Positions 1 through 64,000 of a DNA stretch of 64,000 bases are shown in pieces. The DNA lies in the NCBI RefSeq assembly GCF_022458985.1, contig NC_061773.1:124001-188000 (forward strand), given 5' to 3'. A program made the position numbers and the translations under genes. Position 1 is the stretch's first letter; each line of letters starts with the position of its first letter. The notes beneath the pieces are model-generated. The model did no database searches, was not told where the DNA came from, and saw only the letters and a list, made by a program, of their open reading frames with translations. The DNA comes from Mugil cephalus (lineage: Eukaryota > Chordata > Actinopteri > Mugiliformes > Mugilidae).

Positions 1-1785
1 TGGAATTATTCAATAGGCATTCATGGAAAATATAATTAAGTCTGTTTTTCAGAATTTTTTTAGGCCAGCAGAGAAGGCCTTGGAGGCCCTAACGGCCCGC
101 CTACCACTGCTCTATAGAGAATGTAGTAGGGTTTATATCATGTACTATGCATTTTAAATTTAACATCCATCATTGTTGCTGGTCTATTAAAGATGTGGAT
201 TTAAAACAATGCAGTATTTTATAACCTAAATACAGCATAATGTTGGAATCTTTGTGGGGACCAGACAGTTCACATGCTATACACAAAATATAGTGTGAGT
301 ATCTTGTTAGAATGAAAGAACAAAAACACAAAAATATAGTACACCTCAGAGTCATAATGAAAGCCAATAGCCAATGGTAAATTTGCTGTCAGTCATTGCT
401 GTGTTTGTACTACATTACAGTACATGACAGTTGAGATGGGCTGCAGTCCCCCTATGACCCCCTTGATGACAAGCAGTTATAGAAGCTGAGAATGAGAAAT
501 ATACATATCTACATTCATGGATTAGTATACTATCAGAAGAATGTCTTACAGGAAGTCAAGTAAGACTTGAGACAAGACAGCTGGCATTCCTCTGAGACAT
601 CTAAAATGAATGCCAGCCAATAAGTTTCTCTTCTAAGCGCTGGTATTTCCTCCTGGAGTTTATCATTACTTAACACTGAGTCGATTAACACAGAGCCTAT
701 GTCATAACCAGCTATGCTTGGGTAGACATTTATGCTTGTGTTGCACCACTGAAATGGCAATCAGCAGCTAGTCAGCTGTGTTGAGTTTCTGTGTATTTCA
801 CGATGGAACTGGAGCTATTAGAAAGAAAAAGGACAACTGTCCAGTTGATAATCCACTTTTCAATTCCAGTGGTAAATGACGTTGGGGGGTACCTTTTGCA
901 GAACCATTGAATAAGTAGAACTTTCCCCAAAAGGTAATGATGGTACAATACACTCACCTACACCACATTGGCTCAGTTTCCAAAACTGTTGTTCTGATAA
1001 AATGCAGATGAGAAATAACTCTTGTTGTAATTCACAGGATCAGAGACACATAGCATACAGATTTGGTGATTCTGTTGATTAAGTGATTCTGTTGAAAATA
1101 CTACATTCATTGATGAGGAAATGAATGATCAGTACCTTCTAATAGAATTTGATCTCTATTAACCACATGCATACATATTACTTATAATATGAGGCCTTAT
1201 ATTCAGATATATGGCAATTAGGATTTCTCTACAGGATCCAGGTAACTCTATGATTCCTTTGATTAAAATGCTGTAAATGAAATGCTGGTATTTTATCCAC
1301 ATTACATTACAAAACAGATTGACACAGTGATCAAATACATGATTCATAAAAAAATACACCAAATTACATTAACTTCGCCAGATAACTTAATATATTTATT
1401 GTACATTTTTTTAAAAAAGGATTTATATTTATTAACTGCCTGAATTTTAAACATCTTTTTGAATTTAGAGACAGAAGTACTTGAATTTTACTCATCACAG
1501 AGACTGTTCCATGAGTTTACTCATTTAACTGAAACGCTTCAACTTCAAAAATTAATCCTTTAAAACTGTTATCATTTAAACATATTAGTTCCCCTATGTT
1601 CATATCGGCCTACTCTGAGAACAGTTTTTGAATGCAGCAAGGAAGTTGATTGTTTTGTGCCTTGAACATTACAAGAGGGGCTCAACAATATAAATAAATT
1701 TTAAGGTATTTAATTTAATAAAGATCGTGTTTGTTGAGTCACAGTGTTTTGAATGGTTTACAATTCTTATGGCCTTCTTTTGTAA
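1..1785. other. AT-rich non-coding sequence, nothing recognised
   Basis: No open frame here resembles a known protein and I see no paired splice sites. A short GC-rich patch near 60-110 (GGCC repeated several times) looks like the edge of a dispersed repeat, but I cannot name it. Confidence 0.6.
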
Positions 1786-1789
1786 AGAC

Positions 1790-2570
1790 TTAGACAGACT
1801 TTAATGATCCACGAGGGAAATTACTTTGTTACCAGCTTTGTTGCTTATAAAGGTAAACACAAGAAAGATAAAATAAAATGAAATCAAAGTAAAATATAAA
1901 ATAAAAAAGTTAAATCAAAAATTTACAGAATTAGCATTATGAAAAACTATACAAAAATAGTTGGCAAAACAGTGTCCGATATGGTGGTTTGGTCAGTTGC
2001 ATAGCAACAGCGGCATGGATCGTGTCATAGCATGGTGTTTCATGTCAATGGTGTTTCCTTGTCTTGTCCACTGAGGGAAGGGTGTAAACGCCAGCAGAGT
2101 AGTGTCTGCCCGTAGAGTCTGAATCCGGGCACAGACATACTGTGGTCCTATGAACCAGGTCTCCAAAGCTCTACTCAAGACACACTCCCTCTGGTTCCCG
2201 TCAAGCGCACACAGTCCATCCATCTCGCCACCAAAGACCTCGCGTTCCCCTTGACGACAGACGGCACCGCCGACCCGAACCTCCTTCTCTGCTCTTCTAC
2301 CTCCAACTCCAGTCTGGCATCCCCACCACTTCTTCTGAAGCTCAGCGGGACTTTCAGGCCCCACAGGGCAGGGGACACGGATAGGAACACACCAACAGAT
2401 CACAATGGCCGCAACGACACAGCCAAAAACAAAAAGTCAGAAAAAACAAACAAAATAAAAGCAGCACAATAAGACCGATTCAAGGCACAGAAGAACAAGT
2501 CAGACAAAAAACAAAAACAAAACAAAAACAAACAACCATCAACACACTCAGAATAACCTAAACAGCTTAT
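1790..2570 (-). repeat. Antisense 3' end of a retroposon (LINE/SINE-like)
   Basis: The left edge reads acttagacagactttaatga followed by a 'tccacgagggaaatta' stretch. This is a decayed form of the 'ACTTTATTGATCCC' tail that closes many fish retroposons when read in reverse. Next comes a GC-rich block (about 2040-2400) in an otherwise AT-rich region, then an A/C-rich tail of AAAAAC units. An open frame of 136 codons runs through the GC-rich block on the minus strand, but it has no domain I recognise and is probably untranslated retroposon sequence. Family not assigned. Confidence 0.5.
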
Positions 2571-2985
2571 TCTTTGTGGGGCTACTGGCTACATGCAGCC
2601 ACTCTTTCAGGCAAATTTTTCAAAAAAAGAAAAAAAAAGTGTGTCAGCCAGGTGTCAGCCACACTTCCTTACCTTCGTCAGACACTTTTAACATTGCAGA
2701 CGCATTTTTTCACTGAAAGCAAAGCCCGGATGTTTTGGTTCAGCAACACGCTTTCAAAATAAAAGTTCGAATTTAACGTCTACTATAATATAATACAAGA
2801 AATAGCAACAGGACCTCAAATAAATACATAAACATGAAAAGAGTTTTATTATAAGCTCAATGGGCCTCATTCACTAATATGTGTGCAGAAATGTCCTTAC
2901 TCTCCACACAAAAAAAAGATCCATGATCAGCAATCAGCATACTGCCGCATATGGCAAGCCATTTTAATATTTAAAAGTCAGTTAG
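2571..2985. other. Non-coding; possible Harbinger-like terminal motif
   Basis: No gene seen. At 2863-2880 the stretch GGGCCTCATTCACTAA resembles the terminal inverted repeat of PIF/Harbinger-type elements. No matching second end was found nearby, so this is only a hint. Confidence 0.3.
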
Positions 2986-3212
2986 TATGGAGGATTAAAA
3001 GTGCCACAATTAAATAAATAAATACACCATTAAATAATTACTTAAATGTGTAATTAATAAAAATTGGAATTAGATACATAAATGTTTTATTAAATGTGTC
3101 ATTAATTCATTAAATACCAATTCATTTTATGTAAAACAAACGAACAAAAAACATATTTAATTATTTCACTATTTAATTAATTATTTCATGGTCCTGTGTT
3201 GCAGAGCATTTG
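2986..3212 (+). repeat. AT-rich MITE-like repeat, copy A
   Basis: It runs from GGAGGATTAAAAGTGCCACA to TTTCATGGTCCTGTGTTGCA and is almost only A and T inside. The same sequence appears in reverse complement at about 10078-10310, including both edges. Two copies with the same edges show this is one discrete repeat. It has no coding capacity. The class is unknown. Confidence 0.75.
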
Positions 3213-3566
3213 TAACTGATGGTTCATATTGCTTTATTTTTATTTTTTTTGTTAACCTTATTCAATGATGAACACACTGTAAGAGCTATGAAAGAGAACA
3301 AAACGAAAATACAGTTACCTTTTCCTTATAGTAGTAAACTTATCATAACCTTACGAGAATTACCCAAATCAAATTATGTATTTTTACACTAATATACACT
3401 ACCGGTCAAAAGTTTTAGAACACCACACTTTTTTCCTTTTTTTTTTTTTTTTTTACTGAAAATTATTCAGTTTGTGTCATTGCACTCTGAAATGAAAGCA
3501 TAGAACAAATAAGCAATTTGAGTTGAAAAACAAATCATGGAATCAATTTATAGACCAAAATGTATT

Positions 3567-5116
3567 CTAAACTTTTGACTCATCAAAGTAGCCACCTTTG
3601 GCAGACATAACATCTGAACACACTCGTGGCATTCTTTCTACAATAGAAATCAAATATTCTTCAGAAAGTTTTTCCCATGTCCGTTGCAGAAGTTCCCATA
3701 AATGTTTCGCACTTGTAGTTTGCTTGGTTTTCACTCTTGTGTCCAGTTCATTCCGAACCAGCTTGATGGGGTTTAAGTCACTCCATGTTTTCAAGCTTAC
3801 CATCTTATTCTTTTTTTCCTGACGTAGTTTTGGCATAGCTTGGACTTGTGTTTTGGGTCATTATCTTGCTGTAGGATGAACCATTCTATCCAGAGGGTCT
3901 TGCATGGCACTGCAGAATGCTGTTTTGGCTCAGGGTGCCGCTCACTCTGTACAAGTCACTGTTGGGTTTAAAGGGGTTAATAAATCCGTCAGCCTATCTA
4001 TAACCTTGGAAGGAATCAAGAAGAATGTTACTTACGCTATCTCACCATATCAATCGTTGTCTTTCGCTTCGCTACAGCTTGCTCACAGATTAGGATTAGG
4101 ATTAGGATTATTACACCCTAATATCTCACATGCTGGAGACCAGATAAAGCTAATCGGCTACACATAGAAACTCACTGACATATGAAAGGCAGTACTCCTC
4201 CCCATTGTCTTACGGGCGGGGTCTAGGTAGAATAAGGTCACTGTACGTCCCTGAAGTGGGGCTTTTGGTTCTTTTTACCCATAAGGTGAACTGACCAAAG
4301 CCTCAGCGCTGAAATCAATATCTATTTTCTGTGTACGAAATAAATACCCAAAACGTGAGAAATTGTCACGTGATTTGTGCGTAGGTGAACTACCCTTTCC
4401 AAACGGTATAAAGATCTTGGGCTGAAGGAGACCATCACACTTCTTCCTCCATGTTTGACAGTTGATGTCACACACTGTGGAACCATCCTCTCGCCTACTC
4501 GACGACGTACAAAGATCCTGCGTGATGAACCAAAGATTTGAAATTTTGATTCATCAGTCCATTATACCTTCTTCCAGTCTTCAGTCCAATGGCGGTGTTT
4601 CATGGCCCAGGAGAGCGTCTTATTCTGACATCTTAACAATGGCTTTCGTGCAGCAACTCGTCCTGTCAAACCTGCAGCTCAAAATCTTCTCTTCACAGTT
4701 GAAACTGAGACTTACTTACTACGACTACTATTAAGCTGTGTTTAAAGCTAATGTCCTGTGAGTCGCCTATCACACAAGCTTTTAACTCTCAGAAACTTGT
4801 CCTCTGATTCAGTTGTGGCTTTGGGTCTGCCAGATCGCTTCCTGTCAGAGTTTTCCTCAGTTTCTGAATGCCTTATGATGGTGAAGAAAACTGTACTCAC
4901 TGACGCCTTGACTTTCAAGAAAGACCTACATTTTATGTTATGATGGTCTGTCTCTCTTCCATTGTTAATTGCCTTTTTCTCACCATTTTTGTAGCAACAC
5001 ACTACTTTCTGCAGTACAGTACTGTTCACCTCATGCTCATGAGGGTCTAGTACCACAGCATGTTCCAACACTGCTTTTATACAGACAGAGTAAGTGATCA
5101 AGAAAAGTCGGAACAC
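3567..5116 (-). pseudogene. Broken Tc1-like transposase
   Basis: Three pieces are visible on the minus strand. The N-terminal part (about 4790-4870) contains RSGRPKATTESEDKFLR, typical of the second helix-turn-helix. The middle part (about 4430-4600) has the WTDESKFQIFG motif, the first catalytic Asp of the DDE triad, then RRRVGERMVPQC and TVKHGG. The C-terminal part (3567-3836) contains DLNPIKLVRNELD, where the third acidic residue of the triad (Glu in SPDLNPIE) is replaced by Lys, and ends in MPRVCSDVMSAKGGYF, the usual C-terminus. Frames differ between pieces, so no active protein is possible. Confidence 0.88.
3955..4435. repeat. Unclassified insertion inside the Tc1 transposase
   Basis: Transposase similarity stops near 3955 (after GDLYRVSGTLSQNS on the minus strand) and resumes near 4435 with TVKHGG. 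The 480 bp between have no transposase similarity. They contain three units of GGATTA at 4090-4110 and a GC-rich patch (ACGGGCGGGGTC). I cannot assign a family; edges are approximate. Confidence 0.5.
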
Positions 5117-5402
5117 CTGTAGGAATTAGTAGCACCAGCTTTCAAGGCTGATTCAACCTTCATTGCTGCAGAACAGCTTTAAATTGTTAACCCACTTCAT
5201 GTTCCCTGAAAAAGGCCTTTTTGTATAATTTTGAAATGTACATCAATTTTTCAGTTTTGGGTTACCAAATCTTTTTTTTTTTTTAACCTCTGGCTGTTCA
5301 GTACTTACCTTTTTACCATTTCAAGCTATTCATTGGGCTTGCATGACTTGAATTGCAATAAATAACTGGAAAAATTAGGGTGTTCTAAAACTTTTTAGTG
5401 TA

Positions 5403-5985
5403 CTTTTTTTTAACAAATATGCAGTTTTAACCCTATCAAAGATAACACAACACACAAAATATGACTTGTTGCATTAAAAGAACGATCCGATGTGAAGTGT
5501 TAATATCTGATAATGGACTCCTCGAAGGGCATTAACCCGCTTATACCATGGTCACTTACGAAATAAATAAATATTAGGTCAATTATTAATATGTTAATGT
5601 TGTTTTTACCATTTAAATCATAAGTTTTTCACAAGGAGTGGCTCAGCGGACTATTTAATGTTACATTACGTGATACAAAAGGTGTCCAAAGGATCATGCG
5701 AAATTTCCACAGAGTCTACAGATAGTTTCCTAAATCGTTTTTATTGCAAGAAATATTATCCACCATTCACTCTATTGTCCAGTTCCTCCGGTGTCACCTC
5801 CATGTGTCGCATCTCCTTCTTTTCATCTCCTTTTGTATTCCCTTCTCTCTTTCTCTTCTGCTGCACCCCAGTCTTCAAAATTATCAAATTCACCAAATAG
5901 GTTAAAGTTAACTATAAAATCACAAATTTTTTGTCAACTGTATTGCCGTTGTGATAAATAAACTGAAATAACGTATGTTCTATTT
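5403..5985. other. Non-coding, nothing recognised
   Basis: AT-rich sequence with a pyrimidine-rich stretch at 5800-5870. No supported gene or repeat. Part of it may be the untranslated leader or LTR of the BEL/Pao element that follows, but no LTR pair was found. Confidence 0.5.
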
Positions 5986-5997
5986 TTCTGTTACCTC

Positions 5998-7240
5998 CTA
6001 CAGTGAAGAGCAGCAACAAAAGGCTGCGGCCGAGGCTACTAGAAAGAAAGCAGAGGTAGAAGCCAGTCTGCACACACTGAGGCTAGAAGGCGCAGCTGCA
6101 GCTGCTATCACTGAAGCTAATGTTTTAAAGGCAGCTGCTGAGATCAAGCAAGGAGAGTGAGATTGTTTGAGCTTAAAAAGTGAATATGCAGAACATAAGT
6201 CCATGGACTTGCCTTGAACCTCACCGAGACTCAAAGCTACTCAAACCCACGCCAGCACCAATGCACCAGCAAAAAATGGACAGCAGTGAGGCAGCGGAAA
6301 ATAGCATGGGGAAAGGTAGAGACCAGTCAAGCGAGATCAGCCACTGCGAACCCTGTGGATATGACTTACCTGTTCAGCAAACATTCAAACAGGATGATGT
6401 CACTCTATATTATCCTCATCTGCAAACCTCAACCAGAATTGGCCCAAAGAACATCTGTATGATTCAAACCCATCCAAAAGCAAGTCCAGTCATCAATCTC
6501 AATCAAGCAATATGAGACAAACTGGCTGTAGCAACCAACCTCCTCAGCTACAGATGTATGCTTCTCCCAGATCCAATGAGCCCAGTTCCTCACCCACAAC
6601 ACATCTGGCCAAGTATTCAATACGTCGTGAGATGATAAGCTCCGGACTGTTGAGGTTTGATGAAAATGCTGAAAATTATTGGGCCTGGAAGGAATCTTTC
6701 CACAATTCTACAGCTGATCTAAGTTTGACATTTAGAGAGGAGCTCGATCTGCTGTGTAAATGGCTTGGGCCAAAATCTCAGCATGCAAAGAGGATACCAG
6801 CAGTTCACATCCATGATGCAGCACTCAATGACCCAAGCTTTGCAGCACTCACAGGAGGTTCGGAGCATAGGAAAGTCAGAGCATTCCTTTTGACCAAATG
6901 TGAGAACACCCATTTCTGTCAAAAAGAGGTCTCAGTGAACTCTGACAATAGCTATAACAACCACTCAGAAAAAAATATGGCTGGCCCAGACAAGCAATGT
7001 CCACTCCACAACAAACCACACCCCCTTGTCATTGGATGAGAGGAAAGCCTACCTTAAAGAGACAAACATTTGCTATAGGTGCTGTACATCAACCAGTCAC
7101 CTAGCCAAAGACTGTGGTAAAAATGTTCAGTGCAGAAAATGCCAGAGTGATAGACACCCCACTGCACTACACCCAGGGCCGGCCCCCTGGATGACTAAGA
7201 TCTCTGTAACCACAAGAGATCAAGGCGGGAAGCAAGAGGA
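5998..7240 (+). pseudogene. BEL/Pao gag remnant
   Basis: The first piece (6003-6160) is a charged, Ala-rich coiled-coil (EEQQQKAAAEATRKKAEVEA), typical of the BEL gag leader. A second piece (about 6600-6800) has FDENAENYWAWKESF and LTFREELDLLCKWLGP, the conserved gag core of this clade. A third (7026-7180) carries zinc-knuckle cysteines: CYRCCTSTSHLAKDC followed by CRKC and a conserved RHPTALH. In-frame stops and frame changes separate the pieces, and a stretch between the core and the knuckles is deleted. The product would have packaged element RNA in cytoplasmic particles. Confidence 0.82.
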
Positions 7241-7328
7241 ATGAGCCACTCAAACTGTCACATCAAAATGCACCGACATCTGCGGGGCTACTGTCAAAGG
7301 AAGATCATGCTCCAAAATCTGTCTCATT

Positions 7329-7805
7329 AGAGTGTATCCGGCAGGCCATCGGGAGAGAGCGGTCAAGGCTTATGTTGTTCTCAATGAACAGAGCAACAAG
7401 TCTCTAGCAAGAACAAAGTTTTTCAAGCTCTTTGGGATTACAGAGGGCACAGCAGCATACACTCTGAAGACTTGCTCAGGAGTCATTGAAACCATGGGCC
7501 ACAGAGCCACCAATTTCATCATGGAGTCATTAGATGGTAAGACTCACATTCCACTCCCTACACTAATAGAATGTGATATGCTCCCAGACGACAAATCGGA
7601 AATCCCCACGCCTGAGATCACCAGACACTATACTCACCTCAAGTGGGTCGTGGACAGGATCCCAGCTCTGGATCCCTCAGCAGCCATCCTCATCCTGCTT
7701 GGACGAGACATTCCAAGGGCACACAAGGTTCGAGAACAATGCCATGGCCCTCACAGTGCTCCTTATGCCCAGCGTCTCGACTTGGGCTGGGGGATCGTAG
7801 AACGT
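7329..7805 (+). pseudogene. BEL/Pao aspartic protease region remnant
   Basis: The open frame gives VKAYVVLNEQSNKSLARTKF, the region around the BEL peptidase active site. In this clade the catalytic motif is usually D-x-G/S; here Asp is replaced by Asn (LNEQSN), so the enzyme would be dead. The downstream part contains ILLGRDIPRAHKVREQ, matching the LxGxD block that closes the BEL protease, then GPHSAPYAQRLDLGWGIVE, which links to the reverse transcriptase. The product would normally cleave the polyprotein. Confidence 0.8.
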
Positions 7806-8415
7806 GTTGAGCGACGGACTTACATCTCTGTTTGGCCCTTTCACTAACAGTCTCGATATCAAAGAGAAGCTTGAAATTCCAGTACATCGCTTTGGCTTCT
7901 CAAAGGCTAACACACCGGAAGACCTGTTTGATGAAAAAGATAGCGTTGGTGAAGAGGTCTTCCAGCAAACACCACATGACGACAGGTCTGCCATGTCTGT
8001 GGAAGACAAAACTTTTCTGGAAATAATGGACAAGGAAGTTTTCATGGATGACTCACACAGTTGGGTTGCGGCGCTACCTTTCAGACTACCAAGTCAGAAG
8101 CCCCCCAACAATCAAGTGCAAGCAGTCAAGCACCTTTCAACTTTACGCCACATGCTTGCTAAAAAGCCAGACATGAAAGAACACATGGTTGCATTCATGC
8201 AGAAAATCTTCGAGGCAGGTCATGCTGAACCAACTCCACCACTCAATGGGAAACAAGAGTGTTGGTACTTACCAATCTTTGGAGTTTATCATCCACACAA
8301 GCCGGGTCAGGTGCAAGCAGTGTTTGACTCCAGTGCAAAGCATGATGGCACCTCCCATCTGAGTCCTGAAAAAGACAAAAGAAGTATTAGTCAACTCAAA
8401 CATACAACTGCATAA
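7805..8415 (+). pseudogene. BEL/Pao reverse transcriptase N-terminal remnant
   Basis: The 203-codon frame includes DKTFLEIMDKEVFMDDSHSW and AALPFRLPSQKPPNN, the connector before RT. It also has WYLPIFGVYHPHKPGQVQAV followed by FDSSAKHDGTSHL, which is fingers motif 1 of BEL RT (the V-x-D-S-S-A block). It then ends in a stop. The palm with the YxDD box is not found downstream, so most of the polymerase has been deleted. Confidence 0.82.
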
Positions 8416-8584
8416 GATAGCCTCTAATCATAATGCAGTAATGGAAGCGTTTCCACCTGAAGAATGTGCTAAGGATGTTGAAATATCTGGAGCTGGGTGT
8501 GGATCCTTTGCCACTGCAGAAAAGTCTAGGTTTTAATTGACAACTTCAAATTGACAGCTTTACTTTCCTTGTCTCTACAGAGGA

Positions 8585-9345
8585 GAAGCCATTTACCGGT
8601 AAGGGAATTCTCTCTACAGTCAACAGCGTATTCGATCTGCTGGGGTTAGTGGCTCCAATGACAGTGCAAGGCAAGGCTATAGTCAGAAACTATGCACTGA
8701 GCAATATGGATGGGACGACCCAATACCTGCAGAAAAGGAGACACAGTGGAAGTCCTGGAAAGAATCGCTCAAAGCACTTGAGCAACTGCACATACCAAGA
8801 CCATACCTACCTGTTTCTTTACTCTTTATGCAGCAGAGGGAAATATGTGTCTTCTCCAATGCGTATACTGTGGCCATCTCTGCGGTTGCCTACCTCAGAG
8901 CCATTGACGATCAAGGGCACAGTCATGTAGGATTCTGTTTGGGGAAATCTAAATTAGCACAACGTCACTCCCACACTGTGCCTCATCTGGAGCTTTGTGC
9001 AGCCATGCTTACAGTCGAGCTAGCTGACATGTTAATGGACGAGCTAGTGGACGAGATATCAACATCCCTACAGTAAAGTTTTACGCTGACTCTAGAGTTG
9101 TGCTAGGTTATATCTACAATGCCAACCAGAGGTTCTATGTGTACGTTGCTAACAGAGACATGCAAGGAAGTCACTCGCTGATTCATTCTGGAAACGATGG
9201 CACCAAGAGTACCTGGAAACACTCCAGCCAATGAGGAAATGGCAAGCAGACCAAACCAACTTGCAAATTGGAGATATTGCGCTCCTAAAGGACAGTCAAG
9301 CCAAACGTAATGAATGGCCTACAGGACTTGTATACTATACCAGAC
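8585..9345 (+). pseudogene. BEL/Pao RNase H and integrase C-terminal remnants
   Basis: The piece at 8836-9070 reads HSHVGFCLGKSKLAQR and HTVPHLELCAAMLTVELAD, the E-containing RNase H helix of BEL elements. Frame +1 then gives FYADSRVVLGYIYN (9081-9125), which holds the next catalytic Asp. From about 9185 the frame gives FWKRWHQEYLETLQ and then QADQTNLQIGDIALLKD, the conserved C-terminal end of the BEL integrase. The integrase zinc-binding and catalytic core are absent, so this is an internal deletion of over 1 kb relative to a full element. Confidence 0.8.
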
Positions 9346-9908
9346 GGGGAGTGTGCTGCCCCTTTAAGGGAGCAGGGGGATTGTTTACTCTGTCGTGCTG
9401 TGTGTCTCTTTAAACTTGCCATAGCTAGTTCCTTTCCATGCTCATTCACTTTTTCTCAGCTGTACCCGGCAATGCCTATGTCTGTGAGTAATGGTTGTTA
9501 TTGTGTTGAATTTACCTGTAAAAATTTCAAAGACAGTTCATAATTCATGTGGGAAAAACCTTTTCTTTAAAAAAAAATCGGAGCGATGCTAATGCGCTAG
9601 CCTTTCAATGGCATTTCCAATGTAACGTTACCATTGAGCTAATCGGCGATTATTTGTTGGTGTTAAGTTGATTAAAAATTACACCTCTTTATGTGGATTT
9701 GTATTGTATAGGATTATTGTTTGTGTAAAAGAACAAGTCAAAAAAATGTAACATTTTATTGTTTATTTTCATGTTGCAGTTTCACAGTGCATCAACCGTG
9801 AACCGTGCATCAACCGTAAACAGACTGAAAACTCAACTGCTGACTCACCTGTTTATTGAAGATCACCTGTTAGCTATCTGCCAAGTTCACAACAAATAAC
9901 TATGGCAG

Positions 9909-9910
<2 letters not shown>
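9346..9910. other. Non-coding; possible remnant of BEL 3' LTR
   Basis: It begins with GTGTGCTGCCCCTTTAAGGG, which looks like a BEL LTR start, but no second copy exists in the window. The rest is featureless except for an A run at 9566-9575. Confidence 0.35.

Positions 9911-9988
<78 letters not shown>
9911..9988. repeat. (AT)n microsatellite
   Basis: About 78 bp of almost pure AT dinucleotides with one interruption (taata) near 9940. Confidence 0.97.
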
Positions 9989-9992
<4 letters not shown>

Positions 9993-10077
9993 CCAAAGCA
10001 ATGGATCAGACTAGACCAGCGTTGACCCCGCCCACTGACTTTGATGGGTGAGTTTGACAGATAAAATAAATTCATGA

Positions 10078-10310
10078 TGCGCTGCAACACAGGACCATGA
10101 AATAATAAATTAAATCGTGAAATAATTAAATATGTTTTTTCAAAACATTTTTTTACATGAAATGAATTGGTATTTAATGAATTAATTACGTATTTATTAA
10201 AACATTTATGTATTCAATTCCAATTTTAATTAATTAGTGATCCATTTAAACAATTATTTAATGGTATATTTATTTATATAATTGTGGCACTTTTAATCCT
10301 CGATAGATAT
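10078..10310 (-). repeat. AT-rich MITE-like repeat, copy B (inverted)
   Basis: This is the reverse complement of the repeat at 2986-3212. It starts TGCAACACAGGACCATGAAA and ends GTGGCACTTTTAATCCTC, with a closely similar AT-rich interior. The pair is 7 kb apart in opposite orientation. No coding capacity. Confidence 0.75.
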
Positions 10311-10734
10311 GTGTTGCAGATATCTTTAATTCTGTTTTGCCGCAACTCCATTCCTCCTATCCACAATTCTCATTTCAGATATCCGCAACTACATTCGTCC
10401 TAGGACAAATTACATCACTTTGGCCATTCATGTGTATGGGGTTTGTTCTAACTCCATCACAAAGATTTTATTGATAGCACGACATCACCACTTAGCACAA
10501 CTCTAAATCTAGTTGCTCCTCTTAAAAAAAGGTAATAAATTGGGGGAGGGTAGCTCCATGGTATAATTCACAGTTGCGTAGTTCAAAGCCGGCAGTTTGG
10601 AAGCTGGAAAGAATTCGGCATTCCAATAATTCTGAAGGAGCTCACATAGCCTGGAAAGGTAATTCAATAATTTCTCCGTAAGATTAGAACAGCATATTGT
10701 TCTTCATTAATAGAAGAAAACAACAACAACCTCA
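10311..10734. other. Non-coding, nothing recognised
   Basis: No open frame or repeat boundary that I can support. The last part may be the 5' side of the LINE that follows. Confidence 0.5.
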
Positions 10735-12400
10735 GATTCCTTTTCAGCACTGTAGCCAGGCTGACAAAGAGTCACAGCTCTGTTGAGCCATCTATTCCTT
10801 CAGCCCTCAGCAGTAATGACTTCATGAGCTTCTTCACTGATAAAATTGTTGGCATTAGAGATAAAATTCATAGTACCCTTCCAGCTGTCAAAGATGTAAG
10901 TACAGTGCATTTAGAAACCTCTGTAGGACCTAGTTAATATTTGGATTCTTTCTTTTTGACTTCAGTTATTACAGCATCTAAACCATCAACTTGTCTTCTA
11001 GACCCCATCCAGACTAAATTGCTCAAGGAGGTTCTTCCATTAATTAATACCTCCATATTAAATCAGATAAACTTATCTTTATTAACAGGATACGTGTCCC
11101 AGTCTTTTTAAACTACTGTAATTAAACCATTACTTAAAAAACCCACTCTTGACCCAGATGTTTTAGCCAACTATAGGTCAATTTCCAACCTTTCTTTTAT
11201 CTCTAAAGTTTTATAAAGGGTCGTTGCCAATCAGTTGGTTGATCATTTAAACAGGAATGGTCTGTTTGAAGAGTCTGGTTAAAGTTACCAATGATCTCCT
11301 CATGGCTTCAGATGATGGACCTGTCTCTAGACTTGTCCTACTAGATCTCAGTGCTGCATTTGACACTATTGAAGACTACTATTGTATTCTACTACAGAGA
11401 CTTGAAAGCGTGATCAAGATTACAGGAACTGCACTAGACTGGTTTGAATCATATCTGTCAGACAGATTCCAGTTTGTCCATGTAAACAACAATTCTACTA
11501 TATATACCAAAGTAAGCTATGGAGTTCTTCAGGGTTCTGTGCTACCTTATACATGCTTCCCTTAGGCAATATTATTAGAAAGCATGGTATAAACTTCCAA
11601 TGCTACCCAGATGATACCCAGCTATATTTATCCATGAAACCAGATGAAACTAATCAGCTGGTTAAACTCCTAGCATGCCTTAAAGTCACCTGCTTTCATT
11701 GGATGGCATTACTTTGGCCTCCAGTACTACTGTGAAAAACCTTGGTGTTATATTTGACCAGGATATGTCCTTTAATACTCACATAAAGCAGGTGACCAGG
11801 ACTGCTTTCCTTCGCCTTCGTAATATCATTAAAATTAGGGACATCCTTTAACGGAGTGATACGGAAAAGCTAGTTCATGCATTTGTGTCTTCCAGGCTGG
11901 ATTATTGTAACTCGTTACTGTCTGGCTCCAAATAGCTCTTTAAAAAGCCTCCAATTGATTCAAAATGCTGTAGCAAGAGCACTGACAGGAATTAGCAAGA
12001 GATATCATATTACTCCAGTATTAGCTTCTCTTTATTGGCTCCCTTTAAAATCTAGAATTGAATTTAAAACCCTCCTTCTTACATACAAGGCCTTAAAAAG
12101 CCTAGCTCCATCATATCTGAAAGACCTCATAGAACCATATTGTTCCAACAGATCACTAAGATATCAAAGTGCAGGTCTACTTGTGGTTCCTAGAGTTTCT
12201 AATAGTAGAACGGGAGGTAGAGCTTTTAGCTATCAGGCTCCTCTCCCGTGAAACCAGCTCCCAGTTTGGGTTCGGGAGGCAGATACTGTCTCTTTAAGGT
12301 CAGGCTTAAGACTTTACTTTTTGACAAAGCTTATAGTTAGGGCGGGACTTAACCATCCCTTAGTTATGCTGCTATAGGCCTAGACTGCAGGGGGACGGTG
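10735..12400 (+). mobile_element. L2-like non-LTR retrotransposon, 5'-truncated and decayed
   Basis: Plus-strand pieces match the L2 (CR1-related) clade of fish LINEs from the region before the reverse transcriptase to the C-terminus. Markers in order: VLLDLSAAFDTIEDY (RT motif with catalytic Asp), [17 protein letters not shown] (a degraded YADDTQLY catalytic box), then SLKSLQLIQNAVARALTGIS, HITPVLASLYWLPLKSRIEF and SNSRTGGRAFSYQAPLP. The endonuclease is missing. It ends near the tail that precedes the C-rich tract at 12480. Confidence 0.88.
11257..12290 (+). pseudogene. L2-like reverse transcriptase remnant
   Basis: Three open pieces (11257-11565, 11553-11735, 11877-12251) lie in different frames. 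The first has the LSAAFDT motif and [14 protein letters not shown], where a frameshift destroys the 'GPLLF' continuation. The second has [18 protein letters not shown]. The third is the conserved C-terminal domain of the L2 clade. The catalytic box reads YPDD instead of YADD. The enzyme would have copied LINE RNA at a nicked target site; this copy cannot. Confidence 0.85.
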
Positions 12401-12477
12401 CACTGAGGACAATTCCGCTCCTCTTTCTTCTCTGGCTCCTGTCCTCTAATCTCTTATAATTTATTTTCTATTACTGA

Positions 12478-12550
12478 CCACTCCCCTCCCCTCCCTTCCC
12501 CTCCCTTCCCCTCCCCTCCGCTCCTCTATGGAGCTCCTCTATGGAGCTGT
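12478..12550. repeat. C-rich simple repeat with short tandem duplication
   Basis: A (CCCCT/CCCTT)n tract at 12481-12525, followed by a direct repeat of CTCCTCTATGGAGCT. It lies between the L2 tail and the Harbinger fragment. Confidence 0.85.
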
Positions 12551-13015
12551 AATGCGTACATGGGTGCAGTCTATCGCTCCAATAGTATTTGGCATTCCAG
12601 CAATGCCATGAAAACCCCCCTTCACTTCACAAGTTCACTCAAGCCTTGTTTGTCATAAGGGAATGTTAAGAAGATTAGCATTTGTTTTATGATGTCATTT
12701 AACACCGGAATGACACGACTCAGAGTGGGTTGTGAAATCCCAGTCTTATCTGCAATTTCCCTCTGGAATGTAGTCTACCTGGGCCAGCCAGGTAACCAAG
12801 TGCGGACTGGACTTGCACCTGAGGAGGTACATGGATAGAGCGGTGTGTTGGGTGATGGAGATGCGGCTCCAAGGAGTTGCACAGCTCCAACAAAACATGC
12901 CTTGGCAGTCGGAAACGACTCATAAGCCATTCTTCACTTTCGTCAACCATGTTTTGCCGGTCCCTAAAGATGCGCTCTCCTGAATGCACAGGCAGCACTA
13001 TCTTTCAGCAAGGCT
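12550..13015 (-). pseudogene. PIF/Harbinger transposase fragment (HARBI1-like)
   Basis: On the minus strand the first frame (12998-12720) gives DRQNMVDESEEWLMSRFRLP and RHVLLELCNSLEPHL, the usual N-terminal region of Harbinger transposases. After a frameshift near 12785 a second frame gives FQREIADKTGISQPTLSRV (the helix-turn-helix) and then LNDIIKQMLIFL. At about 12595-12560 the reading is GIAGMPNTIGAIDCT, which contains the first catalytic Asp (the GxIDCTH box). The rest of the catalytic domain is not present. It is therefore a truncated, frameshifted copy. Confidence 0.87.
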
Positions 13016-13690
13016 AGATCTGCCATCTCTCCACTTCGTTGGAGGTAAATTTGACTCCTTTATATATCTTCCATGCCAATTAATTAATGAAATCAACTAC
13101 AGATGGGCACAGTCATAGCACTACAAATCTTTCGGAATCACCTATCAATTATAGGCCAATAAACTATTTAATAAAGGCCAATATTGTTACATTTCAATAT
13201 GAACATTTTCATATCGTCTACTCTATTGTAAAATGAATAAACTATAATTGAATTGCTATGATTGATGATTTTAATTGTGATAATAAATTATGAGGATTAC
13301 ACAGCATTTACGTTTGGTCCATACATTAGTAAATTCAATTATTGTTATGATTAAAGCCTTTTTTTCCTGATAAATTAAATTTTACTATACTATGCATTTA
13401 TTTATAAGTGTGTGGGTTAACATTTCCAAGGACATTTCTTTCATCAATTACGGTCTGAAGAAGTTCTAAGTTTGTTTGCAGAGTAGGAAAAATATTAGGT
13501 AAGAAGAAATTGATGAATCCCAGATTTGTGCATCAAACATGCGTGCACACGGTTCACGCACAGATTCGTGCGTAGCCTATGCACAGTTCCTAAATGATGA
13601 CCAATGTTAAGTGTTGCCCCACACCTCCACACAAGACTTCATGTATGGCACAATAAGTTTACAGTGCATGAGTATATAAGAATATTTTTC
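13016..13690. other. Non-coding, possibly Harbinger terminal sequence
   Basis: No gene seen. Around 13500-13600 (CGTGCACACGGTTCACGCAC and nearby) the sequence is GC-richer, with repeated GTGC/GCAC words. This resembles terminal regions of Harbinger-type elements, but I could not define an end. Confidence 0.35.
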
Positions 13691-14790
13691 ATTTAAAAGT
13701 TACTTGGTTGGAGGTTTGGTTTTTTTAGATTTAATATTGTGTATGTGTGTTTTCCAGCTAAGTTTGTCATTAATTGTCACACCCAAAAACTTGGTTTCAC
13801 ATACATGTTCAATTTTAACCTTATCAATTTTGAGCTTTGACTCACAGAGTATTTTCAATTACCAAACATTATACATTTTGCTTTACTTAAATTTAATGAG
13901 AATTTATAGAAACCAGTTTTTAAGGACTTCTTACTCATTTTCCACTGCACTCAGAAGCTGTTCCAAATGTTTACCAGAGCAATATATATTGGTATCATCG
14001 GCAAACAGCACAAATATTTGGACACCTCACAAATATCGTTCTACAAAATAAACAACAAAGGGCCGAGTACAGAGCTTTGTGGCACACCATATGTGACTTT
14101 CAATATTTTTTTTATTCTTTTGTTGTTTAAATGTACATAGTGAAATATTTTCCCCAAATTCCTTTGTTACTAACTATGACCTGTTCCTCTAATATTATAT
14201 TTTTCAATTTTCTTCAAAAGCCTATGGTCAATTGTATGAAAAGCTTGTTTCAGAATGATAAATAGTCCTACCAGTTGCATCAAGGCCATTAAGGTGGACC
14301 TGGATCTGAAACCAAACTGATGATCGGTCAATATATTGTACCATAAAAATCAAGCCTTTGTATGAACAATTTCTGTGAAATCTTTGAAAATCGTGAAAGT
14401 AAAGAGATTGGTCTGCACATGGAAATGTCTGATGTCTGTCCATGCTTGGGAATGACTTTGGTTATTTTCATTTTAGGAGACAAGATACCAGTTTGAAAGG
14501 ATTGGTTGCGGATGTGTGTCAATGGGGTAACAAATACAGTCAATTATATTTTTAACAAAAGCCATATCAAGTCCAGTTAGTGGACTTTTTGTTCTTAAAT
14601 TAATGTCAATTATATCCGTTTCGATTACTCCATTAATAAAAATAGTAGAAATATTTTGTCTTATCATTGTTTCACCCAAGCCATCCTTATCTATCTGTTT
14701 CACAATCTCTGCTACTAAATTTTGGCCAACATTTATTAAAAGGTCATTGAATTAATTCATCAGCAATTTCCTTCGTTCGATAAATGCCAT
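13691..14790 (-). pseudogene. Non-LTR (LINE) reverse transcriptase, 3' part
   Basis: Minus-strand pieces in order: a stretch before the RT with FNDLLIN-like and INGVIETDIIDINLRTKSPL; then PLTHIRNQSFQTGILSPKMK and IPKHGQTSDISMCRPISLLS (RT fingers); then about 14035-13975 the box FADDTNIYCSG, which is the catalytic palm; and finally SLNLSKVKCIMFGN plus a GVTINDKLSWK-like block. Stops and frame changes separate them. It is a different LINE family from the L2-like copy at 10.7 kb. The 5' continuation of the same element lies at 16.34-16.66 kb. Confidence 0.82.
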
Positions 14791-16339
14791 GACCCAAATC
14801 AAAGAAAATTAACCTCTCAAATTATCTCAAACTTCTCAAACTAATTAATCAACTTCTCACATTGTGCAATTTGAACCTGGGACTGTAAAATATAATATCA
14901 CAGTATGAAAACACACACATAAAAAACAAATGTAATGAAAAACTAAAATGACCAGAAAGTTGCAATACTAGAGAGGGAACTATTCCCTTTTACACTAAAT
15001 TAGCATTTTAATTCAAAACACAATTCTTTCACTTAAGTAACTTCATCCTTTTTTTAACAGTCTCAACAGAGCTTTCACACAAGCATCAAATAAAAAAGCA
15101 ACAACTGATAAGTACTTTCAAAAAGAAAATATGTAGCTTTAGCTGAGTAAGCACTCATCTTCTATCAAGTGTTGTGCAATTCAGTCATTTCTTCAAGCAT
15201 TAATCATAAGGCTGACATGACAATCACAACATTTCACTAACAGCCATTTTTAACAGACTCAGTTGGTGTTTTCATGCAAAATATGCGAAATAAAAAAGTG
15301 CAACTTCTGGGAAATATTTACAAAAAAATAAATAAATAAATCATTTGTAGCCAGCATCACTAGCCAGCATCACTAGCCACTATACTATCAAACCATATGG
15401 CTTGCAATGCTTTTTCGCAGTTTAACACTGTTTCTGATGTTGTGTTACAACAAATGTTTCAAATCCACACTTTCTTTTTGTGTCCATGACATATCTCCTC
15501 CAAAAAGTAGACATGGAAAACAGAAAAGTGAATTCTTTCTTTAAAACCAAGAAACACTCGTTATTTGAGTTATTATTATCCCATTCTCTTAACTTCCAAC
15601 TTTCCTTCCAAAGACATTGAGGAAAATGGATTACAAATCAAGTAATCCACCTAATTCATGCTAATGCCACCACAGCTGAATTTCTTCTCCCTCCTCCCAC
15701 TCTGGCACCAGCAGCACTTTTGACCAGTAGCCAGCAGCCTGATTTAACCCAAATGATCAGTGAATTACGGTTGCGTGACATGACACCTGTCAATCCCTTA
15801 CAAGAATTAAATGAATGTAAGCAGACACAGCTGGGGCTTTTTTTTTTTTCTTTTTTTTTTTTTGCTGTTTACCAAGGGTAGCTTGGTTTAACCAAAACTT
15901 AAAACAACTTAAAAAATATTTTTCTCATCTTTTTTGAGTTAGTTTGGGAGGGCTTAGTACTGTTAGCCCATTTATACCAGGTGTCCCTGATTATATAAAG
16001 GGTATGCACCTGACATCACAGCAAACGAAGTCTGTGGTTAAAAAGGGACAGTTGAGCAAGGAGATTAGCCACATTAGTTTGAATCACAGGCTGCAATAGC
16101 GTCTAAATTGTAAAATTAATTTAAAAATGGGGAAGAACTGTTGTGCGAGTGACTGTACCAACAGATATGAAAAGCAGTGGGAGATATATATTTACAAATA
16201 TCTTTTATATGTAAATATTCATTGTTGAGTCCAATTGTCCTTGATTTGATCTGATTCACATTTTTCCCCAGCCATGCTGTATTTACTAATACATTTCACC
16301 GTGTTTTCGCCACTCAGGGGGGCGTGGCCCAAGATGGCA
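14791..16339. other. About 1.5 kb insertion splitting the minus-strand LINE
   Basis: LINE similarity stops near 14790 and resumes near 16357, yet only a few tens of residues of the protein are unaccounted for, so the sequence between is best read as an insertion. It is AT-rich, with a duplicated AGCCAGCATCACT at 15350-15375 and a T-rich tract at 15838-15863. Near its right side it holds a plus-strand THAP-like start (16129). Terminal repeats were not identified. Confidence 0.5.
16129..16200 (+). pseudogene. THAP zinc-finger N-terminal fragment
   Basis: An ATG opens MGKNCCASDCTNRYEKQW. It has the N-terminal C-x-x-x-C pair (CASDC) followed by TNRY, the hallmark of THAP domains in P-element-type transposases and THAP proteins. 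The expected 'FYRFP' and the later Cys-x2-His are not visible; the frame runs on as IYIYKYLLY and reaches a stop. It may be a first exon or a truncated copy. It sits inside the insertion that splits the LINE, so it may mark a P-like non-autonomous DNA element. Confidence 0.55.
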
Positions 16340-16660
16340 GTGACGTCAATGCATACGCTCTGTTATTAATTATTCTCCATGTTCCTTGAACATTACATGA
16401 CTTATATCTTATTTCTACTTCGTTAGTTCTATGTCTTACAAAGAATTTATATAAAATATTCTTCTTTTTACATGTATTTTTAATTCCCTTGGCAATACAG
16501 GGGTTTGCAATGTTAAAAGTTTTCCTACATTTCTTAATTTTTATAGGGCAATGTTTATCATACAATTCAAGTAGTAAGCATCATAGGCTTTATTTGGATC
16601 ATCATTGGCATAGGCCGCATTCCAAGGTCTGCATGTTTTATGTTGATACATTTTACAAGG
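16340..16660 (-). pseudogene. Non-LTR (LINE) ORF2, 5' part (linker before RT)
   Basis: The 83-codon minus-strand frame gives YDKHCPIKIKKCRKTF, then ANPCIAKGIKNTCKKKNILY and KFFVRHRTNEVEIRYKS, followed by QGTWRIINN. This is the conserved linker between endonuclease and RT in several LINE clades. Upstream on the minus strand another piece reads NKAYDAYYLNCMINIA. Similarity ends near 16357, where the insertion starts. The RT half is at 13.7-14.8 kb. Confidence 0.78.
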
Positions 16661-16859
16661 GTTACAACTAAGTAATTTTTTTATTTTTTATTTTTTGTCC
16701 TTGAAGAAATTATTATTATTATATTATTGCAATGGTTCAGAGCACAGCATGACTTGGGTTAGGGTTAGGTATGATATGGCTGTTATGTAAAATTTATTGA
16801 ATTTGCTTAGGTGGCCCCTAATGCAAACTTCTAGTGTTGAAGGGAATAATTGAAAAGAA

Positions 16860-17035
16860 CTCTTCTATTTTAACATTGAAGCAAAACCTGTGTTATATTC
16901 TGGATGCTGGAGGTTGCAGGCCGTTTTTTGGAAAGTGTCTCGAGATAATTTGTATTGTTATTGACGCTATATAAATTGAATTGAATTGAATTGAATTGAA
17001 TTGAATTGAATTGAATTGAATTGAATTGAATTGAA
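16860..17035 (+). repeat. Retroposon 3' tail with (TTGAA)n
   Basis: The sequence ends in GACGCTATATAAATTGAATT, the usual 3' end of fish L2/SINE-type retroposons (GCGCTATATAAA), followed by about 11 units of TTGAA. The unique part upstream contains TTTTTGGAAAGTGTCTCGAG, compatible with the same tail. Retroposition of a 3' fragment is the simplest reading. Confidence 0.7.
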
Positions 17036-17289
17036 GAGAAGAGAAATTCTTTTTGGGAATACATACAGTTCATACAGTTCGTAATGGTCAAATGTTTTGT
17101 AATTGAAATGATCATACTTACAATATAGACAATGCACATCATCAGCAACAATATCTAGTGTAGGAGCTAACTGTCTTTGTGTGTTAAGGAGCTGTCCATG
17201 TCAGAATTATTTATAATTAATAGTCCTTGTACTGTCAGTCCTCGTACATGCATAAATCCAGCACAGACCCACATACACACTCGATTCAT

Positions 17290-17420
17290 GGTTCATGATA
17301 ATAATGCATTGGTTTTTACATAGCGCTTTATCATAGACACTCAATAATAATGAGTATATTATTAATTCGCTCACTCAGTCATACCCAGTGGTGGTAAACT
17401 GCCTTGGTAGTCACTAGAGA
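17290..17420 (-). repeat. Antisense SINE/LINE 3' tail
   Basis: It reads TTTACATAGCGCTTTATCAT followed by ACACTCAATAATAATGAG and later CAGTGGTGGTAAACTGCC. In reverse this is the common fish retroposon tail with AGCGCTATATAA and a TTACCACCACTG block. Degraded; edges approximate. Confidence 0.55.
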
Positions 17421-17424
17421 TGGG

Positions 17425-17570
17425 GACTTAAGTCATTATGACTCGAGTTGCTGTTTTGATGACTTGTGACTTGGACTTGAAAGGTTAAGATTCGGGACTT
17501 GACTTGACTTGAGACATGATGAATTCAATGACTTGATTGATTTTTTACTTCATGTTTTCACTTTGAATTT
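17425..17570. repeat. ACTTG-rich dispersed repeat
   Basis: A run of short related words (GACTTAAGTC, GACTCGAGT, GACTTGTGACTTGGACTTG, GACTTGACTTGACTTGAG) typical of a widespread fish repeat. Class not known to me. Confidence 0.5.
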
Positions 17571-18271
17571 GAAATATAAAATAAATATCTCTAGCTTAGG
17601 AATGCTGTGATGATTGGATGACAACCCTGTCAATAAGTCATGCCTCTCTACCACTCTACCTACTACCTTACGTTTTGGAGAAATGTGCCCCCTTCTTATA
17701 TTGGACAATCATCATCATGTTGGCAGGAGCATGTAAATGCTTTTGACTTTAAAAACGACATGAAGGGAAATGGGGCAACTACAGAATGCAAAACAGTGAT
17801 TTCAGACAGCTACGCTACGATGTCAAACAGAGCTATTCTGGCAAGTATGTGCTTGTAAATTAGTTGTTATTACCCTGTTAGTTAACATAGCAGCTAATGT
17901 AATTAGCTAATGTTATACCATGGTCTGGGTGAATCCTCATTCTGATTGGCTGCGGTGTGTACATTAAAAAGTGTTAATGGACACCCATAAAGAAGTTCTG
18001 GTCAAATTACCTAATGACATTCTAAATGATTGCCCTGGCTTTGGTAACTGTGGCAACAGAAACAGAGAACATTATTTCACATTATACAACGACCAAGCAA
18101 TCTGATTGGTCAATAAGACATGTAGAACATGCTCAAATCAGCATTACAGCACGGCTGACTAATCACTAAAAATATTGCTCCACCAAGTCTGTGGCAACAT
18201 TGTATCCACCTCCATGGCAACACTGTAACTGACAGAGCTGGAACAGGAAACGGCTGAAAAATACGCTCCAA
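17571..18271. other. Non-coding; likely 5' flank of the Crypton-like fragment
   Basis: No gene seen. From 17930 on (ACCATGGTCTGGGTGAATCC, then several CATTCTGATTGG and AATCTGATTGG words) the sequence looks like repeat-derived flank leading up to the ATG at 18272. Confidence 0.4.
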
Positions 18272-18625
18272 ATGGATCGGTTTATTGTTAATTTCAGTTT
18301 TCAATATCTCAGTTTCGATGAATGGTTGGAAGAGGATGAGAATAACCAAAGAAAAAAAAGAAAAGAAAGAAAAAAGAAAGATTAGTGCCTATTTTGGATG
18401 AAGAACTGAATCAACTGGACTTGTCCAGGAATGAACGGATCGTGGCCAGATCAATGTCTTGGGCAGTCAGATATTTCCAGGACTATCTGAAAAAGCAGGA
18501 TGTAGATTTTCCAACTCTGACAAAAGAAGAGCTGAACAGAATTCTTCATGAATTTTATGGGTCAGCGCTTTATTTTGTTGGTAATTGTTGTATAATCGAA
18601 ATATTACCCTCCAGGGTGTGCTTAA
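18272..18625 (+). pseudogene. Crypton / KIAA1958-like N-terminal domain fragment
   Basis: An ATG at 18272 opens a short frame (MDRFIVNFSFQYLSFDEWLE) that runs into an A/G-rich tract and stops at 18383. A second frame, offset by one base, begins there and gives LDEELNQLDLSRNERIVARS, then MSWAVRYFQDYLKKQ, DFPTLTKEELNRILHEFY and GSA. The block W-A-V-x-x-F-x-x-(W/Y)-x-K followed by ELN-x-(I/L)-L-x-x-F-Y is the N-terminal domain of Crypton-type tyrosine recombinases and related host proteins (KIAA1958, ZMYM2, QRICH1). The frame change lies in the purine-rich tract. The recombinase core is absent. A GT donor after FVG (ggtaattg) is possible. Confidence 0.7.
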
Positions 18626-19052
18626 ACATAATTTGAACACTTCCATTTAAATGAATAGATAAGTCTTTCAGTTTTAGAAAGAACAGGCCACATGAGGTGT
18701 CACTGAGTTTGTTGCCATGGAAATGAGGACGTATTTAGCGACGTCATTATTATGCAAATACAGAGAAAGAAAAAAGACGCCTCTTAAAGAGACTGGAAAT
18801 ATGACAGTTCAAATAATAAAAATCCACATATAATCCATACATATATATGAAAAATTGTAAAAACAAAATGCCATTCAATTATTTATTACACACATATACA
18901 GTAGATATTCATCTAATATAGATGGGTTCAGACCCATCTTTCACACAACCAACTTGCAACTGTTACAAAAACACTTGAGACGTGATATAGTGAATCAACT
19001 ACTACTTACTTAAACATTGTGTAAACACAGTTTATAAAATGCCATACATAGA
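18626..19052. other. Non-coding, nothing recognised
   Basis: Possible 3' flank of the Crypton-like fragment, then AT-rich sequence. No gene or repeat that I can support. Confidence 0.5.
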
Positions 19053-19725
19053 GGGCCAGATCTACTAAAGGGTTGTGTGTATAAAAACGTGTGCAAAAAA
19101 CAAAAACAAAAAACGTACAAACTGATTAACTAACAGCGCACACTAAAGGTTGCGTCTTTGCGTCAGGTGCAAAATAGCGCTTCGGCTTCCACTTAGCACG
19201 TTTGCCTCAGTTAATATGTAATACGGGGTGTTTGCATGCAATTTTGCGTTTCAGCCTTTGGGAGACAATGCAAATATATTAATTTAGCACGCGCAAAGCG
19301 ATTTAGCAAATTCAATTCACGCATCTTCATTTTGCAACTAAATGTTCACCCATGAAACACATTCTTTTTTTATGCAGTAAATATCCAAATGGATCAGTTT
19401 TATCCAGTAAATAACTAGCGTGTTTCATATGTGCTTATCGTGGTCTACAATGAGGGCCCCTTTTATTTGGCATTCCATCACTGCGCCTTGTCTATAGATA
19501 TATTGAGATGTTTTTTGCGTTTGTGTTTATTTGTCTCTACAGCAGACACTTACGATACAATAACACCAGATGTCATTTTATGCTTGCGGTCCCAATGGTG
19601 AACACAAATAGCGCACGCAACAAACTCATTTACATACGGCTGTAAGACTGTAGTCAGTCTTAGTAAATCACCTGCAAACGCAGTTCCAGCCCGCACGCAA
19701 ATTGGGATCTTAGTAAATCCGGCCC
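19053..19725. mobile_element. 673 bp MITE with GGGCC terminal inverted repeats
   Basis: The left end is GGGCCAGATCTACTAAAG. The right end in reverse complement is GGGCCGGATTTACTAAG. The ends therefore form a 17-18 bp imperfect inverted repeat. The interior has no transposase and contains many GCGCA/TGCGT words, also placed in mirror fashion (for example TTGCGTC near 19150 and CACGCAA near 19690). The target duplication is not clear. The class could be Harbinger-like or hAT-like. It lies about 120-600 bp beyond the end of elf3. Confidence 0.82.
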
Positions 19726-19842
19726 ATAATGAGCAATTTTGTTGGTTTAGCTCCCTTCACCTACATTTTTATTCTGTTAAATTCATATTGCGATCACAAA
19801 ACTTGCTCCTCATTTAGACAATGAATTCAGAAAAAGGCACTT

Positions 19843-19848
19843 TAATTT
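19843..19848 (-). promoter_or_regulatory. Candidate polyadenylation signal of elf3
   Basis: ATTAAA on the minus strand, about 465 bases after the elf3 stop codon. It is the first good signal I see downstream. Inference only. Confidence 0.35.
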
Positions 19849-20312
19849 TTTGATGCATCATAGTTATTAATCCCTATTTACTAAAACTAATCACATTGTG
19901 ACAGATAATCATGTAGTAGTCAAACATAAATAGAAACATTAGTTTTAACTGTGTACAACTGTAAAAAAAAAAATAATAATAATAATAAAAATAAAATAAC
20001 TTTAAGTGCTTGAAGAAACTCAAGAGCATCCAAAACTATGTACATTCAATTTCCTGCACGCATTGTTTTTGTAGTGATAATCAAAAACACAAAACAGGTA
20101 AAACATTAATATCGGTTCATAAAACCTACTAGAGCCAAAAACACTGGCTTACATTTTTTGCAACACCTTCCTTCTTAGAGGAAACTTATGTCTTAAAGTT
20201 TTGGGGCTGTACAGGTTTTTTTCTTTTCAGACAGGCCACACAAGTATTTCTAGTTTTTGAACTGCAATGCTGTACTGTGCTGACTGGCTTTTTGGTTTCT
20301 ACCCATGACGCC

Positions 20313-23300
20313 TCAAATGCTCTCCTCAGTCTTCCAGCCACTGGAGTTCTTCCCGAATTTGTATACAAGCCTCCGGCCATCAACTCGCTCCAAGATCTCC
20401 CTTTTATAGTAATACCTGCAGGTTGAGAAGGATTACAGTCTCTGTTTAGTCTACTATCTATGACTAGTAGATACACACAGTGCATGTAGTCTTGTTCAAC
20501 ACTTGCTGTATTCACTGATTTAAGGCACTGGCAAGGGAATGAATGTCAAAGGCGGCCTCCTGTTTGCTTTATAATATCCTTACTTGTCATTGGACAAGGC
20601 CTACATTATCAATTTTACAAGTCAGGCTATTTGTCATGGAGAGTACTGAGACTATAAAACAATTGTATTTGTAGCCCCGGAAGACTTTTGTAAACTGAAC
20701 TAGCTAGCTCGTAACATATCTATGACATTACCAGAAATGTGTTGTTTTTAGGTTTCAAATTTAGCACACAAAGAGCCAGCAAGTTTGGGGTGTGTGACAC
20801 AGAGTCATTATCTGATCTTGATGTTTGTGCAACATTTTATTTATGTAACAAAGTCAACACAAATCTCAGTTACAGCTGGTATTTGAAGTACATATAAACT
20901 ACCACATAAAATATTTGGGCAGATACTGTGGAAAGCTTGTGCAATTTTTACAATTTCACAATTTTCAAACTCTTCTGCAGCTGCACAGACTTACCTCATG
21001 GCACGGCTGAGTTTCTCATAAGTCATACTGCTGTTCTTTTTCTTCTGGCCCCACATCTGAGCCACAGCCTCAGACTTGAGGAACTTAAAGACACCCTCAC
21101 GTCGGTCTTCCCACTTCATCAGGCCCTGATTCCTCTCTGGGTGGATCAAAATGTCCCTGATGAACTCCCACAGGTGAGTGCCACGAGGTACTGTGGACAG
21201 TGTGGCATAATAAGATAAATGTGTGTTTTCATGTGCATCGGTGTATTTGCATGGGCATGCAAGGCAAACAGACATACATGTGTGGCCTGATAAAAATGCA
21301 AAATGGATACAAAGTAGAATCTGTAAAACAGCTCGGGTACAGGTGTTTAATGAACAATGTTTTACATGTTAGCTAATACTGTATGTCACACCTCACCATG
21401 TTTATTTTTCTTTAGGTTATCATACATGCTGCCATGCTCTCTGCTGACTTTGGGAGGTCGTCCCCGTGGTCTTTTCAGTCGAGACTCCCCTTTCTCTGCT
21501 TTGACTGTGGGATAAATTAAAGGATTATCTTGTGCTTTTAAAGGGTAGATACTAGTACTAAATACTTGGAGCAACTCTGGGTCATGTGTCAGTGTACTAA
21601 AGATCGAACTGCTAAACCTCTGGTTAATGGATAATCCGCCACAGCTGCTTTTACTAAAACTCTGCAAGGAAGACTTAATCCAAAGAATCTTACAAAAATG
21701 TGTTTTTAGGCTTACTTGAGGTCAGAGAGTAGGAGAACTCTGGATCTGATTCACTACTTCGAGACTCGGGTGAACCAATGCTTCCAAAGCCAAACATTTG
21801 ACCTTAACACAAGAAAATATGTTTCCAATATATATAATTCTTGGAAAACTACAGCAGTATTACATGTTAAATGTGAGAAATGTCAGGATGAAATACTCAC
21901 TGTTGGAGGAGCTGTACTCACTGTCAGACTGATTATCTGACAAGTGCTCAGGCTCTCTTAAAGGTGGCATAGGCTCCGTTGCCAGACTTATCAGATCATA
22001 GTCATCCTGGTAGTCAAACTCTTTCTTGCTTACAGCTTCCTCAGCTGTAGATAGTAAGCAGTATTTATTAGCTTATTGTTTTTCACCCAGTTTTTATAGT
22101 ATGTAAAATATCTATACAATATGTACCCTGGCCAATTCTAATGGTACTCAGCAAAGGGAAGTTTAAGTTGTCCAAAAAGTTGTCCAAGAGTTGACAAGTC
22201 TCACTCAGCTCTGGTCCTGATAGGCTCTGCAGCTCTGCAAAAAAGGATTTAAAAAAAGGCAAAAGGAGATGAAATTGAAATCTTTTGCCATAAACGTCAT
22301 TCATCTGAAAGCACTGAAATATTTTCCAGACATGTTATTTCCACTTTTGGACCAGAACAAAATGTGAATATATTTCACTGTTGAAATTCTATAAATCATT
22401 CCTAAATGACAGATGTAGTTTACCATATTTAGTCTTTTGTTCTTGCAGACTCTGGTAGAGGTCTGAGCCAAGTTGTGGGCCAAAGACCGTAATGATCTGG
22501 TCCCGGTTCATCTGGCAGAGAGCAGGTCCATCTATGGCACAATAGTCCAGACTCAGGGTGCTTGCATCGAACTTGGTGCTTTCTACGTGGTCACTGATCC
22601 ACTCCAGAACATGATCTGCTGTCCAGTAGTGAGGGCTGATCTGCCGGTACCACATTTGCCTGGTGTGGATTCTAGCAGGACTAACACTTGCTGTGGCAGA
22701 AGCTAATGGGGTTTCAAATATAGAAACAAATATTCTTTATATTATGACTTTATCTTTTTATTTCTCTGTTCTCTAGTTGCACTGATCAACAGAAACTTCA
22801 TCTTCCTTCATGCATCTGATTAACTTCAATTGATTTACTGTTACGTTTCCAAATCACACAAGACAAATTGGGTAACAATTGTAATGCAGTAAATCTGTTC
22901 AGCTGCCTTTAATGTGGACAGATGCCTTTCTGAAGCACCATGCAATCTGGCTTTTTGTTTCTAAGGTCAGTCAAACAAAGCAAACAGAGTCATTTCAACT
23001 GTGATGTGACATCATTCTTCTGTTTGAGGATTGTGCTGAGTTAAACATTGACTACCTAGTAAATATTTGATCCAGCAGTGTCTAAATGAGGTCAAAGTAA
23101 AGGTGAGCAAGCTAATACTCCGTTGGCTGAAGTTTGAAAATAAAGGATCATGTTTACTGTGAGATTAGTCTTCAGCTAAAACAACCACGGAACTCAAACT
23201 TGTATATAATGTTTAACAAAGGTTTCAGAGTCCATGGTCTAAACCTTTATTGTTTCTATTGTGTCACGCAGGACACACATTTCACAAAAGTTTAAAACAG

Positions 23301-23487
23301 TGGCAGAAACGTCACAGCAACAGATGATGATCCACTTACCATTTATGTTGTATGCTGCATTACTGATCTGAAGGGTATTGATGCTGGGCAGCACAGTGGG
23401 CTGCTGCAGCAGGTCATCTGGCAAGCTGGTCTGATACATGGTGAGGTTGGCATGAGTTAGGACACTACTTAGGCACGACGAGGACAT
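20313..23487 (-). CDS. elf3: ETS transcription factor Elf3 (ESE-1), eight coding exons
   Basis: Nuclear, epithelium-type ETS factor that binds GGAA sites. Coding exons on the minus strand: 23487-23340, 22702-22424, 22234-22127, 22044-21901, 21802-21716, 21504-21397, 21190-20995, 20415-20313. All borders are GT-AG, all phases agree, and the total is 1173 nt (390 codons plus stop), close to mammalian ELF3 (about 370). Exon 2 carries the Pointed/SAM domain ([20 protein letters not shown], then [19 protein letters not shown]). Exons 4-5 are acidic and Ser-rich. Exon 6 has the AT-hook [15 protein letters not shown], which separates ELF3 from EHF and ELF5. Exons 7-8 form the ETS domain, with [46 protein letters not shown] then [20 protein letters not shown]. 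The start ATG at 23487 is the first in its exon, which begins at 23494. No damage seen; gene probably functional. Confidence 0.95.
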
Positions 23488-23626
23488 GTAGACACTAAGA
23501 AATATACAAGATACTTGATTACACACTCAAACACACAAATAGAAATAAAGAAAAGTGCCACATATTTAAAATGTTTATCACTTACATGACCAGAATTAGA
23601 TTTCAGTTAAATTACAATTTGTTTAC

Positions 23627-23770
23627 CTGATACAGTGCAATATGACGTCAAGAATGATGCTCCAAGACAATCCACAGTGTGAGTGTGTGTTGTATAATTT
23701 CCACTGTTCCAAGTATTTCTGCCCTTCTCTGCCTGTCTTCGCCGTCTCTGAAGAAAAGATGCACCTGCTG
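23627..23770 (-). other. elf3: Predicted non-coding first exon of elf3
   Basis: A GT donor (CAG|GTAAAC) ends a likely exon at 23627, and the coding exon acceptor is at 23495-23496. A TATA box at 23793-23799 would place the start near 23765. The exon has no ATG in a useful frame, so it would be 5' untranslated. A second donor (GTAAGTG) near 23585 is an alternative. Confidence 0.6.
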
Positions 23771-23792
23771 TTGCATTTAACTACATGTGGAG

Positions 23793-23799
23793 TTTTATA
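23793..23799 (-). promoter_or_regulatory. elf3: TATA box of elf3
   Basis: TATAAAA on the minus strand (context AGCTATAAAACTCC), about 30 bases before the inferred transcription start and about 310 bases before the ATG. Upstream, at 23872-23893, is a GGA repeat (CCTCCTCCTCCTCCTCCTC on plus), which offers several GGA(A)-like sites. Confidence 0.6.
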
Positions 23800-23899
23800 G
23801 CTCTGTAAAGGAGTGGTAGACAGACTCAGGTGAATTCAGGGGAATTCCACCTTAACCTGGCCACACCTCCATCCCTCCTCCTCCTCCTCCTCAGTTTTC

Positions 23900-25245
23900 T
23901 TGAGAACTTGATCAACAAAACAAACCTGTTCTGCTTTTCTTGTATGCTTCACTCTTGTCTCTTTCACAATATCAGTTGGCACTCAACTGTATTATAGATT
24001 AGCTTGTTTTTAGTTTTACAATTTGATTTTTATTCAGTTTTACTTAGGTTTGCTTTGACTTTTAGATCTCTTTAATTCAAGTGTAGATAGCAGTGCTGTA
24101 AAGTAAAAATGTTAACCCAGCTTCATACAAAATATCAGTTGTAATTTATTGCAGGGAAGAATACATGACACTGTACCTTATAGTAGACAATACGTTTACA
24201 GATGGTCACAGTTTTAAAAAACTGATGCCTGTTGAGTTTGTGTATGTCACTGAGACTTAGAAGATTCTATACACAGATATTACTTGTAATGCATTATAAA
24301 TATATTTGTAATAATCGCAATCCACCATTTCATCTTTATATTCTCTCTGTTTATTGAATGAGGTCAGCTACTGGGGAATTTGTTAAATATCTGCTCAGAG
24401 ATTGTAGGTTAATCACTTGAGTCTATCTTTAATGCCGCATATACTAAGGATGTCTCCGGCAGGCAATATAATAATTATATAAGAATTTTATTTGAAATGT
24501 ACCAGTTGCTGTCATCCAAAAGGAGATACAGAGTCCCCAAAACTACATTAAACAGGCTGAAGAACTATTTTCCCTCAGTCTGTCAATATGTTGAATCAGT
24601 CAGTTTCTTAAGGGTGTCGTGACACCACGGTATTGAATCATTGTCAGTGCGGGGACATGGAAGCACTGCAGCCACTTTAATATTTATATACCATGGCACA
24701 TGGCTGAGGTTATATTTTATGCATTGTCTGATATGTGTTTACTGCTGTACATTTGACCCTGAGACTGTGACTTGTAGTTTCTAATTAACTTTATCTCAAA
24801 ATGTCAGTCTCTGTGCCAAGTTTGGTTGGAAAGGCCAAAACAAACCATACCGGCTCAACATCTATCAATGCAATGTGTTGGTTAGATAACAGTCAGGCTG
24901 CCTTCACTCAATTGAGGTCACCCAGCAGTGCCAACAACACAACTGAAGCCAACTTGACTGTTGACTTTAGAGGTGTAGCTCTATATTTTACTTGGCAGCT
25001 TACATCTAACTGCATATCAAGTAAGTGAGTAAGCTGAAGTTAGTGAAAGATGGTAGCAAAAACATGCATGATCTACTCAGAAGGCATTGTTTTTGAAAGT
25101 GCAAGTATTACCGTAACACTAGAAGGACAAATTCTATGGTTGATATTAGTATTTAAATATTTTGAAATATATACTGGTGCACTGCATGGAGTCATGATAC
25201 AGGTATTTATCTTTCCATTTTAATGTTACCATATTAAACATGACT
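23900..25245. other. Intergenic sequence upstream of elf3, nothing recognised
   Basis: AT-rich DNA without supported genes. A 75-codon frame at 24801 has no known domain and no splice context. Confidence 0.55.
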
Positions 25246-25249
25246 AACC

Positions 25250-25870
25250 TGTCATTCGTAACTATGCACCACAGACTTTTAACCTTGTTGTAAGCAGACC
25301 ACACCTAAAGAATCTACTCTTAGTAAAGCTTACTATAAAACTATATCCAGCCTCCCCTTTATTTCCTATACCTTGGCTTTAGGAAATAAAGCACCTTGCA
25401 CTACAGTTGTATTTGACTCAGAGTTATCATTTATCACTTCACCTTCCCCTCACCGATTCAGTATTGTCAAATTTAGGAATATGGTGTGACACTGAAAAAC
25501 TAGTTCATGCATTTCTTATGTCCAGGTTGGACCACTGTAATTCCTTATTATAAACATGTCCAAATAAATCTCTAAAATATAATTTCATTTCTCCTTATAT
25601 ATGAGCGTATACTACTATGATCAAACCTGATCTTATCTTGAAGACTTCATAGTCCTTTATTACTCCAATAGAATTCTTAGATCTCAACACATAGGCTTAC
25701 TTATGGTTTCTAGAGTCTCTAAAAGTAGTGGTAGTAGTGGGAGGCAGAGCCTGCACATTTTGGCTCCTCTCCTAAGGGAAACAGCTCACAATCTGAGAGA
25801 CATCCTAGTCTGCTGGGGGTAAAGTCATGCTTCATCTTATGCACTCAGCACCTCTCTTCCCCCTCCATGC
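25250..25870 (+). pseudogene. Heavily decayed L2-like LINE remnant
   Basis: Plus-strand sequence retains the order of the L2 C-terminal region: GACACTGAAAAACTAGTTCA (DTEKLVHAF), then TGTCCAGGTTGGACCACTGT (SRLDHCN), CAAATAAATCTCTAAAA (NKSLK), then TTACTCCAATAGAATTCTTA (YSNRILRS) and GTTTCTAGAGTCTCTAAAAG (VSRVSKS), ending with TGGCTCCTCTCCTAAGG. Many indels; no open frame. It parallels 11850-12290 in the better-preserved copy. Confidence 0.75.
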
Positions 25871-26405
25871 TTTTAGTGTAAATATTACATGTAATTAACT
25901 GTGTTTCTAACATGGTTATTTGAACGTATCATGAGTGATTGGATAGCAATATACCACCTGAAGATGCATGCCTTCACACCAGGTATCCAACAACATTTTT
26001 GCATTTTTCATGTAAATTAACAACATAATTGTGGGGCACAGTGGATGATTGACAGCTACCACTAATACTTACACTGTATCAGAACCACATTCAGCACTGT
26101 TAGTTGTGTGTGCTTCTCAACATTGGTGGTCAGGATGGATTGATATTCAAGGCCTGATTCTATTTATCTTTTACACATCGCTTAGTTGCAGTACACCAAG
26201 AAGAAATAGGGTGGGTTTTGGTTTGCTGGTAATTCAAGTCATCTTTTCAGACCTAGACTACCCTCTAGTGGCCAATGCTACAGTGGCCTATACAAAATCC
26301 TGCATTTGGTGGCATATTCTCACATTAACTCTTATCTTGTAAGGAAGGTGCATATGACCTTTACAATAATCTCATCTTCATGGGTCTTATGTGTAATTAG
26401 TAGAA
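25871..26405. other. Non-coding, nothing recognised
   Basis: A 97-codon frame at 26049 has no domain I recognise. No repeat boundary seen. Confidence 0.5.
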
Positions 26406-26410
26406 TAGTA

Positions 26411-26660
26411 TTAAGCAGAATAAGCAAAACCATAAATTCTCACAGTGAACAATATTACATACACTTACTAACATACACACATACATCAGTAGTTTTCAGC
26501 TGTGTACAGTAAACATCTCAGTTTTCCGTGTAGTAGTCAGTTTTAAGCAGAATAAGCACCACTCAAATTCTCACAGTGAACCACAATATTCTATATTCTT
26601 ATTAAGAGTAGGATATGGTTGTTATTGCCCTCAATTTTACTGTGAGAATTTGAGTGGTGG
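26411..26660. repeat. Direct and inverted repeat cluster with a 21 bp hairpin
   Basis: A unit TTAAGCAGAATAAGCA followed by AAATTCTCACAGTGAAC occurs at 26411-26450 and again at 26543-26582. The 21 bp from 26557 to 26577 (CACCACTCAAATTCTCACAG plus T) recur as a perfect reverse complement at 26639-26659, with 61 bp between. This could be a small foldback element. No coding content. Confidence 0.7.
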
Positions 26661-26875
26661 AATAAGCACCAGGTTCCTGACAGTGCTGCAGCTGCTGCTG
26701 TTGTACTCAAACCTCTTTACAGTCACAGATACATTTACCCTTTCGCTCACACAAGGGCATGCACTGGGAGCAACTGGAGGTTCAGTGTCTTGCTAAAGGA
26801 CACTTCAGCATGCGACACTTTCCGGGGATCGAACCTCTAACCATTCTGACTACTTAGCCACAGTCACCCTGTCAT
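26661..26875 (-). repeat. tRNA-derived SINE (antisense)
   Basis: In reverse complement the right side reads GACTGTGGCTAAGTAGTCAG (A-box-like) and then GGTTAGAGGTTCGATCCCCG (B box GGTTCGATCC). It is followed by AGACACTGAACCTCCAGTTG and CTCCCAGTGCA, a body found in many fish SINEs. The copy at 61.8 kb shares GTTGCTCCCAGTGCA. The promoter boxes are internal pol III signals; the copy is degraded. Confidence 0.75.
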
Positions 26876-27820
26876 CACCCACAAGCACCAAATCAACATC
26901 ACAATCATGTTCTGCCCCTTCAGGTCAACCTAATTCGCCGATATTAGCGGCAAATGATGCAAAACATCGACCAATATTGCAATCTGCAATCTGATTGGCC
27001 ACACCGTGTAACCACCCAATTGTCATTGGGTCTTGGTCATGTCACTCAGTGTGCTGGTTGCAACCCGTTGTATGATCAAATGGAAACAAAAGTGAAACCT
27101 GAGGCCTGTATCACGAAGCAGGATTTCGGACGAGGCGAGGTAACTTCAGGGCAGGACCAGCTCTTGGAGCGCCGCCAGGCACCCTTGGCCTCGAGGGGGG
27201 GGGGGGGAAATAAAGACGATAAAAATAAAAATATTTTTCTATGGAATTTATCATGGTTTGGAATACATTCAGAGATACCAGACTTTGGAGTTTGAGCTCC
27301 GATTTGCAAAATGCTCAATGTATTCAGAGCAGAAAGTCTAAAAGCTTTCTTCCCCATTCCCCATCTGTTCTGACCTTAGGAACAGTAAAATGATAAAAGT
27401 CCTGGGAGCGAAGACTGTAGGCCCTATTATTCAAGATTAGAACTGATGATAAATAAGAATGAGTCATCTGAAGAATAGCCTTATAAATCAACTCGTAACC
27501 AATGGCCGAACCGGCGCATATATAAAGATGGTCAATTTACCTTACTGTATAAGACACAATGATGAGTTAGATGTAACCCCTTTAACACATTGGGCTACAT
27601 TAATAAATTAGAAAAGAAACAGAAAGGAAATTAATGTTTTATTAACTGTGTAGTTTAATAAGAAAACTGTATGTGGGTCAGACGTATAAGGATTTTAAAA
27701 GTGAAAAAAAATCTAAATCAGCTGCTATTAATAATAATAAAAGAACAACAGTACAACATCAAATCAACGTCTAAAAACCTACAGCTACTGAATTGATTAA
27801 CATGTCCCGTCTTTCTAACA
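26876..27820. other. Non-coding; G tract at 27195-27207
   Basis: A 13-base G run splits a short GC-rich patch. The CTGTATCACGAAGCAGGATT stretch at 27106-27125 resembles a common fish repeat but I could not define it. No gene supported; the two ~100-codon frames here have no known domain. Confidence 0.45.
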
Positions 27821-27823
27821 GAG

Positions 27824-28444
27824 GACATGTCCTGGGTAACAGAATACCTTTGTTATCCAGGAAGGACATATCGTTACCCAGAAGGACAAAACAACTATTT
27901 TTCCTTTATAATCGGGCACTAACTGGGTCTACTGTGTAAAAACATTAGGTCAATCGTCAACACATCAATGTCATATTTCACATGAAATAGGTCATTTTAG
28001 AATTTAAAAAATTATAAATGTGTTATTAGCGTTATCCAGAAAGACACATCATGGTGATACATCACGTACCACTGAGTGAAAAGGTCAAAATATCAACATT
28101 TTAAGAGAGATTTACTGACATTGTTATCTCTTTTGGGGGTACTTCAGAATCTGTTGGCTGATACAACACCCTGTAACATGGCTGTCCAAATCCAATTATG
28201 GTCATATAGCCACTTTATGTGTGATACACAGGAAGGACATTTGAGAATCCAAAAATGGGGACAAAAGTATTTCTTGAATAAAAATGTAAATGAGCTTAGT
28301 GTTGTTACTATATTTGTAGGTGTCATTACAACCACCAACATAATTATGCCCCAGTGTATCATTAATGCCTTTATTAAGATTTTTGACATTTTTAGCATAA
28401 TTTTGTACTTGGATCTTTAGCCCGGACGTTATCCAGGAAGGACA
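27824..28444. repeat. Recurring GTTATCCAGGAAGGACA motif
   Basis: Variants of the 17-mer occur at 27852-27868, 27873-27888, 28031-28046, 28228-28240 (partial) and 28428-28444, all in the same direction. One copy in reverse lies at 27824-27840. They are irregularly spaced in AT-rich DNA. Could be an ancient dispersed unit or sub-terminal repeats of a DNA transposon; no transposase is nearby. Confidence 0.6.
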
Positions 28445-30429
28445 GTTTTGTACTTTTGAGCTAAATAGGTCCTTAAATTTTCAGTTCTTACAGTAAATAC
28501 TCATTTGAGCAAGTAAAGTGGGGAGAATTGAGTAACAACTTGTACTTTTTAAAATTTTTTATTTATTTTTACTATTAAAAATATGCCTCGGACACCAGAA
28601 TTGCCATGTCTCGTCTTTGACCCATGTATGGTTTCATCCAGTATCAGTGTTTCCCATGTTTTTATGTCCCCTGAATGCATCAGATCAGATCAGCCAATTA
28701 GAAAACTGAAAACAGTTTAGCCCCGCCCACCGGTGTGAGTGCGTGTCAATCGAGGGAGGAAGAAAAACGAGATGAATTCAGTGAAACGGAGTCTACTGAA
28801 GGCAAACGAATAATCAGTGAGTGTTTGCTAAAAAAAAAGCCGATTAGCCGTTACACGATTTTCTCATATATTCATGCTCCTTGGAACAAATTTCAAACTG
28901 ATGTATTTCAATTGGAAGTTATTTCGTGCTATGAAGACGACTGTCAATGAGACATTGCGCAACGAAGGAGTTTGATTTTATTTCATTTTTGAACCTTAAT
29001 TACAATAACTGTGTTTTATTCACCATATCCCTCGATATTTCACGATCGTCTTATAGTTACAGTCACACGTTATAGTTACAGTCACAAAATCAGCATATAT
29101 GTATTTGAGGAAAAAAAGATAGAAAGTGACTGATTTTCAATGTAAAAGTGATTGGAGGCCACAGACCACACAAATGCAGAAGCGGAACATAGAGCTTAGT
29201 AGAGTAGATAAATATTCTGGAAATGTTCTTCCCAATTCATAAACAATCATCTCCTATAATTAGGATTGGATCATCAGTGTAATGTAATGACTGACATCAT
29301 TGCCACAGTAAATAAAAACACAGCCTGTCTGGAATGTATGGCTGCATAATTTGGTTGTGCATCTGTTTGATCAAATAAAATAATTGTGAACAAGGAAAAT
29401 GTGTGACCTTCATTGCCTTCATGCTGACCCTGAGCCAGTGGCTAAGAGACATTTTTTCTTTCTGCTGTGGTACAAATCAAGACAAAATGCCACCCGATTT
29501 GACTGTTGTCATGCCATTGGAAGGGCGTAATCCTGATACAGTTAGCCCTTATATTCTTGATCATCAAAGATAATCCTTTAAAACAGGGGGAGGGGTTAAA
29601 GAGTTTTTTAACAGTCATATTATGTAAATAGGAAAATATGATCTGTGAAACATGAATTGGTTTATAGGGCAAATGAGCTCTGAAGTGGTCCTAATTTATA
29701 AATATGACTGTTTATAAGACAAAAATTAATATCTTGAATAAATTTGTTGACTAAATATCCCCTAAAATATGTTTGACTGATTTCATCCAGCTTGGCCCAG
29801 AAAGAGGTCTTTGGATGTACACCTGAGACAGCCATGGCTGAGAGCCAGATGAAAATTAAACTTTGTCGTAGGACAACAGTGGTGACATCGTTTGAAAGGT
29901 CTTGACCTGGGGAGTAACATATGTCAGTATGAGAGTTGTGGGCGGGTCCTGCTCCTCAAGTGTGCCCTTTGAACCTTGTATCTGAGACATATTTGAAAGC
30001 TTACTGTCCAACAACAAAACATGCTACAGACACAGGGTAAATGGTTTTGGAAAAGTATTGACCTCTGTTATAATACCTGATGGCAAACTAATACGTGGCG
30101 CTATTGACTAGTGTTGAAACCTTGAAAAAAACCCGATTTCACCTTCTTAACAATGACAAAGATGAAATCTGATCAAACAGTTGTGCTCCCCAGGCCCTAA
30201 AGCCCATGCAAAGTTTCCTAAGATCACAGTCACAATTTTACATAATAGAGAGAATACATCAGAAGTACAAAATGTATGGCGAGGCAAGCTGTTGTGTATT
30301 ATGACGCGGAAAAAAATGTAGTTCCTGAATTCTTCTTCAGTGTTAGGGTTAGGATGCCGATATTACGGATCAGAAAACATATATCCACGCATTTTTCAAA
30401 CAGAAAGGTGTATTCCCAACCTATATGCC

Positions 30430-30437
<8 letters not shown>
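28445..30437. other. Non-coding, nothing recognised
   Basis: About 2 kb of AT-rich DNA. A small patch at 28700-28750 (AGCCCCGCCCACCGG) is GC-rich. Short frames (71-76 codons) show no domain. Confidence 0.5.
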
Positions 30438-30487
<50 letters not shown>

Positions 30488-30500
30488 CAATATGTATATA

Positions 30501-30573
<73 letters not shown>
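30438..30573. repeat. Compound (GT)n-(TA)n microsatellite
   Basis: (TG)24 or so at 30438-30485, then a short spacer and about 70 bp of TA dinucleotides to 30573. The long 'open frames' across it on both strands are artefacts of the repeat. Confidence 0.97.
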
Positions 30574-30575
<2 letters not shown>

Positions 30576-31030
30576 TACCTGGTGTGTAAATTATCTGTAT
30601 GTGCAAGAAAAAACTAAAGAATTTCATTTCAGCAATGCAACATTTTTTATGTATCATTAGGGTGATAACAGAACAGTGCACATTTTAAGAGACACTTATG
30701 TCATTCAACACGTTTGAAAGTAAGCCAAACAGAAACAATGTGGCCCGCCTCTCACTGGTGGGTCAATCACCAAGCTGTGTCTGCTCTGCATCTGTCACAT
30801 GTACTCATTCACACAATCACACACACAGGGGTGGGGTCCATGTCCTTCACAGTCAGTCAGACAGCATCATCTGGGGAAAAAAAAAGATTTGGGAAGAAAA
30901 AGGTGAAGTCTAGAATTAACAGGCATACGGTAAACAATAATCCCAGGAAACTACCAAATTTGTGATATTGTCTTCATCTTAACTGCTGTCTGGAGTGCTG
31001 AGAGCACTTTGATCCTCCTCCTCCTCCTCT
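30574..31030. other. Non-coding, downstream of the KDZ element
   Basis: Probably the 3' flank of the KDZ transposon gene. A short GGA/TCC repeat is at 31012-31028. Terminal repeats not found. Confidence 0.4.
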
Positions 31031-31031
31031 A

Positions 31032-34000
31032 TTGTAGAAGGACAGAGGCATCAGGACCTAAGGCAGTCTTGTACTGCTGGAGGACCACGTGCATCTGCTC
31101 TGACACCTCTGAATGTTGTCTTCTTAAGAGACAGCAAAGTCCTTCGATGGTCTGGTCTACATTTCAAAGTACACAAGAGATTACATAATAGACACAATCC
31201 ACAGTAAGATTTTGTATCTCTGTGATTGACAGACCTTGGATTTTTTTTTTTTTTCATTTTGAAAGGTATACTTTCAATGAATAATTTTTGTTTCAGATTA
31301 CCATTCTCAGCCACTTTGTTCATAAGATCCTCTGCCTGCTTCTGCAACCATGTGTAGTGTTGCACCATCTCTAAAACCAAAACACTTTTTTCCTCCTTCA
31401 GTCGCCTCGTTATCACTTGGTCATGCAGTCTCTTCTTCATTGTGATGTTTGCTAAACCCAGTGACAATAAGATTAAAATACACCAACAAACCAAATGAAT
31501 ATTAAGACAATTTATATCTTATTAGTATGATTAGCTTAACAAAATTGACATACCACTGCCATGAACTTCCCATGGCCACACAGGGGACACAGTGCTCTCT
31601 CCAGTTGATATCTGCTCCACAAGAGCTACATCAATTTTTGCAGAGTCTGGTACTAGACCATTGTATCTGTGCATTTCCTGAAGAAGCATTTTTTTTCCTC
31701 TCCCAGTTTCCTTCGAAGCCGGTGGCAAAGCTTGCTGCTGTCTAAAGAGACATTAAGAACAAGAGCACAATCCAGATTGTCATGTACGGTACATGCAATT
31801 GCTGGTAGAATGCTAACGTATTAACCTGTTAAATGCAGAGATTAGATTGATTTCATGAATCTATTTTACTGTTATACCATTCTGGCGGTAGAGGGTTTGC
31901 TTGCATTGCACTGAGAACACTGAGGTAGAGTCCCACAATTGACTGCTGTAGTTCCTCCTGTGTGGTGCCTTCAGAGGTATGAGGTGTCCCTATAGAATTA
32001 AGAGTGGACATAAATTCACTATAACAGAACACATGACTTGAATGTAAGACCTTGTTTTGGACTACATATAAAACATTTTAATACACCTTGGTTGTAAAAC
32101 ATGCTATGTGCACTCTCTGGTGATTTGTGTTATGCTTACTGCCAGCTGCCCATTTGGTCACCTCAGAGATCCACTGTGTTGCCATTTCAGCTTGGCAATG
32201 TAGCTCTGTTTTTAGCTCAGCTAGCTTTGCAGTCTCGTCCAGGAGTCTTTGACATGTCTGATAAACAGCGTTATACAATAATAAGATTAAAGCACTGTAG
32301 GATAAACAGGCCAAGAGAACAGCAAATGTGTCACCAAATGGACCCAACAAAACCCTCAATACAGACTTAACTTTACATATCTAGTGGAAAGCGTTTGGTG
32401 TAGAAAGGCCCTTTTTTTGTGGTTCCACCCCAAAGCATGCAATGTAAGCATGTCAACACGCACTGTTGAAAACAAATAATGAGTTTATCAAATGCAATCT
32501 AAACAAAGGGAGCAAAATTGTGGCGACTGGATTAATCACCTGCTTTCGACATATATTCCGTAGTCAGGGCACAACGAGATAGGTAGCTGTTAACTTACTC
32601 CACCTCCTCACCAGCAGTTGTCCCTGCTCCTTCCTGGTTCATACCACTCCATTTGATCTATAGGTAATGATATGGCAGAAGGCTACATAACATGTCTGTG
32701 TATTAACTTGAAATTGTATCTTATTGCTGTTCTTGTAAACATCGACAATGAACATACAACACAAAAATACCTCACACTTAGTTGCATGAGCATGAGAGGG
32801 GGTAAGCAAATATCTCACCCCTGAACATATTAAGGGTTTTCAAAAGAAACCATGGCGACAGACAGTGACCTCCATTCCCTCTTCATCCAACTGCGAAGCC
32901 TTCTTGGATCTCTCCCTTGCTGCTATCCACTGGGAGTCCCCACACTTCCCTTTTCCCTGTGTCTGTGACATAGACAACAAATAAATTAAAATGAAAGCAA
33001 TGGGGTCAGCTATATAGGCTATTGTTTCTCTTATTTCTATTTCAGTAATACAGCTATTTTGTGACATTAAAAATGTAACTTGCATTTTTCACTGTTTTTT
33101 GGATGGCCTCAGTAAATGTGGCGACTTCATTGTTCTTTGCCACAAAGTGCCCCTCAAAAAAGGCAGGATCATCAGAGCTAAGGAAGAAACAAAAATAGAC
33201 AGATCCATTAATCACATAAAAATATAAAGGAATCGATAAAAACACTGGAAAAAAAGAGCACCTTCCACTGTGACCAAAGCGATATAACTTTCTGTTTCCA
33301 TCAACAGAAACAGCCAACATTTCAGGTGTGCAGGCTGGACAGCTGAATTCACCACCGCAGCAGAGTTGGTTTTCCTCAAATGAAGAGTAGGAAAACTCTA
33401 AAAAACTGTGCTGCAGTGCATCTCCGTTGATATGTCCAGACTACAAGATGAAGAGAATTATACACTTTTGGATGTTGTCTACTGAAATACAGCTTTTTAA
33501 TATGGTGAAGAACAAATATACTTACTCTTCCTCCACACTTTGTGCGATGCTCCAGCAACTTTGCAAAGGCCTGTCTGATTAAACCAGGAGCAATGATCTT
33601 CAGTTCCTGAAAGGAGCTCAGAAGGTCCAACGTGTACAATGTGGACACGTGAAGAGAGGCTGGCCAATATCCACTCCTAATGAGGTCCTTTAATTCAGGA
33701 GTCCACTGCCTCTGACATGTTCCACACAAAAATAGTGGCTGATGCAAATCATAACACCCTCGGAACTTAATGCAAATAAATATCATCATAAATACTTAAC
33801 AACCACATACTTAATACAAATGATCTGTGTAGTGTAGTAAATTGTTCTTACCATTGATGTAATTAAAATCACTGGTTTTCCTGGTGATGTGATCACATGT
33901 GTGCCCCACAAGAACAGCATGGTGGCTTCACAGTTGGCAAAATACATGCTGACGAAAACAGGAACCACTCAGTTACATTATCTGTAACAAGCTAGAAATA

Positions 34001-35757
34001 CATAAGGAAAAAATTAAGACTTCAATTAAGACTTACCTTGCTCATGGGTGCAATATCTATCCTCCTGTTTCATGATGCATGTAGTTGGTGGAATGGCTTT
34101 AAAAAAAACATTAATGATGCATTCTCTGTTGTGGAGTGGCTGCTTTTTGTGATGCAGTACATCACAGTCACCACAGACCCACTCTTCAGGAAGACGATCT
34201 TTTCACCTAAGAAGGCAAAATGATTATGAAAAATTTCTTGGGAATAAAGTGCTATAAACTCTATTTAAGATATTCTGCATTAGGTGAGTTAAACAACTAT
34301 TATTTATTGGAATATCTGTCTCAGGGTTTAGCTCCTCACAGTTGGGCACAAGAGGTCCTAATTCATTTTTACATATACCTGCGGGTTGCTTCCGAATATC
34401 CAAATTTTCTACCAGCCCAAAAGTTACAATAAATACACAATGATGAAAATTTAAAAAAAGCCCATCATGGAGTAAGTTTAGTATTTAAGAATACCAACCG
34501 AATGATAGCAGGCTCATTGCAGAGGCAACACAAGGGATGACCAACAGCTTCCTTCTCTATGAGGCACTGGAGGTTGTGTGGTCTTGACTCTTTCCAGCGC
34601 TCTGAGGCTTTGTGCTAACGGACAAACCAGGATGATAGAGAGCTTCTCTGAGGCTCAGCAGAATGACATAATGCCAAAATAGCAGAGAGCTTTTCCATAT
34701 ATTTTTTTCTGTTAAAAAAATTATATACTTGAGTTATAAAAGACGATTTTAACAATCATTGGATAACAACCATAACAACCAACTCAGCTAATCAACAGAT
34801 AGTATACACATGTTTTCATCAGTATGGAACTGGTGTTAATCATTTCTGTTCTTCATCTATGTAACGTGTTGTCTTTAGAGTTTAAGGTTTATTGTAGGTT
34901 TATTGTATCTAAAGTTAGATTCATTCTTCACTGTGATTTACCAAATTTCTCCAGAGGAACTGATGTTGATGGTAAGGTAGGCACATCTTCCACACTGGAT
35001 GACAGGGAGCACTCAGCTTGAGGCTGTGCATCTGTAAATCAATCAGCACACAGAAAAATAATATTGGATTATGGATGATCTTGATTGCAATCATGTTCAC
35101 ACAATGTTTTTTGTTTTTTACCTACATACTCATTGCTAAATAACAACTGATAAACTCATGCAAACTATATTAACATGAAATACTGCAATGCCGGTTAAAT
35201 AAATGTTATCTGCTTATCAATACATCAACAATTTACCAACAACTACCTGTAGCTGAGGTTCTGCGTTGCCCACCACATCTCCCCCTGGGCTTTCCTTGTT
35301 CTTGCCTTGTCCTTTTAGCCTTTGTTGCAGAGTCTTGGAAGGATGCCCGTTTCCAGATCTCAGATGCTTTCCATATGTAGATAAAAGTCTGGTCAAACTT
35401 GTATGGTTAAATGTACTAAGAGCAAAAACAGATGAATAATCAAAGCAAACACCAGCATCTATAAATTCAGGGATCTATACACTGTCTGACCTTTACCAGA
35501 TTATCCCCATCTGTATTCCATTTCATGATTTCTACACATCCACACAGCATGCCTGGATGTTAAGTGCAGTACAAAACCTTTCTATACACATTAAATCAGG
35601 TATATAATTTGTCACCCACATGTATGGTCAAGTAATGTTTGATGTAAACACTAACCTTGGCTTCAGCAAGAATCCGGTCAAGCCTCATTTCAACAGCTAT
35701 GTGCCTCCCCTCTTTGTAATGGGGATTCTGGGGGTCAGTGGTACAAGTTTTGTCCAT
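31032..35757 (-). pseudogene. KDZ (Kyakuja-Dileera-Zisupton) transposase, multi-exon, decayed
   Basis: Transposase of the KDZ superfamily, here closest to fish Zisupton-type proteins. Minus-strand coding blocks: about 35757-35656 (opens with ATG, ends AAG|GTTAGT), 35400-35248, 35030-34945, 34615-34500 (CCLCNEPAII, cysteine cluster), 34206-34037 (EEWVCGDCDVLHHKK), 33955-33853, 33785-33527 (HQPLFLCGTCQRQWTPELKD), 33431-33263 (FSCPACTPEMLAVSVDGNRK, with the catalytic DGN), 33182-33085 (DDPAFFEGHFVAKNNEVATF), 32965-32820 (SQWIAARERSKKASQLDEEG), 32650-32535 (NQEGAGTTAGEEVE), then a helical C-terminus at 32270-31032 ending ALGPDASVLLQ. Damage: TGA at 34205-34203 where a Cys is expected, a frameshift near 32835, a TAA in the 32.6 kb block, and loss of the segment between those two blocks. 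Introns are retained, so this is a DNA copy. Not functional. Confidence 0.85.
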
Positions 35758-35825
35758 TGGAATACAGACAAACAAATAAACAAGTACAGACAAACGGGCA
35801 GACTAACAAACAGTTGAACCAGCTG

Positions 35826-36410
35826 GCTAGCTACACTGTAAAAAAATAAATTGTAAAAAAAACGGTACATTTCTGGCAGCAGGGGCGCAATTAATTAAAA
35901 TACAGTTTTAAAACATTTTTAAAAAATTAAATCCCCTAAAAATATGGTAAATAAATGTTGTATTACGAACAATAATTCTTAAATTAACAGAAATATGCTG
36001 TTATCCATCGATTTTAATTACGTTATTTTGCCAACAAAAGAATGTGATTCATCTTTCAAAACACGTCAAAAACTGTTGCAAAACTAGATATTTGGTTAGA
36101 TTGCAAGAATGTACTATTAATTTTAGAAAACATCAAATGGATTTCATTGTTTTACGTTATTTTTAACGTTTAATTACAAACATTTTACATTTTAAAATAA
36201 TGAAATCACCAATAAAGTCGGAAAATTAACATTGTAATATGAATAATAATGCTTAAAGTGCAGAAATGTGCTCTTATTAGTTGTTTTAATGGCATAATTT
36301 ATAAAAAAAAAGAAAAAAAAATAGTTGAGTTACCAATTTACATACAAGTCACCACACATCCACAACACTGATTAGAAACTTGGTGAAACGTCACTGGAAA
36401 TGAATCCATA
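35826..36410. repeat. AT-rich repeat beginning ACACTGTAAAAAAATAAATT
   Basis: It starts with ACTGTAAAAAAATAAATTGT and contains AAACGGTACATTTCTGGCAG, a known look of a common fish non-autonomous repeat (ACTGTAAAA...CGGTAAATTTCTGGCA). The right limit is unclear. A related end (TTTTTTTTACAGTGTAACTT) is at 49380-49400. No coding content. It lies between the KDZ start and the hAT MITE. Confidence 0.55.
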
Positions 36411-36418
36411 CTCTATAC

Positions 36419-36969
36419 CAGGGGTCAGCAACCCTCAACACTCAAAGAGCCATTTGGAAAGAAAACACTGGGAGCCACAAAACCCCTTTGACATCTAAAA
36501 CGAAGCCGCAACTTCGAACACCACAACTGCCGCACATCGGCAGTTGTGGTGTATATTTTCTGCAACAAAAAATTAAATACATTTTATTTTAATGTTAAAA
36601 GATCACCATCATCAATTCAAATTTAGAATTATATTTAAAAAACTAACGCACTAAAATAAAAATACATTTGAATTAAATACTCGACAGCAACTAGTAAATG
36701 AGCTGCAATGCACTGTGGGAGTTCAGTGTTTTTTGGTTGATGTTACAACCATGAGTGTGGTGTGGCATTCAGTGTCATTCAGTTGTTGTGTAACTCTCGC
36801 TCGTTCACTGATGAGTGACGAGTTGCCACTATTCTGAGGCAGTAAGTTAGCGTGAAAAAGTGAACAGCTTTGATCAGCATCCTTGCTCTGCACCGCTCGC
36901 TGCAGAGAGCTGCAACAGAGGAACGAAAGAGCCGCATGCGGCTCCGGAGCCGCGGGTTGCCGACCCCTG
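36419..36969. mobile_element. hAT-type MITE, 551 bp, with perfect 8 bp target duplication
   Basis: The left end is CAGGGGTCAGCAACC and the right end GGTTGCCGACCCCTG, a 15 bp inverted repeat with one mismatch. CTCTATAC precedes (36411-36418) and follows (36970-36977) it. An 8 bp duplication and CAGGGG ends are diagnostic of hAT elements. The interior has no transposase; it carries GAGCCGCATGCGGCTC near the right end and TGCAATGCACTGTGGGAGTT. It inserted into an exon of the SAM-domain gene. A truncated second copy is at 59895-60345. Confidence 0.95.
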
Positions 36970-37077
36970 CTCTATACAGTTGACGAGGTGTGGTGTCCGT
37001 ACTTGAACTACTAGTTGATCGTAGTGAAGTTGCAGTTTCTGAGCTGTAACCACCTGAAGAGAAGACAGAAAACATTA

Positions 37078-37560
37078 GCTGTTAAATAATAACAGCTAAT
37101 TACAGTTTAAGAGGCAGGACCAGGATAAAGGTGCAAGAAGATACAGCCTTTTCCAACACCACAGCAGTCACACGAGCTCCACTATAGATGACACCGTTTT
37201 TTTGGGACAGACAAGCTTGCAAGATCTCAACACACTACAAAGAAAATACACACCAGACTGATTATACATGGGAACTAAATGAACAACATATTGTTGTTGG
37301 GGGAACTATTGCTACTGCTGGATACAAAAGTCATTTTTTTCTGTACATTGTGATAAAGTATCCTGTGTTCATCCCATAATCCCATCCCATCATTAGTTGT
37401 GTGTCATTTGCTACCGAATCAGAATCTAGAGAAGATAGACCCAACTGATGATACTAATTTCTAAGCACACTGTCAATTTACTGCTGCTGATTGTACTATA
37501 TTACACTAAGTTACAGGTAGATTTCATTATTTTTCAGCCCATCTAACCCAAAAGAGTAAC
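37078..37560. other. Intron of the SAM-domain gene, nothing else recognised
   Basis: Sequence between predicted exons 2 and 3 on the minus strand. No repeat that I can name. Confidence 0.5.
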
Positions 37561-37637
37561 TGTGTGCAACAGATGCATGTACTCACCAGAGAGGGGCATC
37601 TCATCAGACTGTGTTACTGGACTTGTACTGGTACTGG

Positions 37638-38004
37638 TGTTGTATATTGATGTGCTGAAGATAGAAGTGATCACCGCTGACAAGTCTTATCTTGCATTTA
37701 AAAAGGTTTATTTACAAGAAAGAACAATGTCAAACTCTTGCCGAATCTGAGAGAGCCTCTGGCCAATCGTCGAATCCCCTCTCCCATTCAGCTCCCACAG
37801 TCACCTTATATAGGATGGTCATCCCCGAGAACCCCCATACACAAACAAAGCTTTAGGTTGTATGTCCTGGCTCGTTTTACGAACTGGCATCTGGTAAATG
37901 ACCTTTTTGACCTTTAACCATTAACCTTTAACTTTATACATCCTTCACAACCCCCAGGCACAGGAAAGGGACAGATAAGAAGAACAAGAAGATAATATAC
38001 TACA
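37638..38004 (-). repeat. 3' LTR of the endogenous retrovirus
   Basis: 367 bp, read on the minus strand from TGTAGTATATTATCTTCTTG to CAATATACAACA. It contains a TATA box (TATATAAGG, plus coordinates about 37804-37812) and an AATAAA signal (about 37707-37712). This gives a U3 of about 170 bp and a short R of roughly 80-100 bp. A repeated TTAAAGGTCAAAAAGGTCA-like block in U3 (37896-37930) may be an enhancer, possibly a nuclear-receptor-type direct repeat (AGGTCA words); that is inference. Confidence 0.95.
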
Positions 38005-38016
38005 TTCCCCCCTTCG
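38005..38016 (-). promoter_or_regulatory. Polypurine tract
   Basis: GAAGGGGGGAA lies directly before the 3' LTR on the minus strand, the expected place for the plus-strand primer of reverse transcription. Confidence 0.9.
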
Positions 38017-38775
38017 AGGCTCCTAGAGTCTCGACCACCAAAAAACACGTACACACATTCAAACACAAAAACATATTCATTATTATAACAGAATAATATG
38101 TCCTTCTTACAGTGCCAGTTACAGCACAACCCTTAACGATACAACAAATTCATGGAGTGTGAGAGCGAAAACCTATCAGACAGTCATCTTTCTTAAAATG
38201 TCCACCTTTCAATCTAGACAGGAAATTCTCTCACGGCCCCTCTGTCTCAGGCGACCACACAGTAGTACTCCAAGCCTACTAAAAAGAAGGATTTCTAAAA
38301 GTTATAGGGAAATATCTTAAGCAGAGTATATATATGGATACCTCAGAAAATAAATCAAAACCATATCCAACATCAGGCTGGTCGACCCATCGGACCCTCC
38401 ATTGGACCTTTCCCTTCCTAGCATTACTTTCCTTAAACACCCCGAAAACAAAAAGAAAACAACTGAGGTTCCAATACATCCACTTTCTTAACAAGCACAT
38501 AACTCAATTACATTTTTTACAACACTGATAAAACAAAAGTATGTTGCACTGTGATTCTTTTCCACTTTGCTCCATTCGTTTCCCACTGGCACTGCAAAGC
38601 TTCATCACAGCGTCCTAGTTCAGGGTCCTTCAGTCCCCGAACACCCAGCTTCTCACATTGATCCTCCTTCAATGTCCTTCTAAGTGGAGAAAAGACAGCA
38701 CACCAGTATCTTTGCAAACATTAAAACGAATAGACACAATATATTTAAAAACAAACATCAACACACACACATTTC
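38017..38775 (-). other. Retroviral region between integrase and 3' LTR, env not recognised
   Basis: About 760 bp separate the last integrase similarity from the polypurine tract; an env gene needs about 1.5-2 kb. Two short minus-strand frames (66 codons at 38717-38517, 73 codons at 38500-38279) show no signal peptide, furin site or fusion peptide. They could be the remains of env or another 3' sequence. A deletion that removed the end of integrase and most of env is the simplest explanation. Confidence 0.55.
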
Positions 38776-41700
38776 TCCTTGACTCTGTGGATGATAAACT
38801 GCCCCAAGACGCTGTTTAATACCCAGTTTCTGTAAAATCAATTTCACAGTCTTATCCACAAACTCCTTCCCGTTATCCGAAGATATTCGATCAGGAAGTC
38901 CCCACCTGCTTATGACCTCCCTGCACAGAAACTTTGCAACTGACTGAGCATCCTTTCACTTAGTTGGACAAGCTTCAGGCCATCGTGAAAATCTATCCAC
39001 GACGACCAACATGTACCTCTTTTACCTGCAACCGGTTTTATCATATCGACAAAATCCACCACCAACTCACGCATTGGACCCCTTGGCGTTGGAATATGAC
39101 CTGGAGGAACCATCACACCCCTCCGAACATTATTTTTCAGACAGATAGTGCACCTGCTTATAACATAATCAATTTGCTCAAGCAAATATGGTGCCCAAAA
39201 TCCATACTCTTTTATAATCTTCCTCCTAACTTCCCCCCTTGCAACATGGGCTAAGCCATGTGCTTCCTGAATCATCAATCCCAACAGGTCTGGAGGTGCT
39301 ACTATCAGTCCCTCATGATTTCTCCAAAGACCAGTAGAATCCTGTGTTGCCCCTCGATCTACCCACAACTGTTTATCCACCTCAGAGACAGCTTCCTGCA
39401 TTAAGACCACATCTTTCACTGTAATCTTATCCTCCAAATCTACTTCATGTGTGACCAAGAAAACTTTACCCAACTTCTCAGCTCCTGTCACTGCTTTTGC
39501 AGCCTCATCAGCCGCTTTATTACCCTGAGTGACTCTTGACACATCCTTCTTATGTGCTGCACATTTAGCTATTGCTATTTCTTTAGGTTTCATCATAGCA
39601 TGGAGATGTTCCATTATCTGAGTGTGATGTTGTATTGGGGAACCATCTGTTTTCTTAAACCCTCGATTTTTCCATACCGATCCAAACAAATGACACACAT
39701 TATGAGCATATGCAGAATCTGTATAGACCGTCACACGCTTGCCTTCCGCTAAAAGACATGCTTCAGTTAACCCCACCAATTCAGAAAGCTGCGCTGATGC
39801 AGGCTGCGGTACCACTTCCGCTTTCTCAACAACAAATCCTGTTCCCTGGGCTTTTACCACCGCATAACCAGCACTCAAATTATCTCCCACACGATAACAG
39901 GACCCATCTGTCCAATACTCTACATCTGCCTCACGCAGTGGGAGAGCTTTCAAATCTGACCTTAATCTTGAGTATTTCTCTGCTTCTTGAACACAATCAT
40001 GTGGTTCACCATCTTCTGGAGTTGGCAAATTCTCAGCTGGATTTATCGTAACACATCTGACTAATGTGACATCCTCCTGTTCTAAAAGCCTATTATAGTC
40101 TCTAAGTCCAGGCATGGTCAACGTATACCTGCCATAGTTCAAAAGATTTCTGAGACTATGATGAGTAAGAATTGTCACTGGATATCCCCTCGTGACCGAA
40201 GATGCTTTGTCATACATTAAATAGACTCCCACCATTGCTCTATAACACAGTGGTAGTCCAAGTTCAACATCTGAGTAAGCAGTAGAATAATATGAAATAG
40301 GTTGAGGACTGGTCCCTGTACCGGTTGGCTGACAAAGAACTGCACATGCATATTTTCCTTCAGCTGAAGTAGATACGTACAACAGAAAATTCTTAGAATA
40401 GTCTGGAAGTGCTAATGCTGGAGCTTCTTGTAACCTCTGTTTAATCGTTTCAAAGGCTAATAAACCATCCTGTGTCCAGAGAAGATTACAGTGAAGTTGA
40501 GTACTCCCAGTATCTTTAATCATAGCCCTTAAAGGTCCTGTCAAACTTGCATAATCTTCAATCCATGCTGAAGAGTAACCAGTGATACCGAGGAATGTCA
40601 TCATCTCCCTGACTGTTCGGGGCTTTGGAGCCTTTCGAATAGCCTCTAAATGACTGTCAGAAATACTTCTGTGGCCCTGTGATATTGTTTGACCCAAATA
40701 AACTACCTTCTCCTGACAATATTGCAACTTCTTCTGTGAGACCTTGTGACCATTTTCTGCCAAAATCTGCATCAGCTTAATTGAGTCTTCATGACATGTT
40801 TTTTTATCTGGTGAACAAATAATAATGTCATCTACATATTGAACCACTGTACTTTTTAATTTTTGATCTAGTCCTGCCAAATCATCTTTCAATACTTTAT
40901 TGAAAATATGAGGACTATGTTTAAATCCCTGTGGCAACCTTTTGTACACATAAAACTGTCCCTTGTATGTGAACCCAAACAAACCCTGACTTTCTACGCT
41001 CAGTGGAACACTGAAAAATGCACCACATAAATCCAATACTGTAAAATGTGTAGCATTTGGGGGAATTTGAGCTAACAAAGTATGCGGATCTGGCACTTCT
41101 GCTGGAAAATCGGCTACTACTTCGTTCACAAATCTCAAATCATGAACCAAGCGATAGGAATCATCTGGTTTCTGTAAAGGCAACAATGGCGTATTGCTTA
41201 TAGGATTTTGAGTTATCTTCAGCACATCTGCTCTCAGAAGTCCTTCAAGCTGTGGTTCAATCCCTTGAACTGCCTCTTCTTTCAGTGGATACTGATTCTT
41301 CCAAGGAGGTCTGGCTCCAGGTCTAAGCTCCACTTTCACTGGTTGAGCTGATTTAACAAGACCAATATCAGTACTGTATCGAGACCACAAACATTCAGGT
41401 ACTTGCTGTAACATTTCTCTCCTCAAAACGTCTGCGTCCATTTCAACCCCACATATCGTTTCATGTGTCATTTGGACAACTTGTGGTCGCCCATGTCCTT
41501 GAGCAGATATCATAATCTTGAGAAACCGCTGATCCTCACTCTTCCAGATGGCAGAATTTCCCTCTACTGGTGCAAAAACAGCTTTTACTGCTTCCGCCAT
41601 CATTTCTCCTATATCTTTCTGTTCATATTCTTCAGACACCATCAAAGTCACATGTGGTACACTCTCTTTGATTTTATATTCTTCACTCACATATTCATTC

Positions 41701-42357
41701 ATATCAATCATCATTGCTGCTCCTTGTGGTCCCAAAATTATACAAGACGAGGTGAGTTCAACTTCTTTTGGTTGATGACTTATCCACTCCTCACAATTTG
41801 ACTGGGCAGCGTCCTTAAAATACTTGAGCGTACAATGAAGCGAATAGTCTGGAAGTTTTGCATCAGGCATATTTGCTACAATGAACTTCTCCCACAATTT
41901 AACAGGTTCCAAAAACTCTGCACTAAGATCTCCAATCCAGCATACTGAAGAGGCCTCCACATCTGTTGTCATCAATAGTTGGTAAGCAGTATCAGATGGC
42001 ATCTCCACCAAACAGCCATCGGGTGTACACTTTATAACACACTTCAATCTGCATAAAGCATCTCTTCCTAACAGTGCAATAGGTGTGTGTTCTGAAACCA
42101 ATATAGGTATTGTAGTCTTTTGATTTTTGTAACAGAGCTCAATTGGTTTTGTAAGAGGTACCAGCTGTTTCACTCCCTCAAACCCCGACCAGACATAGGG
42201 AGGTGTATAGCATCTTCAGGCCGAATACAGATGAAAGCCGCTCCGCTATCTACCATCACTTCTAATGGTCTATTATTTACTTTCACCATTATTGTTGGAT
42301 CTTGTTCCGGCCCTGACACCACCAGCTGACACCCCCCTTTCGAATTTTCCGGGCACC
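38776..42357 (-). pseudogene. Retroviral pol (protease, 2H-like domain, RT, RNase H, integrase), broken
   Basis: The protease starts beyond the gag stops, in the gag frame, with the active site VDSGAAF (about 42240-42262). A frameshift near 42205 moves it into the 1087-codon pol frame (42173-38910), which opens with the C-terminal LLGRD of the protease. In that frame: residues 95-230, extra domain with HCTL (113-116) and HVTL (174-177); 280-500, RT with LPQGFKHSP and YVDD at 446-449; 750-895, RNase H with TDGSC, E798, YTDSAYA and the NKAADEAA Asp; 965-1015, integrase H-x3-H...C-x2-C zinc finger; 1038, first core Asp (VVDFVD). A frameshift near 39018 ends the frame. The alternative frame retains the second core Asp (SSDNGKEFV) but has a TGA at 38958-38956. 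Similarity ends near 38776. The polyprotein would be cleaved inside particles to copy and integrate viral RNA. Confidence 0.92.
41486..41891 (-). other. 2H phosphoesterase-like domain inside pol, between protease and RT
   Basis: About 135 residues with no counterpart at this position in typical gammaretroviral pol. It has two H-hydrophobic-T-hydrophobic motifs: YSLHCTLKYF (residues 111-120) and VPHVTLMVS (172-180), 61 residues apart. This pair is the catalytic signature of the 2H superfamily (LigT, AKAP7, vertebrate CNPase, coronavirus ns2, rotavirus VP3 C-terminus), which act on 2',3'-cyclic or 2',5'-linked phosphodiesters. Alternating polar and apolar strands around both motifs fit the two-lobed fold. 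Both His-Thr pairs are intact here. Known family members in RNA viruses degrade 2-5A and block RNase L; a similar task here is inference. The domain is in the undamaged part of the pol frame. Confidence 0.72.
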
Positions 42358-42360
42358 CCT
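42358..42360 (-). other. In-frame TAG between gag and protease (possible readthrough site)
   Basis: Sixteen codons after the gag TGA, in the same frame, a TAG is followed by GGG TGC CCG and then open frame to the protease DSGA. Gammaretroviruses make pol by readthrough of a UAG followed by G-rich sequence and a pseudoknot. TAG as the original gag stop, with the TGA upstream as a later mutation, fits that scheme. Inference. Confidence 0.5.
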
Positions 42361-42408
42361 AAAATCCTTGCTCTGGACCCCTATAAGGGTTCGCCGGTCC
42401 CCGGATTA

Positions 42409-44517
42409 TCAATTGCTGACCTCTGAATCCTCCTCTTGCATTTCCCCTGAAGTTTCCTCTGAATTTCCTCCTGGTCTATCACACTCACGAGCAAAGTGTC
42501 CAAACTGTCCACAGTTATAACACACTTCTGAGAACTGTTGGAAATTAAAGTTTCCTCTTCCTCTTCCAAAGGTTCCTCGACCTCTTCCTCTCCATATTTG
42601 CAGCTGGCCAAAAGTTGGTTGTGTGTTATAAACAACCGGGACCACTGGGGACGGTTGAGGTGATTGAAACTGAACCTGGTTTGGCTGCAATTGTGGTGGC
42701 GGCTGATTTTGTTCAGGCTGGCTCTGTAAAACTAAAGCCTGCTTCTTCTCCTTCTTCTTGTTATACACCAATTGTATTTAATTGAGTTTCCGAAGAGTTT
42801 CTTGATCTTGTTCCTTCTGATCATACTCCTTCTTTCTATACAGGTCCACTTGATGTGCTACATGGTCTGTATATACACCCTTCGCCATATTTCCAAGACC
42901 AACCACTTCTGCCAATTTGCTCCGCACTGGTAGAGGTAGCCCCTTCTGTATCTTGGCTCGCAAAATTGATTGCTCCATTTGACTCTCCTCTGGATCGTTT
43001 CCTGTGACATTTCTCCACACCTGATAGGCTCTTGACACATAGGCTCTCGGATTTTCTTCCTGTCCCAGTGGCTCAATGAGAATGTTGTCGGGGTGTATAT
43101 TTGTCGGAAATGTATCTTTCAATGCTCTCCATACTCGACCTCTATTTGCTGCAAACAGCTCTGAATCATTTACAGCAGTTTCCACATAACGGTTTAATCC
43201 AGCTCTCTGCAAAATCTCCCCCATGGCTGGAACCCCAAGTATATTAGCCAGCAATCTCTTAATGTCTCCTACTGCAGCTTGCGTCCCCACCATGATCTCT
43301 TCCAACTTTGAGATCCAAGGGTGTGCTCCATCTTGAAGAGTAGGTAACTTCTCAAGTATATCTGACATGTCAGTACTCTGCCAAGGTTTATACTCCAAGT
43401 TCTGACCTCTTATGACAACTGGACACATCTTACCAGGCTTCTTCTCTTTCCTTGAACGCAGTTCATATTCCTTGTCCTGTTTTTGGGAACCTGTTTTCCG
43501 CAACTCTTTCTTCTGAATCTGCAGTTCTTGTAATTGGTCTTCTAATGCCTTTCTTCCTTTTGGTGTAGTGCATTTGTCCAGACATCTACAGCATCGATCT
43601 ATATTCTCTTCAACTTCTCTTAAAATCTGTCGTCTTTCTTCTTCTCTATAAGCAGTTTTTATCTTAGCAGACTTCAAAAGAGTGGGACTCTCACTTTCTT
43701 CATCACTATCCTCATTCTCAATCTCATTTTCACTTCCACTTTCACCTTCAACTTCACTTTCATCTCTCAGTTCCATTCTTCTTCCTGTTGTACCTCCTCT
43801 TCTTTCCGCTCTGGCCAGTAGTCGTCTGACTGCTGGATCATATCCTCCCATGGCTTCTTCTTCATCACTCTGATCCTCCACTTCTCCAAAATCCATCCTT
43901 TTAATTCTCAATCGTCCTCCGGTCTCCAAACGTGTCGTTTTCTTTTTACTTTTTGTACTTGGATACATCCTAATAGTTGTCTCTGCTTTCCCCACTTCTA
44001 TAACCTGCTCAGCCTCATTCTTAATGTGGTAATTGCCCTCTTGACTAATTACCGGAAGCTGAGGATAAACTTCCCTGAGCTCCATCTCCTTCTTATACGG
44101 CGGAGGTCCCTGTACTGGAACTACATGTGAAAAGGGTGCATCAATCTCTGCCATTAACTTCTCTGTTTTCTTCACATTCTTTTTCATTTCATCTACAGTC
44201 TTCTCTTCACAGTCTTTCTTCTTCTCCATCCATTTCTGTCCCTCCTTCTCAAACAACTGGAGAATGCCAAGCTCCGTTTGTCTCTTCTGTTTACGTCTTT
44301 CACCTTTTCTTCCTTTCTTTTCGTCTGCCTTATATGTGGTCACAAGCACCTGTATTGTTTTTATTACTTCTGGATTAAAGGTTCCTATCACTGGCCATGA
44401 TTGCTCAATTTCAGGCCAACGCTTACACCATTTCTGTGACATCTTTGCAATACCTTTAATTAAAGGGTTATTCTTCTGAACTACCTCAACAGGCGTAGTT
44501 ACTTTTGAGTTATCCAT
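42409..44517 (-). pseudogene. Retroviral gag (matrix, capsid, nucleocapsid) with an internal stop
   Basis: The 579-codon frame opens with MDNSKVTTPVEVVQKNNPLI at 44517. It has a basic Lys-rich N-terminal part (residues 80-125), an acidic Glu/Asp/Ser segment (about 205-290), a helical, charged linker, and a capsid-like region (VVIRGQNLEYKPWQSTDMSD, then AVGDIKRLLANILG). It ends in TAA at 42780-42778. The same frame continues directly downstream with a Gln/Pro-rich stretch, an RGRGR-type basic patch and one CCHC knuckle, [14 protein letters not shown] (42522-42481), to TGA at 42411. The TAA therefore separates capsid from nucleocapsid in one original frame. Gag would form the particle and bind genomic RNA. 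The first frame has no ATG-independent leader; no glyco-gag start was evident. Confidence 0.9.
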
Positions 44518-46513
44518 TTTTGATATAATAGTAACACCCCCTTTTTATCTGTAATCAAATTCAACCTAATTAAAAATAACCTTAACTCTATTCTATTATC
44601 CTATTATTATGTTTATTTTAATTGATACACTATTATTATTACTACCTATATTCCCCCTTTTTATCACAATCAACAAACAAATGAATCAATTTGCCAACTT
44701 CAGAGGATGCAAAAACAACCCTACAGATGTAAGAGCAAACAACGCCAGGTCCACACACAATATCAACCATATACAAACAACCGATCAAATTGCAAGGTAC
44801 AGCTTCCCCAACTCAGCAGAAATTAAACTCTGTTTTCTGAATGGTCAGTCATTGCCAAGCCTCAAACTGCAACATACATGCTATGTGCAAACAAATGAAT
44901 ATACTGTTGTTGTCCCAAATCTGATTACCAATCACACAATATATGTATCATCAATATCAACCATTAACAAATGCGTAGAGGTCAAAAAGCAGGTAGATTA
45001 GAAAGAGTCTGTGGATAAAATCACACTGGCCTTATTGCTGGGTTCAGATGCGTGTGCTGTCGTCTGCAAGCCTCAGGTTTCCTGTGAGGTAGACCAGCTG
45101 TTCTCTCCTCTGCCTCCAGACACCCCCCTTGTCCTTTTACTTCCTTCTTGAACTCTCACCCCATAAAAAGAGACAACAGGCAAACACTTTAACATTGTAG
45201 AAAACCACTAAGTACAATACACTCTTCAATGTGACTAACACATTCCTGCCAACACTTTCCTTTATTATTTCTTTAAATATAAAGTCCTTTTTCTGGGGCT
45301 CATATATTTTAACAGTTTCCAAAGTCCTCCAAGCAGAGGCTCATAGTATTTTAACCAAAAAAGTCCCCACAAAAGGCTCATACTATATTTATCAAACGTC
45401 CTTTACAGGCTCATAATATTTTAGCAAGTACTGAATATGTAAGTATATTATTATTATTTTCATCTCCTTAATCTCCTATTTCCTAATTTTATTCGTTTTA
45501 TTCAACATAAAATCTAATATATTACTTCATAAAACCGGTTGCCACACAAACAACAAGGATCCACAGACAACACATACAGAACACACAAATTTAAAGTGAT
45601 CACACATTTCTCTTCCAAATAACTAAGCCTCTAACTTCTCTCTAACTTCTACCTCCGACTTTAACTTCTAACTAACTTCTTCTTTTAACTAACTACTATT
45701 TTCCCTTTCTCTGTTAACTATTCCTATTTTCTTCTCTTTTCTTTTTTAGGCGATTCTTTCTAGCGGTCCTAGACCTGCCCAAGTAGCCTCAAGCTATAGA
45801 ACCCCTTTTTCTCTATTCCTTTTTAACTCTTATATCCTCTTTTCCTATTTTCCTCTAAATTTACCTCTTTTTTTAAACAAAAATTCAAATGTTCCTAATT
45901 CCCCTGGGCCCAGGAGTTCTCTCTCTCTCTTTTTTATCCTATTTTTACTTTAAGCCAATTCCTTTGAAGCCAATAAAGCCAATTTTCACACTGCTACCAA
46001 AGACCATGTGTCTTACTAGTTACAGCGGTAAAGGGCCCCTCCACTTAACTTTGCACGATGTGAGTTCAGCGCCTCATGCTACTAATTAGGCTTTTCTACT
46101 CTTATTTCTTCTATTCCTTTTCTATTCTCTTCTTCGCTTTTTCTCTATTTGTAGGCCTACTCTTATTTCCCTTTATTCCTTAATCCTAACTTCTCTTTTT
46201 CTTATCTTCTTATTTCCTTTAAATCTATATCGTCCATTCCCCCCTTTTGCGTTGCCAGCAACGCAAAGAAACCTCAAATTTAGAAATTTAGAACGACGAA
46301 TAACTTCCAACAGCAGCACAACAACCACCCCACAAAGAGTCTTAAACGGTGTGTCCCCACAGCAACACTGCACAGTCCCCACGAGCAAACCAGCGCACTA
46401 TAATGTGAAAAACTCACCCTGTATATAAGTCGACTGATGCGGGAGTCAGCTCCTCAGGACTGAAAGCAGATGCTGAGAGGCCACAAACACGTCCAAGTTC
46501 GTGACGCCAAAAT
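44518..46513 (-). other. Retroviral 5' leader, about 2.0 kb, with primer-binding site
   Basis: Between the 5' LTR and the gag ATG lie 2 kb, purine-rich on the coding strand (pyrimidine runs such as CTTTTCTTTTTT on plus). No open reading frame in it has a known domain. It should hold the packaging signal and possibly a splice donor. The length is large compared with the 0.5-1 kb common in gammaretroviruses. The 130-codon plus-strand frame at 44609 is judged a chance frame. Confidence 0.7.
46493..46511 (-). promoter_or_regulatory. Primer-binding site
   Basis: Directly after the 5' LTR (two to four bases in) the minus strand reads TTGGCGTCACGAACTTGGA. The TGG start and position fit a tRNA primer-binding site. 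I cannot assign the tRNA with confidence; the first seven bases would suit tRNA-Asn, the rest less well. Confidence 0.6.
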
Positions 46514-46880
46514 TGTTGTATATTGATGTGCTGAAGATAGAAGTGATCACCGCTGACAAGTCTTATCTTGCATTTAAAAAGGTTTATTTACAAGAAAGAA
46601 CAATGTCAAACTCTTGCCGAATCTGAGAGAGCCTCTGGCCAATCGTCGAATCCCCTCTCCCATTCAGCTCCCACAGTCACCTTATATAGGATGGTCATCC
46701 CCGAGAACCCCCATACACAAACAAAGCTTTAGGTTGTATGTCCTGGCTCGTTTTACGAACTGGCATCTGGTAAATGACCTTTTTGACCTTTAACCATTAA
46801 CCTTTAACTTTATACATCCTTCACAACCCCCAGGCACAGGAAAGGGACAGATAAGAAGAACAAGAAGATAATATACTACA
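46514..46880 (-). repeat. 5' LTR of the endogenous retrovirus
   Basis: 367 bp, same length as the other LTR and, by eye, without a difference. Same TATA box (about 46680-46688) and AATAAA. It drives transcription on the minus strand. Right flank CTGG (46881-46884) matches the left flank of the element. Confidence 0.95.
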
Positions 46881-47419
46881 CTGGCTCTGCTCAACTGTTG
46901 TTTGCTCTGGCTCCTTGGAGGACTGTCCAAGACATATTGTTGGCCTTATTAAAGGCATTGATTGCATTGATTAGTACAGGTGGACCTAATAAGTAGATTT
47001 TGCCAATGCACATTTTTTTTAATGTGAAAGTTTATTCTGCACAAATTGAAACACATACTTGTCTTTTTGAGCAGTGACAGACATTTCCTGGCTTCAACTG
47101 GTCTCAGGACAGAAAGGAGGTCACTCTCCTGCAGGTAGCTCAGGTCCTCAACTCCTAAACATTGCAGATGCTCCAGCAAAGGCTCAGGGTCTCTCAGTTT
47201 AGGCACTGATTTGATGAAAGACAGAAGCGGACTCTCTGCATCCATGACTAGGAGGACTAGAAGGGATGAAAAATACGTTTTTACTGTCACATTTTAATCT
47301 CTCAAACTCCAGATGACTCTGAGTCAAAAATGCTATGCTTAAGTGAAATTACTCTTGTCCCACAAAGCTTGTACACAGGCAAAGGGTAATAATCTAGTCT
47401 CGCTCAGGCTTTCAACATT

Positions 47420-47765
47420 TCATGCTTGTTTCACTTCATACAATGCAAATGCTGGCACATAGGACACATCATGAGGTGTAACAAAGTATACGTGCTGGTC
47501 CTGCGTCACAAGCATGAGCTCAGTCTGTCTGAATTCAAGTGCCTCACCTTGATTTAAACACAGAAAGAGTACCTTTTCGTACTGAGTGCCTTTCCACTGC
47601 ACCATGGTAGCTGCTCAACATTGGGTTCTTTGACTGAGGTTTCTCCTACTGTGGAGCACACTGCTTCACTGTACAGTTCTGCATGGAAAGGAGTGGAGTT
47701 CTTAACCACCAGTTTATGCCATGAAATCAACTCTCACCACTTATCTGCAGAGAGAAAGAAAAAAA
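47420..47765 (-). pseudogene. C-terminal piece of a Tnp2/Plavaka-like teleost gene
   Basis: The minus-strand frame (47605-47420) reads WKGTQYEKVLFLCLNQGEAL, then FRQTELMLVTQDQHVYFVTP and PAFALYEV before a stop. An upstream block in another frame has VVKNSTPFHAELYSEAVCST. This is the order found at the C-terminus of a teleost gene family related to Tnp2/CACTA-type transposases. A frameshift lies near 47605. It sits 170 bases upstream of the SAM exon, in what would be that gene's 5' intron. Family assignment is from memory of the pattern. Confidence 0.5.
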
Positions 47766-48800
47766 AAATGATGAATCATGAAATTTGCCAAAATCAAAAT
47801 AAATGCTATTGGTTGTGAAAAAGTCGATCTAAACTGTGTTAGCAGATCTCCCCTCAATAAACCAGAAGATGATCGTTAGCTTATCCTTTCCATATTTTTC
47901 AGTATTGTTTTGAATTTCACTGACTAGTGTTGCACCAAAATTTAAATTTGAAAAACCTTGAAAAAGGCAGAGTAGGTCACTACTCCTATGTTTGTGAGAG
48001 GCAAGAGGAAGATAAAAATATTAGTTTTAAGAAAGAGTAACTGGTTAAAATAAACCATTACCAAATCTCAGTATCATTTATAAAACATTTGTTCTCTCTT
48101 CTTTGGAAGAAAATCCACTTAAAATGTCTCACTAGCGACACCTGCAAGTGGAGGAGTAGGAGCAATCTGCGTGGAAAGAAGACTTTGACATTTTGACACG
48201 TTACATTAAATCCAGCTTCCTATCCTAGCCAGAAATCATGCCATTTCAAGTCACGCAGTCAAGGTTATGGCCAAAAAACTAGAAGAGGGTTATTAATCGA
48301 TTATTGTTCATTGTTGCAGCTCTAAACAAATGTTGTTCCTCTTTCTCTCCGCCTGTGTCAGTCAGTTCACAAAAGTAAACGTAATGACTAACTGTTAAGT
48401 GCTAAGCTAACGTTAGTGTAAATAAAATAAAAAGTGGTTGGTCTGGCTAACTACTAACACCCATAGATATATATCTATGACTAACACTGGTAGACGCCAC
48501 GTGAAGACGCCGCCGCCGGCCATACTTTTGTCATCATAGTTAGCTAACATTTCAATTGACGACATGCTAGCGGATTGGTTTTGTCGACTGAGTAAAGTCA
48601 GAGGCATGGTGGTAAATAAAGCTAATACTACTAAGCTTCAGTTTGATACTTGCCTTCTGCCTTCGTCCTTCCTCCAGCCTCGACATTAGCTGCTGTTTGC
48701 TCCAAGTTTCTGTGACCAAACTGGAAGAGCCGCGTGGTGGTTGCTGACCTTGTTAAGCGTAACATCAAAGACAGATGATCAGTGTCGCAACAGCCAATGG
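47766..48800. other. Non-coding; possible promoter or first exon on the minus strand
   Basis: The part at 48480-48760 is GC-richer than its surroundings (GCCGCCGCCGGCC at 48508-48520). On the minus strand it has a block ending in GGCAGAAG|GCAAGT, which could be a GC-type splice donor. It could be the first exon of the SAM-domain gene. Evidence is weak. Confidence 0.3.
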
Positions 48801-48804
48801 CATG

Positions 48805-48875
48805 TCTTCCTCTTCTTCTTCTTTTTCTTCTTCTTCTTCTTCTTCTTCTTCTTCTTCTTCTTCTTCTCCTTCTTC
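48805..48875. repeat. (CTT)n microsatellite
   Basis: About 70 bp of TTC/CTT units. It produces poly-Ser, poly-Leu, poly-Phe and poly-Glu frames that are not genes. Confidence 0.97.
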
Positions 48876-49130
48876 AACCGTTTCTGTCGACCAATCCAAA
48901 CGGGACCCGCGCTTTTCAAAGCACGCAGTCCAAAGACGTGTCGCGTTCACGTTTTTGTCTTTTGTGTTTGTGCAGGGAGACATTGCAGCAGTAAAATGTC
49001 TCCTGATTACACGTGTTTTATTCAGACATGCTGTGAAATAATTCAAGACGTTGTGATTTATATTGGATTGTATATATATATACACACAATAGCCTACAGT
49101 GTTAAATAGTTATTTTACTATTAATTTCTC
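48876..49130. other. Non-coding, nothing recognised
   Basis: Short stretch with no gene and no repeat boundary, ending in a small (TA)n run. Confidence 0.5.
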
Positions 49131-49400
49131 AATAATTTTAAAAGATTTTTTTTAGTTTTAACTTTTGTTGAATTTTACAGTTTATTCCATTAAATAACAG
49201 ACAGATGGATTCTCACAGTTACAGTGGTTTCATCAATTAAAATCAGTCTCCTTTCGTTGATTGTCCAGATTGTTTCTGTATTTTAAAAATACAAAAATAA
49301 TCTGTAAAAAGAAACAGTATAAACAGTAAAAAAAAAAAAAACAGTAAATATAAAAGTCTGTAAAGTCTGTATATATTACATTTTTTTTACAGTGTAACTT
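49131..49400. repeat. AT-rich repeat ending TTTTTTTTACAGTGTAACTT
   Basis: The right end mirrors the start of the repeat at 35826 (ACTGTAAAAAAA). Inside are AAAACAGTAAATATAAAAG and CTGTAAAAAGAAACAG. Probably the same family of non-autonomous elements in the opposite direction. Confidence 0.5.
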
Positions 49401-49930
49401 AGAGAGATAGAAAGATGAATAGACAGACAAACAGATGGATGGATAGAAAGATAGAGAGATGGCTCTTAAAAGTGCCTTTGGGTTGGTGAGGTGGTTTAGG
49501 GTCAAAGGTCAGGATATGGTTTGACAGCAACTACAAGAAGAACAGAGGCAAACCCTTAGTGCTCTAGCTGGGTTTGTTTTTTATGCAGAAAGGTTTGATT
49601 GAAAACAGATCACGTTTTTTTCTAAATCAATCAGATACCAGACATGGCTAGTTTTCCCTCACAAGTTAGATCGTTTTCGTATTCTTGCGTTTAATGATTG
49701 AAACCATTCAAAATCATTGCTTTAATACATAAACCATGTGCTTCATGTAAGCAAAGTAAGGCATTAGCTCATGAAACACTAGCAGGACAGAGACATATCA
49801 TACCTGTCCTGGAGAGGACTCAGCGGAGAAAGGGCAGGGGTCAGGGGTCATGGACTAAGGAATTTCTACAAAACTACTACTACTACTACTAATGATGATA
49901 ATAATAATGATAATAATAACAATGAAAACG
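49401..49930. other. Non-coding with short simple repeats
   Basis: GATA/GACA-type words at 49405-49465 and (CTA)n/(ATA)n at 49874-49925. No gene. Confidence 0.55.
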
Positions 49931-49934
49931 ATAT

Positions 49935-51215
49935 TAAAAATAAAGCTGCATGCAGCAATGAGGGGGTCCAAGCACATAGGTCATAAGGCTAGAAGGGAAG
50001 TTTCGAGTGAATCAGCCAAAGATTGGCGAAAATACGAGCTGACTTCCTGGTTGGCGGCTCCGTCGGCAAATTTGATTGGGTGTAGCGGGCAAATGGATTG
50101 CACAATGAAAATGCCCCTAAGTAACTTTTGTGCGGTTCGGTCTGAAGATAGTCTCTGCTGATTTTTCGGGAGAATCGAACAAAATTTGCGTGCGACCTGT
50201 GAATCTTTTTAAAGGTTTTGGACAAAATCCAATATGACGGCCAAATTTTTACAAGTGTGTGAAAAGTTTTGCCAGATCCTGAAAGGGGACATTCCAAAGT
50301 TTCACTTAACATGAAAATTTTCTTTGAAATACTAACACGTCAAAGAGAAAAGAGCAAAAACGCAATTTGTTAATTACAGCGCCCCTAGAGGCCGAATGAC
50401 ATCGAATTTTTATTGCGCATTTCGAAGGGAGTCCCGAAGCGTCCAACCAAGGTTGGAATTCGGAAGTGTCGCCGAGATACGAGCAAACTTCCTGTTTGGC
50501 GGCGTCGCCGCCGACAACGATTGGCTAACATGAAAAGTTGCCATGAACTATCAATGGGGCACCCCATAGTACCCGTGGATGTCACAAAGTCATTTCAAAT
50601 ATGAAGTCATCAAGAGATATGAGAAAAACCATTTTTTTCTAATTACAGCCCCCTAGAGACCAAATGGCACCAACTTCATGATTTTCACTTGGGATCAGGT
50701 CAGGACCCATATTGCCAAATGTGATGTCAATATGTCACATCGTTGCTGGGATATGAGCTTATATTGAAAACCGCGCCTTCGCCGCTGATTTTGATTGGCC
50801 GCAGCAGACGAACGAAGTGGAAATGAAAAAAACCCATCTAGGAACTTTTGTGCGGCTAGGTCTGAAGATAGTCTGTGGCGATTTTTTGTGAGAATCGGAC
50901 AAAATCTACGACCCGTGAGTCTTTTTAAAGGTTTTTCACAAAATCCAAAATGACGGAAAATCTATCATGACGTCATAGGACACACGATCCAAGGATCACA
51001 AGGATACCTTGTTTTTGAAAATTGGGCATACGGTTCAAAAGTCCAAATGTACTTCCAACTTTGACCTGTTGGTGGCGCTAGAGTGTACTTACTGGCAACA
51101 TGTAACTCAGTCAAATTAAAGATACAACTGTCCTTAAGCTTTGTGCATAATTTCACAACTTTTCACCATACGGTTCTATGGGCTGCCATAGACTCCAATG
51201 GCAGAAGAAAGCGGA
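49935..51215 (+). repeat. Large teleost repeat, unit 1
   Basis: Begins AAAGCTGCATGCAGCAATGA followed by GGGGGTCCAAGCACAT, and ends CTATGGGCTGCCATAGACTC plus CAATGGCAGAAG. Inside are modules that recur within the unit: a 'TTTTTAAAGGTTTTT[G/C]ACAAAATCCAA' block (50208 and 50930), a 'GATTGG...GGCAAACG' block and 'GCGCCCCTAGAGGCC' followed by 'GAATGACA'. No open frame. It is a known-looking repeat of fish genomes but I do not know its class. Confidence 0.75.
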
Positions 51216-51227
51216 ATGATAATAATA

Positions 51228-52930
51228 ATATAGCTGCATGCAGCAATAAGGGGGTCCAAGCACATCGGCCATGGGCCATAAGGCTACATGAGAAGTTTCT
51301 AGTGAATAGGACAAGGATTGGCGGAAATACAAGCGGCCTTCCTGGTTGACGAATTTGATTGGCTGTAGTGGGCAAACAGATTGGACAATGAAAATGCCAC
51401 TAAGCAACTTTTATGCGGCTCAGTCTAAAGATAGTCTGTGCCCATTTTCGTGAGAATCAGACAAAATTTGTGACCTGTGAAACTTTTTAAAGGTTTTTGA
51501 CAAAATCCAATATGGCGGCCAAATTCTTGCGATTGCGTGAAAAGTTTTGCCAGATCCTGAAAGGGGACATTTAACGGTATCAGCAAACATGAAAATGTAC
51601 TTGGAAATCAAGAGAAAAGAGTAAAAACGCATTTTTGTTAATTACAGCGGCCCCTAGTGCCTGAATGACACCAAATTTGGCATGTCTCCTTGGGTGGGTG
51701 CTGGAGACGTACGGGCAAATTTGATTTCGATATGTCAAAGCGTTCCCGAGATATGACCTCACATCCGGTCTGGAACCTTCGCCGCCAAATTTGATTGGCT
51801 GTTGCGGGCAAACGGATTAGACAATGAAAATGCCACTAAGTAACTTTTGTGCAGTTTGGTCTGAAGATGGTCTGTGACGGTTTTCGTGAGAATCAGAGAA
51901 AATTTTTAGACGCGTGAAACTTTTTAAAGGTTTTTGACAAAATCCAATATGGTGGCCAAATTCTTACGATTACGTGAAGAGTTATGCCAGATCCTGAAAG
52001 GGGACATTCCACAATATCAGCAGACATGAAAATCTAGTCAAAAATCCTAACACGAGAAAAGAGCAAAAACGCAGTTTTGTTAATTTCGGCGCCCCCTACT
52101 GTCCGAATGACACCAAATTTGTATTGCACATTTCGAAGGGAGTCCCAAAGTGTCCAACCAAGTTTGGTCTTCGGAAGTCAAAGCATCGCCGAGATACGCG
52201 CAAATTTCCTGTTTGGCGGCGTCACCACCAACAACGATTGGCTTACACCAAAACTTGGCATTAACTATCAATGGGGCACCCTATAGTACATGTGGATGTC
52301 ACAAAGTCATTTCAAAAACAAACCCATCAAGAGATAGGAGGAAAAAACATGTTTTTCAAATTACAGCGCCCCCTAGAGGCCAAACGACACCAAATTCATC
52401 GTGTCCACTTGGGGCCGAGTCAGGACCCATATTCTCAAATGTGATGTCAATATGTCACAACGTTGCCGAGATATGAGTTCACATCGAAAACGGCACCTTC
52501 GCCACCATATTTGATTGACTGTGGTGGGCATACAAATGCGACGGTGAGGACGCCAATTAGTAACTTTTGTGCGGCTTGGTCTAAAGATAGTCTGTGCCGA
52601 TTTTCGTGAGAATCGGACAAAATTTGCGACAAGTGAAACTTTTTAAAGGTTTTTGACAAAATCCAAGTTGGTGGAAAATCTATCATGACGCATTTTGACG
52701 AAAGATACCTTGTTTGTAAATTTCGGGCATACGGTTCAAAAGTTACGTGCGCAAATTTATTTCCAACTTTGACCCATTGGTGGCGCAAGAGCGTTCTTAT
52801 TGGCAACATGTAACTCAGGCAAATTAAAGATCCTACTGTCCTTAATCAACGTGCAAACTTTCACAACTTTTTACCATACGGTTCTATGGGCTGCCATAGA
52901 TTCCAATGGCAGAAGACAGAAGAATAATAA
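51228..52930 (+). repeat. Large teleost repeat, unit 2, head-to-tail with unit 1
   Basis: Begins ATAGCTGCATGCAGCAATAA followed by GGGGGTCCAAGCACAT, as unit 1, and ends CTATGGGCTGCCATAGATTC plus CAATGGCAGAAG. It contains the 'TTTTTAAAGGTTTTTGACAAAATCCAA' block three times (51487, 51927, 52645), one more than unit 1. The extra module explains its greater length. Flanked on both sides by ATA-type simple repeat. Confidence 0.75.
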
Positions 52931-53990
52931 GAAGGAGAAGAAGAAGAAAACGTAGAAACACAATGGGTTCCAGCAGCTTCGCTGCTTGGACCCCAATAAT
53001 AATAATAATAATAACAATAATAACACTACCAAAAACAATGGGGTTCCTGCAGCTTCGCTGCTTGGACAGCTAGATTTCCCCCCTTTTCGCTGGTCTCACA
53101 TTTGGACTTACTGTGACAAAACCTTAGCTCCTATCAGAAAAATAAGCAGACCGTGGGTGTCGTAAGACCTTCCTGAAGACTTTGAAATTTTTTTTGTCCT
53201 TGTAGAGTAAATATTTTGGATACACTCACGAGTTAAAGACAAAGATCCTTCTCCTTTTCTTAGAAAATCTTTGCATTGGAGTGAATGGAGTGGAGACAGG
53301 TACTTTACCGCAAACAGAGGCTCGCAGTTTAAATTCTGTGCGTCTCACTGCTTTGCTGAATACATTGTGAGAGACACAACAAGTTTTTCTACAACTATGG
53401 AAGAAATCATGTGTCTGGTGTGTAAATTGTGGCCAGGACGAGCGTGGAAAGAGAAAAATTTCAGGCGATTCCACACACACTCTCTCCCTCTAAGTACGAA
53501 CATTCCACACTCTAAAACGACTTTTTTTGAAAAAGGTCATGGTCATTGAACAGTGATTGATCAACAACAATAAGACCTATCAAAACGAGATAACAATGCA
53601 CCAATACACAAGGCTCGTGTCTACATTTTAAAGTTTAAATAAAGTATCTAGGTGAAAGTATGCCTGAGCAGTAGACTTTGAAAACTGTCTCTTTTTTTTG
53701 GGGTTCTTTTTTTCGTCCATCCCATTCATTTCCAATGGGAAATTTTTTGCAGTTTTTCGCGAAAAGCTATAGGGGCTAGGCCTCAGACAAAGCCCCGTAG
53801 CCCTTAAAAATGATAATAAAGATTCGGAGAACAAGAATGTGGACGCCCTCTGGGCATCCACCTAAATAGGAAGAAGAAACACGCAGGATAACAATAGGAC
53901 CCCAATAATGCTTGGAACCCAATAATAATAATAAGAAAACGTAGAATCACAAAGGGTTCCTCGCAGCTTTGCTGTTTGGACCCCAATTAT
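52931..53990 (+). repeat. Related repeat ends and non-coding sequence
   Basis: Three short pieces with the shared end GCAGCTTCGCTGCTTGGACC occur at 52973-52993, 53052-53070 and (degraded, GCAGCTTTGCTGTTTGGACC) 53961-53981. Each is followed or preceded by ATA repeats. Between 53080 and 53940 the DNA has no gene; 53700-53800 contains CATTTCCAATGGGAAA and a TTTTTCGCGAAAA palindrome. Confidence 0.6.
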
Positions 53991-54004
53991 TACAAGATAA
54001 ATGA

Positions 54005-54320
54005 CAGACACAATTAGAAATAACATGTTACGGTTTAGGGAACTGGACCCTGAAAACTAGTGCAGTAAAACAAAAAAGAGTTTATTAACTCACGGAGGCA
54101 CCACAGGAACACACGGCATGGACACAGACGAACCAACAAAGGACAAAACAGGGAAAACATTGAAGTCAAATACATGAGGAAACAAGACACAGGTGGGGCA
54201 ACTGCATACATGTGAGACACACGAGGTACTCACAGGAGGGAAAACACAGGAAGACAAGACACAGAACTTCAAAATAAAACAGGACATGGACAAGGGAGTG
54301 GAGACAAACCATGGCACAAT
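54005..54320 (-). repeat. LTR-like or other repeat fragment with AATAAA
   Basis: It contains CCCTGAAAACTAGTGCAGTA followed by AGAGTTTATTAACTCACGGA, with an AATAAA on the minus strand, then a CA/GA-rich series (GACACAGGTGGGGCAACTGC, GGAAAACACAGGAAGACAAG). The order resembles the solo LTR at 60640-60979. No clear ends or target duplication. Confidence 0.45.
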
Positions 54321-54379
54321 ATCTGTTGTGCTAGGTTTTGTTTTTTGTTTTTTTTTAGAAAAAAAAAAAAAAAACTTAC

Positions 54380-54498
54380 CTCTTGGCTAATAAGAGCCCA
54401 CAGTTGTTTCCTCCTGAGAAAGTTCTCTGGCCCAGGAAAAAGGTCTCTTAAATCATCCCGACTGAGGGTGTTGAGTAAGGCCTCATCTATGCTCGCAG
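54380..54498 (-). CDS. Exon with SRDDLRDLFPGPENFLRRK motif (SAMD3-like family)
   Basis: Minus-strand exon bounded by acceptor TTTACAG| and donor GAG|GTAAG. It encodes IDEALLNTLSRDDLRDLFPG and PENFLRRKQLWALISQE. This block is familiar from teleost proteins with SAM-type domains. Its open frame is intact. An upstream exon at 55977-55875 may belong to it. Its phase (0 at the end) does not match the SAM exon at 47.2 kb, so the two may be separate copies or alternative starts. Confidence 0.55.
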
Positions 54499-54559
54499 CT
54501 GTAAACAAAGTCAAATTATTAACAAACCTTTTAGAATTAAAAACCATATACCATTTTTA

Positions 54560-55545
54560 CCTATAAATTTAGCACTAATCAACTTGACAAGGTAAATTGC
54601 AGTGTCTGTGTTATTCCATCTATTATCTAAGAATAAATTTAAATAAAAAAAAATAGACACTTGGAGTTGTGAGATAGCAAAATAGCTGAAATACATTTTG
54701 TTTCTGAGATCAGTATCATCATGCATAATCAATAATTAAGTTAAATGGTAATACACATTAATATTATGTAGCATATGCAACAACACCTAAACATACTATT
54801 TAGAACCTAAACAGTAACGTCATCCAATTCCAATGTTAAGGCCCTTTTAGTTGCTCCTGGAAGGCATGAAAAAACATCACAAGTCATGGATAGGTAAAGT
54901 TGGATCACTCTAGATCAGTTTTTCAGTCTTTCAGCTGTCAAAAGTGACAAAGAATCTGACACCTGGATAAGCTACTCAAGGGTGACTGAGCAAAGGCTAA
55001 ATTCAATATGTGGAAATGACAAACAATAAGGCAAACAGTAACTTAAATGTCATTATTTGACCATTTACCACCATAAAGCTACTCCAGCTTAGCTAGCCTT
55101 GGCTATGCTGAGGAGATATTTTAAAATATACTCTTCTCTATACTTCTTCTCTATACCTCTCTATACTCTTCATTCACAGATTCAAAACAATTAGAACCTA
55201 AATCATGTCAAATCATTAAAATATAATGATTTTCTTGTTTTACAGAATGCGTTCAGCACACCTAGCTGGCCAGTTCTATAAAGTAACGAATCCATGCTGT
55301 CTTTCACTGCTTGTTCACCAGGTAAATCTATCTGTGTGGCAACACGCAGGCCTCTCTCTCATCAACACACAGAGCTGCGGTCACAGACTATGGCTGCGGT
55401 GACCTGCTTGCTTCATGTGTACTGTTGCTTTAATATGCAAGTTACTGTTGCTTTAATATATCCACATTCATAGAGCACATGAAAAAAAAATTATTGCGGA
55501 AAATTTAACGTTATCAACAACATTTTCAATTAGTGAGAAAAAGCA
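54560..55545. other. Non-coding, nothing recognised
   Basis: Would be intron of the fragment described above and below. AT-rich; no repeat boundary seen. Confidence 0.5.
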
Positions 55546-55549
55546 TAAG

Positions 55550-55669
55550 AAAACACTACTAATCCAAAAAAGCGTTGAATAAGGTCAAGTCCATCTGAAC
55601 TTATTCAACGCTTTTTTGGATTACCATGACCTGGATGACTGAGAACCTTCACAGACAAAACACTACTAA
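55550..55669. repeat. Foldback element with 13 bp direct repeats
   Basis: Two 23 bp arms (55561-55583 and 55600-55622) are perfect reverse complements, starting AATCCAAAAAAGCGTTGAAT, with a 16 bp loop. The sequence AAAACACTACTAA occurs at 55550-55562 and again at 55657-55669, flanking the hairpin plus about 35 bp (CCATGACCTGGATGACTGAG and so on). That trailing sequence is common in fish repeats. Confidence 0.8.
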
Positions 55670-55874
55670 CCATGTTGTAGTAACGTTATCAAACCTGCAA
55701 AGTCATCTAACGTTAGCTAAGTTAGCTAATTAGCTGTATTTCAGATTGAAGAGGCCGATATTCATTGATACACAGTTTTCGCGATGAGTGGAGTAAATGT
55801 GAAGAGTAAAACTGTAACGTAATTGAAAAAATTATAACTTTATAATTTTTAATATACCGGTGTTTTCTTCTTAC

Positions 55875-55977
55875 CGCAGCAGAATCCAGTCCAGATAGGC
55901 TGTGTTCTCCCAAACGTCGCAGAGCAGACTTGACCACATGAGGGTAGTGAAGGGGGGTTGGTGCAGACCATGTCAGT
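55875..55977 (-). CDS. Putative upstream exon (LGEHSL motif)
   Basis: Acceptor TTTACACAG| and donor GCTGCG|GTAAG. One frame gives TWSAPTPLHYPHVVKSALRR and LGEHSLSGLDSAA, which looks like part of the same teleost family as the LFPGPENFLRRK exon. That frame does not join in phase with the exon at 54498. The frame that does join opens with an ATG (MVCTNPPSLPSC) but looks unlike a known domain. Either a frameshift or an alternative start. Tentative. Confidence 0.4.
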
Positions 55978-56119
55978 CTGTGTAAAATGCGTAAATAACT
56001 GATAATAATGACATACAAACATACATAATTGGCGAATACTGGAACTATAAATGATATTTTAATTTCTAGGCCGGTTGTTGATCCCTGTATAATCACATCA
56101 CTATGATCCACCCCGCCAC

Positions 56120-56350
56120 CCGTCCAGATACTGACCTCTCAGTATGTGCCCGCCAAAATTAAGTTCAAATGATTCAGACAGAAGCAGTTATATGTAGTGC
56201 TGCTCGTACTACAAAGATCAAATACCTGTACTACTCCTTTTTGCTATTTGTGTTTTTCTAGTATAGACTCATTTTTCAGATTAGTGGAGATTTTTCCATG
56301 GCTTAAACATCTTCTGTCAGCATTCATCTGTCCAGCGAATTTCTTTTTCG
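56120..56350. other. Non-coding spacer, possible bidirectional start region
   Basis: It separates a minus-strand fragment (below 55.98 kb) from a plus-strand fragment (from 56.36 kb). No recognisable promoter motif. Confidence 0.35.
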
Positions 56351-57930
56351 GCGGAACATGGCCTGTTGGAGGTGTGCAATTTACTTTGTTTTCATTGCCT
56401 TAACATTGAAGTCCCTCTTGAGCCACATGAATGGCACATAGTCGCAGTCCCGGTCTTCGTGTTATATGCGGGATTGATGGCTGTACTGCTGAATACAGAG
56501 TCTTCAACTCCTTTTACTACCATATTAGATGCAAACATGCTTTGTATTTTGCCACTGGACACCCACCTATTGGATGGATGACATCAGCTACAACTGACCT
56601 ATCTCAAGTTGGAAGTGAACATTTTGACATCCCAGTTTTTTCTGACTGTGCCACTGAAACACAGGGAATGCAAAGGACCAACAGTGGCGTCAACATACCT
56701 GTGATCTCAAATGAAATGTTGAACCCACAGCCTACATGTCTTCAGATTCCACACCCTGATAATCAGGTATATTGTCAGTTTTGTATGATAATATTATTCA
56801 ACATTTGATGTGAACGTCTTATATGTACATAGTATATTAATGTATATTGTTAACACAACATACTTACAGGAAGGAGCTGGTGCATCAAGTGCAAATATTA
56901 GACATGCAGCTACATTTGCCATAAATGTGAGGGAGAGATGGTTATAGTTTGGGTAAGTGAAACTGGTGTCCATAGGTACCCAATACTTGTATACATTTGT
57001 AAATCCCGCAGACCATGTAATGCACATTTGTAACCATTTTGACTCTGTTTTTATGCAGTTTTGCTGTTGTAGCTACAGTTAAGGCACATACCTTACTGTA
57101 TGTCATGTTGGTACCACAAATGAGATCAATCATTTTCAAATTGACAACACAACACAGCTGATTGACTAATATAATTTTCAGGATCTTGCTGACAGTTACA
57201 TTACAAATATAGACTTTGTGTTTATGATACATTTGATTTAATATGTGGAAGCCAAATAATAATTGAGTTTATATGTATGTTTAATAAAATATGCAATTTC
57301 CCACAGTGGAATGGTGCATGAAAGGCTTGAAATGCACCTTGAAAGTGTTTGAACAGTGCTTTGACTCTGAAAAAAGTGTAAGTACCCCGAGAGGGTGTAA
57401 CCTGACATTTCTCTGGATAATTTCATATTCCAACTGTCCACCTGTAACAACAGCCTCATATTTATCCTCAATTTCAATATTTTTCAAAACTTAATGTTAG
57501 CTTTAATTGTTGTAATGCTGGTGCTATTAGGATGCAATTAGTATTAGTGCTAGCATCTTTCAGTAACTACAAGCAACAGGGGGAGACATATTTTGATGTA
57601 ATTTTGAACATGCAAATGCTCCACATCGTTCAAGGACAGTGAACTTTTTGGTATGATCAATCTTCAAATGAGTCTTAAGAATGGTTATGCTAGTTGTATT
57701 GGACAAACATCATGTATCTTACACTACATTCTTGACTGTCTTTCAGAGGAGCATCAACAACATTGTTTCTGAAGTCCAGCAGTATCAAAGTACTCTTTTG
57801 AGCACCTTGAGAGAAAGTGAATGAAGAGGATCTTTGAAAGACATTCAGGCACCATGGAACAGCTACAAGAGGAAGTACTGGCAACATTAGTCAGTTTTCA
57901 AGATCCTTTCTCCTTCATGGCCACCACATA

Positions 57931-59537
<1,607 letters not shown>

Positions 59538-59894
59538 TATATGCAAGACAGCGCCATCCAGTGGCTTTTTAACCCAGTTAAACCAGAGGAGGTAGTTGTG
59601 TCTCAATGGGTTTGTCGAGTTAAGGAAGGACAATCAAGAGTTATTGGAATTAAAAACAGAAGTTTTTACTATATATCCTTGGTATCCTAGGATTCACACC
59701 ACGCCACAGAGTTGCCACAAAGATGGATTTTTGTATGATATTGTTGATGGGAGCCTTTTCAAATCTCACCAACTGTTTTCAGTGAAGCCTTCTGCTTTAC
59801 AGATCATTTTATACACTGATGAAATAGAGATCTGTAATCCTCCCGGGTCACATGTTTCAGTAAATAAATTACTGATGGTTTATTATATTTTAGG

Positions 59895-60345
59895 AAACAA
59901 ACCCCAAGCCACAAAACCCCTTTGACATCTAAAAAGATAACACTGTATATATCATTTTCACATCTATGCTAGGCCTGTTGTGTGTTGCATTGGTGAAATG
60001 AAACAACTGCTGAATTATATATTTAAAAAAAAAAAAAAAAACACACTAAAATAAAAATACATTTGAATTAAATACTCGACAGCAACTAGTTAATGTGCTG
60101 CAATGCACTGTGGGAGTTCAGTGTTTTTTGGTTGTTTGATGTTACAACCGTGAGTGTGGTGTGGCATTCAGTGTCATTCAGTTGTTGTGTAACTGTCACT
60201 TGTTCACTGATGAGTGACTAGTTGCCGCTATTCTGAGGCGGTTAGCGTAAAAAAAGTGAACGGCTTTGATCAGCGTCTTTGCTCCGCACCGCTTGCCACA
60301 GAGAACTGCATGTGGTACCGGAGAGCCGCAGGTTGCTGACCCCTG
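59895..60345. mobile_element. Second copy of the hAT MITE, 5'-truncated
   Basis: From AAGCCACAAAACCCCTTTGA to TTGCTGACCCCTG it follows the copy at 36419-36969 in the same orientation, including TGCAATGCACTGTGGGAGTT and AATACTCGACAGCAACTAGT. The left terminal repeat is missing, an internal stretch differs (AAAAAAAAACACAC in place of other AT-rich sequence), and the GAGCCGCATGCGGCT block is shortened. It interrupts the Tnp2-like gene. Confidence 0.9.
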
Positions 60346-60639
60346 GTATAAACAGAAGGAGCAAGCTGTTTGATTTTCCAGCCTTTGACCTCATTCGGCA
60401 AACTCCACAGGACATAATACACATTCTCGAGGGTGTTGCACCAATGGAAATTAAGTGTTTTAAAATACCTTGTTCTGTCTGGACAGATGGAGTTGGATGT
60501 GTTCGATTCAGCTATGCAGAGTTTTCCTTTGTCACTAGTAGATGTACGTGACAAACCCTGCCCTATAAGTGGCAGTACCTTGGCATCAAATGGTAACTTA
60601 AACAGTCCTCAGGGGAAATGCTGACATTGCTGAAGATCA

Positions 60640-60979
60640 TGTTGTGTGTCGTGGCAAAATGGGAGAGAATGAACCCAAGCGCAGGACTCAGATGTTCAGG
60701 CTCAACAGAAGTTTTATTAACAAAAGGTCTTGAGCAAAAAGTCTAATACACAAATAACACGATTCCAGAGGCTAGCTGGAGGACTGGCAACTGGAAGAAC
60801 TGGCAGAGAATGGTAGAGTGGAGAGTCCTTAAGTATGGTTCAACATAACGAGAGATGTGAAACAGGTGGGAAGGTAGCCCAGCCCCAGCATAGCAATCAG
60901 CAGCTCACTCCACACATCTGAAGTGAGAAAAGCAGACATGAAAGTAAACCAAAAGAGGGCAACAAGTTGCCTCCTAACA
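60640..60979 (-). mobile_element. Solo LTR, 340 bp, with 5 bp target duplication
   Basis: It starts TGTTGTGTGTCGTGGC and ends GTTGCCTCCTAACA on the plus strand (TG...CA). GATCA precedes (60635-60639) and follows (60980-60984). AATAAA on the minus strand (plus TTTATT near 60713) suggests LTR orientation minus. The coding frame of the Tnp2-like exon is continuous if the LTR and one duplication are taken away, which supports insertion. A 5 bp duplication is usual for Gypsy-type and some retroviral elements. Family unknown. Confidence 0.82.
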
Positions 60980-61169
60980 GATCATGCCTTTTCTGCTGAA
61001 TACTGCAGAGAAAAATTAGTATGTTCAGTTTGTTTTGGACTTAATTGAGATAGTTCAGATACTTTTTGCTCCTGTTTTATCTGTGCAGACTGTATCAAGA
61101 CTGAGAAATATGATTGAACAGCACCTGAAACAGTGTAAGCAACTTTTTCCTGAGAATAATGTAATTCCT

Positions 61170-61316
61170 AAGTAAAATCAAATCAAATCAAATCAAATCA
61201 AACTTTATTTATAAAGCACCTTTCATGCATGGACATGCACCACAAAGTGCTTTACACACAAAAAACAAAAAACAATTACAAGTACATAAATCAAAAACAA
61301 TTACCCCCACCCTCCA

Positions 61317-61349
<33 letters not shown>

Positions 61350-61580
61350 ATACTGACAACAGGGAGACATGGGATGACACTGAGAATCGAGGAAGCGCCA
61401 TCTTTGGGGCCATCCACTCTGGGAGGAGTCACAAGCTGAGCCACAGGGGGCACCAGCACCCAGGCCCCCCGACCCTGACAGACGAAAGCCAGCCGGACCA
61501 AAGGGACCCAGGGACAGCGCCCCCAGCAGCAGCCCGGACACCGCTCCCAGCATGGAGGACCCCTCTAAGGAGACATTACA
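61170..61580 (-). repeat. Antisense retroposon 3' end with (AAATC)n and (AC)n
   Basis: (AAATC)n at 61171-61200, then AAACTTTATTTATAAAGCAC and CACAAAGTGCTTTACACACA, the common reversed tail of fish LINE/SINE elements. It is followed by an (AC)n tract at 61322-61349 and a GC-rich body to about 61580. Long open frames on both strands (114 and 126 codons) come from this repeat and are not genes. Confidence 0.7.
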
Positions 61581-61812
61581 TTACCTGCTGCATCTCTTTG
61601 CCCAAATAGGTTTCCCGGACCAGGGACAAGACACATGTGCATGAGATTTGAGTCAAAACACTGTTTTTTCAAACAGCGGTCATCTAAATTGAACTTCAAA
61701 AATGTCTGTCTGTAAGTCACTTGTGAAACATAATCAGCTTTTTGAATGCTGTCAAAATGAAATGGGTATGGAGCATCCGATTTTTATTTTTTTTTTTGTT
61801 TGTTTTTTTTAC
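61581..61812. other. Non-coding, nothing recognised
   Basis: No gene. A T-rich tract with TTTTTTTTGTTTG is at 61785-61812, next to the SINE. Confidence 0.5.
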
Positions 61813-62053
61813 AGGCTCAGTAGGTAGAGCGGGTTGTCCATGAACCAAAGGGTTAGCGGTTCAATCCCCCGAGTGTGCCATATCCCTGAGCAATGCCAGT
61901 TGCTCCCAGTGCAACTGGCATTGGTGTGTGAATGTGTGTGTGCTTGTGTGAGTGAATGGGGGGATGTCTCTCTGACTGTAAAAGCGCTTTGAGTACCTTT
62001 GAGTACCTTTGAGTAGGTAGAAAAGCGCTATATAAGAGCAAGACCATTTACTA
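61813..62053 (+). repeat. tRNA-derived SINE
   Basis: A-box-like GGCTCAGTAGGTAGAGCGGG and B box GGTTCAATCC (61859-61868) form the tRNA-related head. The body includes AGTTGCTCCCAGTGCAACTG, shared with the copy at 26.7 kb. The tail has AGCGCTTTGAGTACC, with the 10-mer CTTTGAGTAC repeated three times, and AAAAGCGCTATATAAGAGCA, the LINE-like end that recruits reverse transcriptase. It is better preserved than the first copy. Confidence 0.88.
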
Positions 62054-62420
62054 ATTCAGCTTTCTGTGAAAAATATATAGTTGTAGGACCTACTTACTAA
62101 CTAAGAAATACAAAGACAAATATTCTCAGAACAAGAATAATAATCTTTTAATAATAATTTTGCAGTGCACCGTCTGCATCCATGTCTCCCTTTGTTTATG
62201 AATGAATGACGTGATCCGCTCCACTTGGATGGAGACTGTCAACAGTGTTAAATGATGGTGCGTTCAATGGACGTGAATTCAATGGGAATTTCCGAAACAT
62301 GGAAAACGTCTTTGGACAAATGCAAACGCACTGCATAAATCAATGCACTTTATTGGAAGTTCAAAAACAATAAAGTGACATACAAAAGGAGGACTGACTT
62401 GGAGTCAAATGATCAAATTA
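62054..62420. other. Non-coding, nothing recognised
   Basis: AT-rich, no gene. Immediately before the gag-like fragment; might be its leader. Confidence 0.45.
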
Positions 62421-62422
62421 CA

Positions 62423-63420
62423 AAATGGAGTCAAATGAAAAATCAGAGAATTTAGAGATCTTGGAAAGTGACATTGAGAACGTGTTTGGGGAAAGGCTCA
62501 AGAGATTGAAAGCATCAAGGAATGCAAAACTGGGTGCATTAACAAAAAAGAAGAATGAAATCATCAATTGATGGAAAATGTGTGTAATATTGAAGTTGTG
62601 AAATCCAAAATGGAAAATTAGTTTTATAAACTATGCAAAGAAATGGAAGAGTTGAATGATTTTGTGCATGATTTAATGAGCACTCAGGATGCAAAGGAAG
62701 GAGAAGTTGATCAGATGGTATAAACCCAAGGCAACCACTTTAAAGGAATTCATGGATGAAGTGACAAAATGGACTGCTCATGCCCCTATGTACAATGTGT
62801 CAGAAAGCAAAGATGTGTTATCAAAAACTGTTACCCCACTGGACAGCGCTTTAAATGTAGAGTACATGTTCAAAAGTTTCAAAGAGGTCCTCATTATCTT
62901 CTATTGCATCTGCAAAGCTCAAGCTGCAAGGATGAAAGGCTGAATTGTTGGCACGTGCAGCCATGCTGACACAGAAACAAGCTCTGGAAAGGGAAGAAGC
63001 TATCATAAAAACAACTTGAGCTGGAAACAGAATTAGCAGCTAACATAACAAAACTGAGTGTCATTAAAGAATTTGAACAACTACATGTTGATCCACCCCC
63101 TTCAGGAGACAGCATGAACAACTACTTAGAGGATGGATTAATTGGGGACCCATATAATGAAATGAGTGAGGTATATACTCAAGGAAAGGCCCTGCTTGTA
63201 AGGACAACCCTGGAGCCCGCTTGCGCACATCCAAAGACCAACAAGCAAAAAACAATCAATAAAGTGTGCAAACCTGCTGCTGAAGATGCTATTTCCAATG
63301 CCATAAATTACACACAATCAATGCCACCAGGTACCTGAAATCAATGTCAAGCTCCAGCACATCATTTCTAGTATACAGGCAGCTGGCAAGAGTCAGAATG
63401 CATGAATTATGGGGTAAAAG
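62423..63420 (+). pseudogene. BEL/Pao-type gag-like remnant (tentative)
   Basis: An ATG at 62424 opens MESNEKSENLEILESDIENV and continues FGERLKRLKASRNAKLGALT to a stop near 62572. In other frames follow a KMENEFYKLCKEMEEL-like block, KEGEVDQMV, and WYKPKATTLKEFMDEVTKW (62716-62772). After a gap come charged, Ala/Glu-rich coils (63000-63070) and VIKEFEQLHVDPPPSGDSMN with YLEDGLIGDPYNEMSEVYT. The order (charged N-terminus, coiled-coil, Pro-rich linker) fits the start of BEL/Pao gag proteins in fish, as at 6.0 kb, but no zinc knuckle or protease follows. It may be a truncated copy. Confidence 0.4.
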
Positions 63421-63494
63421 TAAGTTTTACTTAGGTTTCCTAATACAATTTAAATGTTTTATAGTTGTATGTACATAAACCTAGAAATACTATA

Positions 63495-64000
63495 TACTAT
63501 ATAAAGGGATGCAAAAAATTGTACTCAAGTAAAGGTACTGTTACTTCAGAATAATATGATTCAAGTAAAAATAAAAAGTAGTCATCCAAATAATTACTTA
63601 AGAGTGAAAAAGATCTTGGTGAAAAAAATACTCAAGTACTGAGTAACTGTTGAGTAACGTGTGATTTATTTGTTAACACAAGCATTCAATCAGACAGACA
63701 AATACAAAATAATCAGCTTTGGACAAATTAGAGTTAAACCAATCAATAGAATTAATTAAAATTAATTACAAAATAGCTTCAAATAAAATAATGAGGTTAA
63801 TCCAAGTACTTCAATAAAAATTAAATAATAATCAATAAAACTCAAGATGTTGAGTTTTTGAATTTTGACATTTCAGCTGGAGATTACCGTTTGTTTAGGT
63901 ACACACAGAAGACACCGCATAATGTAGCTGCTGTTTTGCACTTTTTGTAAGTCAAACATGCTTTCAGTGTGAGGCCATGGGTGTTCCACCTCGTCTGTGT
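63495..64000. repeat. Dispersed repeat with ACTCAAGTA words, runs off the window
   Basis: Starts AAAATTGTACTCAAGTAAAG and holds TACTGTTACTTCAGAATAAT, AAAAAGTAGTCATCCAAATA and AATACTCAAGTACTGAGTAA, a repeat I know from many fish genomes; probably a non-autonomous hAT-like DNA element. The right end is outside the window. Confidence 0.6.

Follow-up and report, generated by a model that had tools for sequence, protein, structure and literature searches.

Enzymes of the 2H phosphoesterase superfamily have 2',3'-cyclic phosphates as substrates, cleavage of 2',5'-oligoadenylate (2-5A) and of cyclic oligonucleotides has also been linked to them, and a 2H domain has been mentioned in a fish retrovirus, walleye dermal sarcoma virus (WDSV) (Iyer 2022, PMC9503650). 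A retroviral 2H domain is therefore already known. The 2',5'-phosphodiesterases coronavirus ns2 and the rotavirus VP3 C-terminus are likewise virus-encoded members of the superfamily. For the WDSV domain, Iyer 2022 cites Mazumder 2002. Retroviruses are generally taken to rely on a limited, constant repertoire of Pol enzymes, dUTPase being the known extra. The dUTPase inserts in retroviral pol are also an additional nucleotide-related enzyme; they differ from the domain described here in fold and chemistry, and they occupy other positions. The preliminary description of the present locus knew of no retrovirus with a 2H domain at this place. Among the texts covered, a 2H domain of a retrovirus was mentioned in Iyer 2022 only. 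The placement in Pol and the spread over a clade of fish endogenous retroviruses (ERVs) appear to be new, neither having been found in the literature covered (retroviral 2H domains or phosphoesterases, epsilonretroviruses and 2-5A, and fish retroviruses; the names LigT, AKAP7 and '2'-5' RNA ligase' lay outside it). A zebrafish ERV paper (PMC8672886) gave no mention for the terms looked up.

The window, that is, the whole stretch of 64,000 nucleotides of Mugil cephalus DNA that was analysed, contains a provirus on its minus strand. Its 5' LTR (46514..46880) and 3' LTR (37638..38004) are 367 bp long, identical to each other and have TG...CA ends, and the provirus is flanked by CTGG at 37634-37637 and 46881-46884, a putative target repeat. 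A polypurine tract read from the sequence (38005..38015) adjoins the 3' LTR. The gag ORF of 588 aa (42781..44544) has a weak capsid-like part (Gag_p30 E 0.088, below cut-off), and after a stop the same frame continues into a nucleocapsid part with a zinc knuckle (42412..42777; zf-CCHC E 4.4e-8). The N-terminal half of the protease, with its DSGA motif, lies in another frame than pol (42173..42358; sub-threshold matches to gag-asp_proteas, E 2.7e-5, and to RVP, E 0.0018), while the C-terminal half is in the pol frame (41994..42215; RVP E 0.0037, below cut-off). The pol ORF runs from 42215 to 38910 (1101 aa) and encodes the reverse transcriptase (RT; 40605..41438; RVT_1 E 5.4e-30), the RT connection and RNase H (39513..40604; RNase_H E 8.1e-18, RT_RNaseH_2 E 6.2e-14) and the start of the integrase with its H2C2 zinc-binding part (38913..39512; Integrase_H2C2 E 0.0019, below cut-off). 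A piece of the integrase core follows in another frame (38761..38955; rve E 1.8e-9), after which the integrase is broken.

The LTRs, the zinc-knuckle gag and the order protease (PR), RT, RNase H and integrase place the element with class I (gamma/epsilon-like) ERVs. The pol profile of its relatives (A1) matches best the RT/RNase H p80 entries 4hkq, 5dmq and 4mh8, which we take to be MLV-like. The window copy itself is broken, with the protease in two frames, a stop before the zinc-knuckle part and the integrase cut short. No env-sized ORF was found in it: on the minus strand, nothing longer than 74 aa is otherwise open from pol to the 3' LTR. Across 37638-46880, 100% identical LTRs thus coexist with broken protease, gag and integrase frames and with the lack of an env-sized ORF; this copy may have moved in trans or may carry assembly errors. 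Between the 5' LTR and gag, nearly 2 kb (44545-46513) hold no minus-strand ORF of at least 80 aa, which makes for a long leader. No tRNA genes were found in 36000-48000. Outside the provirus, diverged direct repeats occupy 50017-52000, in families of 71-149 nt at spacings of 436 to 1283.

The PR-to-RT stretch of pol matches no Pfam family above cut-off. Its translation (41439-41990, 184 residues, here P0001) contains the 2H phosphoesterase-like domain at about 41469..41957 on the minus strand, corresponding to residues 12-174 of P0001 and to about residues 87-249 of pol. The span first proposed, 41486..41891, for which no strand was given, had the right place and was cut short at both ends. 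Motif 1, HCTL (H52, T54; 41826..41837), and motif 2, HVTL (H113, T115; 41643..41654), start on the minus strand at 41837 and 41654, respectively, and are thus 61 residues apart; the ORF and Pfam scans bear out the original observation of this pair in the open pol frame between PR and RT. The 2H part is open throughout. Among the 60 stop-to-stop frames of at least 100 aa in the window, Hx[TS]h pairs 50-90 residues apart occur in the pol frame only, where a second pair, HVTL/HETI, shares its HVTL with the first. When the 184 residues were shuffled, such a pair arose in 699 of 200,000 cases (0.35%), and taken by itself the pair therefore counts for little. It is conservation and fold, rather than the pair, that decide the 2H identity.

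Sequence profiles see the domain only faintly. In the window copy, Pfam 2_5_RNA_ligase2 (E 0.0072) and LigT_PEase (E 0.044) match around motif 1, with scores of 16.8 bits against a curated cut-off of 27 and of 14.4 against 23.3. The profile check proposed at the outset found 2H families at motif 1 at sub-threshold scores only; a match above the curated threshold is here a limit of sensitivity and not a defining trait of the superfamily. Of 19 domain members, nine are matched by LigT_PEase (best E 8.1e-4) and six by 2_5_RNA_ligase2, and in a set of 12 members five have a Pfam 2H match (best E 1.1e-4). A PDB profile search with the domain returned no convincing 2H relative (1fsi, E 0.94), its top match being a WRKY entry at E 0.0084 that is probably due to chance; a further profile search of PDB gave none, and P0001 had no match in PDB by sequence. 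Comparison with E. coli LigT/ThpR was likewise weak: the hhalign alignment was not significant (probability 2.4%, control 0.3%), although it set motif 1 in register. PHROGs gave two weak nameless families, phrog_10525 (E 0.0051) and phrog_24844 (E 0.31), NCBIfam gave no match to the domain, and no relative was found in the viral_contigs collection with either the domain or the RT profiles. A tblastn search of the phage collection with LigT listed one record.

The predicted model of the domain (pLDDT 90.2) has the two-lobed, internally duplicated 2H fold that the preliminary description had led us to look for, with CNPase, RICH and LigT-like matches spanning residues ~9-175. The nearest solved folds among the matches listed include CNPase and the fungal RNA kinase entry 6u05, of which the matched part is presumably the cyclic phosphodiesterase. 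Closest fold and motif-1 spacing both agree with the CNPase group, although the Foldseek superpositions of the first model on CNPase are moderate (TMq 0.50-0.59, rmsd 4.8-8.7). There are also differences from CNPase. The CNPase catalytic domain and goldfish RICH share ~14% identity with the Pol domain, which in contrast to them lies inside a retroviral Pol polyprotein. The histidines of CNPase are 79 residues apart (H230 and H309, from PDB titles) against 61 in Pol, and the arginine that CNPase has two residues before its second histidine (R307) is found in none of 29 Pol domains, as judged by sequence offset and not by superposition. AKAP7 or ns2 as the nearest relative, the comparison originally drawn, is not supported by the structure matches listed, among which AKAP7 is absent. 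The original interpretation is partly supported; its larger claim of a 2H domain in this pol stands on predicted fold and motif conservation.

Relatives were collected in two protein searches with the domain (10 and 9 proteins) and in one with RT alone (50 proteins, partly overlapping), the last of which is not biased towards the domain. Complete domains, defined by a profile match from position 15 or earlier to position 158 or later, number 29 (the window copy and 28 others). The hosts named for these complete domains include Scortum, Austrofundulus, Prochilodus, Metynnis, Syngnathus, Esox, Oryzias and the shark Mustelus asterias, and Brienomyrus has a partial domain. The lowest pairwise identity among the 29 is 23.5% and that of the median pair 43.5%, and both H-x-(T/S)-hydrophobic motifs are present in all of them: H52, H113 and T115 never vary, and T54 is replaced once, by Ser, the other 28 domains having Thr there. 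The survey of teleost ERVs called for at the outset therefore upholds both His-Thr pairs, with that one serine. The remaining invariant positions are W18, W33, P47, W69, G87, G90, P112, L116 and M130. When partial domains are counted as well, which brings the homologues matching the profile to 42, H113 is kept in 37 of 37, H52 in 34 of 35, T54 as 33 Thr and one Ser of 35, and T115 as 35 Thr, one Ser and one Ala of 37. Breaks in the motifs are confined to partial rows, namely P0009, which fails to align upstream and departs at motif 1, and the divergent P0038 from Brienomyrus, which has Ala for T115.

A reading without any 2H domain, in which HxT motifs arose by chance in an unrelated linker, could draw on the shuffled pairs and the weak profile scores. 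Motif conservation and the high-confidence predicted fold rule it out as a candidate, and we give it next to no credence. A second alternative, in which the domain has kept its 2H fold but serves without catalysis as a spacer or as a cofactor of RT, would fit the existence of outgroup pols without the domain. Against it, H52, H113 and T115 stay invariant at such low identities, being among only 12 invariant positions of 167, whereas distances in the domain are otherwise about double those in RT (median ratio 2.0); we consider it improbable. Domain and RT distances also change in step (r 0.87 over 24 rows; none of 5000 permutations was as high). Without amounting to a dN/dS test, this pattern of conservation and divergence is consistent with selection on the active site of an enzyme.

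The domain also follows the RT phylogeny. The distance between the protease motif and the reference start of RT is 207-222 residues in the 25 rows that have the domain, against 39-49 in four retroviral rows called without it, and RT identity to the window copy is 51-84% in rows with complete domain and RT against 41-45% in those four, which include one newt and one bird. For the RT tree, a match had to cover more than 180 positions with an identity of at least 35%; P0012-P0014 (RT incomplete), short rows and the distant P0053-P0061 were left out. Of its 39 rows, 24 have the domain, four do not and 11 could not be called and were not counted. The trait requires a single change, on a branch with support 100/97, and none of 500 label shuffles gave as few. 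In the distant P0054, P0056 and P0057 (RT identity 26-30%), of which at least two are from spiders by name, a protease-like motif lies 187-196 residues before RT; the domain profile did not match them significantly (P0056, E 9.2). Within the ERV clade, one cluster, P0040, stands for 273 member sequences, so that near-identical copies would seem to abound somewhere.

We consider it probable that the pol of this class I fish retrovirus lineage encodes an extra, CNPase-like 2H phosphoesterase between PR and RT that is catalytically competent, is packaged and removes RNA ends or an antiviral small-nucleotide signal. The computed results are the predicted fold, the position, the conserved Hx(T/S) pairs, the one change on the RT tree and the co-divergence with RT; packaging, protease cleavage, activity, substrate and role are what we infer. 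As part of Gag-Pol, the domain would be packaged in the particle and enter the next cell with the core, either freed by the protease or kept as an N-terminal extension of RT. As in other 2H enzymes, its two histidines would serve as acid and base in hydrolysing 2',3'-cyclic phosphates or 2'-linked phosphodiesters. In the cell, it might then remove RNA ends or the small-nucleotide signal of host antiviral enzymes, so that infection proceeds. The CNPase-like fold favours a 2',3'-cyclic phosphate as substrate, ahead of 2-5A.

Two narrower versions of the function can be compared with this proposal. According to the preliminary description, the domain would be a 2',5'-phosphodiesterase of the ns2, VP3 and AKAP7 kind that cleaves 2-5A and so blocks RNase L. 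Membership in the same superfamily, the proposal that some viral 2H domains target 2-5A (Iyer 2022, PMC9503650) and the presence of coronavirus ORF2/ORF4b proteins in the BFVD structure lists, though far down, speak for it; it is weakened because OAS genes are not found in some teleosts (PMC2852836), and we hold it to be rather unlikely. Alternatively, the domain could serve reverse transcription or RNA repair by opening 2',3'-cyclic phosphates that the primer, the genome or fragments of host RNA carry, and would then be no immune antagonist. Such an RNA-end role agrees with CNPase and 6u05 among the nearest solved folds and with the fusion to RT and RNase H. The four outgroup pols, however, manage without the domain, and in the pieces scanned Pfam matched neither a ligase nor a kinase. 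Moreover, a 2H enzyme leaves a 2'-phosphate end, and such an end still cannot act as a primer. We regard this role as possible but doubtful.

The closest named viral matches in structure return to the walleye viruses. In BFVD, rank 1 is Q2VF30_1 (E 2.0e-12, TMq 0.79), a model of 1072 residues which, from its accession number, may belong to salmon swim bladder sarcoma virus. Ranks 2 and 3 are labelled Envelope polyprotein of WEHV-1 (E 2.9e-10, TMq 0.70) and of WDSV (E 1.8e-8, TMq 0.70), the walleye retrovirus entries with this label being Q9WHI8 and A4GTG3. Rank 4 falls to E 1.0e-3, and the same first three were returned in an earlier search. This suggests, at the level of predicted models, a 2H domain in Env of epsilonretroviruses. 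The proteins are labelled Env and not Pol, and sequence identity is 21% (WEHV-1) and 15% (WDSV). According to a review (PMC3185748), the corrected WDSV Env has two membrane helices (850-874 and 1045-1069), which are separated by ~170 residues forming a cytoplasmic loop; the WDSV 2H domain may lie in this loop, the size of which would fit. Tentatively, the 2H enzyme could be an old standing part of fish retroviruses, located between PR and RT in Pol in a teleost and shark clade, with the same lineage moved to Env in walleye epsilonretroviruses, perhaps to that loop.

If these readings are right, one retrovirus lineage carries a counter-measure or an RNA-processing step in its particle, in the form of a conserved, apparently active Pol enzyme. 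This would point to a host pressure in fish that can be tested, some fish seeming to lack OAS. The unusual Env of epsilonretroviruses would be explained in part if the domain in Pol and that in walleye Env were linked. Had the domain moved from Pol to Env, one packaged enzyme would have stayed under selection through a change of gene, which would point to a function in the incoming particle or in the producer cell and away from the chemistry of Pol itself.
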